Part shown: piece by piece, positions 1 through 64,000 of the stretch
How the letters are laid out: every line of letters starts with the position of its first letter
Numbering within the stretch: position 1 is the first letter of the stretch
Source: Bacteroidaceae bacterium
GTDB taxonomy: Bacteria > Bacteroidota > Bacteroidia > Bacteroidales > Bacteroidaceae
Length of the DNA stretch: 64,000 bases
Assembly (NCBI GenBank): GCA_017642425.1
Contig: JAGCPB010000064.1
Location: forward strand, 1 to 64,000
Reading direction: 5' to 3'
Made by a program: the position numbers and the translations under genes
The notes under the pieces: model-generated
Told to the model about the DNA's origin: nothing
Database searches by the model: none
The model's input: the letters and a program-made list of their open reading frames with translations, nothing else

Positions 1-30
1 AGGATGACAATCCATCGTGAGATCAAGTAA
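1..30 (+). CDS. rpmG: 50S ribosomal protein L33 (3' end only)
   Basis: Only the last nine codons are in the window, reading R-M-T-I-H-R-E-I-K-stop. This matches the usual C-terminus of bacterial L33, which ends in a basic T-I/V-H-K/R-E-I-K tail. The assignment is supported by the next gene, a DUF4295 protein that commonly follows rpmG in Bacteroidota. L33 is a small zinc-binding or zinc-free protein of the large ribosomal subunit; nothing about its zinc motif can be seen here. Confidence 0.75.
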   Translation, partial: RMTIHREIK

Positions 31-43
31 TACGTTTTAAACC

Positions 44-190
44 ATGGCAAAGAAAGTAGTTGCTACCCTGCGTCAGGGTAAGGTCTCAATGGCCAAGGTC
101 ATTAAGATGGTAAAGTCACCCAAGACCGGTGCTTATATGTTTACAGAGCAGATCGTTACTGACGAGCAGCTTAAGGACGCTATCAAGTAA
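44..190 (+). CDS. DUF4295 family small basic protein
   Basis: A 48-residue lysine-rich protein beginning MAKKVVATLRQGKVSM and ending in an acidic helix. It starts 13 bases after the rpmG stop, so the two are almost certainly co-transcribed. The sequence resembles the DUF4295 family, found in Bacteroidota next to ribosomal protein genes. Its molecular role is not established; ribosome association is only suggested by size, charge and neighbourhood. It is too short for most open-reading-frame cut-offs, but the start, spacing and downstream terminator are convincing. Confidence 0.85.
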   Translation: MAKKVVATLRQGKVSMAKVIKMVKSPKTGAYMFTEQIVTDEQLKDAIK

Positions 191-215
191 AACAACACTT
201 GAAACTGAAATATAG

Positions 216-247
216 AAGAGTGACCTTACGGGCCACTCTTCTTTTTT
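216..247 (+). terminator. Rho-independent terminator after DUF4295 gene
   Basis: A seven-base-pair stem (AAGAGTG/CACTCTT), extended by a CC/GG pair beyond one mismatch, is followed by a run of six T. It closes the rpmG-DUF4295 transcript and separates it from ftsY. Confidence 0.75.
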
Positions 248-255
248 GTGTATTG

Positions 256-286
256 TTGCATTTGTCACCTTAATTATATATTTTTG
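256..286 (+). promoter_or_regulatory. Bacteroidota-type promoter for ftsY
   Basis: TTG at 256-258, a 20-base spacer and TATTTTTG at 279-286 match the TTG/TAnnTTTG promoter of this phylum. The predicted transcript starts near 292, giving a leader of roughly 35 bases before ftsY. Confidence 0.6.
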
Positions 287-327
287 CAGTTTGACTATGG
301 TACTTTTTTGCCGTATTCACCGAATAT

Positions 328-1287
328 ATGGGTTTGTTTTCAATATTCTCTAAAGACAAGAAAGAGGTGCTGGACAAAGGTCTTGAAAAAACCAAGACCA
401 GCGTCTTCTCCAAGATAGCGCGCGCAGTAGCAGGTAAAACCACTGTCGATGACGAGGTGCTGGATAACCTGGAAGAGGTGCTGATAACATCGGATGTAGG
501 CGTAGAGACCACTCTCAAGATTATAAAGCGCATACAGGAACGCGTAGCCCGTGACAAATACATGGGCACTGCCGAATTGAACGGCATTCTGCGCGAGGAG
601 ATTTCGGCTCTGCTTGTTGAGAACAATCCCGACGATGAAATGGAGCCTTTCTGCATTCCCGCAGGTCGTAAACCTTATGTGGTGCTGGTGGTTGGTGTGA
701 ACGGTGTAGGCAAAACCACTACAATAGGCAAGCTTGCTTACCAGTTCAAGAAACGCGGGCTCAAGGTCATGCTGGGTGCTGCCGATACTTTCCGTGCCGC
801 TGCCATAGAGCAGTTGCAGGAGTGGGGACGTAGGGTGGATGTACCGGTGATTAGGCAGGAAATGGGATCTGATCCGGCATCGGTGGCTTATGACACGCTG
901 AGTTCGGCTGTAGCCAATAACGTTGATGTGGTTCTGATAGATACCGCTGGCAGGTTGCATAATAAGGTAGGCCTGATGAATGAGCTTACCAAGATACGTA
1001 ATGTGATGAACAAGGTCGTTGAGGGTGCCCCTGATGATGTGCTGCTTGTTTTGGACGGATCCACCGGTCAAAACGCGTTTGAGCAGGCCAAACAGTTCAC
1101 TTTGGCTACCAAGGTTACTCAGCTTGCTATAACCAAACTGGACGGTACAGCCAAAGGCGGTGTGGTGATAGGTATCTCTGACCAGTTCAAGGTGCCCGTA
1201 AAGTACGTCGGATTGGGTGAGGGTATGGACAATCTTCAGGTTTTCAACAAGACTGAGTTTGTTGATTCTCTCTTTAAGATGGATTGA
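328..1287 (+). CDS. ftsY: Signal recognition particle receptor FtsY
   Basis: FtsY is the SRP receptor GTPase that docks ribosome-SRP complexes at the inner membrane. The 319-residue protein has a helical N domain (about 25-105) and a G domain with Walker A GVNGVGKTTT (123-132), DTFRAAA (153-159), DTAGRL (205-210) and TKLDGTAKGG (269-278). It lacks the long acidic A domain of the E. coli protein and has only a short amphipathic N-terminus (MGLFSIFSKD), as in many short FtsY proteins. It sits behind its own promoter, three bases upstream of rimO, so the two form an operon. Confidence 0.96.
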   Translation: MGLFSIFSKDKKEVLDKGLEKTKTSVFSKIARAVAGKTTVDDEVLDNLEEVLITSDVGVETTLKIIKRIQERVARDKYMGTAELNGILREEISALLVENNPDDEMEPFCIPAGRKPYVVLVVGVNGVGKTTTIGKLAYQFKKRGLKVMLGAADTFRAAAIEQLQEWGRRVDVPVIRQEMGSDPASVAYDTLSSAVANNVDVVLIDTAGRLHNKVGLMNELTKIRNVMNKVVEGAPDDVLLVLDGSTGQNAFEQAKQFTLATKVTQLAITKLDGTAKGGVVIGISDQFKVPVKYVGLGEGMDNLQVFNKTEFVDSLFKMD

Positions 1288-1290
1288 TGT

Positions 1291-2583
1291 ATGAGGCGCG
1301 GCACCGTTGACATAATTACTTTAGGATGTTCCAAGAATCTTGTTGATTCTGAGAAACTTATGGCTCAGTTCAGAGCCAATGGCCTTAAAGTGAGACATGA
1401 TCCGGAACAGGTCAGTGCCGAGACTGTAATAATAAACACCTGCGGTTTTATAGGCGATGCTCAGGAGGAATCAATCAATATGATCCTGGAGTGCGGAGAG
1501 CTTAAGAAAGCAGGTAAGATAGGCCGGCTGTACGTGATGGGATGCCTGTCACAGAAATTCCATAAGGAGCTTAAGGCCGAGATTCCGGAGGTTGACGGCT
1601 GGTACGGCAAGTTTGACTGGAACGCCATCCTAAAGGAGACGGGGCAGAAATGGTTCGGTGAAATGGGTAATGAGCGTATAGTTACAACGCCTTCACATTA
1701 TGCCTACCTTAAGATTGCCGAGGGCTGCAACCGCGGGTGTGCGTATTGTGCAATTCCCCTTATGACAGGTAAATACCAGTCACGCAGCCAGGAGGATATC
1801 CTGGATGAGGCACGCCGGCTTGTGGCCAAGGGCGTAAAGGAGATTCAGCTGATAGCTCAGGACTTGACCTATTACGGCACAGACGTGTCTCATAAACCCG
1901 CTATTGCGGAACTTGTACAGCGGCTGTCAGATATTCCGGGCATAGAATGGCTGCGTCTTCATTACGGATATCCGAACAGTTTCCCCATGGACCTGCTGCC
2001 GGTTATGCGTGAGCGCGACAATGTATGCAAATACATGGATATAGCACTGCAGCATATAAGCGATCCTGTTTTGAAGCGCATGCACCGCAATATTACGGCC
2101 CGGGAGACCCGTGAACTGCTGGCACGCATGCGTGAGGAGGTTCCGGGCATACACCTGCGTACCACGCTGATGGTTGGATTCCCCGGTGAAACTGACGATG
2201 ATTACGCCCTTTTGCTTGATTTTGTAAAGGAGCAGCGGTTTGAACGCCTGGGTGCATTTGCCTATTGTGAGGTGGATGGGACATATTCCGCATTGCATTA
2301 CAATGATGACGTTAAGGATGAGGTCAAGCAGGAACGCCTGTCACGCCTTATGCGAATACAGCAGGATATATCGGCCAAAATAAGCGCAGCCAAGGTGGGC
2401 AAGACCTTCAAGGTGATGATTGACCGCATTGAGGGTGAATATTATGTAGGCAGGACTGAGTTTGATTCGCCAGAGGTTGATCCCGAGGTGCTTGTAAAAG
2501 CCGATGTGGAGCTGCCTGTGGGAGAATTTGCAGATATAAGGATTACAGAGGCAGATGCCTTTGACATATATGGGACCATTTGA
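1291..2583 (+). CDS. rimO: Ribosomal protein S12 methylthiotransferase RimO
   Basis: RimO is a radical-SAM enzyme that methylthiolates the conserved aspartate of ribosomal protein S12. The 430-residue protein shows the N-terminal cluster cysteines at 13, 51 and 85, the radical-SAM CxxxCxxC motif at 146-153 (CNRGCAYC) and a C-terminal TRAM-like domain (about 365-430). The opening LGCSKNLVDSE distinguishes RimO from MiaB. It begins three bases after the ftsY stop. The length is normal for the family and all catalytic cysteines are present. Confidence 0.95.
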   Translation: MRRGTVDIITLGCSKNLVDSEKLMAQFRANGLKVRHDPEQVSAETVIINTCGFIGDAQEESINMILECGELKKAGKIGRLYVMGCLSQKFHKELKAEIPEVDGWYGKFDWNAILKETGQKWFGEMGNERIVTTPSHYAYLKIAEGCNRGCAYCAIPLMTGKYQSRSQEDILDEARRLVAKGVKEIQLIAQDLTYYGTDVSHKPAIAELVQRLSDIPGIEWLRLHYGYPNSFPMDLLPVMRERDNVCKYMDIALQHISDPVLKRMHRNITARETRELLARMREEVPGIHLRTTLMVGFPGETDDDYALLLDFVKEQRFERLGAFAYCEVDGTYSALHYNDDVKDEVKQERLSRLMRIQQDISAKISAAKVGKTFKVMIDRIEGEYYVGRTEFDSPEVDPEVLVKADVELPVGEFADIRITEADAFDIYGTI

Positions 2584-2604
2584 CAAATAATTAAACTAAC
2601 CTAT

Positions 2605-2877
2605 ATGAACAACAAGCAGTTTTTGACAGAATTGTCCGGAAAGTGCCAGATGTCGGCCGACCAGGCTGCCGAAAAGGTCCAGACCCTGATGGAGGTGCTG
2701 GAAAAAATCTGGCAGGACGGCGATTCCGTGAGTCTTTCGGGATTCGGGGTACTTGAAGTTAAGAAAAAGAACGAGCGTGTATCAGTGAATCCGACAACAG
2801 GTGTACGTATGCTGGTTCCACCCAAGCTTGTGCTTACATACAAGCCCAGTACTATCCTTAAGGATAAACTCAAATAA
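2605..2877 (+). CDS. HU-family DNA-binding protein
   Basis: A 90-residue HU/IHF-type protein. It has the N-terminal helical dimerisation region, a G-F-G-V-L-E-V turn near 47 and the beta-arm region around VNPTTGVRM. HU proteins bind and bend DNA as dimers and compact the nucleoid. It follows rimO by 21 bases and precedes a second HU-domain gene by nine bases, so the two may be co-expressed and could heterodimerise; that is inference. The C-terminus (LVLTYKPSTILKDKLK) is the usual HU ending. Confidence 0.9.
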   Translation: MNNKQFLTELSGKCQMSADQAAEKVQTLMEVLEKIWQDGDSVSLSGFGVLEVKKKNERVSVNPTTGVRMLVPPKLVLTYKPSTILKDKLK

Positions 2878-2886
2878 GGTACGGTT

Positions 2887-3987
2887 ATGGATAAGAAGAT
2901 AAATCTCTCGCAGCTTGCTGATCTGATGTCGCAGGCCGGCGGAATGTCAAAAGCAGCCTCAGAGCAGTTTGTAAAGAACTTCTTTGATATAATTTCACAG
3001 AAAGTATTGACCGATGGTCTTGTCAAGGTAAAAGGGCTGGGTACATTCAAACTGATCCAGATGGAGGACCGGGAAAGTGTTAACGTGAACACCGGTGAGC
3101 GCTTTACGATAGAAGGACACCAGAAAATATCATTCACTCCCGATGTAGAGCTGAAAGAGCGCGTAAACAAACCGTTTGCCGCCTTTGAGACCGTTGAGAT
3201 AAGTGCTGAGCAGGCAGACAAACTGGCTCAAATGGAAAAAGAGCCTGTTGCGGCAGAGAGCATTGTTCAGGATGAAAGCCAAACTGTTACAGCAGAACCG
3301 GAAAAAGAATCCGCAAATGATGCCAAACCGGTTGTAAAGGAGGTGACACAGCGCCGAGGTGTACGTTTCCTGCTTAAGTTTATAGTTTGGATTCTTTCCA
3401 TTTTGCTTGTTCTGGTAATAGCTCTATATCTGTTCTGGCCGCTGATAGGAAATCGTGTGCTTGAACGTGTGGAACGGAACATACAAATCAGGGACAAACA
3501 GGAACTTGTGGTTCCTCAAGGTTCTCCGGTCAATGTACAACCGGCTGATGAGCAGCCCGTTAAAGAGCAACCCGTTAAGGAGATTGAATCTGCAGAGGTT
3601 GAACAGGAAACCGCGGAACCCGAGATACCGGAACCCGTGGTTACAGAACCTGCTGTTACGGAACCCGTTGTAACACAACCGGTTATAAAACCGCAAACAG
3701 AAACCGGAGAGACCAAACCTGCAGTAACTCTTGATGTCAGACTGAACAGTAAAGACGCCGCTAAGGATCTTACGGAGTTTACTGAGGCTGATACTGTAAA
3801 CTTTGCAATGACAGGTGAACTTACTGTCCATACTCTTAAGAAAGGTGAGACGATAACCCGTCTTGCTCTCAGGTACTATGGCACCAAGAAGCTGTGGCCC
3901 TACATTGTCAAATACAACAATATAAAGGATGCCGGCAAACTTCAGGAGGGAGCTAGGATCAGGATTCCTGTACTTAAGGCAAAGTGA
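2887..3987 (+). CDS. HU-domain protein with transmembrane segment and C-terminal LysM
   Basis: A 366-residue composite protein. Residues 1-95 are an HU-type DNA-binding domain (GLGTFKLIQMEDRESVNVNTG). A basic patch precedes one strongly hydrophobic segment at 160-184. Residues 208-275 are a low-complexity V/T-E-P-V linker, and 313-363 look like a LysM domain (HTLKKGETITRLALRYYGTK...IRIPVL). By the positive-inside rule the HU domain would be cytoplasmic and the LysM periplasmic, so one chain could tie DNA to peptidoglycan. The architecture is seen directly; the bridging role is inference. It is nine bases downstream of the short HU gene. Confidence 0.88.
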   Translation: MDKKINLSQLADLMSQAGGMSKAASEQFVKNFFDIISQKVLTDGLVKVKGLGTFKLIQMEDRESVNVNTGERFTIEGHQKISFTPDVELKERVNKPFAAFETVEISAEQADKLAQMEKEPVAAESIVQDESQTVTAEPEKESANDAKPVVKEVTQRRGVRFLLKFIVWILSILLVLVIALYLFWPLIGNRVLERVERNIQIRDKQELVVPQGSPVNVQPADEQPVKEQPVKEIESAEVEQETAEPEIPEPVVTEPAVTEPVVTQPVIKPQTETGETKPAVTLDVRLNSKDAAKDLTEFTEADTVNFAMTGELTVHTLKKGETITRLALRYYGTKKLWPYIVKYNNIKDAGKLQEGARIRIPVLKAK

Positions 3988-4080
3988 CGGATTGGTATAA
4001 AAAGTGCAAAAACATTAAAAAACTAACTGAAAGCAATATTATTTAAACCTTTTTAGTCCACAACGGCGTACAAATAGTCA

Positions 4081-4113
4081 TAAATTTGGCCCGTGTCCGT
4101 AACGGAAACGGAC
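4081..4113 (+). promoter_or_regulatory. Promoter -7 element and small inverted repeat before the Bat operon
   Basis: TAAATTTG at 4081-4088 matches the TAnnTTTG element; I see no good TTG at the expected distance. An inverted repeat GTCCGT-N7-ACGGAC lies at 4095-4113, near the predicted transcript start and about 30 bases before the moxR ATG. It could be a 5' stem or an operator. Confidence 0.45.
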
Positions 4114-4144
4114 GTAATTGGACTAACTGAAATTATAGAATCTT

Positions 4145-5140
4145 ATGAGTGAAAATGTTGACATTAGGGAACTGAATGAGCGCATTGAGAAACAGAGCGC
4201 TTTCGTGACCAACCTGATGGCCGGAATGGATCAGGTGATAGTGGGACAGAAACATCTTGTGGAATCATTGCTGATAGGACTTCTTTCTGACGGCCATATC
4301 CTGCTGGAAGGTGTCCCCGGCTTGGCCAAGACACTGGCCATCAAGACCTTGGCATCTCTGATAGATGCAAGTTTCAACCGAATACAGTTTACGCCTGACC
4401 TTCTGCCTGCCGATGTAGTCGGCACCATGATTTACAGCCAGAAGGATGAGACATTCCTGCCCAAGAAAGGTCCGGTTTTTGCAAACTTCATATTGGCCGA
4501 TGAGATTAACCGTGCTCCTGCCAAGGTACAGAGTGCATTGCTTGAGGCCATGCAGGAGCGTCAGGTTACACTTGGCGGTGATACATTCAAGTTGCCCAAG
4601 CCATTCCTTGTAATGGCTACACAGAACCCGATAGAGCAGGAGGGTACATACCCGCTGCCGGAGGCACAGGTGGACCGTTTCATGCTCAAGGCCGTGATAG
4701 ACTATCCCAAGATTGATGAGGAGAAGAAGATCATCCATCAGCAGATACACCATGAGATAGGTACCGTAAAGCCTGTCATGACTACCGAAGATATCATCGA
4801 AGCCCGTAAGGTTGTTGATATGGTATATCTGGATGAAAAGATTGAGCAGTATATTGCCGATATCGTGTTTGCCACACGTTATCCCGATAAATACGGTCTA
4901 AAGGATATCAAGGAACTCATTTCGTTCGGCGGTTCACCCCGTGCATCGATAAATCTGGCTCTTGCAGCCCGTTCATATGCATTCATCAAGCGTCGTGGTT
5001 ACGTGGTTCCTGAGGATGTGCGTGCCATTGCACATGACGTATTGCGTCACCGTATCGGACTCACCTATGAGGCCGAGGCAACCAACGTAACCCAGGATGA
5101 ACTTGTCAGCCGTATCTTGAACAAGGTTGAAGTTCCTTAA
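4145..5140 (+). CDS. MoxR-family AAA+ ATPase of the Bat operon
   Basis: A 331-residue MoxR ATPase with Walker A GVPGLAKT (56-63), Walker B FILADEINR (115-123), sensor-1 region MATQNP (157-162) and C-terminal lid. MoxR proteins act as chaperone-like ATPases that work with von Willebrand factor A (VWA) proteins, often by helping metal insertion or complex assembly. It is first in an eight-gene run with short gaps or overlaps, followed by DUF58, BatA and BatB VWA proteins, the classic MoxR-VWA arrangement. The ATG at 4145 follows the -7 promoter element by 56 bases. Confidence 0.94.
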   Translation: MSENVDIRELNERIEKQSAFVTNLMAGMDQVIVGQKHLVESLLIGLLSDGHILLEGVPGLAKTLAIKTLASLIDASFNRIQFTPDLLPADVVGTMIYSQKDETFLPKKGPVFANFILADEINRAPAKVQSALLEAMQERQVTLGGDTFKLPKPFLVMATQNPIEQEGTYPLPEAQVDRFMLKAVIDYPKIDEEKKIIHQQIHHEIGTVKPVMTTEDIIEARKVVDMVYLDEKIEQYIADIVFATRYPDKYGLKDIKELISFGGSPRASINLALAARSYAFIKRRGYVVPEDVRAIAHDVLRHRIGLTYEAEATNVTQDELVSRILNKVEVP

Positions 5141-5166
5141 TCCATTCGCCTTACAATCAGTTTGTT

Positions 5167-6036
5167 ATGGAAACAAGTGAACTGATATCAAAGGTCCGGA
5201 AAATTGAGATCAAGACCAGGGGTCTGTCCAGTAACATTTTTGCCGGTCAGTATCATACTGCATTCAAGGGACGCGGTATGGCATTCAGCGAGGTGCGTGA
5301 ATACCAATATGGAGACGAACCCCGCGATATAGACTGGAATGTTACCGCCCGCATGAACAAGCCATATTCAAAGGTATTTGAAGAGGAACGCGAGCTTACA
5401 GTGATGCTTCTGGTCGATGTGTCAGACAGTCTCAATTTTGGCACACAGGTAATGATGAAACGTGAGATGGTAACTGAAATTGCAGCCACGCTGGCTTTTG
5501 CCGCCATTGAGAATAATGACAAGGTTGGTCTGGTTTTCTTCAGTGACCGGGTTGAGAAATTCATTCCGCCCAAGAAAGGCCGCAAACACATTCTTTACCT
5601 GATACGTGAACTGCTGGATTATCAGCCGGAGAGTAATGCTACGGATATTACTGTTCCTTTGGAGTTTCTGACCGGAGCTGTCAAGAAACGTTGTACGGCA
5701 TTTCTGTTAAGTGACTTTATAGACTCGCATGATTACAGCAATGCATTGAGCATTGCCAACCGAAAGCACGATATCGTGGCAATACGCGTTTATGACCGTC
5801 GCATGGAAGAACTCCCTGATGTGGGTCTGATGAAAATTCTTGATGCAGAGAGCGGGAAAGAGATGTATGTGGATACATCATCCATGAAGGTGCGTACAGC
5901 TCACCGTAAATGGTTTGATGACAATACTGCCCGTATCCGTGACTATCTGACTCGAAGCAGTGTGGATTCGGTCTCTGTCAGGACGGACCAGGACTATGTC
6001 AAAGCTCTTATGGGACTTTTTGCAAAACGCAATTGA
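5167..6036 (+). CDS. DUF58 / VWA-like protein of the Bat operon
   Basis: A 289-residue soluble protein with the DUF58 signature YQYGDEPRDIDWNVTAR (47-62) followed by a VWA-like metal-ion site DVSDS (84-88). DUF58 proteins accompany MoxR ATPases and are thought to be client or partner VWA proteins. No signal peptide or membrane segment is visible, so it is likely cytoplasmic. It starts 26 bases after moxR, and its stop overlaps the next start (TGATG), indicating translational coupling. Confidence 0.92.
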   Translation: METSELISKVRKIEIKTRGLSSNIFAGQYHTAFKGRGMAFSEVREYQYGDEPRDIDWNVTARMNKPYSKVFEEERELTVMLLVDVSDSLNFGTQVMMKREMVTEIAATLAFAAIENNDKVGLVFFSDRVEKFIPPKKGRKHILYLIRELLDYQPESNATDITVPLEFLTGAVKKRCTAFLLSDFIDSHDYSNALSIANRKHDIVAIRVYDRRMEELPDVGLMKILDAESGKEMYVDTSSMKVRTAHRKWFDDNTARIRDYLTRSSVDSVSVRTDQDYVKALMGLFAKRN

Positions 6037-7112
6037 TGATGAAAAGATTCTTGATATATATATCGGTTATACTGATGCCTGTCCTGGCTTGGGGTCAGAA
6101 CGTTGTGGTGCAGGCGGAGGTGGATTCCATGATTATGTGGATAGGACAACAGACCGGGTTGCATCTGTCTGTAACCTGTGATGCAGGACAGGAGGTGGTT
6201 TTCCCTGTCTACCGGGATACTATCGTTAAGGACCTGGAGATTCTCCCGCCCGTAAAGACCGATACACAATCCGTAAATAACGGCCAGCGTATGACAATAA
6301 CCCGTAACTATACGGTTACCTGCTTTGATTCAGCGCTGATATATATACCGTATCTGCCGGTTTATGTCGATGGAGTTGAGTACCAGTCCAACCGCCTTGC
6401 ATTGGCGTTCATGACATTTGAAATCCCCGAAGGTCAGGAGAATCAGATATTCGGTCCAAAGGCCAATATGAAGACTCCTGTCAGGTTCTATGAGGCCAAA
6501 GGACTTGTCTTTTACTGGCTGCTGGCGGCATTGGCCTGCGTAATGGCGTTTTACCTGTTTGTCCGTTACCGTGATGACAAACCAATTATCAGAAGGATAA
6601 AGATAGAACCCAAAGTGCCATCGCACGTCAAGGCAATATCCGAGATAGAGGAATTGCGCAATTCCGGAGGGCCGCACAGCGAGGATGCCAAGTCATATTA
6701 TACACGGCTTACCGACATACTGCGTGAATATATAAATGACAGGTTTGGGTTCAACGCTACAGAGATGACTTCATATGAGATCCTGGAACGTCTGGAAGAG
6801 AGCCGTGACAAAGATTCACTCAATGAACTGAGAGAACTGCTCTCCACATCCGATATGGTAAAGTTCGCCAAGTTCAAACCCATGCTCAATGAAAATGACC
6901 GTAATCTTGTCAGTGCCATGGAGTTTGTGAACGAGACCAAGATGGAGGTGCCGGAATCAGAGTTGCAGCCCCGTGAAGAGGAGACAATAGTGGAGATGAA
7001 ACGCAGCAAAGGAGCCCGTCTTGCATTACTTCTGGCTGGTGCTGCCATAGCAGCGGCCGGTGCGGTGTTCTTTGTGCTTGCGGTATTGAAACTGTATTAT
7101 TTGTTCTTTTAA
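6036..7112 (+). CDS. Bat-operon membrane protein of unknown function (DUF4381-like)
   Basis: About 358 residues: an N-terminal signal sequence (MMKRFLIYISVILMPVLAWGQ), a periplasmic region of about 135 residues, a transmembrane segment near 157-178, a cytoplasmic region of about 150 residues with many acidic and basic pairs, and a C-terminal hydrophobic segment. It occupies the position of the DUF4381-like gene usually placed before batA. I choose ATG 6036 because it overlaps the previous stop as TGATG; a TTG codon three bases earlier is unlikely to be the start. The function is unknown beyond operon membership. Confidence 0.82.
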   Translation: MMKRFLIYISVILMPVLAWGQNVVVQAEVDSMIMWIGQQTGLHLSVTCDAGQEVVFPVYRDTIVKDLEILPPVKTDTQSVNNGQRMTITRNYTVTCFDSALIYIPYLPVYVDGVEYQSNRLALAFMTFEIPEGQENQIFGPKANMKTPVRFYEAKGLVFYWLLAALACVMAFYLFVRYRDDKPIIRRIKIEPKVPSHVKAISEIEELRNSGGPHSEDAKSYYTRLTDILREYINDRFGFNATEMTSYEILERLEESRDKDSLNELRELLSTSDMVKFAKFKPMLNENDRNLVSAMEFVNETKMEVPESELQPREEETIVEMKRSKGARLALLLAGAAIAAAGAVFFVLAVLKLYYLFF

Positions 7113-7123
7113 ATAATAAAACC

Positions 7124-8122
7124 ATGACATTTGCTGACAGCGCATATCTATTGTTGATGCTTCTGGTCATACCATGTGTTATATGGTATGTGCTCAAAGG
7201 CCGCAAGAGACGTGCCGCGCTTTCCGTTCCTACAACTGCCATGTACAGCGGAATGGGAAAGAGCTGGAAATATTATTTGATACATATACCTTTTATACTT
7301 GACATGGTGGCACTGGTGCTGCTGTCTGTAATACTGGCCCGTCCACAGTCAACAGACCGCTGGCAGGATACAGAGATAGAGGGAATAGACATTATGCTGT
7401 GTGTTGATGTCTCTACCAGTATGCTTGCCGAAGACCTCAAGCCTAACCGTATAGAGGCGGCAAAGCAGGTGGCATCGGAATTCATTAACGGCCGTCCCAA
7501 TGACAATATCGGTCTTACAATCTTTGCCGGTGAGGCTTTCACCCAGTGTCCCATGACCGTAGACCATACGGTGCTGCTCAACATGTTCCAGAATGTAAGC
7601 AGCGATATTGCCGCCAAGGGTATAATAGAGGATGGTACTGCCATAGGAATGGGATTGGCCAACGCCATAAGCAGGCTCAAGGACAGCCAAGCCAAGTCAA
7701 AGGTCATAATACTGCTCACGGACGGTTCAAATAATCGTGGTGAGGTATCACCTTTGACAGCTGCCGAGATGGCCAAGAGTTTTGGAATAAGGGTATATAC
7801 CATAGGCGTTGGAACGAACGGAACCGCGCCATATCCCGTACAGGGCGCGTTCGGCAAGCAGTATATCAATGTCGCTGTTGAGATTGATGAAAACGTGCTC
7901 CGTCAGATTGCACAGACTGCCAATGGACAGTATTACCGTGCCACCAGCAACAGCAAGCTGAAGGAGGTTTACGAGGAGATTGACAAACTGGAGCGGACCA
8001 AGCTGCAGGTTAAGGAGTTCAGTAAAAACCAGGAGGAGTATCAGCCGATTGCATTGGCCCTGTTGCTGAGCCTGTTGGTTTCTATCCTGCTCAAGCAGAC
8101 AGTTCTTAAAACCATACCATAG
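7124..8122 (+). CDS. batA: BatA, membrane-anchored VWA-domain protein
   Basis: A 332-residue protein with two N-terminal membrane segments (about 6-24 and 53-72), a VWA domain with an intact MIDAS motif DVSTS (95-99), and a C-terminal hydrophobic segment ending near 328. BatA was named from the Bacteroides aerotolerance locus; its biochemistry is not resolved, although Bat proteins are thought to form an envelope complex supporting oxygen or stress tolerance. It is 11 bases downstream of the preceding Bat gene and is followed by the paralogous batB. Confidence 0.92.
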   Translation: MTFADSAYLLLMLLVIPCVIWYVLKGRKRRAALSVPTTAMYSGMGKSWKYYLIHIPFILDMVALVLLSVILARPQSTDRWQDTEIEGIDIMLCVDVSTSMLAEDLKPNRIEAAKQVASEFINGRPNDNIGLTIFAGEAFTQCPMTVDHTVLLNMFQNVSSDIAAKGIIEDGTAIGMGLANAISRLKDSQAKSKVIILLTDGSNNRGEVSPLTAAEMAKSFGIRVYTIGVGTNGTAPYPVQGAFGKQYINVAVEIDENVLRQIAQTANGQYYRATSNSKLKEVYEEIDKLERTKLQVKEFSKNQEEYQPIALALLLSLLVSILLKQTVLKTIP

Positions 8123-8154
8123 CCAAGGCCAACGCCAAAGTAAAACAAAACACT

Positions 8155-9186
8155 ATGTTCAAATTTGCAAATCCCGAATATCTCTATCTGCTGGCACTTG
8201 TTCCGGTGCTGGTGATATTGCATGTAGTCTCCGGAATACGACGTCGCAGGAAACTGTCCGAGTATGGAGATGTGGAACTGCTCTCCAGACTGATGCCCGA
8301 TGTTTCCGTGAGTCGTCCCAATGCCAAGTTCTGGCTGCTGTTTGCGTCATATACCCTCTGCTGTTTCCTGCTGGCCAGGCCGCAGTTCGGCTCCAAGCAG
8401 GAGACTGTGACACGTAAAGGTATAGAGACGGTGATAGCACTGGATATATCAAATTCAATGCTTGCCGATGATGTGGCTCCCAGTCGTCTGGAAAAGTCCA
8501 AGCGTATTGTTTCCAATCTGGTGGACCAGTTCCACGATGACAAGATAGGTCTGATTGTATTTGCCGGTGACGCATTCGTCCAGTTACCGATAACGAGTGA
8601 CTTCATATCGGCCAAGGTATTCCTTAACGCTATAAGTCCGTCTCTTATTACACGTCAGGGTACGGACATAAAAACAGCCATCGAACTGGCTACACGCAGT
8701 TTCACTCCCAATGAGGGAGTAGGGAAAGCCATTATTGTCATTACAGACGGTGAGAATCATGAGGGTGGAGCCGTAGAGGCTGCTCAGGCTGCATCCGAGA
8801 AAGGCTATATGGTTTATGTCATGGGAGTCGGACTGCCGTCCGGTTCACCTATTCCAGGCGACCGTAACGGTGAGTTCCGTAAGGACCGTGAAGGAAATGT
8901 GGTCATTACGCGTTTGAATGAGGAGATGTGCCGCAACATTGCTGCTGCCGGCAAGGGCGCATATTTTTATGTGGATAATTCCAATGCGGCCGAAAAGGCA
9001 TTGCAGAAGGAGATTGACAAACTGGCCAAGGCCGATGTCGAGACCACCGTCTATACCGAGTATGATGAACAGTTCCAGATAATAGCATGGATCATTCTGG
9101 TAATCCTGTTGATTGAGATATTCATATGTGAAAGCCGCAACCCGCGACTAAAGAATTTCAGTCTGTTCAAAACCAATCAGGAGTAA
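8155..9186 (+). CDS. batB: BatB, membrane-anchored VWA-domain protein
   Basis: A 343-residue paralogue of BatA with the same layout: two N-terminal hydrophobic segments (about 9-26 and 59-75), a VWA domain with MIDAS DISNS (97-101), and a C-terminal membrane segment near 310-328. It is probably oriented with the VWA domain in the periplasm or cytosol together with BatA; topology cannot be settled from sequence. Its TAA overlaps the ATG of the next gene by one base (TAATG), so translation of batC is coupled. Confidence 0.92.
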   Translation: MFKFANPEYLYLLALVPVLVILHVVSGIRRRRKLSEYGDVELLSRLMPDVSVSRPNAKFWLLFASYTLCCFLLARPQFGSKQETVTRKGIETVIALDISNSMLADDVAPSRLEKSKRIVSNLVDQFHDDKIGLIVFAGDAFVQLPITSDFISAKVFLNAISPSLITRQGTDIKTAIELATRSFTPNEGVGKAIIVITDGENHEGGAVEAAQAASEKGYMVYVMGVGLPSGSPIPGDRNGEFRKDREGNVVITRLNEEMCRNIAAAGKGAYFYVDNSNAAEKALQKEIDKLAKADVETTVYTEYDEQFQIIAWIILVILLIEIFICESRNPRLKNFSLFKTNQE

Positions 9187-9920
9187 TGGATATGAAAAAG
9201 ATATTGTTGTTCTGTCTTATGATAGCGTCCGCAGCCGCGATATCCGCCCAGCGTTCAGACCGTTCATACGTACGTAAAGGCAACCGTATGTTTGAGGACA
9301 GCCTGTTCATTAAAGCCGAGGAGAACTATCTTAAGGCTGTGGATATGAATCCGGAACTGTATGAAGGCAATTATAACCTTGGTAATGCATACACAGCCCA
9401 ACAGAAACCAAATGAGGCTGTAGAGCAGTACAGAAAAGCCGCCAATGCATTGGAGGCCAGAAAAAAAGAACTGATGGATGATCCGTCTGCCAGCAGGAAG
9501 GAACTGGAGAAATGCAAGAATGAACTGGCTCAAACATATCATAATACCGGTGTCGTATATCATATGTCGGAACGTTATGACAAAGCGGTCGAATCATATA
9601 AGGAGGCTTTGCGTAACAATCCTCAGGATGATGAGACCCGTTACAATCTGATTCTGGCCCAGCGTATGCTGCAGCAACAACAGGATCAGCAACAGGATCA
9701 ACAGCAGGAACAGCAACAGCAGGAACAGCAGAATCAGGAGGAACAGCAACAGCAGGAACAGCAACAGGAACAACAGCAGCAGGAGCAGCAGGATATGTCT
9801 CAGGAGAATGCCGAGCAGATTCTGGAGGCAGCCATGCAGGACGAGAAGGATGTCCAGGAGCGTGTTCAGGAGCAGCTTCTGCGGGTACAACCCAAGAAAC
9901 CTTTAGAAAAAGATTGGTAA
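9186..9920 (+). CDS. batC: BatC, TPR protein with a polyglutamine linker
   Basis: A 244-residue exported protein: signal sequence (to about residue 21), tetratricopeptide repeats around 25-70 and 108-160, then a stretch of about 45 residues made almost only of Gln with scattered Glu and Asp (encoded around 9670-9795), and a short C-terminal tail. TPRs mediate protein contacts, presumably within the Bat complex. The start overlaps the batB stop. The Gln-rich region is built from CAG/CAA codons in near-repeats and may vary in length between strains. Confidence 0.9.
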   Translation: MDMKKILLFCLMIASAAAISAQRSDRSYVRKGNRMFEDSLFIKAEENYLKAVDMNPELYEGNYNLGNAYTAQQKPNEAVEQYRKAANALEARKKELMDDPSASRKELEKCKNELAQTYHNTGVVYHMSERYDKAVESYKEALRNNPQDDETRYNLILAQRMLQQQQDQQQDQQQEQQQQEQQNQEEQQQQEQQQEQQQQEQQDMSQENAEQILEAAMQDEKDVQERVQEQLLRVQPKKPLEKDW

Positions 9921-9921
9921 T

Positions 9922-11781
9922 ATGAATATATCAAACAAGACAAAATGCATGTTGCTTTCGGTTATGCTACTGATGCTGACCGGAGTACAAGCCATTGCCC
10001 AGGATGTTTCATTTACAGCCCAGGCCCCTCAGGCCGTGGTGGTTGGTGAGCGTTTCAGGATTACGTATAAGGTCAATACCCGTGACGCCAAGGAGTTCCG
10101 TGCTCCGGATATGAAGAGTCTTGATATCCTTACCGGTCCTGCCACGTCATCATCTTCAAGTACAAGTATTTACAATGGCCAGGTTACAAGTAGCTATACC
10201 ATAACATATACTTATACCGCAGTAGCAACCGAGGAGGGTGAGATCCAGCTTGACGGTGCCACCATAAAGGCCAACGGAAAGCAGGTAACATCTAACAAGC
10301 TGACAATAAAGGTCCTTCCCCAGGACAAGACCACTCAATCTCAGGGCAACCAGGGGCAAAGGAGCAATCAGTCCTCACAGAGACAGTCATCAGGCGGTTC
10401 TTCGGCCATTTCATCGGAAGATCTGTTCATGCTGGCCACGGTAGACAAGACTACGGTTTATGAACAGGAGGCGCTGTTGCTTAGTTTCAAGGTTTATGCC
10501 CTTCCGTCAATAGACCTGAGGAGTCTGAGCAACAAAATGCCGGACCTTAAGAACTTCCATGTCCAGGAGGTTGACCTCCCTCAGCAGAAGGAGTTTCAGT
10601 TGGAACATTACAATGGCCGCAATTACAGGACAATACTTTGGAGCCAGTATGTGCTTTTTCCGCAACATTCAGGTGAACTGGAGATACCGGCCACTACATT
10701 TGAAGGTATCATTGCACAACCGGTTGAGAGCAATGACGTATTTGACATGTTCTTCAATGCCGGACGTTATACCGAGGTCAAGAAGGACCTTACCACACGG
10801 AACATCAAGATAAATGTCAAACCGCTGCCGCAGGGTAAGACAAGCTCATTCTATGGTGGAGTGGGTGACTTCTCCCTAAGTTCCACCATAAGCAGTACAG
10901 ATGTGACTGCCAATGACGCCGTTACGGTACGTGTGATTTTGTCCGGTACCGGTAATCTTAAACTCATAAAGACTCCCGAACTCAAGTTCCCTCAGGACTT
11001 TGACATATATGATCCTAAGGTTGAGAACAAATACACCATAAAGAATGGACGGCAGACCGGTAACAAGGTGTATGAATATCTTGTCATACCACGCCATTCG
11101 GGACAATACACGATTCCTGCGTTGGAGTTCCAGTATTTTGACCCCAAGAGTGGAACATACAAGACGACAAAGACCCAGGAATACACCCTGAACGTTGCTA
11201 AAGGACAGGGAGGTGGGGAGTCCCAGACATCTGTCGCATATGTCAATAAGGAAGACCTTAAATATGTAGGTCAGGACGTGCGTTTCCACTCCACACCGGT
11301 TGAACTCAAGTCCGGCAATGGAGGATTTTTCGGGTCTGCACTGTTCTATGCTTATCTTGCACTTCCGCTTGTTGTCTTGCTGATACTGGTTCTCATATCC
11401 CGCAAACGTATAGCAGACAGCGCCAATGTGGCTAAGGTACGTGTCAAGAAAGCCAGTTCTGTGGCAACCAAACGCCTCAAGGTGGCTCATAAACTCATGA
11501 AAGAGGGACGTAAGAATGAGTTTTATGATGAGATGATGCGGGCCATGTTCGGTTATCTTGGTGATAAACTGGCCATTTCAACGGCAGATTTGTCCAAGGA
11601 CAGGATAGGAGAGAGGCTTCTGGACCATAAGGTATCCCAGGAAAATGTGAATCAGGTTATAGGATTGCTTGATGACTGCGAATTTGCCCGTTATGCCCCG
11701 GGTGATGACACAGGACGTATGGACCGGCTGTATGAACAGGCAGTGAGCGTGATTGGGCAGATTGAGAACTCAATCAAGTAA
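9922..11781 (+). CDS. batD: BatD, large envelope protein
   Basis: A 619-residue protein with a signal peptide (MNISNKTKCMLLSVMLLMLTG..., cleavage after AIA-Q), a Ser/Thr/Gln-rich stretch around 140-165, a long extracytoplasmic beta-rich region, one transmembrane segment near 470-492 followed by RKR, and a C-terminal cytoplasmic helical domain of about 125 residues. This is the BatD layout. It starts one base after the batC stop and ends three bases before batE. Function is inferred from the operon only. Confidence 0.9.
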   Translation: MNISNKTKCMLLSVMLLMLTGVQAIAQDVSFTAQAPQAVVVGERFRITYKVNTRDAKEFRAPDMKSLDILTGPATSSSSSTSIYNGQVTSSYTITYTYTAVATEEGEIQLDGATIKANGKQVTSNKLTIKVLPQDKTTQSQGNQGQRSNQSSQRQSSGGSSAISSEDLFMLATVDKTTVYEQEALLLSFKVYALPSIDLRSLSNKMPDLKNFHVQEVDLPQQKEFQLEHYNGRNYRTILWSQYVLFPQHSGELEIPATTFEGIIAQPVESNDVFDMFFNAGRYTEVKKDLTTRNIKINVKPLPQGKTSSFYGGVGDFSLSSTISSTDVTANDAVTVRVILSGTGNLKLIKTPELKFPQDFDIYDPKVENKYTIKNGRQTGNKVYEYLVIPRHSGQYTIPALEFQYFDPKSGTYKTTKTQEYTLNVAKGQGGGESQTSVAYVNKEDLKYVGQDVRFHSTPVELKSGNGGFFGSALFYAYLALPLVVLLILVLISRKRIADSANVAKVRVKKASSVATKRLKVAHKLMKEGRKNEFYDEMMRAMFGYLGDKLAISTADLSKDRIGERLLDHKVSQENVNQVIGLLDDCEFARYAPGDDTGRMDRLYEQAVSVIGQIENSIK

Positions 11782-11784
11782 GAT

Positions 11785-12585
11785 ATGAAGAAGATAATAT
11801 TTATATTGTTGGCGATTTTTCCGGTGCTGGCTGTGGCACAGGAGGATGGCGGAATGACCAGTTTGGTGGCAGATTCCACCAAGACAGATGCTTTACCTAC
11901 GCTTGCTCAGGCAGACAGCGCTTATATACAAGGTGATTACCTGACAGCAATCAGTATGTATGAGTGGATTATTGATAATCAAGGAACCAATGCAACTCTA
12001 TATATGAATCTGGGCAACTGCTGGCTCAAGCGTGATGAGGTGGCTAAGGCAATTCTTTATTATGAGCGTGCATACCTGATCAATCCGTCAGATCCCGATA
12101 TCAGATTCAATTTGGAGCTTGCCCGTACCAAGACTGTAGACAAGGTTAATCCGGTGAACCAGCTGTTTATTGTGGTATGGTTCAATAAACTGGTTGCAGC
12201 TACCGATGTGAACGGCTGGGCTGTCCTTACAGTGCTTTTGTTTGCCGTTACCATTATATTGGCAGGTTTGTTCCTGTTCTCAAAGAAATCAGGCATCCGT
12301 AAATTGTCATTTTCTTTTAGCGCTTTTTTCTTGGTTTTGTCCATTTTATCATTTATCTTCGCTACAACGCAGTTGGGTAATCTTAAAAAGCGTGATACGG
12401 CAATCATCATGTCACCGAGCGTTACGGTCAAGAGTACTCCCAGCAGCGCCGGTACAGACCTGTTCATTATCCATGAGGGTCGTAAAGTCAAGATTCTTGA
12501 TTCATCCATGAAAGAATGGGTGGAGATAAGGCTGGAGGACGGAAATACAGGTTGGATACCGGTCAATGTGATGGAAATTATTTAA
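11785..12585 (+). CDS. batE: BatE, TPR and SH3-like protein
   Basis: A 266-residue protein: signal peptide ending at AVA-Q, TPR region about 35-110, two transmembrane segments (about 148-168 and 176-198), and a C-terminal bacterial SH3-like domain (VTVKSTPSSAGTDLFIIHEG ... GWIPVNVMEII, about 212-266). SH3b domains often bind peptidoglycan or peptides in the envelope. It is the last canonical Bat gene; the PAP2 gene begins 13 bases later and may be read through. Confidence 0.9.
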   Translation: MKKIIFILLAIFPVLAVAQEDGGMTSLVADSTKTDALPTLAQADSAYIQGDYLTAISMYEWIIDNQGTNATLYMNLGNCWLKRDEVAKAILYYERAYLINPSDPDIRFNLELARTKTVDKVNPVNQLFIVVWFNKLVAATDVNGWAVLTVLLFAVTIILAGLFLFSKKSGIRKLSFSFSAFFLVLSILSFIFATTQLGNLKKRDTAIIMSPSVTVKSTPSSAGTDLFIIHEGRKVKILDSSMKEWVEIRLEDGNTGWIPVNVMEII

Positions 12586-12598
12586 AAAGCAGTATGGA

Positions 12599-13306
12599 AT
12601 GACTGAATTACAGGGTCTCATAGAGACAGACAGATTGGCCACGCTGTCAGTTAATGGCAGCGATTCCATTTTCTGGGATGGTGTGGCCGATATATATACT
12701 TCAGTCATAGTCTGGATCCCGCTTGCTATATTCGCTATCTTACTGATAATAAGGAATATAAATCCCAAAAGGCTTATTTTGGCGCTTCTTGTTGTAGCAC
12801 TTACGGTATTGTTGTGTGACCAGTTGTCATCAACAGTCTGCAAACCGTTTTTCCATAGGCTCAGACCTACACGCGATCCCTATATATTAGATATGGTGGA
12901 TACCGTAAATGGCTATCGTGGAGGGCTTTACGGATTTATTTCCAGTCACGCGGCCAATTCGTTCGGTTTGGCGGTATTGTTTATGTGGCTGGTTAAAGAC
13001 AAGTGGTTCAGTTTATCCGTTATTTCATGGGCTGTTTTCAATTCATTGATAAGAACTTATCTGGGAGTTCATTTTGTGGGCGATATACTTGCAGGCGCCA
13101 TTGCGGGATGTCTCTTGGGTAGTCTGACATACTGGATATACAGATTGTTTACGCGCAAGGACACTGTGCGGCACACTCATGATTCAAGTCTTTTATATAC
13201 AAAGTCCGGATTCATGCGCAGTGACGTATTCACGTTCATGTGTGTGCTGTTCGGGACTTATTCGTTCATACTTGTAGGAGGATGTATAAAACCCGTGTTA
13301 TTCTGA
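12599..13306 (+). CDS. PAP2-family membrane phosphatase
   Basis: A 235-residue polytopic protein with the three phosphatidic-acid-phosphatase motifs: K-x6-RP (KPFFHRLRP), SSHAANSFG in place of PSGH, and R-x5-H-x3-D (RTYLGVHFVGD). Such enzymes dephosphorylate lipid phosphates such as undecaprenyl pyrophosphate, phosphatidate or lipid A at the outer face of the inner membrane. The substrate cannot be told from sequence. About five hydrophobic segments are visible. The 13-base gap to batE suggests the same transcript. Confidence 0.88.
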   Translation: MTELQGLIETDRLATLSVNGSDSIFWDGVADIYTSVIVWIPLAIFAILLIIRNINPKRLILALLVVALTVLLCDQLSSTVCKPFFHRLRPTRDPYILDMVDTVNGYRGGLYGFISSHAANSFGLAVLFMWLVKDKWFSLSVISWAVFNSLIRTYLGVHFVGDILAGAIAGCLLGSLTYWIYRLFTRKDTVRHTHDSSLLYTKSGFMRSDVFTFMCVLFGTYSFILVGGCIKPVLF

Positions 13307-13342
13307 AAAAAACAAACCAAGATTGATAATAACCAAATTTAA

Positions 13343-13603
13343 ATGCTTATGACCAGATTAATCACATTCAATGAACTGCGCCAGATCAAGGCGCAACTTC
13401 CGGAGGGCAGTATTCACAGAATTGCCGATGAGCTGAATCTTGATGTAGAGACTGTACGCAATTTTTTTGGCGGTACAAACTACAAGAAAGGTTCAGCTGT
13501 AGGTTTTCATATTGAGCCGGGACCAAACGGTGGTTGCGTATTCCTGGATGATACGACGGTTCTGGACAGAGCGCTGGAGATAATTGCTGAGAGCAAGAAG
13601 TAA
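13343..13603 (+). CDS. Small putative DNA-binding protein
   Basis: An 86-residue protein with a helix-turn-helix-like segment (HRIADELNLDVETVRNFFGG) followed by a beta-rich tail containing HIEPGPNGGCVFLDD. Similar small proteins annotated as DNA-binding are widespread in Bacteroidales, but I know of no defined target. An alternative ATG lies six bases downstream. It is 36 bases after the PAP2 gene and is closed by a strong terminator. DNA binding is inferred from the helical segment only. Confidence 0.75.
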   Translation: MLMTRLITFNELRQIKAQLPEGSIHRIADELNLDVETVRNFFGGTNYKKGSAVGFHIEPGPNGGCVFLDDTTVLDRALEIIAESKK

Positions 13604-13634
13604 ATTGAGAATTGAAAATTGAAAATTGAGAATT
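13603..13634 (+). repeat. Short tandem AATTGA(A/G)AATTG-type repeat
   Basis: Four consecutive units of the pattern AATTGAg/a run from the stop codon to the terminator stem. A related ATTTTCAATT block lies at 13811-13821. Similar A/T-rich units occur between genes in some Bacteroidota. Confidence 0.6.
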
Positions 13635-13665
13635 AAATGCTTGCGAAATATCGCAAGCATTTTTC
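13635..13665 (+). terminator. Terminator after the small DNA-binding protein gene
   Basis: A perfect 12-base-pair stem (AAATGCTTGCGA / TCGCAAGCATTT) with an AATA loop, followed by TTTTC. It ends the rightward Bat-PAP2 transcript. Confidence 0.85.
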
Positions 13666-13779
13666 TTATAATTATAAAGGAGAAATCCCTCATGCTGAAA
13701 TTTCTCAATTATTTGCATAATAACTATTATGTTAAATAACGAATATTAAAACACACCCCACTGTCGGGAAATAACAAAA

Positions 13780-13810
13780 CAAGAAAGGCTTCACAAACCG
13801 TGAAGCCTTT
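13780..13810 (-). terminator. Terminator-like hairpin downstream of the TPR gene (distal)
   Basis: An 11-base-pair stem AAAGGCTTCAC / GTGAAGCCTTT with a five-base loop. On the minus strand it is followed by CTTGTTTTGTT, so it fits a leftward transcript. It may back up the hairpin at 13823-13862. Confidence 0.65.
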
Positions 13811-13822
13811 CAATTTTCAATT

Positions 13823-13862
13823 AAATAAATAAGAACCTTCTGAATGAAGGTCTTATTTATTT
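13823..13862 (-). terminator. A/T-rich hairpin at the TPR gene stop
   Basis: A 17-base-pair stem with one bulge (AAATAAATAAGA-CCTTC and its complement) around a five-base loop. It abuts the stop codon of the leftward TPR gene and could protect its 3' end or terminate transcription. Confidence 0.55.
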
Positions 13863-15154
13863 TAAAGCATTCCTTTTTCTTTCATTCTGGCCTCAACTTC
13901 CTTCAACTCCTTAGGCATATCAACCTGATAATAGATTGTCTGCAGAGGAATTCCCCATTTTTCTACAGCACTTGGCTCCATCTCCCTGTATGTGATAAAG
14001 TACGGGAGAGCTTTCTTATAGTAATTTTTCTGCTCCTGAACGGCTTTCTTGTATGCTGCTGAACGGTAGTCAAGATTGTTCATGGAATCAATGTAGTCCG
14101 AAGCCTGGAACATTATGCACAGACCAAGATTGAAATGAGCATCAGACAGGCTGTTGTCCTTTTCAATTGCTGTCTCATAATAACCGATAGCCTTCTCATA
14201 ATCCTTGTTGGTCTGGGCTATATAACCAAGTACATAGTAGTTGTAGGCTTTTTCTGGAGCAATCTGAACCATCTCGTCCACAAACTTCTCAAGTTCAGTC
14301 ATATCATTCTTGAGGTTGTAGTAGTTGAGCAGTTTACCGTAATAATACTCCACTGTAGGATATTTAACCAATCCCTGCTTCAGTGTCTCAAGCCATTTTA
14401 CGGTATCCTGCAGATTGCCGTAGGCATCGCAAAGCATCTCTGTAGCTGTTTCTCCAACTTCCTCATCGGCTGTTGCCACAGTTGCAAACTTGAGAACTTT
14501 ATCCCATTTTTCCATATTGTATGCGGCGAGTGCAGGATAATATGAGTATATGGGCCTGTTATTCTGATAGTTAGTGTCAGCGTCCGTATATTCCTTAACC
14601 ATCGGATAGTTGCCAACGGTAAAGTAGCTGTCAAACATCTCATATGCCTTGTCATAATCCTGATGGTCATTGAAATAGAAAATACCGCCACGAATCAGGT
14701 CACTCATGGTTCTGTACATCTCATAGGCGTTTTTCTTTTTTGCCTCATCAGATGTCTTGCCCTTGGCATTGGGAATCTGCTGAATAGAATCTGCCATAAT
14801 TGCGTAACGATACCATTGTGTAAGGTAATTATACATACCTACGGTATCATAACGCTGACCATCAAGATTGAAGGATTTTCTGTTCTCCTCAGTGTAGAAA
14901 TGGTGATAAACATCAGCTGCTATGAGCCAAGTCTGATCCCAATCCTTGACCAAAGGATCTTTCATTGCCTGGTCTATGAGTCTTTTGGCCCCCCTCTTGT
15001 CTTGGACATCATCTCTTTCCATTTCGTTCTTAGCATCCTTAACCAGCTTTTGAGCCGTCTTGGTAGCCTTCTTGAGCTCTTTCTCAGTCATTTGTGCGTA
15101 TGATGTGCAGGACATTCCCAGAACTGCAATCAAAACAAATACAAGCTTCTTCAT
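13862..15154 (-). CDS. Exported TPR-repeat protein
   Basis: A 430-residue protein with an N-terminal signal peptide (MKKLVFVLIAVLGMSCTSYA-Q) and tetratricopeptide repeats over most of the mature chain, clearest at about 290-370 (KAYNYYVLGYIAQTNKDYEKAIGYYE, DAHFNLGLCIM). It probably acts in the periplasm as a protein-interaction scaffold; no enzymatic motif is seen. It lies 60 bases downstream of gyrA on the same strand and has no obvious promoter of its own, so it may be read from the gyrA transcript. The specific role is unknown. Confidence 0.82.
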   Translation of the reverse strand: MKKLVFVLIAVLGMSCTSYAQMTEKELKKATKTAQKLVKDAKNEMERDDVQDKRGAKRLIDQAMKDPLVKDWDQTWLIAADVYHHFYTEENRKSFNLDGQRYDTVGMYNYLTQWYRYAIMADSIQQIPNAKGKTSDEAKKKNAYEMYRTMSDLIRGGIFYFNDHQDYDKAYEMFDSYFTVGNYPMVKEYTDADTNYQNNRPIYSYYPALAAYNMEKWDKVLKFATVATADEEVGETATEMLCDAYGNLQDTVKWLETLKQGLVKYPTVEYYYGKLLNYYNLKNDMTELEKFVDEMVQIAPEKAYNYYVLGYIAQTNKDYEKAIGYYETAIEKDNSLSDAHFNLGLCIMFQASDYIDSMNNLDYRSAAYKKAVQEQKNYYKKALPYFITYREMEPSAVEKWGIPLQTIYYQVDMPKELKEVEARMKEKGML

Positions 15155-15214
15155 TTTGAATAAGTTTTATAGGTTTTACATTATTAATATATCAATTCTA
15201 AAGTCTTGTTAAAA

Positions 15215-17734
15215 TCACTCTGTCAAAGGTTCTTCCTGAACAGTTTCCGGGGCTGGTTGCTCCCCACCCTCAGATCCATTGATTGTGGGATCGCTGTCAA
15301 CCTTGCAGATGGAACCTATCTGGTCATTACGCTTTTCCAGGTTAATGAGCCTTATACCTTGTGTGGCACGACCCATAACGCGGAAAGCAGATACTCTTAC
15401 GCGCAGAGTGATGCCTGATTTATTGATGATTACCAGGTCGTTATCATTGGTAACTGCCTGAATTGAAACCAGTTTGCCGGTCTTTTCCGTAATGTTCAGG
15501 GTCTTTACACCCTTGCCGCCACGGTTGGTCTTGCGGTAGTCCTCAATCTCTGAGCGCTTGCCGTAGCCCTGCTCAGATACCACCATTATGGTCTCTTCGG
15601 GCTGCTCGTCGACAGCTATCATGCCTACAACCTGATCCTCACCGTCATCATCAAGCGTCATGGCGCGGACACCGGTAGATACACGACCCATGCCGCGGAC
15701 AGTGCTCTCATTGAAGCGGATGGCACGACCGTTGCGGTTGGCTATGATAATCTCCTTGTTACCGTCTGTGAGCAGGACATTTATAACTTTGTCACCCTCA
15801 TTCAGGTTGATTGCGTTGATACCGTTCTGACGCGGACGTGAGTAATCCTGAAGGATAGTCTTCTTGATTACGCCGTTCTGTGTGCAGAATACCAAATAGT
15901 GGTTGGAGGTAAACTCGGCATCATTAAGGTTCTTGATGGCGATATAAGCGTTTACGGCATCATCGGGCTCAATGTTGAGCATATTCTGGATGGCACGGCC
16001 CTTTGATGTCTTGCCGCCCTCAGGAATATCATAAACCTTAAGCCAGTAGCAACGTCCCTTCTGTGTAAAGAACAGAATGTAGTTGTGTGTTGTTGCAGTG
16101 AATATATGCTCTATAAAGTCCTCGTCACGCTTGTCGCTGCCGCGGGATCCTACTCCACCCCTGCCCTGCTGGCGGTATTCTGTAAGAGCGGTACGCTTGA
16201 TGTAACCCAAATGTGACATAGTGATAATCATAGGCTCATCGGCATAGAAGTCCTCAGGATTGAACTCCTCGCTGGCCAGGACAATCTCTGTCTTGCGGTC
16301 ATCGCCGTATTTGTCAATGATCTGCTGCATCTCATCCTTAATGACCTGCTTGCATTTTTCAGGATCATCCAGGATGCTCTGCAACTCCTCTATACGTGCC
16401 ATTACCTGGTTGTACTCCTCATGCAGCTGATCCTGCATCAGTCCGGTAAGCTGGCGCAGACGCATATCCACAATTGCCTTAGCCTGAATATCGTCCAGTC
16501 CAAAGCGGTCCATAAGGTTCTGTATGGCATCGTTTGGCGTCTTGGCTTTCTTGATGATCTGGATCACCTCATCAATATTGTCAGATGCAATAATCAGTCC
16601 CTCAAGGATATGTGCACGTTTCTTGGCCTCCTCAAGGTCAAATTTTGTGCGACGTATTACGACCTCATGACGGTGGTCTATGAAGCACTTAATAAGCTCA
16701 CGAAGGTTTAGGCATTTGGGGCGTCCCTTAACCAGTGCTATGTTGTTTACGCCGAATGAAGTCTGCAGCGCTGTCATTTTGAACAGTTTGTTCAGTACCA
16801 CGCCTGCATTGGCGTCACGCTTTACGTCAATGACAATACGCATGCCCTCGCGGTCAGACTCGTCATTCACGTTGCTTATGCCCTCTATCTTCTTGTCTGT
16901 AACAAGTTCTGCAATGAACTTGATGAGTTCTGCCTTGTTTACGCCGTAAGGAATCTCGGTCACAACGATCTTGTCATGCTGCTCGCCGGCCTCAATCTCG
17001 GTCTTGGCACGCATGATCACGCGTCCGCGACCGGTCTCATATGCCTCACGTACGCCGCTTATACCATATATATATGCACCGGTGGGGAAATCAGGAGCCT
17101 TTATGAACTGCATCAGTTCATCCACAGTTATGTCTGGGTTGTCAACCATAGCCATGCAGCCGTTCAGAACCTCTGTCAGGTTGTGAGGCGGCATATTGGT
17201 TGCCATACCTACGGCAATACCGGACGAACCGTTTACCAACAGGTTTGGTATTGTTGCGGGGAGTACCGTTGGCTCCTCCTCCTTATTGTCATAGTTGGGT
17301 ACAAAGTCAACGGTGTTCTTGTTTATGTCCTGCATCATCTCCTCGCCTATCTTGCGCAGACGAACCTCGGTATAACGCATGGCAGCCGGGCTGTCACCGT
17401 CAATTGAACCAAAGTTGCCCTGGCCGTCAACAAGCGGATAGCGCATTATCCAATCCTGTGCCAGACGCACAAGAGCACCGTATACTGATGAGTCACCGTG
17501 AGGATGGAAGTGTCCCAATACATCGCCCACCGTACGGGCCGATTTGCGGTATCCCTTATCCGATGTGTTGCCGTCACGCATCATGCTGTACAGTATGCGG
17601 CGGTGCACCGGCTTGAGTCCGTCACGGGCATCCGGAAGGGCTCTGGCTACGATGACTGACATTGAATAGTCAATGTAAGAGGACTTCATCTCCTCCTCAA
17701 TGTTCACCCTGATAATTCTGTCCTGGTTTTCCAA
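15215..17734 (-). CDS. gyrA: DNA gyrase subunit A
   Basis: GyrA is the DNA-cleaving subunit of gyrase, which introduces negative supercoils. The 839-residue protein has the N-terminal winged-helix and tower region with catalytic Tyr121 (AAMRYTEVR), the quinolone-determining stretch [14 protein letters not shown] (77-90), and the six-bladed C-terminal DNA-wrapping domain with a GyrA-box-like NRGGKG. Ser82 aligns with E. coli Ser83; the position of Asp87 is glycine (Gly86). An acidic tail follows residue 815. Divergent from clpC across 240 bases. Confidence 0.97.
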
Positions 17735-17791
17735 TTTGCTTGATTTTTATGTCTTTTAAATAACTTGTTAAGCCTAACTGCATAAAACACC

Positions 17792-17822
17792 CAAAGGTAC
17801 TCCAAAAATAGTTCACGCGCAA
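17792..17822 (-). promoter_or_regulatory. Promoter for gyrA
   Basis: Read on the minus strand: TTG (17820-17822), a 20-base spacer and TACCTTTG (17792-17799), a full match to the phylum promoter. The predicted leader before gyrA is about 50 bases. Confidence 0.7.
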
Positions 17823-17960
17823 CTTTACGCGCGTTTTTTTAATAAGGTGTTGAAAAGATTCCGGCATATGCATCGGACTTTATGGCATAACTTTGTGAAT
17901 GGCATGTGATTTGTTGATATCTTATAGCATGAAAAGGTATGAACCGGGCATAAAACCGAT

Positions 17961-17968
17961 TATCTTTG
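17961..17968 (+). promoter_or_regulatory. -7 promoter element of clpC, immediately before the start codon
   Basis: TATCTTTG at 17961-17968 fits TAnnTTTG. The clpC ATG begins only six bases further on, so the expected transcript start falls on or next to it. The -33 region is weak (TATG at 17938-17941). Confidence 0.5.
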
Positions 17969-17974
17969 CAAAGA

Positions 17975-20485
17975 ATGGAATACAGATTATCAGACAAACT
18001 TAACTCTATACTGTCACTCTCCAAAGAGGAGGCGGAGCGACTGACCCACCCTGAAGTGACTGCCGGGCACCTGCTGCTTGGTATGCTCAGGGATGGAAAC
18101 AACAAGGCTGTGGAACTGCTTGTCAATATGGGAGTTGACCTGTCGGAACTGCGCATGCGCCTGGAATCCGAACAGATGTTTCCGGATGCTGCGGCCGGCA
18201 AGGTTCCGATTGAGAAGATTGCCCTGTCCGTTGCCGTGACAAGGCTTATCAAGATAAGTATGCTTGAAGCCAGACTACAGAAAAAGGATGAGGTCGATGC
18301 CGAGCACCTGTTGCTGGCAATTGTCCGTGACCACTCCAGCCCTACGGCAAATATTCTTTCATCATACAACGTTGATTACCGCAGCCTGCTTTCACAATTG
18401 AACGGAACAGGCAGTGAGATACAGATGGGTATGGGATTGACTGACAGCGATGAGGATGATGACGATGAACCGGCATCATCAGATTCCGTAAAGCCCAGAA
18501 ACTCCAAAACCGCCACGGCTTCAAAATCCGGCAGCAATACTCCTGTTTTGGACAGTTTCAGCACTGACATGACACAGGCTGCGCAGGAGGGCAAATTGGA
18601 TCCTGTAGTAGGACGCGAGAGAGAGATTGAGCGTCTGGCGCAGATTCTTACCCGCCGCAAGAAGAACAATCCCATTCTGATAGGTGAACCCGGTGTGGGT
18701 AAATCGGCTATAGTGGAGGGACTCTCCCAGCGGATAGTCCAGCGCAAGGTGTCCCGTATGCTGTTCGGCAAGAGAGTGCTTGCTTTGGACATGGCGGCTG
18801 TGGTGGCAGGTACAAAATACCGCGGTCAGTTTGAGGAGAGACTGCGTTCAATTATTCAGGAGTTAAAGAAAAATCCTGACATTATCCTGTTTATTGACGA
18901 GATACACACAATAATAGGTGCCGGATCCGCTCCCGGCTCCATGGATGCCGCCAACATGCTTAAGCCCGCACTCTCCCGCGGAGAGGTGCAGTGCATAGGC
19001 GCCACTACCGTTGACGAGTACCGTAAGTCTATTGAGAAAGACGGTGCTTTGGAACGCCGCTTCCAGAAAATACTTGTTGAACCCACCACTGCCGATGAGA
19101 CCCTGCATATTCTGGAGAATATCAAGGACCGTTATGAGGAGCATCACAACGTTAACTATACGAAGGATGCCATTAAGGCTTGCGTCAATCTGGCTCAGCG
19201 TTACATAACTGACCGCTCATTCCCCGACAAGGCAATAGACGTGATGGATGAAGCGGGCTCCCGCACCCATCTGTCAAATCTCTCCGTCCCCAAGGAGATT
19301 GAGGACAAGGAGCATCAGATTGACTTTACGCGTGAGGCCAAGAATGATGCCGTGGCACGTCAGGACTTTGAGCTGGCCGCCCGTTTCCGTGACCGTGAGA
19401 AAGAACTGGAGACAGAGCTGGAGAGCATGAGAAAGGAGTGGGAAAAGACACTCAAGAGCCATCGTGAGACAGTGAATGAAGAGAACATAGCTACCGTGGT
19501 TTCCATGATGAGCGGCGTTCCCGTTCAGAAGATTGCCCGCGAGGAGGGCGAGCGCCTTAAGAGTCTGGCCCCTGCGCTCAAATCAAAAGTGATAGCCCAG
19601 GATTCGGCTATAGACCTGCTTGCAAGAGCCATCCGCCGCAGTCGTGTAGGATTAAAAAATCCCAACAAACCAATAGGTTCGTTCCTGTTCCTTGGGCCAA
19701 CTGGTGTCGGTAAGACTCTGCTTGCAAAAGAACTGGCAGAGCAGATGTTCGGCACATCAGACGCCCTGATTCGCGTGGATATGAGTGAGTTCATGGAAAA
19801 GTTTGCCGTATCGCGCCTGGTCGGAGCGCCTCCAGGATATGTGGGTTATGAGGATGGCGGTCAGCTTACAGAGAAGGTTCGTCGCAAGCCCTACTCCATC
19901 ATTCTTCTGGATGAGATTGAGAAAGCCCATCAGGATGTGTTCAATATTCTGCTCCAGGTAATGGATGAGGGCCGTCTTACCGACAGTGAGAGCCGCACGG
20001 TTGATTTCCGCAACACCATTATTATAATGACGTCCAACCTGGGTTCTCGTCAGATTCAGGAGTATGGCCGCGGTATTGGTTTCGGCACATCCGATGCCGG
20101 TACTGACATTGCACGTCAGGATATAATCCGCAAGGCGCTCAACAAGTCTTTCGCTCCGGAATTCATAAACCGTATAGATGAGATTATCACTTTCAACCAG
20201 CTTGACCGTGAGGCTGTGGGACGCATTGTTGAGATAGAGCTTGCGCAGCTTTCATCAAGGATGGAAGGAATGGGATACGCCCTTTCCGTGACAGATAAGG
20301 CCAAGTCATTCCTTGCAGACAAAGGATACAGCCGTGAATATGGCGCACGTCCGCTTAAAAGAGCCATCCAGACCTATGTTGAAGACAAGCTGGCCGAGGT
20401 TATGATAGACGGTGAATGTGCTGCAGGTTCAACCCTTAAGGTTGACCTGAACGCCGATGGTACAGACCTTGCCGTCACTATGTAA
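17975..20485 (+). CDS. clpC: ATP-dependent Clp protease ATP-binding subunit ClpC
   Basis: An 836-residue Hsp100 ATPase that unfolds substrates for the ClpP peptidase. In order: Clp-N repeat domain (1-145), an acidic Ser/Asp-rich linker (155-190), first AAA+ module with Walker A GEPGVGKS (237-244), a UVR-like coiled region (about 440-475), and a second AAA+ module with GPTGVGKT (about 563-570). The middle UVR segment favours ClpC over ClpA or ClpB. I place the start at ATG 17975; a TTG at 17966 lies inside the promoter element and is rejected. Confidence 0.94.
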
Positions 20486-20531
20486 ATTAGGCAGATGGAC
20501 ATAGAGTCACAAAAAGACTCTGATTCAGCCA

Positions 20532-20564
20532 AAATGTCAGACGCCAACACGTCTGGCATTTTTG
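20532..20564 (+). terminator. Terminator after clpC
   Basis: A 12-base-pair stem AAATGTCAGACG / CGTCTGGCATTT with one G-U pair and a CCAACA loop, followed by TTTTTG. Confidence 0.85.
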
Positions 20565-20607
20565 TTGTATCATATGTTACAGGCAAATAACAAAAACAAT
20601 ATAGATT

Positions 20608-22656
20608 ATGCAGAAAGGCAAGATTGGAGTGACGACCGAGAATATATTCCCGATCATCAAACAGTTTCTTTACAGTGACCGTGAGATATTCCTGCGTGAG
20701 ATAGTATCAAATGCTGTTGATGCAACCCAGAAACTTAAGACTTTGGCTTCAAAGGGTGATTTCAAGGGTGAAATGGGTGACCTTACGGTACATATAACCG
20801 TAAACAAGGACAATATTACGGTGAGCGACCGCGGTATCGGCATGACAGCCGCCGAGATAGACAAGTACATTAATCAGATAGCATTCTCCGGTGCCAATGA
20901 TTTCCTTGAGAAATACAAGAATGACGCTAATGCAATCATTGGCCATTTCGGACTTGGCTTCTACTCCGCCTTCATGGTCTCAAAGAAAGTTGAAATCATA
21001 ACCAAATCATATCAGGAGGGTGCCCAGGCGGTGAAATGGAGCTGTGACGGTTCGCCCGAATTCCAGCTGACTGACGCCGACAAGGCTGACCGCGGAACCG
21101 ATATCATTCTCTATCTTGATGATGACAGCAAGGAGTACCTGCAGGAGACGACAATCCAGGGCCTGCTCAAGAAATACTGCCGTTTCCTGCCCGTACAGAT
21201 TGCATGCGGCAAGAAGAAGGAGTGGAAAGACGGCAAGGAGGTTGAGACAGACCAGGACAACATCATGAACAATGTTGAGCCGCTCTGGACCAAGACCCCG
21301 TCCGAACTCAAGGATGAGGATTACAAGGGATTCTATCGCGAACTCTATCCCATGCAGGACGAGCCCCTGTTCTGGATACATCTGAACGTTGATTTCCCGT
21401 TCCATCTTACAGGTATTCTGTACTTCCCCAAGATAAAGACCAATCTTGACCTGCAGAAGAACCGCATACAGCTCTACTGCAACCAGGTGTTCGTGACGGA
21501 TTCCGTCGAGGGTATCGTTCCTGATTTCCTCACACTGCTGCACGGCGTGATAGATTCTCCTGACATTCCGCTTAACGTATCCCGTTCATATCTGCAGAGT
21601 GACTCAAACGTAAAAAAGATCTCAGGCTATATCACCAAGAAGGTGGCTGACCGCCTTACATCCATATTCAAGAATGACCGCAAGGAGTTTGAGCAGAAAT
21701 GGGATGACGTGAAACTGTTCATCAACTACGGAATGCTGACCGAGGAGGATTTCTACTCCAAGATGGAGAAGGTAGCCCTCTTTAAAGATACAGACGGCAA
21801 GTACTTTACGTACGATGAGTACAAGAAACTGATTGAAGCCGGCCAGACCGATAAGAACAAGAGCCTTATCTACCTTTACGCCACAAACAAGGAGGAACAG
21901 TACGGTTACATTGAGTCTGCAAAAAACAAGGGTTACAGCGTATTACTGATGGATAACCAATTGGATATTCCGCTAATAGGCATGCTGGAGCAGAAGTTCG
22001 GAAACAACAGCCGTTTCCAGAGGGTTGACAGTGACTCCATTGACAATCTGATTGCCAAGGAGGATACCGTAAAGACAGACCTTCCGGCAGGCCAGCTGCG
22101 CATGATAACCAAGGTGTTCAGCAGTCAGATGCCCAAGATGGACAAGGCCGATTTCCATGTCGATGCCCAGTCACTCGGCGATTCTGCCCTACCCGTCATG
22201 GTTACATGCAGCGAGTATATGCGCCGTATGAAGGATATGGCCGCCATTCAGCCCGGCATGAGTTTCTATGGCGATATGCCCGATATGTACACCGTGATAT
22301 TGAATAAGGACCACAAGCTTATAAAGCGTGTTCTTGAGGAAGCAGGTGCAGCTTGTGATGACAAGGTTAAGCCGGAAGATGACAAGCTGAACGCACTCAA
22401 GGAACGTCAGGCAGAGTTGCGCAAGGCACGTGAAGGCAAGAAGGATGAGGATGTGCCTCAGGCGGAAAAAGATGAAATGAAGGATATTGACGGAAAGATA
22501 TCAGAAACTGAGAACGCCATATCAGGCATCTATAGCGAGTATGCTGCCGGCAATAAGATAGTTCATGAACTGATAGACCTGGCGCTTCTTCAGAACGGAA
22601 TGCTTAAAGGTGAATCACTAGCCGCATTCATCCGCCGCAGCGTGGAACTTATCTGA
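20608..22656 (+). CDS. htpG: Molecular chaperone HtpG (Hsp90)
   Basis: A 682-residue Hsp90 homologue. The N-terminal GHKL ATPase domain carries REIVSNAVDAT (about 30-40), DRGIGM (about 75-80) and GHFGLGFYSAF (about 112-122). Middle and C-terminal dimerisation domains follow, with a charged Lys/Glu-rich segment near 590-640. HtpG assists folding of client proteins in the cytoplasm and is usually stress-inducible. It follows the clpC terminator by about 45 bases, so two stress chaperones are adjacent but probably separately transcribed. Confidence 0.96.
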   Translation: MQKGKIGVTTENIFPIIKQFLYSDREIFLREIVSNAVDATQKLKTLASKGDFKGEMGDLTVHITVNKDNITVSDRGIGMTAAEIDKYINQIAFSGANDFLEKYKNDANAIIGHFGLGFYSAFMVSKKVEIITKSYQEGAQAVKWSCDGSPEFQLTDADKADRGTDIILYLDDDSKEYLQETTIQGLLKKYCRFLPVQIACGKKKEWKDGKEVETDQDNIMNNVEPLWTKTPSELKDEDYKGFYRELYPMQDEPLFWIHLNVDFPFHLTGILYFPKIKTNLDLQKNRIQLYCNQVFVTDSVEGIVPDFLTLLHGVIDSPDIPLNVSRSYLQSDSNVKKISGYITKKVADRLTSIFKNDRKEFEQKWDDVKLFINYGMLTEEDFYSKMEKVALFKDTDGKYFTYDEYKKLIEAGQTDKNKSLIYLYATNKEEQYGYIESAKNKGYSVLLMDNQLDIPLIGMLEQKFGNNSRFQRVDSDSIDNLIAKEDTVKTDLPAGQLRMITKVFSSQMPKMDKADFHVDAQSLGDSALPVMVTCSEYMRRMKDMAAIQPGMSFYGDMPDMYTVILNKDHKLIKRVLEEAGAACDDKVKPEDDKLNALKERQAELRKAREGKKDEDVPQAEKDEMKDIDGKISETENAISGIYSEYAAGNKIVHELIDLALLQNGMLKGESLAAFIRRSVELI

Positions 22657-22674
22657 ACTCATATTATTTGTATG

Positions 22675-22713
22675 AAAATGGGCATTGGGAGTACATCCGT
22701 GCCCATTTTTTGT
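22675..22713 (+). terminator. Terminator after htpG
   Basis: A 10-base-pair stem AAAATGGGCA / TGCCCATTTT with a 15-base loop, followed by TTTG. It lies upstream of the true patatin start and argues against the longer reading frame that begins inside it. Confidence 0.8.
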
Positions 22714-22714
22714 A

Positions 22715-22722
22715 TATATTTG
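22715..22722 (+). promoter_or_regulatory. -7 promoter element for the patatin gene
   Basis: TATATTTG directly after the htpG terminator and 20 bases before the ATG at 22743. No clear TTG is seen at the usual distance. Confidence 0.45.
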
Positions 22723-22742
22723 GATTCCATTACAGATATTTC

Positions 22743-25052
22743 ATGTTCAAGAGGGCAATTATATCCTTGGTTTCAGCAATTTTGCTGTCATTTCCGGTGT
22801 CCGCCCAGAAGGTCGGTCTGGTTCTTAGTGGCGGTGGCGCAAAAGGTATGGCCCATATAGGTGTTATACGTGCCCTTGAGGAGAACGGAATCCCCATTGA
22901 TTATATTACCGGAACGTCTATGGGAGCTGTCATAGGCTCATTGTATGCCATGGGTTATTCCCCCGATGAGATGGAGGACCTTATCCGTTCCGATGATTTC
23001 AGGAACTGGTATATGGGATCCAAGGATATGGATTACCAGTTCTATTTCAAGCAGAATCCCCCCACTCCGGCTTTCATATCGGCCAGAATTGCCATAAAAG
23101 ACTCCATGACCGTCATCAGGCCTATGGTTAACAGCGTTGTGGATCCTTTGCAGATGAACCTGGCTTTTGTTGATGTGTTTGCCGGTGCATCGGCAGTGTG
23201 TGACAACGATTTTGACAGCCTTTTTGTTCCTTTCAGGGCTGTTGCATCGGATGTCTTCAACAAGAATTCCATAGTTCTTTCCAACGGCGACCTGGGTAAT
23301 GCCGTCAGGGCGTCCATGTCATTCCCGTTCGTGTTCCGTCCAATTAAGATTGACAGCATAATTGCCTATGACGGAGGTATTTATGATAATTTTCCTGCAG
23401 ATGTGATGGTTCAGGTTTTTAATCCTGACTTCATTGTAGGAAGTGTGGTGGCAGTCGCCCCCGGTGAGCCTGAAATAGAGATTCCGGACGAGTTTGACCT
23501 TATGGGTCAGGTTAGCAGCATGATAGTCCAGAAGAGTGATTACAGTCTGGATCCCGGACTGGGTGTCAAAGTGGAGTTTGACCTTAAGAGCGTAGGACTG
23601 CTGGATTTCCATAAGTTGGATGAGGTATCCGCTCTGGGATACCATAATACTATGCTGCTTATGGATTCAATCAAAAGCAGGACCACCGCAAGACTTGATA
23701 CGCTGGAACTCAGGAACAGGCGTGAAGAATTCAAGAAACGTATCCCGCCGCTGGTATTCCGTGAAATAGGAATAACCGGCGTGAACCAGGCTCAGAAACG
23801 TTATATCCAGAAAGAATTGAACGCTACTGACGGCAAGTTTGATTATGAGGATTTCAAGTCCGGATATTTCAAGTTGCTTTCTGACGATGCCATTAATGAG
23901 ATAGTCCCTTCAACCGGCTATTCAGAGTCCGATTCAACTTTCGGCCTGAATCTGAGAGTCAACATTGATGAGCACCCCACCTTCAGTCTTGGAGGAGGAT
24001 TGTCCACATCCGTATCCAGCCAGTTGTACGGTTCTGTCTCTTACAGCCATATAGGCGAGGCCTCCGAATCATACCTGCTTGAGGGACAGATGGGACGCTC
24101 ATACAACAATGCCCAGTTGTTGACCCGGATAGACATGGCAACCAAGATACCTATGTCCTTCTCGGTACAGTTGGCATACAACAACATGAACTATTTCCGC
24201 TCCGGAATGTTCATTTTCTCTTCCGACAAGTTCATGCCCGCCCTTAACAAGTCTATTGAGTTCTTCAGTAAGGTAAAAATGTCACGTCCGTTCCTGAATA
24301 ACTACAAAGCGGTTTTCTCATTGGGCATAGCTCATCACAAGGATTATTACTCGCAGTCAAGCAACGTAGATCTGCGCGGCTTCAGATATGACTGTAACCG
24401 TCACAACATTCTGGGTGGATCGGTCACATTCACCGGCAACACCTTGAATTCAATACAGTATCCCACAAGCGGCCGGTCCGAGACCATACGTGCTTTCATA
24501 GGCACGGAGAATGACCTGTTCAGACCAAGAAATGTATATTCGTCCGAATACCACTCCGTGGACCGTTCCTGGTTGCAGGTATATGCCAATCTTGGGCATT
24601 ACATAAAAATGAATTCGCATTTCACTTTGGGTACTCTCTTTGAGGCTTATTATTCATCAAGGAACTTCTCAACAAACTATCAGGCTACAATGATGCAGGC
24701 CGGCAGTTTCCGTCCTACGGTTAACAGCAAGTTCGTTTTTGATCCGGATTTCTGTGCCAATGCGTATATGGCGGCAGGTCTTAAACCCATATGGATAATA
24801 AACAGCATATTCCACCTGCGTTCTGAATTCTATATATTCCAGCCTACACGTCCCATTGTTGAATCTCAAGGAGTTGCCGTATATGGAAAACCTCTTAGCG
24901 GAATGCAGGTAATGAGCGAACTTGCATTTGTGGCCCAATATCAGAAGATATCTTTCAATGCATTCCTGGACCTTTCCACATCCGGTTATAACCCGTCTAT
25001 GTTCGGCGTGACATTCGGGTTCCTTATGCCGAACGAGTGGTTTATTGAATAA
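22743..25052 (+). CDS. Patatin-like phospholipase with outer-membrane barrel (PlpD-type)
   Basis: About 769 residues: signal peptide (MFKRAIISLVSAILLSFPVSA-Q), a patatin domain with oxyanion loop GGGAKG (30-35), nucleophile GTSMG (57-61) and the DGG of the Ser-Asp dyad near 212, a POTRA-like region (about 335-400), and a C-terminal beta-barrel of the BamA/surface-antigen type ending in aromatic residues. This is the type Vd autotransporter layout, in which the esterase is carried to the cell surface. The ATG at 22743 is chosen because the longer frame starts in the htpG terminator. The 3' end overlaps the converging AraC gene by 11 bases. Confidence 0.9.
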   Translation: MFKRAIISLVSAILLSFPVSAQKVGLVLSGGGAKGMAHIGVIRALEENGIPIDYITGTSMGAVIGSLYAMGYSPDEMEDLIRSDDFRNWYMGSKDMDYQFYFKQNPPTPAFISARIAIKDSMTVIRPMVNSVVDPLQMNLAFVDVFAGASAVCDNDFDSLFVPFRAVASDVFNKNSIVLSNGDLGNAVRASMSFPFVFRPIKIDSIIAYDGGIYDNFPADVMVQVFNPDFIVGSVVAVAPGEPEIEIPDEFDLMGQVSSMIVQKSDYSLDPGLGVKVEFDLKSVGLLDFHKLDEVSALGYHNTMLLMDSIKSRTTARLDTLELRNRREEFKKRIPPLVFREIGITGVNQAQKRYIQKELNATDGKFDYEDFKSGYFKLLSDDAINEIVPSTGYSESDSTFGLNLRVNIDEHPTFSLGGGLSTSVSSQLYGSVSYSHIGEASESYLLEGQMGRSYNNAQLLTRIDMATKIPMSFSVQLAYNNMNYFRSGMFIFSSDKFMPALNKSIEFFSKVKMSRPFLNNYKAVFSLGIAHHKDYYSQSSNVDLRGFRYDCNRHNILGGSVTFTGNTLNSIQYPTSGRSETIRAFIGTENDLFRPRNVYSSEYHSVDRSWLQVYANLGHYIKMNSHFTLGTLFEAYYSSRNFSTNYQATMMQAGSFRPTVNSKFVFDPDFCANAYMAAGLKPIWIINSIFHLRSEFYIFQPTRPIVESQGVAVYGKPLSGMQVMSELAFVAQYQKISFNAFLDLSTSGYNPSMFGVTFGFLMPNEWFIE

Positions 25053-26316
25053 TCTGTTCCGATTCCCTTATTCTCTGTTGCCTGAGCCAGACTGACGGGG
25101 ATGCTCCGGCTATCTTCTGGAATTGCCTGTAGAATGTGGAACTGCTTATATAGCCGCATGAATATTCCACGTTCTTGGCCGACTCTCCTTTTAGTAGCAG
25201 TTCCTGGGCGTATGTAATCCTGGCGTAGTTGACATAATCAGAAAAAGACTTACCGCTGAACTGTCTTACAGCCAGTGACAGGTATGTGCGGTTGGTGCCT
25301 AATCTCTGGGCAAGGTCTATCAGATTCAGTTCCGGATCAAGAAACACCTTTTCATCATTCATGAGCCGTTCCAGATTCTTCCAGCAGTTTGTTATCGTGA
25401 GCTCCTGTCTGTTTTCCGGGTAGACTGGTTTGTCACGTTTGTCATCACCCTTTTCCAGCATATGCCTTATATCATCAGCGCTATAGTCAATACTGAAAGC
25501 CATGACGGTGAGTGCCAGCTGGAAAATAAATGTGACAAGAATCAGAATCAGTTTCTGGATTGTTATTTCCTGCTGATAGTCAGGTGATGCCTCACGGAGC
25601 AGGACTACCACCACACCCAATGCGGTGAGTACGGATATTATTCTGGATTGACTTACGGACTTTCCATAGTTTGATGAAAAATATTCGTTGACCGTATCCT
25701 CATATTTGTACATGCACCAACAGCACCACAGCAGCACACCGGCCTCAAACCAGAATGTGACGGTCCTGGCCATATGATAACAGAGGTACTTCAGGACGCT
25801 GGACGGGATGTCATTCTCTGAAAGGAACTTACCGCCCAGAATCACGTTCTCATGTATATTGTACAGCGTATTATGGCTGGCGCCAAGATATATGGCCAGA
25901 AACATTGCGGTAATGGCGGCTATAGGTATGAAAACCATGTAATCCTTACGCGTAATACCCCTTATGTTTGTCAGTTCCGTAGTAAACATATAGAACAGAG
26001 GCGCGTAAGCCATACTGGAAATTATATATACCGGCCAGGTCCATATCATATGACATTTGTCAGGGTTGAACAGCTGCGCATAAATCAGCATTCTCACACT
26101 CCACACAATCTGGATGGCAACTAGGAACCAATGGCTTTTGTTCTTGTCCTGTTTGAACAATGCGATTGAGAGCGCACAGATAAAACTGAAAACGCCCAAC
26201 AGAGTATAAAGCAGATGTACCGGTATGTTGCTCATGTTCTTGTCGCCGCTTGGTTTCGGTTCACGAAAGTAATCAAAATGCCACAAAGTATAGTCCGACA
26301 GGGTTGTTTTATTCAT
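25042..26316 (-). CDS. Seven-transmembrane AraC-family transcriptional regulator
   Basis: A 424-residue protein with seven hydrophobic segments in its first 270 residues and a C-terminal AraC double helix-turn-helix (about 320-415; LAQRLGTNRTYLSLAVRQFSGKSFSDYVNYARI and VEYSCGYISSSTFYRQFQKIAGASP). It is probably anchored in the inner membrane and binds DNA from there. A second in-frame ATG at 26235, directly before the first membrane segment, is a plausible alternative start: it would free the divergent promoter of the acyl-CoA ligase, which overlaps the longer N-terminus. The target may be that neighbour, but this is inference. Confidence 0.88.
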   Translation of the reverse strand: MNKTTLSDYTLWHFDYFREPKPSGDKNMSNIPVHLLYTLLGVFSFICALSIALFKQDKNKSHWFLVAIQIVWSVRMLIYAQLFNPDKCHMIWTWPVYIISSMAYAPLFYMFTTELTNIRGITRKDYMVFIPIAAITAMFLAIYLGASHNTLYNIHENVILGGKFLSENDIPSSVLKYLCYHMARTVTFWFEAGVLLWCCWCMYKYEDTVNEYFSSNYGKSVSQSRIISVLTALGVVVVLLREASPDYQQEITIQKLILILVTFIFQLALTVMAFSIDYSADDIRHMLEKGDDKRDKPVYPENRQELTITNCWKNLERLMNDEKVFLDPELNLIDLAQRLGTNRTYLSLAVRQFSGKSFSDYVNYARITYAQELLLKGESAKNVEYSCGYISSSTFYRQFQKIAGASPSVWLRQQRIRESEQIIQ

Positions 26317-26333
26317 AATATGTGATAAATTTG
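26304..26333 (+). promoter_or_regulatory. Promoter for the acyl-CoA ligase gene
   Basis: TTG (26304-26306), exactly 19 bases, then TAAATTTG (26326-26333): a perfect match to the phylum consensus. The leader before the ATG at 26357 is about 20 bases. Confidence 0.75.
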
Positions 26334-26356
26334 CACAATCAATTCAAGAAAAATCT

Positions 26357-28003
26357 ATGGAAAAATATCCTCATTATCTGGAACGGCTTCAGGCAGCCAC
26401 AAGAAAATTCTGGGATAAGCCCGCGTTGAACAACATCGGAGGTGAGACATTCACATACTCCCAGATGGCACGTTCAATTGCCCGTTTCCACATAGTATTT
26501 GAATATGCCGGCATAAAGAAAGGTGACCACATTGCGCTATGTGCGCAGAACGGAGCCCGCTGGGGATTCGCCTATCTTGCTGTAAATACATACGGGACGG
26601 TCATTGTCCCTATTCTTGCGGACTTCAAGCCCGACAGCGTGATGGGTCTTGTCAACCACTCTGAAAGCATTATCCTGTTTACTGATGCAGGACGTTGGGC
26701 AAAGATGGACAGCGCAAAGATGCCAAAGGTCCGCGCTGTCTTTGACGTCAATGAACTCAAGTTGATGTACTGCACTGATGAAAAGGTACAATACGCTTTT
26801 GAGCATCTGGATGAGCTGTTTGAAAAGAAATATCCCAATGGCTTTGGTCCTGACGATGTCGTGTTCCCCACAGATAACTGGGACGATCTTTCAACCATCA
26901 ACTATACATCCGGCTCAACAGGTGACCCTAAGGGTGTTATGCTTACCTACCGCAACTTTTCATCTATTGTGGATTACAGTCAGCGCCATGTGCCGGCTGG
27001 CGATAAGATGGTATCCATGCTGCCTATGGCTCACATGTACGGACTTGTCATAGAATTCCTTTATCCGTTAAGCAACGGAACATCCATTTACTGGCTTGGT
27101 GCCGCCCCCACTCCCGCAGCACTCATGAAAGCCTTTGCCGATGTCAAGCCCTACCTTCTCATTACCGTTCCATTGGTAATGGAAAAGATATACAAGTCCA
27201 AGATCAAACCTATGATTGACAAGCCGGCTATTAAGTTTGCACTTAAAGTACCTGGGCTTAACTCCATCATTTATAAGAAGATAAAAGACGGACTGATTGC
27301 GGCGTTCGGCGGTAACTGTGAGGAGTTTATCATGGGTGGAGCAGCCCTTAATCCTGAGGTGGAGCGCATTTTCAGGAAGATAAAGTTCCCGTATCTGGTG
27401 GGTTACGGAATGACCGAGGCCTGCCCTCTTCTGGCTTATGAGCATTGGACCAAATATGTACCCGGTTCATGCGGCAAGCCGGTCGATGTAGCCCAGGTAC
27501 GTATCGATTCTGATGATCCCCAGCATACTGTAGGTGAAATCCAGGCACGTGGTGAAAACATCACCATCGGATACTATAATAATCCAGAAGCAACAGCCAA
27601 TGCATTCACAGATGACGGCTGGCTCAAGACCGGTGACCTTGGCATAATGGATGCAGATGGTAACATATTCATCCGCGGACGCTCCAAAAACATGATTCTG
27701 GGTCCTTCGGGACAGAATATCTATCCCGAGGAGATAGAGGCTGTAGTCAACAATCAGGATTTTGTGGTGGAGTCTGTAGTGGTTGACCGTGGCGGCAAAC
27801 TGGTTGCCCTGGTATATCTCGATGAACAGGCAATAGCAAAGGCTCTACTTGATCCCGAGGCTAAGGATGCCATTCCGGAGAACATACGTCTTACCTCCAA
27901 CCGTGTCCTTCCTGTATATAGCCAGCTGGCAAAGGTTGAAATCCGGGCCGTTCCGTTTGAGAAGACTCCAAAAATGTCAATTCGCCGTTTCCTTTATAAA
28001 TAA
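26357..28003 (+). CDS. AMP-binding long-chain fatty acid-CoA ligase
   Basis: A 548-residue ANL-superfamily enzyme that would activate a carboxylic acid as an acyl-adenylate and then thioester. Motifs: P-loop YTSGSTGDPKG (about 191-201), GYGMTEACPLL, the adenylate-binding GWLKTGDLG, and a C-terminal catalytic lysine region (KTPKMSIRRFLYK). It lacks signal sequences, so it is cytoplasmic or membrane-peripheral. FadD-like long-chain substrates are most likely, but other acyl or aryl acids cannot be excluded. It is divergently transcribed from the membrane AraC regulator. Confidence 0.9.
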   Translation: MEKYPHYLERLQAATRKFWDKPALNNIGGETFTYSQMARSIARFHIVFEYAGIKKGDHIALCAQNGARWGFAYLAVNTYGTVIVPILADFKPDSVMGLVNHSESIILFTDAGRWAKMDSAKMPKVRAVFDVNELKLMYCTDEKVQYAFEHLDELFEKKYPNGFGPDDVVFPTDNWDDLSTINYTSGSTGDPKGVMLTYRNFSSIVDYSQRHVPAGDKMVSMLPMAHMYGLVIEFLYPLSNGTSIYWLGAAPTPAALMKAFADVKPYLLITVPLVMEKIYKSKIKPMIDKPAIKFALKVPGLNSIIYKKIKDGLIAAFGGNCEEFIMGGAALNPEVERIFRKIKFPYLVGYGMTEACPLLAYEHWTKYVPGSCGKPVDVAQVRIDSDDPQHTVGEIQARGENITIGYYNNPEATANAFTDDGWLKTGDLGIMDADGNIFIRGRSKNMILGPSGQNIYPEEIEAVVNNQDFVVESVVVDRGGKLVALVYLDEQAIAKALLDPEAKDAIPENIRLTSNRVLPVYSQLAKVEIRAVPFEKTPKMSIRRFLYK

Positions 28004-28028
28004 AGGCACATTATTTAAAATAAATGCT

Positions 28029-28036
28029 TAATTTTG
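28029..28036 (+). promoter_or_regulatory. -7 promoter element for the xylanase gene
   Basis: TAATTTTG, 54 bases before the ATG. No TTG at the expected spacing, so this is a partial match. Confidence 0.4.
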
Positions 28037-28089
28037 AGGCGCAAAAAACGAAACAACAATTATTAATCACATCTATAGATCATTAATTA

Positions 28090-29481
28090 ATGAAAAGAAT
28101 TTCAACAATTGCTCTCGTTGCAACTATAGCACTGATGAGCGCATGCGGCCCCAAGGATCCGGGCTTGAAGGATGCCTACAAGAATTATTTCAAGATTGGT
28201 GTAGCCGTTACCCCGCGTAACGTAACTGATTCACTTCAGGCATCAATCATCCTCAAGGAGTTCAACAGCATTACCGCTGAGAACTGCATGAAACCGGGTG
28301 AGATTCACCCCCAGCCTGGTGTATGGAACTTTGCACAGGCCGATGCCATAGCAGACTTCTGCCGCAAGAACGGTATCAAGATGCGTGGTCACTGCCTTGT
28401 ATGGCACAGCCAGTTTGCCAACTGGATGTTCAACAAGTATGATGAGAACGGCAATCAGGTTGTCGAGCGTGACGAGAACGGCGATACCATTTGGGTAGAG
28501 CAGGCTGCTCGTGGCGGATTCGGCGGCTTTGGCGGCGGTTTCGGTGGATTCGGTGGCGGTGCTCCTCAGGGCGGCCAGCGTCCGCAGGGTGCTCCCCAGC
28601 AGGGTGGTCAGAGACAAGGCGGCCAGCGTCCGCAAGGTGCCCCCCAGGGTGCTCCTCAGGGCGGATTCGGCGGTTTCGGTGGCTTTGGCGGCGGTGCTCC
28701 TCAGGGTGGCCAGCGCGCACAGGGTCAGGCTGCTCCTCAGGTAACAAAGGTTCCCAAGTATGCTAAGGCTACCAAGGAAGAGTTCTATGATTCACTCCGT
28801 GCCCACATCCACACTGTAATCAACCGTTACAAGGACGTTGTATACTGCTGGGATGTTGTAAACGAGGCTATGAGCGATGCCAACAATCCCGATGCTCCCT
28901 ACGAGCAGTCATTCCGTCAGTCAACAGCTTATCAGCTCTGCGGTGACGAGTTCATCCTCAAGGCTTTCCAGTTTGCTCACGAGGCCGATCCTAACGCAGG
29001 TCTATTCTACAACGACTACAGCGCTTGGACTCCCGCCAAGAGAACTTACATCTACAACATGGTTAAGAAGCTCCAGAGCGAGGGTGCTCCTATTACCGGT
29101 ATCGGTATGCAGGGTCACTACAACATCTATGATAACCCCACCATCGAGGACTTTGAGAAGGCTATCCAGATGTACCTTGAGCTGGTTGACGATATCCAGA
29201 TCACTGAGTTTGACGTTCGTATCAACCACGAGGCCGGCGGTCAGCTTCAGTTCAGCCGCGGCGAGGGTCAGACTCTCACCGACTCTATCGCTCAGCTCCA
29301 GATGGCCAAGTACGATGAGCTCTTCAAGGTTCTGCGCAAGTACAAGAAGAACTTCTCATGCGTAACATTCTGGAACCTCGGCGACCGCGATTCATGGCTG
29401 GGTGCCAACAACTTCCCGCTGCTGTTCGACAGCCAGTATCAGCGCAAGGAGGTTTACTACACAGTCCGTGACTTCAAGTAA
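28090..29481 (+). CDS. GH10 endo-1,4-beta-xylanase lipoprotein with Gly/Gln/Pro-rich insert
   Basis: A 463-residue lipoprotein (lipobox MSAC, Cys19) of glycoside hydrolase family 10, which cleaves xylan backbones. Signatures are HCLVWHSQ (101-108), acid/base Glu259 in WDVVNEA, and nucleophile Glu373 in ITEFDVRIN. Between the strand-3 motif and the next helix lies an insert of about 75 residues (141-217) made of GGFGG blocks and PQGAPQGGQR repeats. Both catalytic glutamates are intact. The insert site matches where some Bacteroidota GH10 enzymes carry carbohydrate-binding modules. It probably faces the periplasm or surface. No susC/susD pair is nearby. Confidence 0.93.
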   Translation: MKRISTIALVATIALMSACGPKDPGLKDAYKNYFKIGVAVTPRNVTDSLQASIILKEFNSITAENCMKPGEIHPQPGVWNFAQADAIADFCRKNGIKMRGHCLVWHSQFANWMFNKYDENGNQVVERDENGDTIWVEQAARGGFGGFGGGFGGFGGGAPQGGQRPQGAPQQGGQRQGGQRPQGAPQGAPQGGFGGFGGFGGGAPQGGQRAQGQAAPQVTKVPKYAKATKEEFYDSLRAHIHTVINRYKDVVYCWDVVNEAMSDANNPDAPYEQSFRQSTAYQLCGDEFILKAFQFAHEADPNAGLFYNDYSAWTPAKRTYIYNMVKKLQSEGAPITGIGMQGHYNIYDNPTIEDFEKAIQMYLELVDDIQITEFDVRINHEAGGQLQFSRGEGQTLTDSIAQLQMAKYDELFKVLRKYKKNFSCVTFWNLGDRDSWLGANNFPLLFDSQYQRKEVYYTVRDFK

Positions 29482-29503
29482 TAATCAGGACTGCTTAATA
29501 TGC

Positions 29504-29541
29504 AAAAAAGAAGACCGCCAAACAGCGGTCTTCTTTTTTTT
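29504..29541 (+). terminator. Terminator after the xylanase gene
   Basis: A 15-base-pair stem (AAAAAAGAAGACCGC and its complement) with a CAAACA loop and a terminal T run. Confidence 0.92.
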
Positions 29542-29587
29542 GTGTGCTGAGCATGTGGCCTCTTCTTGGAAACTTATGAAAATATGA

Positions 29588-29617
29588 TTGCTGTTTACGT
29601 GAATTATATTATATTTG
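29588..29617 (+). promoter_or_regulatory. Strong promoter of a candidate small RNA
   Basis: TTG (29588-29590), exactly 19 bases, then TATATTTG (29610-29617). This is one of the two best consensus matches in the window, yet no open reading frame follows it. Confidence 0.7.
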
Positions 29618-29622
29618 CAACT

Positions 29623-29707
29623 GCAAACAAGGAGAGAGAAAAAGTAACCATTAAACGGTTAACCTTTTCGGGAGCATGAGTAGCTGAGACAGCTGCTCAT
29701 TCTTTTT
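29623..29707 (+). ncRNA. Candidate small structured RNA of about 85 nt
   Basis: Bounded by a consensus promoter and an intrinsic terminator. It contains a first stem-loop at 29638-29669 (outer GAAAA/TTTTC and inner TAACC/GGTTA pairing around ATTAAAC) and then the terminator hairpin. The only reading frame is M-S-S-stop. It converges on the histidine phosphatase gene, whose stop codon lies 12 bases beyond the end. I do not recognise the family; a regulatory RNA is the simplest reading. Start and end are predicted, not mapped. Confidence 0.5.
29676..29707 (+). terminator. Terminator of the candidate small RNA
   Basis: An 11-base-pair stem ATGAGTAGCTG / CAGCTGCTCAT (one G-U) with an AGA loop, then TCTTTTT. 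On the opposite strand the hairpin has no T run, so it belongs to the rightward transcript. Confidence 0.75.
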
Positions 29708-29718
29708 GCCGCATGGCT

Positions 29719-30450
29719 TTATCTGGCCAAGATACCTGAGTCCAAGCCGCGTACGGTCTTGAATCTCATGTTGCCGCTGGGATCTATGATGATGGCTATT
29801 CCGGCCAGATAGTTGATCCATTTGCGGTTAACCCAATAATGAAGATCCACCTGCTTATCGGATGCATAGATGGCCATCGGAGTCACCATATAATCATGTG
29901 ACACAAGTACGTTGATACGTTTCATGCCTGGCAGATTTGCCTTGAGTGAATCCAGCCATTCCTTGCTGCGCTCCTCAAGATTGTAGAAACCCTCTTCACG
30001 GCCTCCCTCATATGCCCATTGCGACAGGGATTCCCAGTTATCCCAGCCATTGCGTTTTAATGCGGGAATATCTTTTCTGTACCAGTCTCCGTTAAGGATA
30101 CCCCACTCTTCATGAATGAATTCATCTCCACGGCCTATTGCAATGTTCTCGCAGGTCTGCTTGGTACGGTCATAATCAGAGTGCGCATAGAATGCAGCCT
30201 CTCCGTTCCTGATCTTTTCACCAACCATGCGGGCCTGTGCCTTGCCGTTCTCTGTAAGCAGTCCGGCCTTTGAGTAATCCCGGCCGCGCTCTCCGTGACG
30301 GAGCAGGAATACTACCGTCTCATTGGCTTTTACCTCTGCAAATACATCGGCTATATCATTGAAACCTATGTCGGTATAGGTGGGTTGAGCGTTCAGGCTC
30401 ATTGCGCCGCACAAGAGTATTGCGGCTGTCATTAGCATTATCTTTTTCAT
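29719..30450 (-). CDS. Exported histidine-phosphatase-family protein
   Basis: A 243-residue protein with a signal peptide (MKKIMLMTAAILLCGAMSLNA-Q) and the branch-1 histidine phosphatase motif LLRHGERG (phospho-acceptor His52). Later conserved elements include ALKRNGWDNWESL and LVSHDYMVTPM, with the second catalytic His in SHD. Such periplasmic enzymes dephosphorylate sugars, phytate-like or other small phosphates; the substrate is not evident. A -7-like element (TAAGTTTG on the minus strand, 30477-30484) lies just upstream. Confidence 0.85.
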   Translation of the reverse strand: MKKIMLMTAAILLCGAMSLNAQPTYTDIGFNDIADVFAEVKANETVVFLLRHGERGRDYSKAGLLTENGKAQARMVGEKIRNGEAAFYAHSDYDRTKQTCENIAIGRGDEFIHEEWGILNGDWYRKDIPALKRNGWDNWESLSQWAYEGGREEGFYNLEERSKEWLDSLKANLPGMKRINVLVSHDYMVTPMAIYASDKQVDLHYWVNRKWINYLAGIAIIIDPSGNMRFKTVRGLDSGILAR

Positions 30451-30570
30451 TTCCTGTTAGTTTTGGTTTGACTATGCAAACTTACAAAAAAGTACGCATT
30501 AGGAACTATTGTGAACCATCACTATTGCGGAATCAATTTTAGTGTTTTTAATGAAAAAAGTGCGTTAATT

Positions 30571-30603
30571 TTGGTCTATATCCGAAAAATAGAAGTATCT
30601 TTG
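30571..30603 (+). promoter_or_regulatory. Promoter of tRNA-Arg
   Basis: TATCTTTG at 30596-30603 with TTG at 30571-30573; the 22-base spacer is longer than usual. Confidence 0.5.
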
Positions 30604-30635
30604 CACCGCTTTAAGGCTAACCAAGCCATAGTGTT

Positions 30636-30709
30636 GGTTCCGTAGCTTAACTGAATAGAGCATCTGACTACGGATCAGAAGGTTCCGAGTTTGAATCTCG
30701 GCGGAATCA
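30636..30709 (+). tRNA. tRNA-Arg (anticodon ACG)
   Basis: A 74-base cloverleaf: acceptor arms GGTTCCG and CGGAATC pair over seven positions with one G-U, the anticodon stem TCTGA/TCAGA holds loop CTACGGA (anticodon ACG), and the T arm CCGAG-TTTGAAT-CTCGG is complete. The discriminator base is A at 30709; CCA is not encoded. ACG is normally modified to ICG and reads CGU, CGC and CGA arginine codons. Confidence 0.95.
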
Positions 30710-30717
30710 CAAAAGCA

Positions 30718-30751
30718 AAAATGCCCTGGATCTTTGATTCAGGGCATTTTC
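30718..30751 (+). terminator. Hairpin after tRNA-Arg
   Basis: A 15-base-pair stem AAAATGCCCTGGATC / GATTCAGGGCATTTT with a TTT loop, one G-U pair and a short T tail. It lies between the tRNA and the converging trp operon and could serve the tRNA transcript. Confidence 0.75.
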
Positions 30752-30800
30752 GTTTCCATGCTCCTGCCGAGATAAAACCGAAGAATTTATCTCTGCGAAA

Positions 30801-31574
30801 TCACTTTCCTAAAGCTTCCATAAGAGCACCATATGCCCCCTCGGCATCCCCTACCTTCTCCATCAGCTGAACGAACTTGCTGCCAATGATGCATCCGGCG
30901 GCATTGGCCTGAGCGCTCTCAAGAGTCTGCCTGTTGCTTATGCCAAAGCCAATCATACGGGGATGCTTGAGCCCCATCCCGTTCACGTGGTTAAAATACT
31001 CCTGCTTGCGGCGGTCAAACTCTTTCTGGGCTCCGGTTGTGGCGGCAGAACTCACCATATATATGAATCCGTCTGTGCTGTCATCGATAAAACGGATGCG
31101 CTCATCGCTGGTCTCAGGGGTTATGAGCATGATAATGCGCACATCGTACTTATCGGCTATGGGTTTGACTGTTTCCAGATAGTCCTTGAACGGCAGATCC
31201 GGAATGATTACGCCGTCTATTCCTGTCTGGCTGCACTTTTTAAAGAAAGCTTCATAGCCGTACTGATAAACGGGATTAAGGTATCCCATCAGCACCAGTG
31301 GCATCTTTACGTCCCTACGGATGTCGGATAACTGCTCAAACAGCAGTCTGAGCGTCATTCCGTTACGCAGGGCCTTGGTGGCGGCGTCCTGGATTACAGG
31401 ACCGTCGGCCATAGGGTCACTGAAGGGTATTCCAACCTCAATCATGTCAACTCCTTTCTGCTCAAGAGTGCGTATTATCTGCGCGGTGCTGTCCAGTGTG
31501 GGATGTCCGGCGCAGAAATAGATTGAAAGTATGCCTTGTTTCTTGCTGGCAAACAAATTATTTATTCTGTTCAT
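30801..31574 (-). CDS. trpA: Tryptophan synthase alpha subunit
   Basis: TrpA converts indole-3-glycerol phosphate to indole and glyceraldehyde-3-phosphate and channels indole to TrpB. The 257-residue TIM-barrel protein has the catalytic Glu46 (MIEVGIPFSDP) and Asp57 (MADGP), and a phosphate-binding GFGIS near the C-terminus. It is the last gene of the trp operon and overlaps trpF by 17 bases. Length and active-site residues are normal. Confidence 0.95.
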   Translation of the reverse strand: MNRINNLFASKKQGILSIYFCAGHPTLDSTAQIIRTLEQKGVDMIEVGIPFSDPMADGPVIQDAATKALRNGMTLRLLFEQLSDIRRDVKMPLVLMGYLNPVYQYGYEAFFKKCSQTGIDGVIIPDLPFKDYLETVKPIADKYDVRIIMLITPETSDERIRFIDDSTDGFIYMVSSAATTGAQKEFDRRKQEYFNHVNGMGLKHPRMIGFGISNRQTLESAQANAAGCIIGSKFVQLMEKVGDAEGAYGALMEALGK

Positions 31575-32187
31575 ATCTTCTTATATTATTGATAAATAGA
31601 CTCAGTTTGTTAATCTCTTTAAGGGCTGGCTCTGTCTCAAACCGGCTGTTAAGGTCAATGCCGCGGAACTGCTTATGACGTATGCCAAATATCTTCTGTT
31701 CCATTCCGGGGCCGATACCTCCGGCCAGCAGGAACGGCTTGCTGCCCTTATAGCTGTCCAGCAGGCTCCAGTCAAACTCCCGGCCGCTGCCGCCCCACCC
31801 GCTGCATTTGGTGTCAAACAGAAACATATCAACGGCAGCTTCCTGTTCATACTCGCTGCACTGTCCAAAATCCTGCGCTGATTCAATAGAAATGGCTTTT
31901 ATTACAGGTAATCCGGTAATTAGACGGATAGTGCGGCAGAATTCTGCCGTTTCATTGCCGTGAAGCTGAATACGGTTAAGACCATACTCTGCTGCTTTTA
32001 CCTGAACATATTCCGGTTCAGGATTGACAAAAACCCCCACTCTGCACATATCAGGCAGATAATCCGGCTTACAGCTTACATAGCGCTTGCTTCCCGCCCA
32101 GAACATGAATCCCATCATATCAGAATGCAGAGCCTCTACATCACGGATATTACGGCTGTCACGCATTCCGCATACCTTGATAATCAT
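31558..32187 (-). CDS. trpF: Phosphoribosylanthranilate isomerase
   Basis: A 209-residue TIM-barrel enzyme that isomerises phosphoribosylanthranilate to CdRP. The N-terminal KVCGMRD carries the catalytic Cys, and VDMFLFDTKCSGWGGSG the catalytic Asp and adjoining glycine loop; LLAGGIGP is the phosphate site. It is a stand-alone gene rather than a TrpC fusion as in E. coli. It overlaps trpC by four bases (ATGA) and trpA by 17, so translation is coupled. Confidence 0.94.
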   Translation of the reverse strand: MIIKVCGMRDSRNIRDVEALHSDMMGFMFWAGSKRYVSCKPDYLPDMCRVGVFVNPEPEYVQVKAAEYGLNRIQLHGNETAEFCRTIRLITGLPVIKAISIESAQDFGQCSEYEQEAAVDMFLFDTKCSGWGGSGREFDWSLLDSYKGSKPFLLAGGIGPGMEQKIFGIRHKQFRGIDLNSRFETEPALKEINKLSLFINNIRRYEQNK

Positions 32188-32975
32188 ATGGCTTCAATGA
32201 ATTGTTTAAGGGCCAGCCCCGGGTCCGGTTCTTTCATAAAACACTCACCCATAAGGAATCCGCGGAATCCTGCCTCACGCAAATGGCGTACAGTTTCCGG
32301 GTTACTTATGCCGCTTTCGCTCACTTTAACGGCCTCTGTTGCCATTTTCTCTGCCAGACGGAATGAATTGGCCACATCGGTATGGAAAGTACCCAGATTG
32401 CGGTTGTTTATGCCGGCCATATCAGGGTTGCACTCCAGATAGTCAAGTTCAGCCTCAGAATGCATCTCAAGCAGCACCTCAAGCTTAAGTTCATGAGCTG
32501 TACGGGTAAGTGTGCGGCAATCCTCCTTTCTTAGGTCTGCGGCAATGAGCAAGACTGCATCGGCGCCCACTGAGCGCGCCTCAAACAGCTGATACTCATC
32601 AATAATGAACTCCTTGCGCAGAATAGGAATATTGACACATTCCCGCACCTGCATAACAAACTCCAGCCTGCCGCCAAAATACTTGCTGTCTGTAAGTATA
32701 CTCAGGGCCGATGCCCCCGCCGCCGCATACTTGGGTACTACGTCTGCGGGCTGAGCGTCCTCATGGATCCAACCTTTCGACGGGCTCTTGCGCTTAAACT
32801 CCGCAATGATGCCGTAAGGGCTGGCTGCCAGTGAGCGGCTCATGCTGCGGGTATTGACTCCATCGGCCATAATACGTTCTACCCGGGCGTAGAGGTCACG
32901 GGGTGATACACGCTGTTTCTGCTGCTCCACCTCAACCCTCTTGAAGGCCACTATTTCCTGCAGTATGTCTTGCAT
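32184..32975 (-). CDS. trpC: Indole-3-glycerol phosphate synthase
   Basis: A 263-residue enzyme that closes the pyrrole ring to make indole-3-glycerol phosphate. Visible motifs are IAEFKRKSPSKGWI (catalytic Lys region), ILRKEFIIDEYQ, INNRNLGTF and VSESGIS. The stop overlaps trpF by four bases and the start overlaps the trpD stop by one base. No fusion domain is present. Normal length. Confidence 0.95.
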   Translation of the reverse strand: MQDILQEIVAFKRVEVEQQKQRVSPRDLYARVERIMADGVNTRSMSRSLAASPYGIIAEFKRKSPSKGWIHEDAQPADVVPKYAAAGASALSILTDSKYFGGRLEFVMQVRECVNIPILRKEFIIDEYQLFEARSVGADAVLLIAADLRKEDCRTLTRTAHELKLEVLLEMHSEAELDYLECNPDMAGINNRNLGTFHTDVANSFRLAEKMATEAVKVSESGISNPETVRHLREAGFRGFLMGECFMKEPDPGLALKQFIEAI

Positions 32976-33985
32976 TACTGATTGATTTCTACAAATTTAC
33001 GGAATGCTGCCAGAGCGCGGCCGCTGTCCAGTGACTCACGTGCGGCAGCCACACTGTCCTCAACGCTTATGTTGCGGTCCAAGATACCAATACCGCACGC
33101 TGCGTTGGCTATTATTACGTTCTTCTGGGCTTGGGTTGCCTTGCCTTCCAGCACGTTGTCAAAAATGGCTTTGGCTTCACTTATGGTGTTTCCGCCGTAG
33201 ATATCGGACGGCATTACATAATCCAGCCCCATATCTTTTGGAGTATACACCTTCTCGTAGAAGTTGGTTACCACCTTGAATCCGCTGGTGAGCGATATCT
33301 CGTCATATCCGTCATAGCTGGTAATGACGCCAAAGTTGTCACCTATACGCTGATGTATGTTCACGTAGAGACGCAGCTGAGCCTGTGTGGCGGTTCCGTG
33401 CAGAGAATTCTTGGGGTGACAGGGATTTACAAGCGGTCCCAGCAGGTTGAAACATGTGGGAATGGCCAGAGCCTTGCGGGTGGGTCCTACAGACTTCATG
33501 CCGTAGGCAAAAAGCGGTGCATGGAAGTAACATACACCTGACTCGTCAAGCGAACGGCGAAGTTTGTCTATATCATCGGTAAAGTTCACACCGTGCTCCT
33601 GCAGTACGTTGCTGGCGCCGCTTACGCTGCTGCTGCCACCGTTTCCGTGCTTGGTTACCTTGTATCCGGCTCCTGCAATAACGAATGCCGAGCAGGTACT
33701 GATGTTGAAGGTGTTCTTGCCATCACCGCCTGTACCAACAATGTCCAGGGTGTTTTCTGAGTCAAAATCCACACGTTTTCCAGTCTCCAGCAGTCCCTGG
33801 CGCAAGCCAAGCAGTTCATCCACAGTGACGCCGCGGGTTTGGATAGCCATCATAAGGGCGGCTATCTGCTGGTCATTGTACTTGCCGTCAATAATGTTCA
33901 GCATAATGCTGTGTGTCTCATCCTGTGTCAGTGTGGCACCGTCAATGAGTTTCAAAAGATACTGTTTCATATTAGCAATGTTCAT
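32975..33985 (-). CDS. trpD: Anthranilate phosphoribosyltransferase
   Basis: TrpD adds phosphoribose from PRPP to anthranilate. The 336-residue protein shows the PRPP-binding GTGGDGKNTFNIST, the KHGNGGSSSVSGASNVLQEHG stretch and GPLVNPCHP, all typical of the family. It is a separate gene from trpG, unlike the E. coli TrpGD fusion. It lies seven bases downstream of trpG. Confidence 0.95.
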   Translation of the reverse strand: MNIANMKQYLLKLIDGATLTQDETHSIMLNIIDGKYNDQQIAALMMAIQTRGVTVDELLGLRQGLLETGKRVDFDSENTLDIVGTGGDGKNTFNISTCSAFVIAGAGYKVTKHGNGGSSSVSGASNVLQEHGVNFTDDIDKLRRSLDESGVCYFHAPLFAYGMKSVGPTRKALAIPTCFNLLGPLVNPCHPKNSLHGTATQAQLRLYVNIHQRIGDNFGVITSYDGYDEISLTSGFKVVTNFYEKVYTPKDMGLDYVMPSDIYGGNTISEAKAIFDNVLEGKATQAQKNVIIANAACGIGILDRNISVEDSVAAARESLDSGRALAAFRKFVEINQ

Positions 33986-33992
33986 TGATTAA

Positions 33993-34562
33993 TTATTTGT
34001 TATTCAACCAGTTATTGATTATATCCATACCGTTTGGAGTCAGCACGCTCTCGGGATGGAACTGTATGCCGCGTATGTCATACTCACGATGCCTCAGTGA
34101 CATTATGTAGCCGTCATCACTGCGTGAAGTTACCTCAAGACATTCGGGAAGGTCCGTGTCACTGACCACCCAAGAGTGGTAACGCCCCACCTCAATCTCT
34201 TTGGGTAGTCCCTCAAAGAGGTAGTCCTGAGCGGTAAGATGTGCCGGTTTAGCAACTCCGTGAACCACATTACCTATGTTAAGCAGTTTTGCGCCGAATG
34301 CCTCGCCTATGGCCTGATGGCCCAGACAGATACCCAGAATGGGTTTACGGCCAGCATAAGCCTTGATGGCATCGGGCATAAGACCAGCCTCGTTTGGTAT
34401 ACCGGGACCCGGTGAGAGCACAATCTTGTCATACTGCTCCAGATCCTCAATCCGGAACTTGTCATTACGCACTACGGTCACATCGGCTCCAAGTTCCTTA
34501 AGCAGATGGCTGAGATTGTACGTAAACGAGTCGTAATTATCTATTATAATTATCTTTATCAT
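33993..34562 (-). CDS. trpG: Anthranilate synthase glutamine amidotransferase component
   Basis: A 189-residue class I glutamine amidotransferase that supplies ammonia to TrpE. The catalytic triad is Cys79 (GICLGHQ), His169 and Glu171 (QFHPESV); the oxyanion loop is PGPGIPNEAG. It may also serve folate synthesis as PabA if no other copy exists; this cannot be judged here. It overlaps trpE by four bases. Confidence 0.94.
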   Translation of the reverse strand: MIKIIIIDNYDSFTYNLSHLLKELGADVTVVRNDKFRIEDLEQYDKIVLSPGPGIPNEAGLMPDAIKAYAGRKPILGICLGHQAIGEAFGAKLLNIGNVVHGVAKPAHLTAQDYLFEGLPKEIEVGRYHSWVVSDTDLPECLEVTSRSDDGYIMSLRHREYDIRGIQFHPESVLTPNGMDIINNWLNNK

Positions 34563-35959
34563 AGTTTCTCTGCCATTGTTATAGCCTTGCGCAGGGCGCC
34601 CAGCTTGTTGTTAACCTCCTGTAATTCATACTCTACGTCGCTCTTGGCCACTATTCCGCCTCCGGCCTGGAACCAAAGCTCGCCGTTACGGCTCACAAAG
34701 GTGCGTATGGTTATAGCCTGATTTAGGTCACCGTTGAATCCTATAAAGCCGATGCAGCCGCCGTATGCGCCGCGGTTATGCGGCTCATACTGGCTGATCA
34801 GCTGCATGGCGCGTACCTTTGGGGCGCCGCTGAGTGTTCCGGCAGGGAAAGTGTCAATGAATGCGCGTACAGGATCGGCATCACTGTCCAACTCTCCCTG
34901 AACCCGGCTCACCAGGTGAATTACATGGCTATAATATTGCATATCCTTATAGAATACCACATGTACGTTATGGCAGTTGCGGCTCAGGTCGTTACGGGCC
35001 AGGTCCACCAGCATCACGTGCTCGGCATTTTCCTTGGGGTCATTTTTAAGGTAAAGGGCGTTCTCACGGTCCTGTTCGGCATTGCCTGTACGTTTTGTGG
35101 TTCCTGCAATGGGGTCAATGTATGCCTGCCGGCCCTGTATGCGGCAGTGAGTCTCCGGGCTTGAACCGAATATGCGGAATCCGCCAAAATCAAAATAGAA
35201 CAGGTACGGGCTGGGATTGATGCTTCTCAGTGCGCGGTAAAGCTGGAAATCATCGCCTGTGTATGACTGCCTGAAACGGCGTGAGAGTACTATCTGGAAT
35301 ACATCTCCGCGTTTGCAGTGAGCAATGCCGCGACGTATGTTCTCACGGTGCTCGTCATCGGTCAGGGTGCTGGTGCAATCACCTACGGCACGGAATCCAA
35401 AGGTTCTGAATGTATGAGAACTCAGGTTGTGCTCAAACTTGTCAAGTGAACTCTTCTCACCTTCACCCAACAACTCAATGAGTGTGAGTTCATTGCTGTA
35501 ATGGTCAAATACCGCAATGCTCTTGAACAGGGTATATTGCATATCGGCCGCATCATTCTCCTTCTGGGTCTCGTCCTTGATGCTTATGTTCTCAAAGTAG
35601 CGTACGGCATTGAATGTGGTGAACCCGTACAGGCCGCAGTAGTTGCTGCCCTCACCCTCTATGCTAAACTGGCTCAGGAAATCATTTATGAGCCTGGCAG
35701 CGTCATAATCGGCACTGATGGCGTGCTCCTGCGTGGTTCCGTCGGGCAGCAGCATGGTGCCTACGCCATGGGCAATGCTGACTGTGGCAATGGGATTGAT
35801 GGCAATGAATGACTTGGAATTCTCAACGCCGTGGTAATCAGAACTCTCCATGAGTACGCTCTGTGAGTAGAGGTCACGTACGTTAAGGTATGCCGTTACG
35901 GGGGTGAGCAGGTCACCTGCCACTTTACGGCTCGCTGTAAGGTATTTAAATTGCTTCAT
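34559..35959 (-). CDS. trpE: Anthranilate synthase component I
   Basis: A 466-residue chorismate-utilising enzyme that makes anthranilate from chorismate and ammonia. The N-terminal L-M-E-S (about 36-39) corresponds to the Trp feedback-binding LLES element, suggesting allosteric inhibition by tryptophan in addition to attenuation. The catalytic domain includes [33 protein letters not shown] and [12 protein letters not shown]. It overlaps trpB by 14 bases and trpG by four. Confidence 0.95.
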
Positions 35960-37148
35960 AATCTATCTCGTCTTTATGTTTAAGGTATGTTGTAAGGTCT
36001 TTGTCGCCGCGGCCGCTTACGGTAAGCACAACCACATCGTCTTTGCGGAACTTCATCTTGGGCAGCATGGCCAGCGCGTGGCTGCTCTCCAATGCCGGTA
36101 TTATACCCTCCAACCTGGTCAGCTCAAATGCGGCCTGCAGAGCCTCATTGTCGTTTATGGCCATCACCTGGGCGCGTCCGGTCTTGTACAAGTTACAGTG
36201 TATGGGTCCTGTGCCGGGATAATCCAGTCCGGCCGATATTGAATAAGGCTCTATAATCTGGCCGTCGGGGGTCTGCATCACCATGATACGGCTTCCGTGC
36301 AGTATTCCGGGAGTTCCTATCTCCATTGATGCAGCCGTTTCAGGGGTATCTATACCCATTCCGCCAGCCTCTCCAAGAACTATCTTAACTCTCTCATCAT
36401 CAATATAATGATATATTGTCCCTGCAGCATTGCTGCCGCCGCCTACGCAGGCCATGAGATAGTCGGGATAGTCCCTGCCCTCTTTCTCCAGCAACTGCTC
36501 CTTTATCTCTGCCGATATCACACTCTGCAATCTTGCCACCATATCCGGATAAGGGTGCGGACCTACAGTACTTCCTATTATATAGAAGGTATCGGACGGG
36601 TTGCAGCACCAGTCGCGTATGGCCTCGTTTGTGGCATCCTTCAAGGTTTTGTTACCGCTGTATACCGGCATTACCTCGGCGCCAAGCATACGTATGCGCT
36701 CCACGTTCACAGCCTGACGCTCTACATCAAGGGCACCCATATAAACCCTGCAGGGCATATTCATAAGGGCGCAAACGGTTGCCGTGGCCACACCGTGCTG
36801 GCCTGCACCGGTCTCTGCAATGATGCGCGTCTTGCCCATACGCTTGGCCAGCAGGATCTGTCCTATGGAGTTGTTTATCTTATGGGCTCCTGTATGGTTC
36901 AGGTCCTCACGCTTAAGGTAGAGCCTGCAACCGTACTTGGCGCTCATGCGCGCTGCGTAATAAAGAGGACTGGGTCGGCCTACATAGTCACGCAGCAGTG
37001 TGTGATACTCTTGCTTGAACTCCCGGCTCTCTATTATGGGCAGGTAATTCTCTTTTAGTGTCTCTACGGTCTTATAGAGTATCTCGGGGATGTATGCACC
37101 TCCAAACTCTCCGTAGTAACCGTTGCTGTCAATCTGATAAGTATTCAT
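35946..37148 (-). CDS. trpB: Tryptophan synthase beta subunit
   Basis: A 400-residue PLP enzyme that joins indole and serine to form tryptophan. Schiff-base Lys90 lies in [11 protein letters not shown], and the phosphate loop GGGSNAAG is intact. It is the first structural gene of the operon, which is typical of Bacteroidota. The ATG lies 98 bases downstream of the leader-peptide stop and directly after the attenuator T run. Confidence 0.96.
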
Positions 37149-37174
37149 ATATGTTATTTTGATTATTTTGGCAT

Positions 37175-37251
37175 AAAAAAAAAAGCTCTTCGTGAGTACC
37201 GAAGAGCCTTTGTATGTTGTTCATTTATGGATATATGGCCTCTTTCTCACG
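37175..37251 (-). promoter_or_regulatory. trp attenuator: alternative antiterminator and terminator hairpins
   Basis: Reading the minus strand, the terminator is GCTCTTCG/CGAAGAGC (37185-37192 with 37200-37207) followed by ten T (37175-37184). The competing antiterminator pairs CGTGAG (37246-37251) with CTCACG (37191-37196), and AAGAG (37240-37244) with CTCTT (37202-37206). The leader-peptide stop codon overlaps the upstream antiterminator strand. An upstream TCTTTC (37287-37292), just before the Trp codons, can pair with GAAAGA (37241-37246), giving the classical 1:2, 2:3, 3:4 set. Confidence 0.85.
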
Positions 37252-37303
37252 ATTGTTTTAATCCTGAGTCAAGCCACCACCAGAATGAAAGATGCATTGT
37301 CAT
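37247..37303 (-). CDS. trpL: trp operon leader peptide with three consecutive Trp codons
   Basis: An 18-residue frame, MTMHLSFWWWLDSGLKQS, on the minus strand between the trp promoter and attenuator. The Trp codons (37274-37282) are three TGG in a row. A ribosome stalled there when charged tRNA-Trp is scarce would cover the 37287-37292 strand and leave the antiterminator free; a ribosome reaching the stop would cover the antiterminator strand and allow termination. A second in-frame ATG two codons in is an equally possible start. The identification rests on position, Trp run and the matching RNA structures. Confidence 0.85.
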   Translation of the reverse strand: MTMHLSFWWWLDSGLKQS

Positions 37304-37322
37304 TTTTTTGCTTTTCTGTGTG

Positions 37323-37352
37323 CAAAGGTATACAAAAGTCTAAAAAAACAAA
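37323..37352 (-). promoter_or_regulatory. trp operon promoter
   Basis: On the minus strand TTTG (37349-37352), an 18-base spacer and TACCTTTG (37323-37330). The predicted start near 37317 puts the leader-peptide ATG about 14 bases into the transcript. Confidence 0.7.
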
Positions 37353-37360
37353 TAAAATGA

Positions 37361-37391
37361 TTGTATTTTATCGCAAAAAAACATAAATTTG
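37361..37391 (+). promoter_or_regulatory. Promoter of the fasciclin-like lipoprotein gene
   Basis: TTG (37361-37363), 20 bases, then TAAATTTG (37384-37391). Its -33 element lies only nine bases from that of the divergent trp promoter. Confidence 0.65.
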
Positions 37392-37428
37392 ACTATTACT
37401 TACATGACTACTGATTATTTGACCGATT

Positions 37429-39495
37429 ATGATAAAAAAGGACTTATCTGCTTTTGGGGCAATTGTATGCCTGTCTGTATTATCTTTAATTAATCTCACA
37501 AGTTGCTGGGATGAATATCACCCCGGTACATATTACACCTTCCAGGGAAAGACTGTAGCATCAGATCTGATGGATAATCCCAACTACAGTGACTTCGTCA
37601 GGATTCTTGAAAGAGCCAATGTGCTGAATGACCTGAAGGTGTATGGAAACAATACCTGTTTCGCACCTGACAACAAAGCCATAGCCGATTTCCTTAAAGA
37701 ACGTGAGGCGATTGCACGTAGAGAGGGAAAGGACGTGACTTATAACACGGTCGATGATCTCCCCCAGGAGGACTGTGACACCCTGGCCTGGACCCATCTG
37801 CTTGATATCACATGCTATGTCAATGATCTGGAACCAGGCCTGTTGCCAAAAGTCAACCTTAATGACCGTTTTCTCACTTTCACTCTTGACTCCACACTTG
37901 TCGAGCAATTGGGAGATTCTGTGTACGCACTTGAAAGACATTTGAATAATGCCATTATCATTGCTAAAGATGACTCTTGCGAAAACGGTGTGGTACATTA
38001 CATAGACCGTTGCATTGATTTTAGCGGTAACTACGTTTATGATTTGGTTGACAATGACCCCAAGACCATGCTGTTCAGCGAGGCACTCAAGTTATGCGGA
38101 TTACACAAAAAGCTGAGCGAGTGGTATGATTATAGCTACACTATAGGTGAGGATTCAGTTCTTAAGGGCGTCTCATTGATGCAGGTGACCAATGAATATT
38201 CCGTTTTCTATTGGGCCAAAAGAAAAACCGGTTTCACGCTTCTTGTCCCCGTTGACTCCATATTCCATGCAAACGGCGTCAACAATGTCATTCCCGATAT
38301 GTTTGAACTTGCCAAGAGCATCTATGGAGAGACTGATGATGCCGAAATCATGTCAGATTACGCCAATCCCAAAAACCCGTTATACAAGTTCATTTCATAC
38401 CACATACTTCCGTTTGTTACAGACCTGTCCAGGATAAACGGCCGCAGTGATGTCATGCAGACTCATAATGCCGGCAAAACCGATCCTGAAGATTATTTTG
38501 AGACATTCCTTCCCAAGAGCCTTGTCAGAATCTCAACCAAACTCAAGAACGGTGTTATGGATATGGATCAGATATACATAAACAGCCGCGGCAATGAGGG
38601 CAACGGAACCGTAGGTTTCAAGGGAGCCAAAGAAAGGGGTATAAGAATACTCAACACACAGGAAATGCGCGAATTGGGAGTATCAAACAATACTGCATTG
38701 AATGGCGTTTACCATTATGTGGACAGGATCATGAAATATGACACCTATGTTCGGGAAGAAATTCTTGACCGCCGTATGAGAATTGACTGCACTACACTGT
38801 CGCCAGACTTTATCACATCGGGAGCACGTCAGTTCGATTCCAGCATAACCGGAGTCAAATACTATGGCAGCGGTTTCAAGGATCCTAAGAATTTTGCTTC
38901 ATATCATACTGATTACACTCTTTCCGTACGTTCAACCGCAGCCGATAAGAGTTATGCATATGAAGGTGACGGTATTGATATTGAAGGACAGTTTGATATA
39001 TATGTCAAACTACCTCCCGTTCCCCATGACGGCACCTGGCAACTCAGGTTGTCATACCGTGGCAACAAACGTTGCGGTATTATACAGAACTATCTGGCAT
39101 GTGTGCCTGTAGGACAGGAAGTAAGCCGTTCTGACTGGAAACCGCTGGGTATTCCGGTCGACCTGCGATTTGATAATCTGAATGAGACCCCCGCCGTAGG
39201 TTGGATTAAGGATGAAGACCTGGAGAATGCAGCTGCAGTTGAGGCTCTGGACAAATCAATGAAGAACCGTGGTTGGCTGAAAGGCTCTATAGCCCAGAGG
39301 ACTGACGATGGTGATTTGCATCGTGATGTCAGATCTATGGGACGTATGATACTTACAACTGATTACATGAAGAGTAACATGGACTATTATCTCAGAATCA
39401 AGCAGATACTTGACAACAACAAGGCACAGTTCCTGTTTGACTTCATAGAACTGGTTCCCAAATCAGTTTATGATGGGCATGAGGACAAGAACTGA
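37429..39495 (+). CDS. Fasciclin-domain lipoprotein
   Basis: A 688-residue lipoprotein (lipobox LTSC, Cys26) with two fasciclin-like regions. The first begins at YSDFVRILERANVLNDLKVYGNNTCFAPDN (about 47-90) and the second around 230-440 (TGFTLLVPVDSIFHANG). The C-terminal third is beta-rich and may be a ligand-binding domain. Fasciclin proteins of this kind in Bacteroidota are often tied to polysaccharide-utilisation or adhesion loci, but no SusC/SusD pair is adjacent. The last 33 bases overlap the converging HAD gene. Confidence 0.78.
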   Translation: MIKKDLSAFGAIVCLSVLSLINLTSCWDEYHPGTYYTFQGKTVASDLMDNPNYSDFVRILERANVLNDLKVYGNNTCFAPDNKAIADFLKEREAIARREGKDVTYNTVDDLPQEDCDTLAWTHLLDITCYVNDLEPGLLPKVNLNDRFLTFTLDSTLVEQLGDSVYALERHLNNAIIIAKDDSCENGVVHYIDRCIDFSGNYVYDLVDNDPKTMLFSEALKLCGLHKKLSEWYDYSYTIGEDSVLKGVSLMQVTNEYSVFYWAKRKTGFTLLVPVDSIFHANGVNNVIPDMFELAKSIYGETDDAEIMSDYANPKNPLYKFISYHILPFVTDLSRINGRSDVMQTHNAGKTDPEDYFETFLPKSLVRISTKLKNGVMDMDQIYINSRGNEGNGTVGFKGAKERGIRILNTQEMRELGVSNNTALNGVYHYVDRIMKYDTYVREEILDRRMRIDCTTLSPDFITSGARQFDSSITGVKYYGSGFKDPKNFASYHTDYTLSVRSTAADKSYAYEGDGIDIEGQFDIYVKLPPVPHDGTWQLRLSYRGNKRCGIIQNYLACVPVGQEVSRSDWKPLGIPVDLRFDNLNETPAVGWIKDEDLENAAAVEALDKSMKNRGWLKGSIAQRTDDGDLHRDVRSMGRMILTTDYMKSNMDYYLRIKQILDNNKAQFLFDFIELVPKSVYDGHEDKN

Positions 39496-40074
39496 TTGAA
39501 GCTTGTCTGCACTGCCTGGATATACAATGCCGCTCATTCCTAACCGGATGGCGGCATTTACATTATCCTCACGGTCATCAATGAAAAGACACTCCTCGGG
39601 CTTTAGACTGTATTTTGAAAGCAGTAGCCTGTATACGGCCGGATCCGGTTTTACCAGTCTGACCGAGCTGGAAACCACATAGTTTTCAATACTACCTATG
39701 GTTCTGAAACGGCATCGTGCTTCAGTGAATGTTTCGGCCGGCCAGTTGGTCAGGCCATAGACCCCTACTCCTCTGTTTTTCAGGTCCTGTACCAGTTCAT
39801 ACATACCTGGAATTTCACCATGGCACATGTCAAACCAGCGGTCACGGAACAATGCTATGGCATCGGCATAATCGGGATGAACAGCCTGAAGCTCAGCTAC
39901 GCACACGTCCATACTCTCGCCACGGTCCATACGGGTAAACCATTCCCGGTTACAGACATGCTCGGTAAAGAACCTGCATTTCTGTTCATCACCGCCAAAT
40001 ACGGGCAGGAAAAGATATGCCGGATTCCAGTCGACAAGGACGTTGCCGTAGTCAAATATTATGTTTTTAATCAT
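39463..40074 (-). CDS. HAD-family phosphatase (YihX-like)
   Basis: A 203-residue haloacid-dehalogenase hydrolase: nucleophile Asp8 in FDYGNVLVDWN, motif II S/T region near VYGLTNWP, Lys in RLVKPDPAVY, and acidic motif IV FIDDREDN. The second Asp of the usual DxD is Gly (DYG), as in the FD(L/F/Y)GNV subgroup that includes the glucose-1-phosphate phosphatase YihX. The substrate is unknown. The 3' end overlaps the convergent lipoprotein gene, and its start overlaps the M23 gene by eight bases, so it ends an operon ligA-dapA-M23-HAD. Confidence 0.88.
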   Translation of the reverse strand: MIKNIIFDYGNVLVDWNPAYLFLPVFGGDEQKCRFFTEHVCNREWFTRMDRGESMDVCVAELQAVHPDYADAIALFRDRWFDMCHGEIPGMYELVQDLKNRGVGVYGLTNWPAETFTEARCRFRTIGSIENYVVSSSVRLVKPDPAVYRLLLSKYSLKPEECLFIDDREDNVNAAIRLGMSGIVYPGSADKLQSVLVLMPIIN

Positions 40075-41355
40075 TTGAATCAGTGATACTTATGGAATCA
40101 GATAATAGTATTGACCGCAAACTGTCCGGCAGAGAGAGCCCCACCTTGTCCATATATCCGCTTACAGTTCTCAAATATGCGGGCATATCCTCGTCCTTGA
40201 TAGGATCTACTGCCGGCAGGTCCATACGCAGCGGATCTATTGCCGTTCCGTTCTTGAACACGCGATAGTCCAGATGAGGACCTGTGGCCACTCCGGTTGC
40301 CCCCACATAGCCTATCAGCTGGCCTTGCGACACATGTGTTCCCTGGTTGATTCCTGCGGCAAAGCCACGCAGGTGCATATACTCGGTTGTATAGGTGGAG
40401 TTGTGCTTAATCTTAAGATAATTGCCTCCGCCTTTGCTGTCCCATGCCTTGGTTATCACCACTCCGTCACCTACTGAATAAACAGGTGTGCCCGATGGTG
40501 CTGCATAATCAACGCCGTGATGGGCGCGAACCACCTTTGTTACAGGATGTACACGGGCGTTTGAGAACTTGGAGCTGATACGTGAATAACTCAAGGGAGC
40601 CTTAAGGAAAGCCCGCCTGAGACTGGTGCCGTTCTCGTCAAAATACTCACCGCGCTCATTATGATAGATGTATCGGAAAGCGTAGTGATTGCTGCCTCCG
40701 GTAATGAAATTGGCAGCCAGGATGTTACCTGTGGCAACCTTTATGCTGTCGGCATACAGTTCCTGATAATATACCGCAAATGAGTCATTCTTCTGGATTC
40801 CAAAGAAATCTATGGTCCATGAATAGACATCGGCCAGCATTCCAGCCAGGTCAGGCGCAGCCCCCTGCTCTATCATGGCGTTCCATAAAGAAGACTGAAT
40901 GCTTCCGCTTATATAATTGTCAACTGTATCTACAGGCAGTGTTCCACGATAACTGAAAATGCTGTCAGTCAATGAATAGACCACATAATCGGTCTTGTTT
41001 ATGTCATATACGAAATAACGGGCGGTTGCAACAGAGTCATGGTCACGGATTACGTGATATGACTTGCCCTGCTGAATCTTGCGTACACTCCAGGTGCTGT
41101 CTGATGACTTATCCAGATAGTAAATGGTCTGAGCTGATACACCGTATTTGAACAGTATGTTTGACAGCAACTCATTGCGGCCTATAATGCCGTCGGTGAT
41201 ATCCATGCTGTCAATGCATACTCCCCAGCGATATACCGGCTGGGGAACAGTATCGGTAATCTCCTCCTGTTCTTGTACAGCCGGCTGCCCGTTCTGTTTG
41301 CACGATGCAATGAACGGAATAACGGTCAAAATGACAAGACGCAGCAGTTTTCTCA

Positions 41356-41356
<1 letters not shown>
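40067..41356 (-). CDS. M23-family peptidase lipoprotein
   Basis: A 429-residue lipoprotein (lipobox IASC, Cys19) with a C-terminal LytM/M23 metallopeptidase domain (about 285-385): HHGVDYAAPSGTPVY carries the first zinc His and Asp, and TEYMHL a catalytic His. The usual HxH motif reads HLD (GPHLDYRV), so the third zinc ligand is Asp instead of His. M23 enzymes cut peptidoglycan cross-bridges or activate amidases. It sits between dapA (meso-DAP and lysine pathway) and a HAD phosphatase, overlapping both. Confidence 0.9.
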
Positions 41357-44305
<2,949 letters not shown>

Positions 44306-44320
44306 TTACGCATAATTTTG

Positions 44321-44328
44321 TAATTTTG
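44321..44328 (+). promoter_or_regulatory. -7 promoter element for trmD
   Basis: TAATTTTG 22 bases before the trmD ATG; an overlapping second TAATTTTG at 44313-44320 precedes it. No clear TTG at the right spacing. Confidence 0.45.
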
Positions 44329-44350
44329 CAGGCGATTATAGTACATATTT

Positions 44351-45022
44351 ATGCGTATAGATATACTTACAGTATTTCCCGATATGCTTGAGGGTTTCTT
44401 TAACTGCTCAATGATGGCACGTGCCCAGAAAGCCGGTCTTGCCGATATCCATCTGCATGACATAAGGGACTACACCACCGATAAGCACCACAAGACCGAT
44501 GACTACCCATTTGGAGGCTGTGCCGGCCTTGTAATGAAGATAGAACCCATTGACCGCCTCATTACCGACCTCAAGTCACAGCGTGAATACGATGAGGTAA
44601 TATACACTTCACCCGACGGCGAGCAGTTCAATCAGAAAGCCGCCAACAGCCTATCCCTGCTAAACAACATAATCATTCTGTGCGGTCACTACAAAGGAAT
44701 CGATTACCGCATCCGTGAGCATCTGATAACCCGCGAGATAAGCATCGGCGACTACGTCCTCACAGGAGGAGAACTTGCAGCCGCCGTAATGACCGACAGC
44801 ATAGTACGTTTGATTCCCGGCGTCCTCTCCGACGAGCAGTCCGCCCTCTCCGACTGCTTCCAGGACAACCTCCTGGCTCCACCCGTCTACACCCGTCCCG
44901 CCGACTACAAAGGCTGGAAGGTTCCCGATGTCCTATTATCAGGAAATCAAGCTTTAATAGATGATTGGGAATTCCAACAATCCCTGGAAAGAACCAAAAG
45001 GTTGCGCCCAGACTTACTCTAA
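44351..45022 (+). CDS. trmD: tRNA (guanine-N1)-methyltransferase
   Basis: TrmD methylates G37 of tRNAs and prevents frameshifting. The 223-residue SPOUT enzyme has the trefoil-knot motifs [27 protein letters not shown] and [13 protein letters not shown]. The C-terminus ends [10 protein letters not shown]. It stands alone, not in the usual rpsP-rimM-trmD-rplS operon. Its last nine bases overlap the convergent pyrD. Confidence 0.96.
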
Positions 45023-45922
45023 GGCTCCGATGATATCCTGAACGGAATTGAAACCGTGACGTGAAAGGTAATCTTCGATTCCGTCAACAACTTTCTCAGA
45101 GATAGAAGGGTCAATAAAGTTTGCCGTACCTATTTGAATGGCTGAAGCACCAGCCAAAAGGAATTCAATTGCATCGGTAGCAGAGCAGATGCCGCCTAAG
45201 CCTATTACGGGAATCTTGACAGCTTTTGCAGTCTGCCAAACCATACGCAAAGCCACAGGTTTGACTGCCGGCCCGCTCATGCCGCCGGTAACAGTTGACA
45301 GGATAGGTTTGCGCTTCTCGGCATCAATAGCCATACCAAGCATGGTGTTGATGAGCGATACGCTATCGGCCCCAGCCCCCTCAACCGCCCGGGCAATCTC
45401 AGTAATATCAGTCACATTAGGTGAAAGCTTCACAATCAAAGTCTTATCATAAGCTTTGCGCACAGCACTCACAACCTGAGCAGCGCTTTCAGGCTTGACA
45501 CCAAACGCCATTCCGCCCTGCTTTACATTAGGGCAAGAGATATTAAGCTCAATGGCCGGTATGTCATCAAGAGTATTAATTATGCTTGCACACTGCACAT
45601 AATCCTCAATAGATGAACCCGATACATTCACAATCACGTTAGTCTGGAACTTCCGTACCTCAGGATAGATATGATCCACAAAGTAGTCAACACCCTTGTT
45701 CTGCAGACCTACGGCATTGAGCATCCCTGCCGGAGTCTCGGCCATACGGGGATAAGGATTACCCTGGCGCGGATTGAGCGTAGTACCTTTTACTATTATG
45801 GCGCCAAGACGGTTGATATCCATAAAATCAGCGTACTCAGTGCCGTAACCGAATGTGCCCGATGCCGTCATGACCGGGTTCTTGAACTCCAGTGAGCCTA
45901 TCTTAGTGCTTAATTGAACCAT
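45014..45922 (-). CDS. pyrD: Dihydroorotate dehydrogenase, class 1B catalytic subunit
   Basis: A 302-residue FMN-dependent TIM-barrel enzyme oxidising dihydroorotate to orotate in pyrimidine synthesis. [15 protein letters not shown] carries the catalytic Cys of class 1 enzymes, and [16 protein letters not shown] is the FMN phosphate site. The adjacent upstream gene encodes the iron-sulfur flavoprotein partner, so this is an NAD-linked 1B type. It overlaps that gene by 13 bases. Confidence 0.94.
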
Positions 45923-46689
45923 TTCAGTCTATCTATATTGAATACCGGACCCTCTTTACAAACACACACGTTGCCCTCATCGGCAGTATCCTCAACGCAG
46001 CACAGACATGCGCCTATTCCGCAAGCCATACGGTGCTCCAGAGACACCTCACAGGCCATCTCATGCTCCTTTGCCCACTTGGCCACAGCCTTGAGCATAG
46101 GCGTAGGACCACAGGCATAGATGCGGTCAAATGACTCGCTGTCCATAAGCAGGCTGTGATTAGTCACAAAACCCTTCTCTCCGGCCGATCCGTCCTCGGT
46201 CGTCATGAACAGGTCACCGTACTTCATAAACTCCTCCTTACGCAGAATAAGGCTCTCTGTCCGTCCTCCAAAAAGGAATACAGGCCTTATGCCATGTTCT
46301 GCCAATTCCTGACCAAGAAACAGCAACGGAGCAACACCCACTCCGCCACCAATAAGCAAGGGCCTTGAAACATGTGTAGTGCGGTAACTGAAACCGTTGC
46401 CGAGCGGCAAAAGGACATTAACCTTATCACCCTGCTTAAGCTCTGCAAGCGATGATGTTCCTTCCCCGACAATCTGGATAAGAAACTCAACCAGGTTTCT
46501 TGCACGGTCAATGGAATGAATTGAAATGGGCCTGCGCAGCAGCACCTTGGCCGATGGCACCTGCAATTCGGCAAACTGCCCGGCCACCATATCCGGCAAT
46601 TCTCCGGGATATTGCAATGTCAGCAGTGTGGCACAAGGACCGACCAAGCGGTTATCGGCCACAACCATATCTGATTGGAATTTCTTCAT
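45910..46689 (-). CDS. pyrK: Dihydroorotate dehydrogenase electron-transfer subunit
   Basis: A 259-residue FAD and [2Fe-2S] protein passing electrons from PyrD to NAD. Visible are [10 protein letters not shown] (FAD site), [15 protein letters not shown] (NAD/FAD), and the cysteine cluster [25 protein letters not shown] start it at 46689 (MKKFQSDM) because the in-frame ATG at 46737 lies upstream of the predicted promoter. Pairing with PyrD gives the heterotetrameric 1B complex. Confidence 0.92.
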
Positions 46690-46708
46690 ACGTAGTAAAA
46701 TAGCACTG

Positions 46709-46738
46709 CGAAGGTACAAAAAAAGGTGCAACCCCAAA
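46709..46738 (-). promoter_or_regulatory. Promoter for pyrK-pyrD
   Basis: On the minus strand CTTTTG (-33) around 46735-46738, an 18-base spacer and TACCTTCG (46709-46716), one base from consensus. It overlaps the terminator of the upstream LRR gene. Confidence 0.45.
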
Positions 46739-46748
46739 AGGCTGCACC
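46718..46748 (-). terminator. Terminator after the LRR lipoprotein gene
   Basis: A GGTGCA/TGCACC stem extended by CC/GG across a mismatch, then seven T on the minus strand, 25 bases past the stop codon. Confidence 0.8.
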
Positions 46749-46772
46749 AGGTTAGTTATAGGTGTAATTGAA

Positions 46773-47696
46773 TTAGTATTCCTGCACGTTCTTGAAATCG
46801 CGCCATTCCAGACGTCTCCTATAGTTCATTATCTGGCCTCTTGGCACATACAACTTGGCATTCTGTTTGGTCTCATCATCAAACACTGTGGGGCTGTTGT
46901 GCGGCGGGAATATGCCATGAGAGTTAATCAGAGCCAGTTTTGGACAGTTCTTGAATGAATCAACACCCAATATTCTAACGTTTCCTCCCAACTCAACTTC
47001 CTCAAGAGCAGTGCAGTTCTTGAATGCATAGTCGCTGACTGCAGTAACAAAGTTACCAATATTGACCTTTCTCAGGAAAGAGTTGTTTATGAATGCCTCG
47101 GTGCAGATCAAAGATACCTCCTCAGATATGACATAATCTGTCAGAGCCTTCTTGTCCGGATATTTAATGAGCATTCTGTTGTCCTTGCTGAACAGAACGC
47201 CGTCAACATCCTTATATGACTGGTTGTTCTCATTGACCGTGTATCTCTTTACACCGGTACAGCCTTTGAATGCGTCATTGACAATACGTATTACACTGTA
47301 AGGGATATCGATAGAATTAACCTCTGCATTATAGAAGGCATTCTGGTCTATCTCCATTACACGGAATGTGAAATCATCATTCTCACCTGTTACGATAAAT
47401 GAAGGTATGCTGATGTCACCCTTGTAATTACTGGGACCATCGTCAAAATTCTTACGGCCGTTGGTATGATCCCATGTAAGAGTCACATTGCCAAAGTTAT
47501 CCAGAATCCTGTAGCAGAGAGTAGTACCGTTATTGTACTTTACGGTAATAATCTGATCCTGCACCTGAGCGTCAAGTTGTTTTACAAGCAGGGTCTGCCA
47601 TACCTCATTCTGGTTTGTTTTTGATGCTTCTTTACTGCTACGGCAACCGCAGAGAGCAAACACCGCGATAGCCAAAACAAATAGATATTTTTTCAT
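46773..47696 (-). CDS. Leucine-rich-repeat (BspA-like) lipoprotein
   Basis: A 307-residue lipoprotein (lipobox LCGC, Cys18) with a C-terminal series of LRR_5/BspA-type repeats: IDIPYSVIRIVNDAFKGCTG, ICTEAFINNSFLRKVNIGNF and DYAFKNCTALEEVELGGNV. It is followed by a PRGQIMNYRRRLEWRDF tail. Such proteins sit on the outer membrane and often bind host or microbial surfaces, though the ligand is unknown. The start at 47696 fits the promoter 30-60 bases upstream; a more distal ATG at 47741 lies inside that promoter. Confidence 0.86.
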   Translation of the reverse strand: MKKYLFVLAIAVFALCGCRSSKEASKTNQNEVWQTLLVKQLDAQVQDQIITVKYNNGTTLCYRILDNFGNVTLTWDHTNGRKNFDDGPSNYKGDISIPSFIVTGENDDFTFRVMEIDQNAFYNAEVNSIDIPYSVIRIVNDAFKGCTGVKRYTVNENNQSYKDVDGVLFSKDNRMLIKYPDKKALTDYVISEEVSLICTEAFINNSFLRKVNIGNFVTAVSDYAFKNCTALEEVELGGNVRILGVDSFKNCPKLALINSHGIFPPHNSPTVFDDETKQNAKLYVPRGQIMNYRRRLEWRDFKNVQEY

Positions 47697-47725
47697 AGCT
47701 TTAATTGGTTTATTCTTGTTATCAG

Positions 47726-47756
47726 CAAAAATAAACATCAAATTCTAAAAAATCAA
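47726..47756 (-). promoter_or_regulatory. Promoter of the LRR lipoprotein gene
   Basis: On the minus strand TTG (47754-47756), 20 bases and TATTTTTG (47726-47733). It falls between the XRE gene stop and the lipoprotein start. Confidence 0.65.
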
Positions 47757-47766
47757 AAAATCCGTA

Positions 47767-48243
47767 TTATTTTTTTAATTCCGATGAAAATTTCTGATAT
47801 GTACCATCATCAAAGAAAACCATGACCTCTTTAATTGTCTTTTCCTTTAATGGTTTTGGGATATCTGTGAGGGGCGTATCTTCCTTATTATTACGTTTTT
47901 TTCGTTGTTTCTGAAGCGAATCTTCCTCTCTGAGACTTGAAAAATCCGGAGTTTTCCGTACATCATCCAGGAATATCGAATCCATACCGGGCAAAAGAGG
48001 ATAATCCGGTTCCTGACGCACATTATCCTGTAGTCCGGGAATTGCCGATCCTTTTCCGTCCAGAAGCCATTCAAGTTCAATATCAGGATAGGCCTTATGG
48101 ATTGCCATCATAAATTTAAGGCTGGGTTCGTTTCTGCCGTTTAATATATGCTGCAGCGTAGCCCTTTGTACATTTATTGCATTTGCAAACTGTGTTGGAG
48201 TAAGATGCAACAGTTCCATTAATTCTATCAACCTCTCTTTCAT
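47767..48243 (-). CDS. XRE-family helix-turn-helix regulator
   Basis: About 158 residues: an N-terminal Cro/C1-type HTH (MKERLIELMELLHLTPTQFANAINVQRATLQHILNG, about 1-65) and a basic, Pro-containing C-terminal half with no recognised domain. It probably binds DNA as a dimer. The start at 48243 is preferred, because the longer frame begins in the promoter region. A TACAAATGTA site overlaps its own -7 element, so autorepression is plausible. Genes it controls are unknown; the adjacent LRR lipoprotein is a candidate. Confidence 0.85.
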   Translation of the reverse strand: MKERLIELMELLHLTPTQFANAINVQRATLQHILNGRNEPSLKFMMAIHKAYPDIELEWLLDGKGSAIPGLQDNVRQEPDYPLLPGMDSIFLDDVRKTPDFSSLREEDSLQKQRKKRNNKEDTPLTDIPKPLKEKTIKEVMVFFDDGTYQKFSSELKK

Positions 48244-48273
48244 AGCTGAAAATGACACATTTTTCGTTATTGT

Positions 48274-48738
48274 TACAAATGTATCAAAATTAATTTGGTT
48301 TCGCAACATCCAAATGTACACAACATTTGTAGTTTACAAATGTATAATCAAACATATGTTGCAATGATCTTTGAATATTCAATCAGATTGATAGCGGAAT
48401 TGATGAATCAAAGGTTGAATAAGGTTTGGATATCTTTATTAAATTATTGATTAATAAGACATTATTATATGCATAATATCACTATGGCCAGTATTTTGGA
48501 CCGTTTTGCATAATGAAACCGGTAGATTTGTTGAAAAACTTTAGAGTTAATCATATAAATAAACTGATTTAAAGCATATTATTATTTATTATAAATCATG
48601 TATACACTTTTGCATAAGCCGACCATCTGGTCTTTTCCTATTATCTCAAGGTCTCAGAAATGTATACATTTGTGTTGTTGATGTACTGCAAAATAGGCTT
48701 GCGGCATTTGCGTTTGCAGCGCTTTTAATACAAATGTA
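48274..48738. repeat. Dispersed TACAAATGTA-like sites in the region upstream of the XRE gene
   Basis: Exact TACAAATGTA at 48274-48283, 48335-48344 and 48729-48738; near copies at 48311-48318 (CAAATGTA), 48323-48331 (ACATTTGTA, inverse) and 48665-48674 (TACATTTGTG, inverse). They lie in the roughly 600-base gene-free stretch between the XRE gene and holA. Apart from these sites, the promoter and the holA terminator, the stretch is A/T-rich with no frame or RNA I can support. Confidence 0.6.
48276..48306 (-). promoter_or_regulatory. Promoter of the XRE gene with overlapping operator-like site
   Basis: On the minus strand TTG (48304-48306), 20 bases, then TACATTTG (48276-48283). The -7 element is embedded in TACAAATGTA (48274-48283). 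Confidence 0.6.
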
Positions 48739-48752
48739 TATGTTAAATATAA

Positions 48753-48780
48753 TTAAAGGCCACCCATCGGGCAGCCTTAA
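48753..48780 (-). terminator. Hairpin downstream of holA
   Basis: A TTAA-GGC / GCC-TTAA stem, symmetric CA/CA internal loop, CCC/GGG stem and ATC loop, followed on the minus strand by TTTAATTATATTT. It lies about 70 bases past the holA stop. Confidence 0.6.
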
Positions 48781-48847
48781 AAACAAATAATCAGCGAGAT
48801 TTCAAAATTTGAAACAAATCCCTACTGTTATCCGAAATATTCAATTG

Positions 48848-49894
48848 TCAGTGCAGTATCAGGAACAGCAATTCTTTCAAAAGTCCCTCCCCTGTATTGG
48901 CTGTAGCGTCAACACCTTTGGATTTGGCATCATATCTGCGTATGGTATTTATAATCTTCATGGTTTGTGTCGCCGTATAATTACGCATACCGGTTGTGTA
49001 GTCCCCGACTCCCCAGGTACTCTTAAGATCCAACTGGTCTGCTATACCCCGGTCTGTTTTGTCCGGTGCGTAGAAAGCCAGCATAAGATTGGCAAAATAC
49101 GGGAAAATGGCAGCCGTCACCAACTGGATGGGATACATTTTTGGATTACTCTCATAATATGCTGCAATCTTGTTGGCTTTCTGAACATTCTTGTTTATGA
49201 TAGCGTCCCTGAACTCAAATATATTGTAGTCCTTGCTTATGCCAACATGTTCTTCAATAAATTCCGGGGTTATCTCCTTTACTCCATCAGGCATTGCCGT
49301 GACAAGTTTCTCAAGTTCTCCGTTCATACGGCTCAGGTCTGCGCCTACAAATTCGCTCATCATGGACATTCCTTTAGGAGACATCTTGAGCCCATGTTCA
49401 TTTAGGAATTCGCCTATAAAATCCGGCAGCGCATCATCCTTAACCTTCTTGGACTCAAACAGAACACCGGCTTTCTCAATGGCAGCTACAATCTTCTTGC
49501 GCTTATCCAACGAGCCATTCTTATGACAGAACACAAGTATGGTGCTGTTCTGCGGATGCAGCAGATATGCGCCTAATATATCCGATACACTTCCGCCCGA
49601 TTCAGAATCACGTTTCATAAGGTGTTGCGCCTCCTTGACAATGATCACCTGGCGGTCAGCCCCCATGGGATAAGCTCTAGCGCGCTGAATAACCTCATTC
49701 ATTGAAGTTTCGTTGCCATAGAGCACCAACTGGTTGAAATCTCTTGCCTCCTCCGGCAGAGCATGTTCCCTTATATAGTCCGATATGGAATCAATGAAGA
49801 ACGGTTCGTCCCCCATCAGGTAATATACCGGCTGGTATACCCCTTTTTCAAGTTCCTTAAGAACCTGACGGTATGCGGTTCCCGATGTTGCCAT
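48848..49894 (-). CDS. holA: DNA polymerase III subunit delta
   Basis: A 348-residue clamp-loader delta subunit, which opens the sliding clamp. Typical features are the N-terminal VYYLMGDEPFFIDSISDYI, a degenerate AAA+ fold without a functional Walker A, the VIIVKEAQHL segment, STILVFCHKNGSLDKRKK and a C-terminal collar domain. It is oriented away from the HSDR_N-like gene; a -7 element (TATCTTTG on the minus strand, 49955-49962) lies about 60 bases upstream. Confidence 0.92.
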   Translation of the reverse strand: MATSGTAYRQVLKELEKGVYQPVYYLMGDEPFFIDSISDYIREHALPEEARDFNQLVLYGNETSMNEVIQRARAYPMGADRQVIIVKEAQHLMKRDSESGGSVSDILGAYLLHPQNSTILVFCHKNGSLDKRKKIVAAIEKAGVLFESKKVKDDALPDFIGEFLNEHGLKMSPKGMSMMSEFVGADLSRMNGELEKLVTAMPDGVKEITPEFIEEHVGISKDYNIFEFRDAIINKNVQKANKIAAYYESNPKMYPIQLVTAAIFPYFANLMLAFYAPDKTDRGIADQLDLKSTWGVGDYTTGMRNYTATQTMKIINTIRRYDAKSKGVDATANTGEGLLKELLFLILH

Positions 49895-49961
49895 TTCAAA
49901 TCCTTTTAGTAAATTCGCAACTCAAGAGTATGAATACTCATTTTGAGTTGTTTACAAAGAT

Positions 49962-50414
49962 ATGACTGATAATTTGAATTTGCCACCATTTGAGCCGAAA
50001 ATATCCGAACAGGGCGGAAAATTATCCATTTGGGACCCTATTCGCATGATTTGGACACCCCTTACCCCCGAGGAAAACGTACGTCAGGCATTCGTTTCAT
50101 ATCTAATCAACTACAAAGGATTCCCCGCATCACATATCGCCAATGAGCAGGCCATTGAACTGAACTCAATGTCCCGTCGCTGCGACAGTGTCATCTATGA
50201 CAAGGCCGGCGCGCCAAAAGTCATAGTGGAGTACAAACGCCCATCGGTAGCAATCACCCAGAAAGTCTTTGACCAGATAGCCAGATACAATTTAGTACTC
50301 CATGTAGACTACCTCATAGTCAGCAACGGCCTAAAGCACTACTGTGTAAAAATGGAATATCCTGCAGGAAAATACGTTTTCCTACAGGATATTCCTGATT
50401 ATACTGAGATTTGA
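49962..50414 (+). CDS. HSDR_N-like PD-(D/E)xK domain protein
   Basis: A 150-residue protein related to the N-terminal nuclease domain of type I restriction R subunits. The core motif is Asp75 (RRCDSVIYD) followed by Glu90-x-Lys92 (VIVEYKRPS), with a downstream Gln-containing helix (VFDQIARYN). It occurs alone, without methylase or specificity genes, and similar stand-alone proteins are common beside holA in Bacteroidales. DNA cleavage is possible but unproven. Its stop is one base from the stop of the convergent zinc ribbon gene. Confidence 0.85.
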   Translation: MTDNLNLPPFEPKISEQGGKLSIWDPIRMIWTPLTPEENVRQAFVSYLINYKGFPASHIANEQAIELNSMSRRCDSVIYDKAGAPKVIVEYKRPSVAITQKVFDQIARYNLVLHVDYLIVSNGLKHYCVKMEYPAGKYVFLQDIPDYTEI

Positions 50415-50415
50415 A

Positions 50416-51243
50416 TCAATCTTCTTCGGCAGCAGCCTTACGGGTGCGACGCTTGGGAGCCTCAACGTGCTTGACTTCCTCCTTTACACCTGCCAGCTCT
50501 GGATCAATCATGATACGTCCGCAGTACTCGCAAACTATGATTTTCTTGCGCATGCGGATATCAAGCTGACGCTGTGGCGGAATCTTGTTAAAGCAACCGC
50601 CGCATGACTCACGCTGTACATAAACGATACCCAGACCGTTGCGGGTGTTGTTGCGGATACGCTTGAATGACTGCAGCAGACGGGGCTCGATATTCATTTC
50701 AAGAGCCTTGCATCTGTCACGCAATCTCTCCTCTTCCTGTCGGTTTTCCTCAATAATCTCATGCAGCTCTGACTTCTTGACCTCAAGGTCCTGCTGTTTC
50801 TCAGCAACGATAGCCCTGTTTGTCTCAATCTCCTCCTTCTTGGTGCTGATAGCGTTTGTGAACTCACGGATACGCTTATCGGCCAGCTCAATCTCCAGGT
50901 TCTTGAACTCAATCTCCTTGTTCAGTGAATCAAACTCACGGTTGTTGCTTACGTGGTCCTGCTGCTCCTGATACTTGGCAATGGCAGCTTTTGAAACCTC
51001 AATTGTGTTCTTGTTCTCTGCAACGCCCTTGCTCATCTCGACTACATCGGCACTGGCCTTCTCGATACGTGTGGTCAGACCGGCAATCTCATCCTCAAGG
51101 TCCTGAACCTCAAGAGGCAGTTCGCCGCGCAGTGTCTTGATCTTGTCAATCTCGGTCAGCATGGTCTGCAGCTGATACAGTGACTGGAGTTTCTCCTCAA
51201 CAGAGTACTCGCTCGGGTCTTTCTTTACTTCTTTTGTTGCCAT
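50416..51243 (-). CDS. Coiled-coil C4-type zinc ribbon protein
   Basis: A 275-residue protein with a long coiled coil (about 15-185), then a zinc ribbon with cysteines CGGC and CEYC separated by about 20 residues, and a basic tail (RRTRKAA). It resembles the family annotated as zf-RING_7 or DUF164-like, possibly involved in nucleic acid or protein interactions. It begins two bases after the Nif3-like gene ends, so the two form an operon, a pairing that is conserved in many bacteria. Confidence 0.88.
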   Translation of the reverse strand: MATKEVKKDPSEYSVEEKLQSLYQLQTMLTEIDKIKTLRGELPLEVQDLEDEIAGLTTRIEKASADVVEMSKGVAENKNTIEVSKAAIAKYQEQQDHVSNNREFDSLNKEIEFKNLEIELADKRIREFTNAISTKKEEIETNRAIVAEKQQDLEVKKSELHEIIEENRQEEERLRDRCKALEMNIEPRLLQSFKRIRNNTRNGLGIVYVQRESCGGCFNKIPPQRQLDIRMRKKIIVCEYCGRIMIDPELAGVKEEVKHVEAPKRRTRKAAAEED

Positions 51244-51245
51244 AG

Positions 51246-52022
51246 TTATATGTAATAATTTATCGGATTCGTCTTGTTTGCGGTCTTTAGCACTCTCAGT
51301 TCCGGGAATGCCTCCTTCAGGATGTCGGCAATCAGGTCAACCGTGAACTGCTCGCTCTCAAAATGACCGGCCTCAATCAGCTTGATGGTGCCGTCATATC
51401 CAAAGAACCTATGATACCCTATCTCACCGGTCATGAATGCATCGGCCCCCGCAGCAACAGCCTTGTCTGTCAGAAACGCACCTGAACCTCCGCATACAGC
51501 CATACGCTTGATTGGTCTGCCCAGTTCTCCGTTATGCCTTATGCAGGTTACACCAAACTTCTCTTTGACAAGAGCCAGCAACTGCTGCTCGGTCATGGAT
51601 TTAGGGAATCGGCCGATAATACCGGCACCGTTTCCATCAGGTTGCTCATCAAGAGGTCTAACATCGGTCAGTCCAAGAACGTTTGCGATGCGCATATTCA
51701 CGCCCTTGTAAGCGTTGTCCAGATTGGTGTGGCTTGCGTAGATGGTTATTCCCACGCGTACGGCGCTCATCACGATGCTTCCTATGCTGTCATCGGTAAG
51801 ACGTTTGAGCGGGCGGAACAGCAGCGGATGGTGCGAAATGATCATATTGCATCCGTTGTTGATGGCCTCGTCAACAACCTGACGGGTCACGTCCAGACAC
51901 AATAAAACCCCTGAAACTTCGGTCTCTGTAGTTCCAACCTGCAAGCCTGAATTATCGTAATCATCCTGCAGTGGCAGAGGCGCGAAACTCTCAAGGGCAT
52001 CAATTACCTCCCTGATTTTCAT
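51246..52022 (-). CDS. Nif3-like dinuclear metal protein
   Basis: About 258 residues of the Nif3/DUF34 family, which form toroidal hexamers with dinuclear metal sites. Motifs are DDYDNSGLQVG near the start, IISHHPLLFRPLKR with metal His residues, ASHTNLDNA and a C-terminal GHFESEQF. Biochemical function is still debated; GTP cyclohydrolase and metal-chaperone roles have been proposed. The start at 52022 is chosen because the upstream ATG (52046) lies inside the predicted -7 element TACCTTTG (52044-52051, minus strand). Confidence 0.92.
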   Translation of the reverse strand: MKIREVIDALESFAPLPLQDDYDNSGLQVGTTETEVSGVLLCLDVTRQVVDEAINNGCNMIISHHPLLFRPLKRLTDDSIGSIVMSAVRVGITIYASHTNLDNAYKGVNMRIANVLGLTDVRPLDEQPDGNGAGIIGRFPKSMTEQQLLALVKEKFGVTCIRHNGELGRPIKRMAVCGGSGAFLTDKAVAAGADAFMTGEIGYHRFFGYDGTIKLIEAGHFESEQFTVDLIADILKEAFPELRVLKTANKTNPINYYI

Positions 52023-52070
52023 CACCTTTATCTTTCTGTGCTGCAAAGGTAATAAAAATTTGTGAATACG

Positions 52071-53672
52071 TTACTTTTTCTTCATTGTGATAATGAATCT
52101 CTCACCTTCAATCTTGTGCCGGATATCGGCATAGCCTTCACAACTTATGTGCAGGATGTTCTGGGGATTGACGGAATCAAACCTGAACTCGCCGTTAGCG
52201 CCGGTTCTTGTCTCGGATATGATATTACCCTTTGGGTCCCGCTCAGTTATGACTGCATCCTTAAGTGGTCCGATGGCATTCATCACCACTCCTGTGAAAG
52301 CGGAATCTGTTGTGGGTTTCCTACCCGTCACCACAACTACTTTCTGCTTTGAAAACCGAGGCCGTCTGGTGACTTTGACATCGTTCAGGTTAAAATAATT
52401 CCATACATTATCGATTGTATACCAAAAAGAAGAATATTCCTCATCAATCTCCTTTTCAGCAATTTTCTTCACGACAGGTTCATATTTCAAGAACTTGCCC
52501 CTTTCCTCATCATAGCGCGTAAGAGAGGCCTTGAGCATCAGGACATCCGGATCCTTTACTTGCAGGTAGAAGAAACCGCGCTCATCGGTACATGTGGCAT
52601 TAACCAGTCTTCCTTTGCTGTCAGTCTCCTTTACGATGCATCCGCCGCTGCCCCAGTAATCTACAAATACATTGCCGATTATGTAATCATTGTAATGTCT
52701 GACCATTTCGTAATTGCTCAAATCATTGGAGCTTATCCAGTGATATGATTCATATGCTGTCTCCGATGGATTATAGTAAGGTGTAACCTCCCATCGGTTG
52801 GCATTAGCCATCGGCTCCGGCCCCAGTTGACTCTTAAAATCATAATACACATTACACCAGGGGATATTCAGAAGTATCTCTTTCCAATGTTCGGCAGCCT
52901 TACCATCCATCAAGACCTTAACCACATTGAAATCCCGGGCAATATCCACTTTGGGACCCTTCTGATACACTTTTGCACGGTCAATATCTCTCTTTGCCGC
53001 CTCAATCAGATTGCCGGCCTCCCATTCACTCTTCTCCATAACGGCAGTTGACATTACATCGTCAATCCTGTCCCTGTCATATTTATAGTAATTAAGGACA
53101 ACGCGGTAACCTGCGCTGTCTTTCTGCAGGAACATACCATAGGGCTTATAACCGTACGGGCTGAATGTATATCCGCATATAAAACTGTCAGGAACCACCT
53201 CAATCAGGCTCTCCTCATAATCACATACAATGAATCTCTCCTCATTCTCAGACGCATCATATGCAGGAACCATATCACTAAGGTCGGGCTCCGGTTCAGG
53301 CTCGGGTTCAGGCTCCGGCTCTGGCTTATCTCTCAATGATATCTGATAATATAACCGGTTGATTGAAACAACCGTATCCCGGTACCCTCTTTTGGAAAAC
53401 CTGATACTGTCCTTAGGATTTATCAGCATGAAATTGAAAACGCCCTTGCTGTCAGTAGGCACTTCCTTCAAGGTGTCACCAGCCGCATTCAGTTCAATTA
53501 CACTGACTCTGTCAATATAATGTCCCAGGCTATCAGTGACTAAGCCTCTGACCCAATCGCCGGCCACCGGCTTATTCTGTGCCGTTACCGATAATACAGC
53601 CGATTCAAGCAACAGCTGTACCAGAATTACGTAAATGGAAAGGGCCTTTCTCATATTTGTTTTATTGATCAT
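52071..53672 (-). CDS. Exported protein with carboxypeptidase-regulatory-like domains
   Basis: A 533-residue protein with a signal peptide (cleavage after VTA-Q) and at least three beta-sandwich domains of the carboxypeptidase regulatory type: VRGLVTDSLGHYIDRVSV (about 41-115), IGNVFVDYWGSGGCIVKETD (about 330-400) and FTGVVMNAIGPLKDAVITE (about 458-530). A Pro-Glu repeat linker (about 118-130) separates the first from a beta-rich domain. It looks like a secreted or surface scaffold protein of unknown role. A second ATG six codons in is an alternative start. Confidence 0.75.
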   Translation of the reverse strand: MINKTNMRKALSIYVILVQLLLESAVLSVTAQNKPVAGDWVRGLVTDSLGHYIDRVSVIELNAAGDTLKEVPTDSKGVFNFMLINPKDSIRFSKRGYRDTVVSINRLYYQISLRDKPEPEPEPEPEPEPDLSDMVPAYDASENEERFIVCDYEESLIEVVPDSFICGYTFSPYGYKPYGMFLQKDSAGYRVVLNYYKYDRDRIDDVMSTAVMEKSEWEAGNLIEAAKRDIDRAKVYQKGPKVDIARDFNVVKVLMDGKAAEHWKEILLNIPWCNVYYDFKSQLGPEPMANANRWEVTPYYNPSETAYESYHWISSNDLSNYEMVRHYNDYIIGNVFVDYWGSGGCIVKETDSKGRLVNATCTDERGFFYLQVKDPDVLMLKASLTRYDEERGKFLKYEPVVKKIAEKEIDEEYSSFWYTIDNVWNYFNLNDVKVTRRPRFSKQKVVVVTGRKPTTDSAFTGVVMNAIGPLKDAVITERDPKGNIISETRTGANGEFRFDSVNPQNILHISCEGYADIRHKIEGERFIITMKKK

Positions 53673-53723
53673 CGGGTAATAACGTCAAGCGCCCCGTTAA
53701 TTCCCCACACAAACCATTCGATT

Positions 53724-53781
53724 TCCCACCTGGGTTTTTAAAAAATCCCACCTGGGAAATATATTTTTCTCAGGTGGGATT
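53724..53781 (-). terminator. Terminator after pncB, with repeated TCCCACCTGGG
   Basis: AATCCCACCTG / CAGGTGGGATT (53744-53754 and 53771-53781) form an 11-base-pair stem, followed on the minus strand by TTTTTTAAAAA. A further TCCCACCTGGG copy sits at 53724-53734. Confidence 0.8.
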
Positions 53782-53789
53782 GTACTTTA

Positions 53790-54986
53790 TTAAATCAAGC
53801 CAAGGATAACTTTGTAGGAGTGAACCTCATCGGGATCACCCAGCTCCTTGCCCGGGGTGTCGGACAGTTTTACGCAGCGGTAGACGTGCTGGCGGGGGTT
53901 GACCTGGAAGGTCTTGAGTTTCATTACGATGTTTAACGGATCTACAGTGCCTACATCGTTAGTGAGGTTTGTGCCGATGCCGAACGATACCTTTATCCTA
54001 CCCTCAAAGTACTTCTGGATGGCCAGGGCACGGTCAAAGTCAAGGGCGTCACTGAACACTATTGACTTGGTCATGGGGTCTATGTGGTATGACTCGTATT
54101 TGGCTATGATCTTGTCGCCGAACTCAAACGGATCGCCGCTGTCGTGACGTACGCCGTCATATAGTTTGGCCATATCGAGCGAGAAATTGCGAAGGAACAC
54201 GCGCGTTGTAAAGCAGTCAGGCAGCATCGTACCCATGTTTCCGCCGAATATCTGAGCCCAGTTGCGCATAACGTAATAGTTAGCCTCCTTGGGTCCCATG
54301 AATGCGGCAGTTGCCATCATAAGCTCGTGAGCCATAGTGCCGATAGGCTTCAGGTCCGGACGGATTGACTGGTATTTCATTGCGAAATATACGGTCGATG
54401 AGCCGATGAAATACTTGGCGTGGCGTGTCAGATACTCGGTTACATGATCCTCAACCTCACGTGAGTAGCGGCGGCGCATACCAAAGTTTGCAAACTTGAG
54501 CTTGTTCTCGTTTGATATTGCAACCTTCTTCTCCAGATGGCTGTCTATGTATGCCCAGTCCGGCTCGGTTTTCTCATATATCTTGTAATATACCTCCGAT
54601 ACCGTACTCAGAATGGGGATTTCATACAGTGTGACCTTGTAGATAAGGTCTTTTGCCTCAATGTGCAGGTGGCCCTCCTCATCAAGCGATATGTCGATTA
54701 TATCGGCATTGAACCTGAAGCCTTTGAGCCACTCAAAATAGCACTGAGGTATGAAATAGATATTGGAGAGGCACCATTTGAACTCCTCATCGGTCAGGGC
54801 CAGTGTCTCCAGTTTCTTGAACTCCTTACGTAAGAGATTCACAAACTCCGGCGTGAACTTCATGCCGTTGCGGTCATTGAAACTGAATGTGCCTATACCA
54901 TCGGGAGTAGTCCGCTGGTAATAGTATGACATGGAGAATTTATAGAGGTCATTCTCCAACACACTCTTTACTATAGTGCTCTCCAT
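53790..54986 (-). CDS. pncB: Nicotinate phosphoribosyltransferase
   Basis: PncB makes nicotinate mononucleotide from nicotinate and PRPP in NAD salvage. The 398-residue protein has YKFSMSYYYQR near the N-terminus, the active-site histidine region GVRHDSGDPFEFG, and FGIGTNLTNDVG for phosphate binding. It lies seven bases downstream of a nicotinamidase gene; together they convert nicotinamide to NaMN. Confidence 0.95.
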   Translation of the reverse strand: MESTIVKSVLENDLYKFSMSYYYQRTTPDGIGTFSFNDRNGMKFTPEFVNLLRKEFKKLETLALTDEEFKWCLSNIYFIPQCYFEWLKGFRFNADIIDISLDEEGHLHIEAKDLIYKVTLYEIPILSTVSEVYYKIYEKTEPDWAYIDSHLEKKVAISNENKLKFANFGMRRRYSREVEDHVTEYLTRHAKYFIGSSTVYFAMKYQSIRPDLKPIGTMAHELMMATAAFMGPKEANYYVMRNWAQIFGGNMGTMLPDCFTTRVFLRNFSLDMAKLYDGVRHDSGDPFEFGDKIIAKYESYHIDPMTKSIVFSDALDFDRALAIQKYFEGRIKVSFGIGTNLTNDVGTVDPLNIVMKLKTFQVNPRQHVYRCVKLSDTPGKELGDPDEVHSYKVILGLI

Positions 54987-54993
54987 AAAATCC

Positions 54994-55632
54994 TTATTTA
55001 TAAATCTTTATCTTATTCTCGTTCATGTAGGTAACCAGAGGCTCGTTGCTCTCGATGGATGCTACGCCCTCCAGGTAGACTGAGAGTTCAAAACCTACCT
55101 CCTTGCTAAGACGAACCAGGTTCTTGAGTGTCTCCAGGACGCAGTACTCGGCAGCTATACCGCATACAACAACCTTGTCACCCTTTACAAACAGGTCCTG
55201 GTCATTACCCTTGGTGTTCTCAAACTGACCGTACTCCTCCTTATCCTGAGCCTGGCCCTTGGGCAGGAAACGTACGTTATTGATATCCAGATTGTCCAGA
55301 ATACCGTCAGGCAGAGCTGCGCCAACAGTGTAGCGTACGCAGTGCTGAGGCCAGATACCGCCGTTTGCCTTGAATGAGCAGTGGTTCCATGGATGCCAGT
55401 CAAGGGTAAAATATACCTTGTCAAACTTGGTAAGGACGCTCTTTACAGGCTCCACAACGCGTGTGCCGTCGGTAGCAGGCAGGTTTCCGTCAATGAAATC
55501 CTTCTGAAGGTCAACCACTACCATAATGTTTGCGGGTTCACGGTTTGTCATAACTGTCTGTTTTTTGTTTCCTGTGCAAGCCACCACAGCCAAGAATGCG
55601 ACAGCAGCGGCAAAAATCCTGATTGCTTTCAT
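54994..55632 (-). CDS. pncA: Exported nicotinamidase (isochorismatase family, probable lipoprotein)
   Basis: About 212 residues from MKAIRIF: a lipoprotein-type signal (VVAC, Cys19), then the isochorismatase fold with Asp41 (DLQKDF), metal ligands Asp78, His80 and His84 (DWHPWNH), Lys125 and nucleophile Cys164 (AAEYCVLE). These are nicotinamidase signatures. Nicotinamidases are usually cytosolic, so the signal peptide is notable. A more distal ATG at 55659 would lie at the promoter. It is co-transcribed with pncB, which strongly supports nicotinamide as substrate. Confidence 0.88.
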   Translation of the reverse strand: MKAIRIFAAAVAFLAVVACTGNKKQTVMTNREPANIMVVVDLQKDFIDGNLPATDGTRVVEPVKSVLTKFDKVYFTLDWHPWNHCSFKANGGIWPQHCVRYTVGAALPDGILDNLDINNVRFLPKGQAQDKEEYGQFENTKGNDQDLFVKGDKVVVCGIAAEYCVLETLKNLVRLSKEVGFELSVYLEGVASIESNEPLVTYMNENKIKIYK

Positions 55633-55676
55633 TACAACAATTGTTATTTGAATGTGCAAATTTAGTGATTTCTTTC

Positions 55677-55684
55677 TATTTTTG
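55677..55684 (+). promoter_or_regulatory. -7 promoter element for the EEP lipoprotein gene
   Basis: TATTTTTG, 32 bases before the ATG. A minus-strand TAAATTTG (55657-55664) for the nicotinamidase lies next to it. Confidence 0.45.
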
Positions 55685-55716
55685 TTATTCTATTTGACAA
55701 AGCAACTGATAATAAC

Positions 55717-56787
55717 ATGTTTAGAAAGGATATTAAACTCTTACAGGCCGCTATCCTATTCTTAAGTATGGCTTTTATAACATCGTGCAATAATAATGAC
55801 GCCGATGACAACACCCCTCAAGGTGAACCGGTTGATGTTCAGGAAGAGTTCTCTATCGTAACTCTCAATGTAGATGGCCTGCCCAATACCATAAAAATCC
55901 TGGGAACGGTTCAGATAACCATAAATGAAGATGGTCCCGGTCAGGAACTGACACCCCAGATAAGCCGATATCTGGCAGATCATAGTTATGATTTCATAGC
56001 CGTTCAGGAAAACTTTGACTTCAATGAGCAACTCAGTTCAGCACTTAAGTCAGATTACAATCAGGATTCCTGGTATTGCGGTATTGATGTAAGCAAGATG
56101 GTCAATGCCCGTTTCCCTTGCGATGGAATCAATGGTTTCTGGAAAAAGGATATTGATGCAAAGTGTTCAGACAGTGTCAGTTGGACAACAGCCTACGGTA
56201 AATTCAACCATGCATGGGATGATATTGTGACCAAAGGTTTCCGCAGGTATGATGTAAAGCTAAAGGAAGGTTCCGAACTGGTAATATACAATATGCACAT
56301 GGATGCTGGTGATGATGCCGATGAATTTGCAGGCAATGATGGTCCGGACCGTCGTGCACGAATGGTCCAGTGGCGCCAGCTGCGGGATTACATTCTCAAG
56401 CATCTGGACAAACGCCCCGTAATAGTTGTCGGAGACCTGAACACCTGGTATGCCCGAGACAGTGTAAAGACCCAATTCATAGACTATATCGCACAAACCG
56501 GACGCGCCACCGTAAGCGATGTGTGGATAGAAATGGAACGTGGAGGCGTATACCCTGATATTGTGGATGGCATAGTCACCAGGGATCCCGGTTCAAAGGA
56601 TTGCAGCCGTAACGGTGAGGTTCTTGACAAGATTATCTATCTGAATCCCAAGAATGGTGGCAAGCTGACTCCCGTAAACGTAAACATTGATGAAACCGGC
56701 TATGTAAGAAGTGACGATTCAATGCCTTTGGGTGATCATTTCCCCCTTTCCGCCACCTTCATCGTTAATTCAACCGTATACAGATAA
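55717..56787 (+). CDS. Endonuclease/exonuclease/phosphatase-family lipoprotein
   Basis: A 356-residue lipoprotein (lipobox ITSC, Cys24) of the EEP superfamily, which includes DNase I, sphingomyelinases and inositol phosphatases. Motifs are TLNVDG, AVQENFD (metal Glu), VIYNMHMDAG (catalytic His), VVGDLNTW (Asp/Asn) and the terminal GDHFPLS (Asp-His). All key residues are present. Being exported and lipid-anchored, it may degrade extracellular DNA, sphingolipids or phosphoesters; the substrate cannot be decided. Confidence 0.85.
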   Translation: MFRKDIKLLQAAILFLSMAFITSCNNNDADDNTPQGEPVDVQEEFSIVTLNVDGLPNTIKILGTVQITINEDGPGQELTPQISRYLADHSYDFIAVQENFDFNEQLSSALKSDYNQDSWYCGIDVSKMVNARFPCDGINGFWKKDIDAKCSDSVSWTTAYGKFNHAWDDIVTKGFRRYDVKLKEGSELVIYNMHMDAGDDADEFAGNDGPDRRARMVQWRQLRDYILKHLDKRPVIVVGDLNTWYARDSVKTQFIDYIAQTGRATVSDVWIEMERGGVYPDIVDGIVTRDPGSKDCSRNGEVLDKIIYLNPKNGGKLTPVNVNIDETGYVRSDDSMPLGDHFPLSATFIVNSTVYR

Positions 56788-56794
56788 AAGATGT

Positions 56795-56802
56795 TATTTT
56801 TG
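56795..56802 (+). promoter_or_regulatory. -7 promoter element for the M3 peptidase gene
   Basis: TATTTTTG, 20 bases before the ATG, with no clear TTG at the expected spacing. Confidence 0.4.
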
Positions 56803-56822
56803 CAGTCAAATAACCCTATTAT

Positions 56823-58922
56823 ATGAACAAATCAACAATAATCGTAACCGCATTTGCGGCCATGCTAACTATGTCATGCAGTGAAAAGAGGACAAATCCG
56901 TTCTTTGAGGAGAGTAAAGCGCCCTATGGTGCAGTTGAGTTTGACAAAATCCAGTCCAGTGACTATATGCCCGCCTTTGAGGAGGGTTTCCGCCAGTTCA
57001 AGGCCGATATAGACGCTGTAGCAGCCTGCACAGACACACCTACTTTTGAGAATACCATCGAGGCTCTTGAGGCCAGCGGCCAGCTGCTCAACAAAGTAGG
57101 CGCAGTATTCTTCAACCTCATGGAAACCGATGCCGATGACATCATGAAAGAGACCGAGGAGAAGGTCATACCCATGCAGACAGAGGCCGATTCCTATCTT
57201 TACATGAATGAGGTTATATTCAAGAGAATCAAAACATTATACGACAAGAAAGACAACAGCGGACTCACCACAGAGCAGATAAAGGTGTTGGAGAAATACT
57301 ACCGCCGTTTCGTCAAGGGCGGTGCCCTTCTGGATGACAAGGCAAAGGCCCGTTTCGTTGAGATCCAGAACCGTCTGGGAGAGCTCCGTGTCAAGTTTGC
57401 CAACAACAATCTGGATGAGAGCAACGCCTACGTGCTCAATGTGAATGATATCAACCGCCTGAAAGGCCTGCCTCAGGACCAACTTGACGCCGCAGCCACA
57501 CGTGCCCGGGAGAAAGGTCTGGACGGATGGGCGTTCAACGTACAGAAGCCCTGCTGGATACCCTTCCTGCAGAACTGCAAGGACCGCGACCTCCGTGAGC
57601 AGATGTACAAGGCCTATTACAGCCGCGGAAACAACAATAACCAGTATGACAACAAGGCCATAATCAAGGAGATGCTCACCCTGCGTCTGGAAATGGCCAA
57701 TCTGCTTGGATATGAGACGTTTGCTGATTACAAGCTGGTGGACCGCATGGCCAAGACGCCTGAGGCAGCCTATAACCTGCTTATGGAGATCTGGAAGTAT
57801 GCCGTTCCACAGGCCAAGCGCGAGCGTGACGAGATGCAGAAGATAATTGATGCCGAGGGCGGCCGTTTCAAACTGGCAGCTTGGGACTGGTGGTATTATG
57901 CCGAGAAACTGCGCAAGCAGAAATATGACCTGGACGAGTCACAACTGATGCCCTACTTCAGCCTGGACAACGTACGCAAGGGCTCATTCATGGTTGCCGA
58001 GACCCTGTTTGGCATCAAGTTCAAGAAGGTAGAAAACCTGCCCGTCTATAATCCCACAGTTGAGACCTGGGAGTGCCTGGATGCCGACGGCAGCCATCTG
58101 GCATACTTCTACACCGACTGTTTTGTACGCGCCACCAAGCGTCAGGGAGCGTGGATGAACGATATCACACCGCAGTTCAACTATGGCGGACGCAGCCAGC
58201 GCCCCACTACTATAAACGTATGCAATTTCTCAGTGCCTACCGACACCCTGCCCTGCCTGCTTTCCATAGACGATGCCCGCACCGTATTCCACGAGTTCGG
58301 TCATGCGCTGCACGGAATGCTCACACAGTGTCACTATCCTACTGTAAGCGGTACCGCCACGCCGAATGACTTTGTTGAGATGTGTTCACAGATTATGGAA
58401 CACTGGGCCATAGATCCCTCAATATTAAAGCAATACGCATTCCATTACAAGACTGGCCAGGCTATCCCCGACGCTCTGATTGAGAAGATGCAGAATGCCG
58501 GCCATTTCAATACCGGATTTGAGACCGTGGAGCTTGTTGGAGCCGCCCTTCTGGATATGGAGTACCACATGCTCAAGGATTACAGTAACTTCGATGACCA
58601 GAAGTTTGAGGATGAGATATCGGCCAAACTGGGCATGATACCGGAGATTGAGTACCGTTACCGCGGCACATTCTTCAACCACATATTCAATAATGACTAT
58701 TGCGCAGGCTATTACAGTTATCTCTGGGCCGAGGTGCTGGACTGCGACGCTTTCCAGTGCTTCCAGGAGGAGGGCCTGCTTAACAAAGAGACCGGAATGC
58801 GCTACCGCAAGAACATACTGGAGAAAGGCGGCAGCGATGACCTTATGAAACTGTACCGCCAGTTCCGTGGCAGCGACCCCAAGACCGAGGCTATGTTACG
58901 AAACCGTGGACTAATTGATTAA
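56823..58922 (+). CDS. M3-family peptidyl-dipeptidase lipoprotein (Dcp-like)
   Basis: A 699-residue zinc metallopeptidase (MA clan, M3 family) with catalytic HEFGHALHG (HExxH) near residue 490 and downstream Glu in the EMCSQIMEHW segment. A lipoprotein signal (MSCS, Cys19) places it outside the cytoplasm, whereas E. coli Dcp is cytoplasmic or periplasmic. Dcp removes C-terminal dipeptides from oligopeptides. The gene is followed 12 bases later by an EamA transporter. Confidence 0.92.
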   Translation: MNKSTIIVTAFAAMLTMSCSEKRTNPFFEESKAPYGAVEFDKIQSSDYMPAFEEGFRQFKADIDAVAACTDTPTFENTIEALEASGQLLNKVGAVFFNLMETDADDIMKETEEKVIPMQTEADSYLYMNEVIFKRIKTLYDKKDNSGLTTEQIKVLEKYYRRFVKGGALLDDKAKARFVEIQNRLGELRVKFANNNLDESNAYVLNVNDINRLKGLPQDQLDAAATRAREKGLDGWAFNVQKPCWIPFLQNCKDRDLREQMYKAYYSRGNNNNQYDNKAIIKEMLTLRLEMANLLGYETFADYKLVDRMAKTPEAAYNLLMEIWKYAVPQAKRERDEMQKIIDAEGGRFKLAAWDWWYYAEKLRKQKYDLDESQLMPYFSLDNVRKGSFMVAETLFGIKFKKVENLPVYNPTVETWECLDADGSHLAYFYTDCFVRATKRQGAWMNDITPQFNYGGRSQRPTTINVCNFSVPTDTLPCLLSIDDARTVFHEFGHALHGMLTQCHYPTVSGTATPNDFVEMCSQIMEHWAIDPSILKQYAFHYKTGQAIPDALIEKMQNAGHFNTGFETVELVGAALLDMEYHMLKDYSNFDDQKFEDEISAKLGMIPEIEYRYRGTFFNHIFNNDYCAGYYSYLWAEVLDCDAFQCFQEEGLLNKETGMRYRKNILEKGGSDDLMKLYRQFRGSDPKTEAMLRNRGLID

Positions 58923-58934
58923 AAGACTATAGAC

Positions 58935-59849
58935 ATGACACTTACAGGAATCCTGTTTCTCATCATTGCGACCATCCTGACCGCAATGTTCTCTATCGTA
59001 TTCAAGATATTTCACCGTAAGGATATCGACGCCAACCAGGCAATATTCTTCAATTACCTGACCGCATTCGTACTTGGAGTGCTGTTCTCACTGAATGGTG
59101 AAGCGGTTGTAAACCCATTGAAAGCCGATTGGCTGGTTGACGTAATAATACTGGGATTCATATTCATGGCCGGAATGGTCATGCTGTCGGCCTCCACCCG
59201 CCGCGTAGGTGTGGCCATATCGACCGTATGCAGCCGCGCATCGATGGTAATCCCTATCATAGTATCATATCTGCTGATTGAGGGCAGTGCAAAACCCAAA
59301 TGGCTGCTTATCTGCCTTGTACTGGTGGCTATGACCCTTACCATCTGGACCGATAAGCCCCAGGGCGGACACAAATACACTCTGCTGGATATTCTGGCAC
59401 CTGTCACAGTGTTCCTTATGTTCGGCGCCAGCAACGCATACCTTAAGGTTCTGCAGCACCGTGTGACCGTAAACGACACCGCAGCCGGACTATCGGAGCA
59501 GGTAATCAACAGCGAGATATCACTTGTAACCGCATCCGTGTTCTTTGTGGCAATGCTTATGTGCATATACTCGTTCTTCAAGAAGGGAGAGGACGGCAAG
59601 CGCTCCCCTCTGCTTCTTAAGAACGTATTAGGAGGTGTAGTTCTTGGTTTTGTGAACTATTTCTGCACCTACACCCTGATGCTCTCAATGAAGACCATAG
59701 ACTCATCGTTCCTATTCCCGGTCCACAACATCGGAATCGTGGCAATAGGAGCAATCGTAGGCTGGCTGGCCTTCAATGAAAAACTAAGACCGCACCAAGT
59801 ACTCGGTATCGTACTTGCTGCGGTCTCAATAGCCCTACTCTGTATTTAA
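58935..59849 (+). CDS. EamA/DMT-superfamily transporter
   Basis: A 304-residue integral membrane protein with about ten hydrophobic segments in two halves, matching EamA drug/metabolite transporters. The substrate could be amino acids, nucleotides or other metabolites. It is 12 bases after the M3 peptidase, so it may move peptide-derived products, though this is only suggestive. Its last four bases overlap the converging TonB-receptor gene. Confidence 0.88.
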   Translation: MTLTGILFLIIATILTAMFSIVFKIFHRKDIDANQAIFFNYLTAFVLGVLFSLNGEAVVNPLKADWLVDVIILGFIFMAGMVMLSASTRRVGVAISTVCSRASMVIPIIVSYLLIEGSAKPKWLLICLVLVAMTLTIWTDKPQGGHKYTLLDILAPVTVFLMFGASNAYLKVLQHRVTVNDTAAGLSEQVINSEISLVTASVFFVAMLMCIYSFFKKGEDGKRSPLLLKNVLGGVVLGFVNYFCTYTLMLSMKTIDSSFLFPVHNIGIVAIGAIVGWLAFNEKLRPHQVLGIVLAAVSIALLCI

Positions 59850-62800
59850 TCGAATATCAGTTTTACGCCCAGCTGGAGGTACCAGCAGTTGGAGTTGGAT
59901 TTATCCATATCGAAGGTCTTGGAAACAAGGCCTTCTTTGTTTGTTGCCATTGTGAATTGCGGATAACCGTCGGCATCAGTGCCCTTGTACTCAAGCAGTT
60001 TGGCGTTGTTGCAGGCTGCGGGAGTCTGCATGACACCCCATTTGCTGTTAATCATATTGCCTACATTCATGATATCCAGTGACAGCTGCAGAGTCTCGTT
60101 GTTACGTTTGGAGCCTCTCAGGGCGCCTACATTGAAGTTTTGTGCCAGATGCAAGTCAAAACGGTTCAGCCACGGCATACGTGCAGCGTTTGCATCGGCA
60201 TACTCACCCTTGTGACGGCTAAGGTACTTGTCCTGGTTTACAAAGTCCCAAAATGCCTGCTGCTGCTCTGCGGCGGTGATTGTTCCGTTGTCCACAAACC
60301 TGACCTCTTCCTTGGCGGCAGGTATGTACAACAGGTCATTTGAGATACCGTCACCATTCATATCATTTGTATGGGTGTAACTGTAGGTACCTGCAGTGTA
60401 ACCTGTGTAGAACACTCCAACCTCAGTACTCATGAACTTTTTGCTTGCATAACCAATGCGGTATGTAGCCATAGCCGACAGTTTATCCGGTATGACATAG
60501 GCCGATGGGCGCAGAACCACCTCGTTGGGACTGTTTACATTGGGGGTATTGCCCCACGCGGAGTTCAGAGCCGAACCTTTCATATCCTGAACGGACATTG
60601 AGGCTTGATGTATGTACGAAATTTCCGTCTTGAGTCCGTATACAGGCTCAGCCTTGAGAGTACCGCCCAGAGACCAGCTGTAACCCTTATCGGTATTGCT
60701 TATAACCATAGCGCCACCCGACTTTGATACTGTTGAATAAACCGGAGCTACGGTGTTGTAATTCACTCTGTTATCGGCTCCGCTGAAACGTCCTGCGGCA
60801 CCGTCATGAACCTGATTGTAGTTCTCAATATAGACGGCGTTGATATCCTTGTTATAGATACCCTCAACCGATATTGCCAGCGGGAATGCCAGGTCATCGG
60901 GCTCATAGTCTATGGCCAGGGATGTCTTGAATACCTGCGGGAGCTTGAAATCACTCCTGATGCCGGTTATTGATGCGCCCTTTAACACCGGATTGGGGTT
61001 GGCTGTCATAGGCAGACCCTGCTGAACAAGATAGTTCCTCAAATCGGCCTCGGTATAGAGGAAATTGCCCTGCAGACCCGTCAGGAAGGCATCACCTGCC
61101 GTGGGGAACATCACGGTGTTCTGCAGCATACCGCTGCTGTTGGGTATTGTGGCAAAGAAAACCAGAGGGATACGGCCCGTAAACAGACCTGCACCACCGT
61201 GAACCGTCAGCGTGCGGGCATCGTCCACATCCCAATTGAATCCTATGCGCGGCGATAACTGCACGTTTGCCTTGGGCCACTTGCCGTTGTCAATAACGGG
61301 AGACTTATAGCCTGCAGGAGCCTGTCCTGCTGCATAGAAGTGATTTGTCCAGTCAAGAGCCTTGAATGACTCATTGGTCTGGAGGGGCTCATAATACTGC
61401 ATATGGTCTGCCCTGAGTCCGTATGTAACAGTAAACTTGTCTGTTATATGTGACTCAGCCTGCAGGAAAGCGGCGGTCTGACCAAATGATGTACGTGATG
61501 CAGGATCATCAATCCCGTCATAGGTGTAAGTCATTCCGAATGCCGCAGGAGCAGCCTGATTGATAAAATCCTCGAGTGAGTTGTATCGGTAGTAACCCGT
61601 TCCGTACATGCGGTAGTTGGTGGCACCCTTCTGGTACTGATAGCTCAGACCGGCCGTAATGGTGCTGTGAGCCAGTGTCCAGCGTATATGGTCACTGAAA
61701 CTGTATGTACGCACGTAGTTTCCGGTACCGTTTGAGAATGCCTCATAACCTGCGCTCATAAACGCGTCACCGTCCTTGCGGATATCGATATGCGGGAACC
61801 ACTCCGAATCGGATCCACGCAGATTGCTTACGTCCGATACGCTGGCCGACAGCTTATTGCTCATCTTGCCGCTCAGACGGCTGTTGAGTTCGGCCACGGC
61901 TGACCATGCGTTATCATTGATACTGAAGCAGTTATTAAGGAATGCATATGAATTCTTTGATATACGTTCCGATGCGGCCTTGGCGCCAACTGTACTCTTG
62001 GCATTGGGAGTGCTCCACTGCTTGTTTCCGGTCCAGTTGTAACGCAGCATCAGGTTGTGGTTGTTGTTGATGTTCCAGTCAATACGTGCCAGCACCTTGG
62101 TGTTTGTCTGATCACCTTTGGTAAGGTCATAACCGCCTGCATCATAACCATATGTCTTAAGTGCAGTTGCAAACTGTTCCATATCGGCTGTGGTAACACG
62201 ACTTATCTTGGCGGCATCATCACCAATTCCATCCTGGGACAGCTTATACTCGGTAATCGGGCCTGGAGTGGTAACATACTCAGCATTAACAAAATAGAAC
62301 AGCTTGTCCTTAAGTATCGGACCACCCAGAGTGAATCCAACCGTAGTATGGCTGTTGCTTACCCTATCGCCCAGATCCACGCCGTCAATACGGTTACCGC
62401 GCATCTTCTCATTATGGTAATAGGTGTATGCAGTACCTTTCAGCGTGTTTGTACCCGACTTGGTTATTACATTGATGCCACCGCCGGTAAAGTTGCTCTG
62501 ACGTACATCGTAAGGCGCAATTGCCACCTGCATCTCATCGACCGCATCAATAGAAATAGGTGTTCCGCCGCCGGGCAGATCGGCCGAAAGACCAAAACTG
62601 TTGTTCAGAACGGCACCGTCGATTGTGAGTGTGGTTCCGCGTCCGTCACGACCAGCCATAGTGTTCTCAATGCCGCTGTAAGGCGATAAACGAGTGTAAT
62701 CCAGCATGCTACGGTTTACTGACGGCAGCATGGACATGCTCTCCCTGTCAATATGGTAGGTCTGACCGGTACGGGTCTCGTTGAAATGTGTGCTCTCACC

Positions 62801-63211
62801 GCGTATGGTCACGGTCGGGATATTCTTGGTCTCCTCCTTAAGGACGACATTGAAATTGTAATCCTTACCCATAGAGAGCACCACGTTGTCATAAGCCACA
62901 TCCTGATAACCCAGGAACGATACCGTCACCAGATACTTGCCGGGCTTGAGTCCCGACAGGGAAAAGATGCCGTACTTATTGGCAACCGCGCCATAGAATG
63001 CGCCGGTCTCATTGTTGGTAACTACCACTGCAGCAGCCTGGAGAGGCTCACCGTCGGAATCTTTCACGGATCCGCTAATGGATGCGGTAGTGTTCTGTGC
63101 CGATGCACCAACGCTGGCAAACAACAACACGAACAGGCATGCAAACCTGATGAGTCTGAATGACAAACTGTCGGCAATAGCCGAAAAACTGAACTCGGAT
63201 GTCTTGTTCAT
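59846..63211 (-). CDS. Oar-like TonB-dependent receptor under FMN riboswitch control (putative flavin transporter)
   Basis: About 1121 residues from the preferred ATG 63211. A long signal peptide (core FACLFVLLFASVGASA-Q) is followed by a carboxypeptidase-regulatory-like domain (about 45-125), a plug domain (about 130-270, TLTIDGAVLNNSFGL, GGGINVITKSGTNTLKG) and a large Oar-type beta-barrel ending in GVKLIFD. TonB-dependent receptors import scarce ligands across the outer membrane. The FMN riboswitch directly upstream predicts a flavin. In-frame ATGs at 63274 and 63289 overlap or touch the aptamer end, so the start is not certain. Confidence 0.9.
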   Translation of the reverse strand: MNKTSEFSFSAIADSLSFRLIRFACLFVLLFASVGASAQNTTASISGSVKDSDGEPLQAAAVVVTNNETGAFYGAVANKYGIFSLSGLKPGKYLVTVSFLGYQDVAYDNVVLSMGKDYNFNVVLKEETKNIPTVTIRGESTHFNETRTGQTYHIDRESMSMLPSVNRSMLDYTRLSPYSGIENTMAGRDGRGTTLTIDGAVLNNSFGLSADLPGGGTPISIDAVDEMQVAIAPYDVRQSNFTGGGINVITKSGTNTLKGTAYTYYHNEKMRGNRIDGVDLGDRVSNSHTTVGFTLGGPILKDKLFYFVNAEYVTTPGPITEYKLSQDGIGDDAAKISRVTTADMEQFATALKTYGYDAGGYDLTKGDQTNTKVLARIDWNINNNHNLMLRYNWTGNKQWSTPNAKSTVGAKAASERISKNSYAFLNNCFSINDNAWSAVAELNSRLSGKMSNKLSASVSDVSNLRGSDSEWFPHIDIRKDGDAFMSAGYEAFSNGTGNYVRTYSFSDHIRWTLAHSTITAGLSYQYQKGATNYRMYGTGYYRYNSLEDFINQAAPAAFGMTYTYDGIDDPASRTSFGQTAAFLQAESHITDKFTVTYGLRADHMQYYEPLQTNESFKALDWTNHFYAAGQAPAGYKSPVIDNGKWPKANVQLSPRIGFNWDVDDARTLTVHGGAGLFTGRIPLVFFATIPNSSGMLQNTVMFPTAGDAFLTGLQGNFLYTEADLRNYLVQQGLPMTANPNPVLKGASITGIRSDFKLPQVFKTSLAIDYEPDDLAFPLAISVEGIYNKDINAVYIENYNQVHDGAAGRFSGADNRVNYNTVAPVYSTVSKSGGAMVISNTDKGYSWSLGGTLKAEPVYGLKTEISYIHQASMSVQDMKGSALNSAWGNTPNVNSPNEVVLRPSAYVIPDKLSAMATYRIGYASKKFMSTEVGVFYTGYTAGTYSYTHTNDMNGDGISNDLLYIPAAKEEVRFVDNGTITAAEQQQAFWDFVNQDKYLSRHKGEYADANAARMPWLNRFDLHLAQNFNVGALRGSKRNNETLQLSLDIMNVGNMINSKWGVMQTPAACNNAKLLEYKGTDADGYPQFTMATNKEGLVSKTFDMDKSNSNCWYLQLGVKLIFD

Positions 63212-63229
63212 GCCCTTGGCACAAACAAG
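63203..63229 (-). promoter_or_regulatory. Hairpin enclosing a TonB-receptor start codon (possible expression platform)
   Basis: On the minus strand CTTGTTTGTGCC pairs along all 12 positions (two G-U) with GGCATGAACAAG across an AAG loop. The ATG at 63211 lies inside the stem. It is about 50 bases beyond the aptamer and has no T run, so translational control is the natural reading. A further stem CAGGCG/CGCCTG lies at 63235-63252. Confidence 0.5.
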
Positions 63230-63280
63230 TTTTGCAGGCGCGATAACGCCTGACAGGACTGTTTTGATACTCATAAATTC

Positions 63281-63382
63281 TTCTTCCATCCAGACTATAC
63301 TGTCGGTACCGTAGTTGCAACGGTTCGGCCTTTCGGCTCGCGGACTTTACCGCCGGTCGGGGAATTTCGCCCCACCCTGAAG
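63281..63382 (-). promoter_or_regulatory. FMN riboswitch (RFN element)
   Basis: On the minus strand the RFN consensus is clear: AGGGTGGGGCGAAATTCCCC, then ACCGGCGGTAAAGTCCGCGAGC, a GCC-GAAA-GGC hairpin, CCGTTGCAACTACGG, and the 3' block CCGACAGTATAGTCTGGATGG. The ends CTTC and GAAG close P1. It binds FMN and normally represses riboflavin synthesis or transport genes. The gene directly downstream is the TonB-dependent receptor. Confidence 0.95.
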
Positions 63383-63393
63383 TTTTACGCCTG

Positions 63394-63424
63394 CAAATTT
63401 CCGCTTTCTACCCCATTCCACCAA
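63394..63424 (-). promoter_or_regulatory. Promoter of the FMN-riboswitch transcript
   Basis: On the minus strand TTG (63422-63424), a 20-base spacer and GAAATTTG (63394-63401), one base from consensus. It would start transcription a few bases upstream of the aptamer. Confidence 0.5.
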
Positions 63425-63546
63425 GCATTTTCTGCTAAAAAAGGTAAAGTTTATGATAAATGGTAAGGCCGGTTTCCTCCAACGGGATACCGGAATGCCA
63501 CGCTCACATAGGCTCCTTTCTGCAGAAGGTTTTATTTTGCACGGAG

Positions 63547-63736
63547 CCGGACTATACCTTTGGGGACCATCAGTGCAGCGACGTAAGCGTAGCCCCCTGG
63601 AGGATCCCGTTAAGAACGCCGCTTGTTCGAGGAACGTTAGGCCCCGAAGGGGACTATGAGGACGAGTTCGGCGTTTAGGGTCCGTAAGGGAGGCGGAGTA
63701 GTCGCGGAACGTTGCGTCCCCAAAGGTATAGTCTGG
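63547..63736. other. 190-bp rod-like inverted-repeat element of unknown identity
   Basis: Terminal 21-base arms (63547-63567 and 63716-63736) are inverted repeats with one mismatch. Each contains TACCTTTGGGGAC and, on the outward-reading strand, GGTATAGTC. Internal segments also pair (for example GCGAC/GTCGC and AACGCCG/CGGCGTT), so a transcript from either strand would fold into a long interrupted rod, with small CCCC-GAA-GGGG and GTTC-GAG-GAAC hairpins near the tip. It is richer in G and C than its surroundings. It could be a structured RNA or a miniature mobile element; I see no reading frame or target duplication. The 120 bases between it and the riboswitch promoter hold nothing I can identify. 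Confidence 0.6.
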
Positions 63737-63750
63737 TGTAGTGTAAAAGA

Positions 63751-63785
63751 AAACCGCTCCTCAATAACGAGAAGCGGCTTTTTCT
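63751..63785 (-). terminator. Terminator after aspS (works in both directions)
   Basis: CCGCT-CTC / GAG-AGCGG with one mismatch and a six-base loop, a T-rich tail on both strands. It abuts the aspS stop. Confidence 0.75.
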
Positions 63786-64000
63786 TATGCTTTCAAGTCA
63801 ACCTTAAGTTGAAGCTCATCAAGCTGTGACTGGTCAAGAGGACCCGGAGCATCCAGCATGACATCGCGGCCTGAGTTGTTCTTGGGGAACGCTATGCAGT
63901 CACGGATGCTGTCCAGCTTGGCAAAGATGCTGACAAAGCGGTCCAGACCGAATGCCAGACCACCGTGAGGAGGAGCACCGAACTTGAATGCGTTCATCAG
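63785..64000 (-). CDS. aspS: Aspartyl-tRNA synthetase (C-terminal part only)
   Basis: The last 71 codons of AspRS, running off the window edge. The class II motif 3 region [23 protein letters not shown] is clear, as is the [24 protein letters not shown] end of bacterial AspRS. The enzyme charges tRNA-Asp. The start and most of the protein lie outside the window. Confidence 0.93.

Follow-up and report, generated by a model that had tools for sequence, protein, structure and literature searches.

As is proposed for the receptor analyzed here, OMthi of Bacteroides thetaiotaomicron is described as a TonB-dependent outer-membrane B-vitamin transporter in Bacteroidota, in that case for thiamine (PMC6977713). 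BtuB-like outer-membrane receptors under the control of TPP riboswitches have also been described (PMC2211319). OMthi differs in the vitamin and in the class of riboswitch, and its gene lies close to that of pnuT, the inner-membrane partner (PMC6977713), whereas no partner is established for the present receptor. The BtuB vitamin B12 receptors of Bacteroides, with 13% identity in an alignment, differ in both vitamin and switch (PMC10404256). For RibU and RibXY, whose role in flavin import is either known or predicted, an FMN element ahead of the gene is described, and some of the hosts lack riboflavin synthesis; these importers are inner-membrane proteins of the ECF or ABC type, whereas the protein studied here is an outer-membrane receptor (PMC12934955, PMC3766115). 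Riboswitches acting by direct translation attenuation, as described, carry the ribosome-binding site inside the aptamer core and are commonest for TPP, preQ1, and SAM-I; unlike those cases, the present locus has an FMN aptamer and conserved in-frame hairpins (PMC2258182). A 2013 regulon survey gave no FMN regulons for the Bacteroidaceae it examined (PMC3766115), and a preprint from 2026 that covers 1,291 genomes of Bacteroidales presents RfnT, RibZ, ImpX, and YeeO as candidate transporters, with neither "TonB" nor "outer membrane" occurring in its main text (PMC12934955). Our literature search found no report of an FMN-controlled outer-membrane flavin receptor and no described transporter for the passage of flavins across the outer membrane in Gram-negative bacteria that depend on vitamin B2.

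The window, i.e., the whole stretch of DNA that was analyzed (64,000 nucleotides), is from a Bacteroidaceae genome. With good confidence, we read the features listed below as including a compact FMN switch that acts on translation and controls a flavin importer of the outer membrane, the receptors being exchangeable, in a riboflavin-auxotrophic genus of Bacteroidales. An FMN aptamer lies on the start of a receptor gene in gut bacteria that seemingly cannot synthesize vitamin B2, so this receptor is very probably the outer-membrane route for the vitamin.

58935..59849, plus strand: EamA-family permease (PF00892), converging on the receptor gene with a 4-base overlap
59846..63274, minus strand: Oar-like TonB-dependent receptor, 1142 amino acids from the likely start
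63162..63289, minus strand: structured leader, the first approximately 40 codons of the reading frame, ahead of the receptor's own signal peptide
63172..63183, minus strand: HP3, a weaker predicted hairpin
63203..63229, minus strand: HP2, an in-frame hairpin of 12 bp with a 3-nt loop
63235..63252, minus strand: HP1, an in-frame hairpin of 7 bp with a 4-nt loop
63272..63274, minus strand: probable ATG start codon, sharing the last aptamer base
63274..63388, minus strand: FMN riboswitch aptamer (RFN element), 115 nt
63388..63402, minus strand: promoter-like stretch GGAAATTTGCAGGCG directly upstream of the aptamer
63785..64000, minus strand: 3' end of a gene which we take from its sequence to be aspS (aspartate-tRNA ligase), which anchors the site on its upstream side

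The RFN aptamer read on the minus strand in the preliminary description was confirmed by a covariance-model scan, in which RF00050 matched as a full-length aptamer (model positions 1 to 138 of 138) with 100.4 bits (E = 4.1e-22; gathering cut-off, 66.2 bits). The element at 63388-63274 is the one FMN element found in the 2.6-Mb draft genome. The stretch GGAAATTTGCAGGCG, with TTTG at 63397-63394, was judged promoter-like by the Bacteroidales -7 promoter consensus, and in 24 of 26 loci of the genus (all but G494 and G558) TTTGC occurs at most 50 nt upstream of the aptamer. Since the promoter-like stretch abuts the aptamer, the transcript may start at the aptamer or just upstream of it. In all 17 genus loci compared, the window included, the offset between the end of the aptamer and the first in-frame ATG is -3 to 0 nt, and the purine stretch GGAAGAAG, a candidate ribosome-binding site, is immediately 5' of the ATG on the 3' side of P1. 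Direct translation attenuation places the start region within the aptamer or abutting it, and the ATG at 63274 is on the last aptamer base. In the proposed mechanism, the mRNA would begin with the aptamer, whose closing helix P1 would hold the ribosome-binding purines and end on the start codon. Ample FMN would leave the start masked by the folded aptamer and little receptor would be made, and scarcity of FMN would free the start for translation, which corresponds to a putative OFF switch. Ligand-free plain folding of six members left the start region paired in some and unpaired in others.

The first gene downstream of the aptamer encodes the Oar-like TonB-dependent receptor of the preliminary description, an assignment that draws on Pfam, an AlphaFold model, and fold matches. 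The protein has an N-terminal carboxypeptidase-regulatory domain and an OMP_b-brl_4 barrel, which together presumably represent the Oar architecture. Pfam gives PF00593 (27.8 bits; cut-off, 27) and PF25183, and does not list the plug PF07715, though the plug is present in T2, the other receptor family found behind the FMN element. The model takes the plug-and-barrel fold of known TonB-dependent transporters, and transport would presumably be energized by TonB. The window receptor is outside the T2 family, falling into a separate BLAST cluster (best match among 33 T2 proteins, 52 bits over 331 residues). A search for a named relative by sequence gave none: neither the window receptor nor T2 has a PDB match at E <= 0.01, and NCBIfam has no match for the window receptor.

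In the fold search, which informs on fold alone, most neighbors of the receptor transport siderophores, heme, or B12; PqqU with PQQ ranks 21, and no flavin transporter is among the matches listed (the best 50 of either fold-search list), an absence that is uninformative. Such neighbors would fit a receptor whose substrate is not a flavin but an iron or heme source or a peptide, with FMN control merely tying uptake to flavin status. The NCBIfam matches of T2, all weak and far below the cut-off, include heme and B12 receptors and point the same way, and cross-talk between iron and riboflavin is a subject of review (PMC6041382). We consider this explanation improbable, because an iron role would not predict the near-complete link between FMN-controlled receptors and ribH loss described below, and those classified FMN elements of the order sample that do not precede a receptor are on riboflavin synthesis genes (one representative of each checked). 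We infer that the ligand is a flavin.

In the genus, ribH (lumazine synthase, PF00885) was found in 0 of 37 genomes by a search that was positive in 14 of 14 control genomes, while the flavokinase is retained in 36 of the 37. Vitamin synthesis is thus lost and cofactor synthesis kept, as in an auxotroph relying on an importer, and the genus members appear to be riboflavin auxotrophs, judged on ribH as the sole biosynthesis gene counted genome-wide. Under the flavin-importer reading, an inner-membrane carrier would take the flavin onward, and the retained flavokinase would then make FMN and FAD. The named close relatives of the genus are mostly rumen-type metagenome assemblies.

The FMN element precedes an Oar-type receptor (FMN-Oar) in 21 of the 37 genomes and a T2 receptor (FMN-T2) in 5, one T2 gene (G607) being split in two pieces and left as found; clear orthologs of both receptors occur together in none. 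A clear relative of the window receptor, of full or partial length, is present in 31 genomes. No FMN element was found in 11 of the 37, including G341, G361, and G379 (each at least 96% complete), and in five members the receptor ortholog is at the corresponding site but has neither aptamer nor leader. These five, and the relatives outside the genus that lack the element, would be expected if the Oar-like gene came behind the switch by a recombination accident and kept another substrate, flavin entering through porins or another receptor. That course of events seems unlikely to us, as the switch is on the Oar-like receptor in 21 genomes whose receptors have diverged widely (54-95% identical with the window protein) and these genomes have no T2 ortholog.

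The link to riboflavin auxotrophy extends across the order. Our order sample contains 295 genomes, 239 with ribH and 56 without, the latter obtained by subtracting the listed positives. Counted regardless of kinship, as are the Fisher tests below, ribH is missing from 26 of the 27 genomes in which a receptor is FMN-controlled, and these 27 span 17 families and include G287, whose element scores 28.5 bits, under the cut-off. G216, the one exception, also belongs to the genomes with FMN-ribD; its first ORF is a receptor-like piece of 190 amino acids, which is followed by a receptor of 858. The remaining 38 FMN-element genomes all have ribH, which is present with FMN-ribD (27/27), FMN-ribB (11/11), and in one unclassified genome. 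The names ribD and ribB were given to BLAST clusters, for each of which one representative was checked with Pfam. The element of G265 extends past the contig end and was left unclassified. The contrast also appears within single genera: in g78, G180 has FMN-ribD and ribH, whereas G076 has an FMN-receptor and no ribH; in g185, G345 and G397 have ribH and the FMN element before ribBA (identity confirmed in G397), whereas G295 and G323 have FMN-receptors and no ribH. In a sample of the window's own family, 21 of 21 FMN-receptor genomes lack ribH. The flavin importer, which the preliminary description had proposed from the riboswitch alone, is therefore supported by the missing ribH and retained flavokinase of the genus and by this association, which makes outer-membrane flavin uptake directly testable and provides a marker for vitamin B2 auxotrophy and cross-feeding in gut Bacteroidota. 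Since no FMN element was found in 30 of the 56 ribH-less genomes, routes other than an FMN-controlled receptor exist.

The preliminary description had also proposed a distinct class of transporter and a survey of receptors carrying the element, and here its view needs refining: the common FMN-controlled receptor is T2, which accounts for the majority in the order sample, and the Oar type was seen directly behind the element only in this genus and in G148, as a 168-residue fragment at a contig end. At 65 Oar-like loci of lower identity (28-42%), some of which are cut short upstream, no FMN element was found, and 16 of the 22 of these checked for ribH are in ribH-containing genomes; Oar-like receptors as such are therefore not flavin receptors. 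Oar-like genes in second position behind FMN-T2 (G156, G103, G231, G269, and G020) were considered as close kin of the window receptor, and the tree separates them from it. The Oar tree was drawn from 43 of 79 loci, with L110, L116, L120, and L122 omitted for stop codons in translation. In a second tree step the partial locus L180 was omitted, and the genusNoFMN group of that step includes one misassigned row, the FMN-carrying G597. Set A2 comprises 34 of the 79 loci and the window.

FMN-Oar and FMN-T2 occupy one chromosomal site in the genus. Between the window and one T2 locus, DNA homology spans the aptamer and the first codons, is lost across the receptor, and returns after the receptor stop codon; the aspS tail was matched in 22 of 37 genus loci, with two genomes counted twice. 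The two receptor families thus replace one another in place behind the same switch, which also backs the flavin-importer reading. Receptors swapped behind a retained riboswitch and in-frame hairpins represent an unusual case of regulation and transporter evolving separately.

The leader is strongly conserved at synonymous positions: where the amino acid is the same, the codon is identical too in 949 of 1089 comparisons for the leader and in 16236 of 29523 for the gene body (10 Oar members). The pN/pS of the leader is approximately 0.6-0.9. Among 59 chosen sources, the leader model R2 matched the Oar loci, G569, and four of five T2 genomes, and gave no match in G410 (T2), G494 (Oar), and the loci without FMN element L207-L216; model R1 was drawn from 30 of the FMN elements. 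The geometry of HP1 is kept in 25 of 26 genus FMN-element loci (8 bp in G597; absent in G494) despite 14 different sequences, and every HP1 cell is paired in alignments A3 (18 of 21 FMN-Oar loci, without G569, G494, and G604) and A4 (7 Oar and all 5 T2). HP2, the 3' arm of which contains an in-frame ATG (63211), has changes on both sides in 6 of 12 pairs, and its cells are paired to 96.1% in 17 distinct Oar rows and to 79.2% in the mixed Oar/T2 alignment. HP3, from the RNAalifold consensus of A3, has one such pair.

Recent spread by recombination of the aptamer-plus-leader stretch, rather than selection on RNA structure, might account for the synonymous conservation. Receptor genes swap between lineages at the site, the pN/pS is also compatible with a recently homogenized, weakly constrained leader, the T2 genes lack the codon signal (37/71 versus 1520/2913), and the count of further pair types in A3 is not above that of shuffles (18 versus 19.2). 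Nevertheless, pairing in HP1 and HP2 survives changes on both sides in 24 cells, a number that none of 500 shuffles reached (mean, 7.1) and that compares with 0-7 cells in slid controls, for a structure that came from the window's own fold and was favored by that choice. Together with the constancy of HP1, this argues against mere spread, which we regard as possible but the weaker explanation. The in-frame hairpins are probably part of expression control. The idea that the arms of HP1 pair with their own aptamer in an anti-aptamer role was rejected, as matched combinations fared no better than permuted ones (eight tests, p = 0.10-0.96; best-motivated test, p = 0.76). It is conceivable, as a speculative extension, that aptamer, start codon, and three-hairpin 40-codon leader form one control cartridge common to two sequence-unrelated flavin receptors swapped at one site in a B2-auxotrophic genus, that the hairpins within the reading frame act as a second regulatory RNA of a kind not yet described, and that the swap is driven by the available flavin form or by escape from receptor-using phages or bacteriocins.

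The EamA permease was considered as the inner-membrane partner, i.e., a RibN-type flavin carrier, and was rejected, being unassociated with ribH loss in the order sample (matches in 24 of 56 ribH-less and 90 of 239 ribH-containing genomes; Fisher p = 0.54). Its single NCBIfam match is EbrB, below the cut-off. Among the FMN-receptor genomes, 15 of 27 have an EamA match (p = 0.06).

The preliminary description of an FMN riboswitch in front of a TonB-dependent receptor was right as an observation, and the reading of this receptor as a predicted flavin importer is well supported at the sequence level; however, FMN-controlled receptors in the order sample generally belong to a second, sequence-distinct family (T2) and not to the Oar-like type found in the window. 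The features of the site are as follows.

63274..63388, minus strand, FMN aptamer (RF00050)
59846..63274, minus strand, Oar-like TonB-dependent receptor
63235..63252, minus strand, hairpin HP1 inside the receptor reading frame
63203..63229, minus strand, hairpin HP2 inside the receptor reading frame

In the order sample (295 genomes), in which the first open reading frame downstream of each FMN element was clustered, 66 elements were observed in 65 genomes, and one of them scores under the cut-off. They precede ribD-type genes (27), ribB-type genes (11), receptors (27, including that of the window), and a contig end (1); one representative apiece of ribD, ribB, ribBA, and the receptor was confirmed by Pfam. 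The lumazine synthase gene ribH is missing in 26 of the 27 FMN-receptor genomes, which are spread over 17 families, and is found in all 38 remaining FMN-element genomes (Fisher p = 1.2e-20 for FMN receptor versus ribH absence in all 295 genomes, kinship ignored). G216, the sole FMN-receptor genome with ribH, additionally carries an FMN-ribD operon. In the genus g78, G180 has FMN-ribD and ribH, whereas G076 has an FMN receptor and lacks ribH. In the own-family sample, 23 of 301 genomes contain an FMN element, which controls a receptor in 21, all without ribH; in the genus g185, G345 and G397 carry the element before ribBA and possess ribH, and G295 and G323 are of the FMN-receptor type without ribH. 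Counting against a simple rule, no FMN element is seen in 30 of the 56 ribH-less genomes of this sample, which implies that flavin can be taken up by another route or through a receptor free of FMN control.

A profile search for ribH (PF00885) was negative in all 37 genomes of the window's genus and positive in 14/14 control genomes, a Bacteroides among them, while flavokinase (PF01687) is retained in 36/37. From these two counts, cells of the genus appear to lack the known route of riboflavin synthesis, yet still to be capable of converting riboflavin to FMN; ribH is the one riboflavin synthesis gene behind this call, and the genomes are often incomplete (8/37 reach 90% completeness with contamination of 5% or less). 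Among the papers listed by full-text searches, which mostly leave out subscription papers, none reports an FMN-controlled TonB-dependent receptor as judged from titles and abstract openings (the scope also takes in PMC13209645 and PMC12702654). In their accessible parts, PMC2211319 associates RFN elements with rib genes, PMC4418817 mentions neither TonB nor the outer membrane, PMC3766115 gives no FMN regulons for the Bacteroidaceae that it examined, PMC6593275 lists B2 transporters with no outer-membrane protein among them, PMC12934955 names RfnT, RibZ, ImpX, and YeeO as candidate Bacteroidales transporters, and PMC6977713 describes OMthi.

BLAST clustering of the FMN-controlled receptors examined separated 33 T2 proteins (752 to 904 amino acids, one cut at 586), found across the order, from an Oar-like group made up of receptors from the window's genus and a single G148 fragment. 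Within the genus, the FMN element is present in 26/37 genomes, 21 times before the Oar type and 5 times before T2; clear orthologs of both occur together in none of the 37, and G508 has a clear ortholog of neither. T2 is also the FMN-controlled receptor in the family members G295 and G323 (g185) and G325 and G299 (g189), and we therefore infer the direction of exchange: the Oar type is probably a local replacement that took T2's place behind the switch, with the beginning of T2 retained in front of its own N terminus. Several families have a second large receptor after the FMN-T2 receptor, which is T2-like in G203, G287, G076, and G202. In the order sample, an Oar-like gene is second behind FMN-T2 in G156, G103, G231, G269, and G020 (L034, L066, L172, L176, and L178 include such second genes); these were rejected as close kin of the window receptor, as the tree places them on separate branches.

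The site of the receptor, which lies between aspS and a converging EamA permease gene, is common in the genus, with matches to the aspS tail at 22 and to EamA at 21 of the 37 loci examined, among which two genomes are counted twice and several contigs stop early; the EamA match is absent at L194 and L218. Between the window and the T2 locus of G316, an 86% match begins 57 nt ahead of the aptamer and ends approximately 20 nt past the start codon, no DNA match is observed across the receptor, and the match resumes at most 20 nt past the receptor stop codon (3,047 nt at 86%). In the aspS tree, G316 and G558, in which T2 and aspS are both present, fall within the Oar genomes, a placement that requires at least two changes; no other T2 genome with aspS is in the tree. 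In G599, G600, G595, G598, and G361, the Oar ortholog is located behind aspS with no aptamer match and starts with an ordinary-looking signal peptide.

The spacing from the aspS tail to the receptor varies widely among genus members. In the window, an inverted repeat (63528-63582/63701-63755; 55-nt arms, 75% complementary) lies between aspS and the aptamer, and the 17-base core of this repeat has no further occurrence in the window at up to 2 mismatches. Peptidase M3, isochorismatase, or NAPRT genes are often located at the site in genus loci. Positions 53790-55659 encode two proteins, a nicotinate phosphoribosyltransferase and a member of the isochorismatase fold with weak similarity to nicotinamidase; these genes recur close to the genus receptor site, which would place NAD salvage next to the predicted flavin uptake.

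The purines ahead of the start codon belong to P1, the closing helix of the aptamer, so FMN binding would be expected to shut the start codon, a predicted direct translation attenuation. In the accessible part of their paper, Barrick and Breaker describe this mechanism as commonest for TPP, preQ1, and SAM-I, and its rarity in other classes as unexplained (PMC2258182). In ligand-free folds of six members, the start region is paired in some and unpaired in others, a pattern compatible with switching or with its absence. Outside the genus, the first in-frame ATG of FMN-receptor loci is 69 to 244 nt past the aptamer in 22/28; the exceptions are G224 (-1 nt), G126 (1), G102 (7), G299 (22), G295 (32), and G216 (1383).

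Approximately 40 codons stand ahead of the window receptor's own signal peptide. At same-amino-acid positions in comparisons of 10 Oar members, the codon is identical in 949/1089 cases in this leader and 16236/29523 in the receptor body; the signal was not seen in four T2 genes (37/71 versus 1520/2913 in the body). Relative to the window, pN/pS is 0.6 to 0.9 for the leader in 6/8 comparisons (undefined in 2/8, with zero synonymous changes) and 0.09 to 0.24 for the body in 7/8; in G546, the most distant of the eight, it is 0.82 in both. Both hairpins, tested with a structure derived from the fold of the window itself, show covariation. Across 17 distinct Oar rows, pairing is kept in 97.5% of cells, and 24 cells are altered on both sides versus a shuffled mean of 7.1 (a value reached in 0/500 shuffles; slid controls, 0 to 7), although further pair types are no more numerous than in shuffles (18 versus 19.2). 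In the combined Oar and T2 alignment, HP1 is paired in every cell and HP2 in 79%. The geometry of HP1 (7-bp stem, 8 in G597; 4-nt loop) is kept in 25/26 loci, with a mean energy of -9.3 versus -2.6 kcal/mol for shuffled codons (single-locus p = 0.005 to 0.47). R2, a leader model made from Oar rows and run on 59 chosen sources, matched the T2 leaders of G316, G607, G534, and G558 (E = 1e-7 to 0.01), missed that of G410, and gave no convincing match elsewhere among these sources. Pairing of HP1 with the aptamer was not supported. The 3' arm of HP2 contains an in-frame ATG at 63211 (minus strand), GTG in some relatives, which stands ahead of the real signal peptide and could be a second start site masked by this hairpin.
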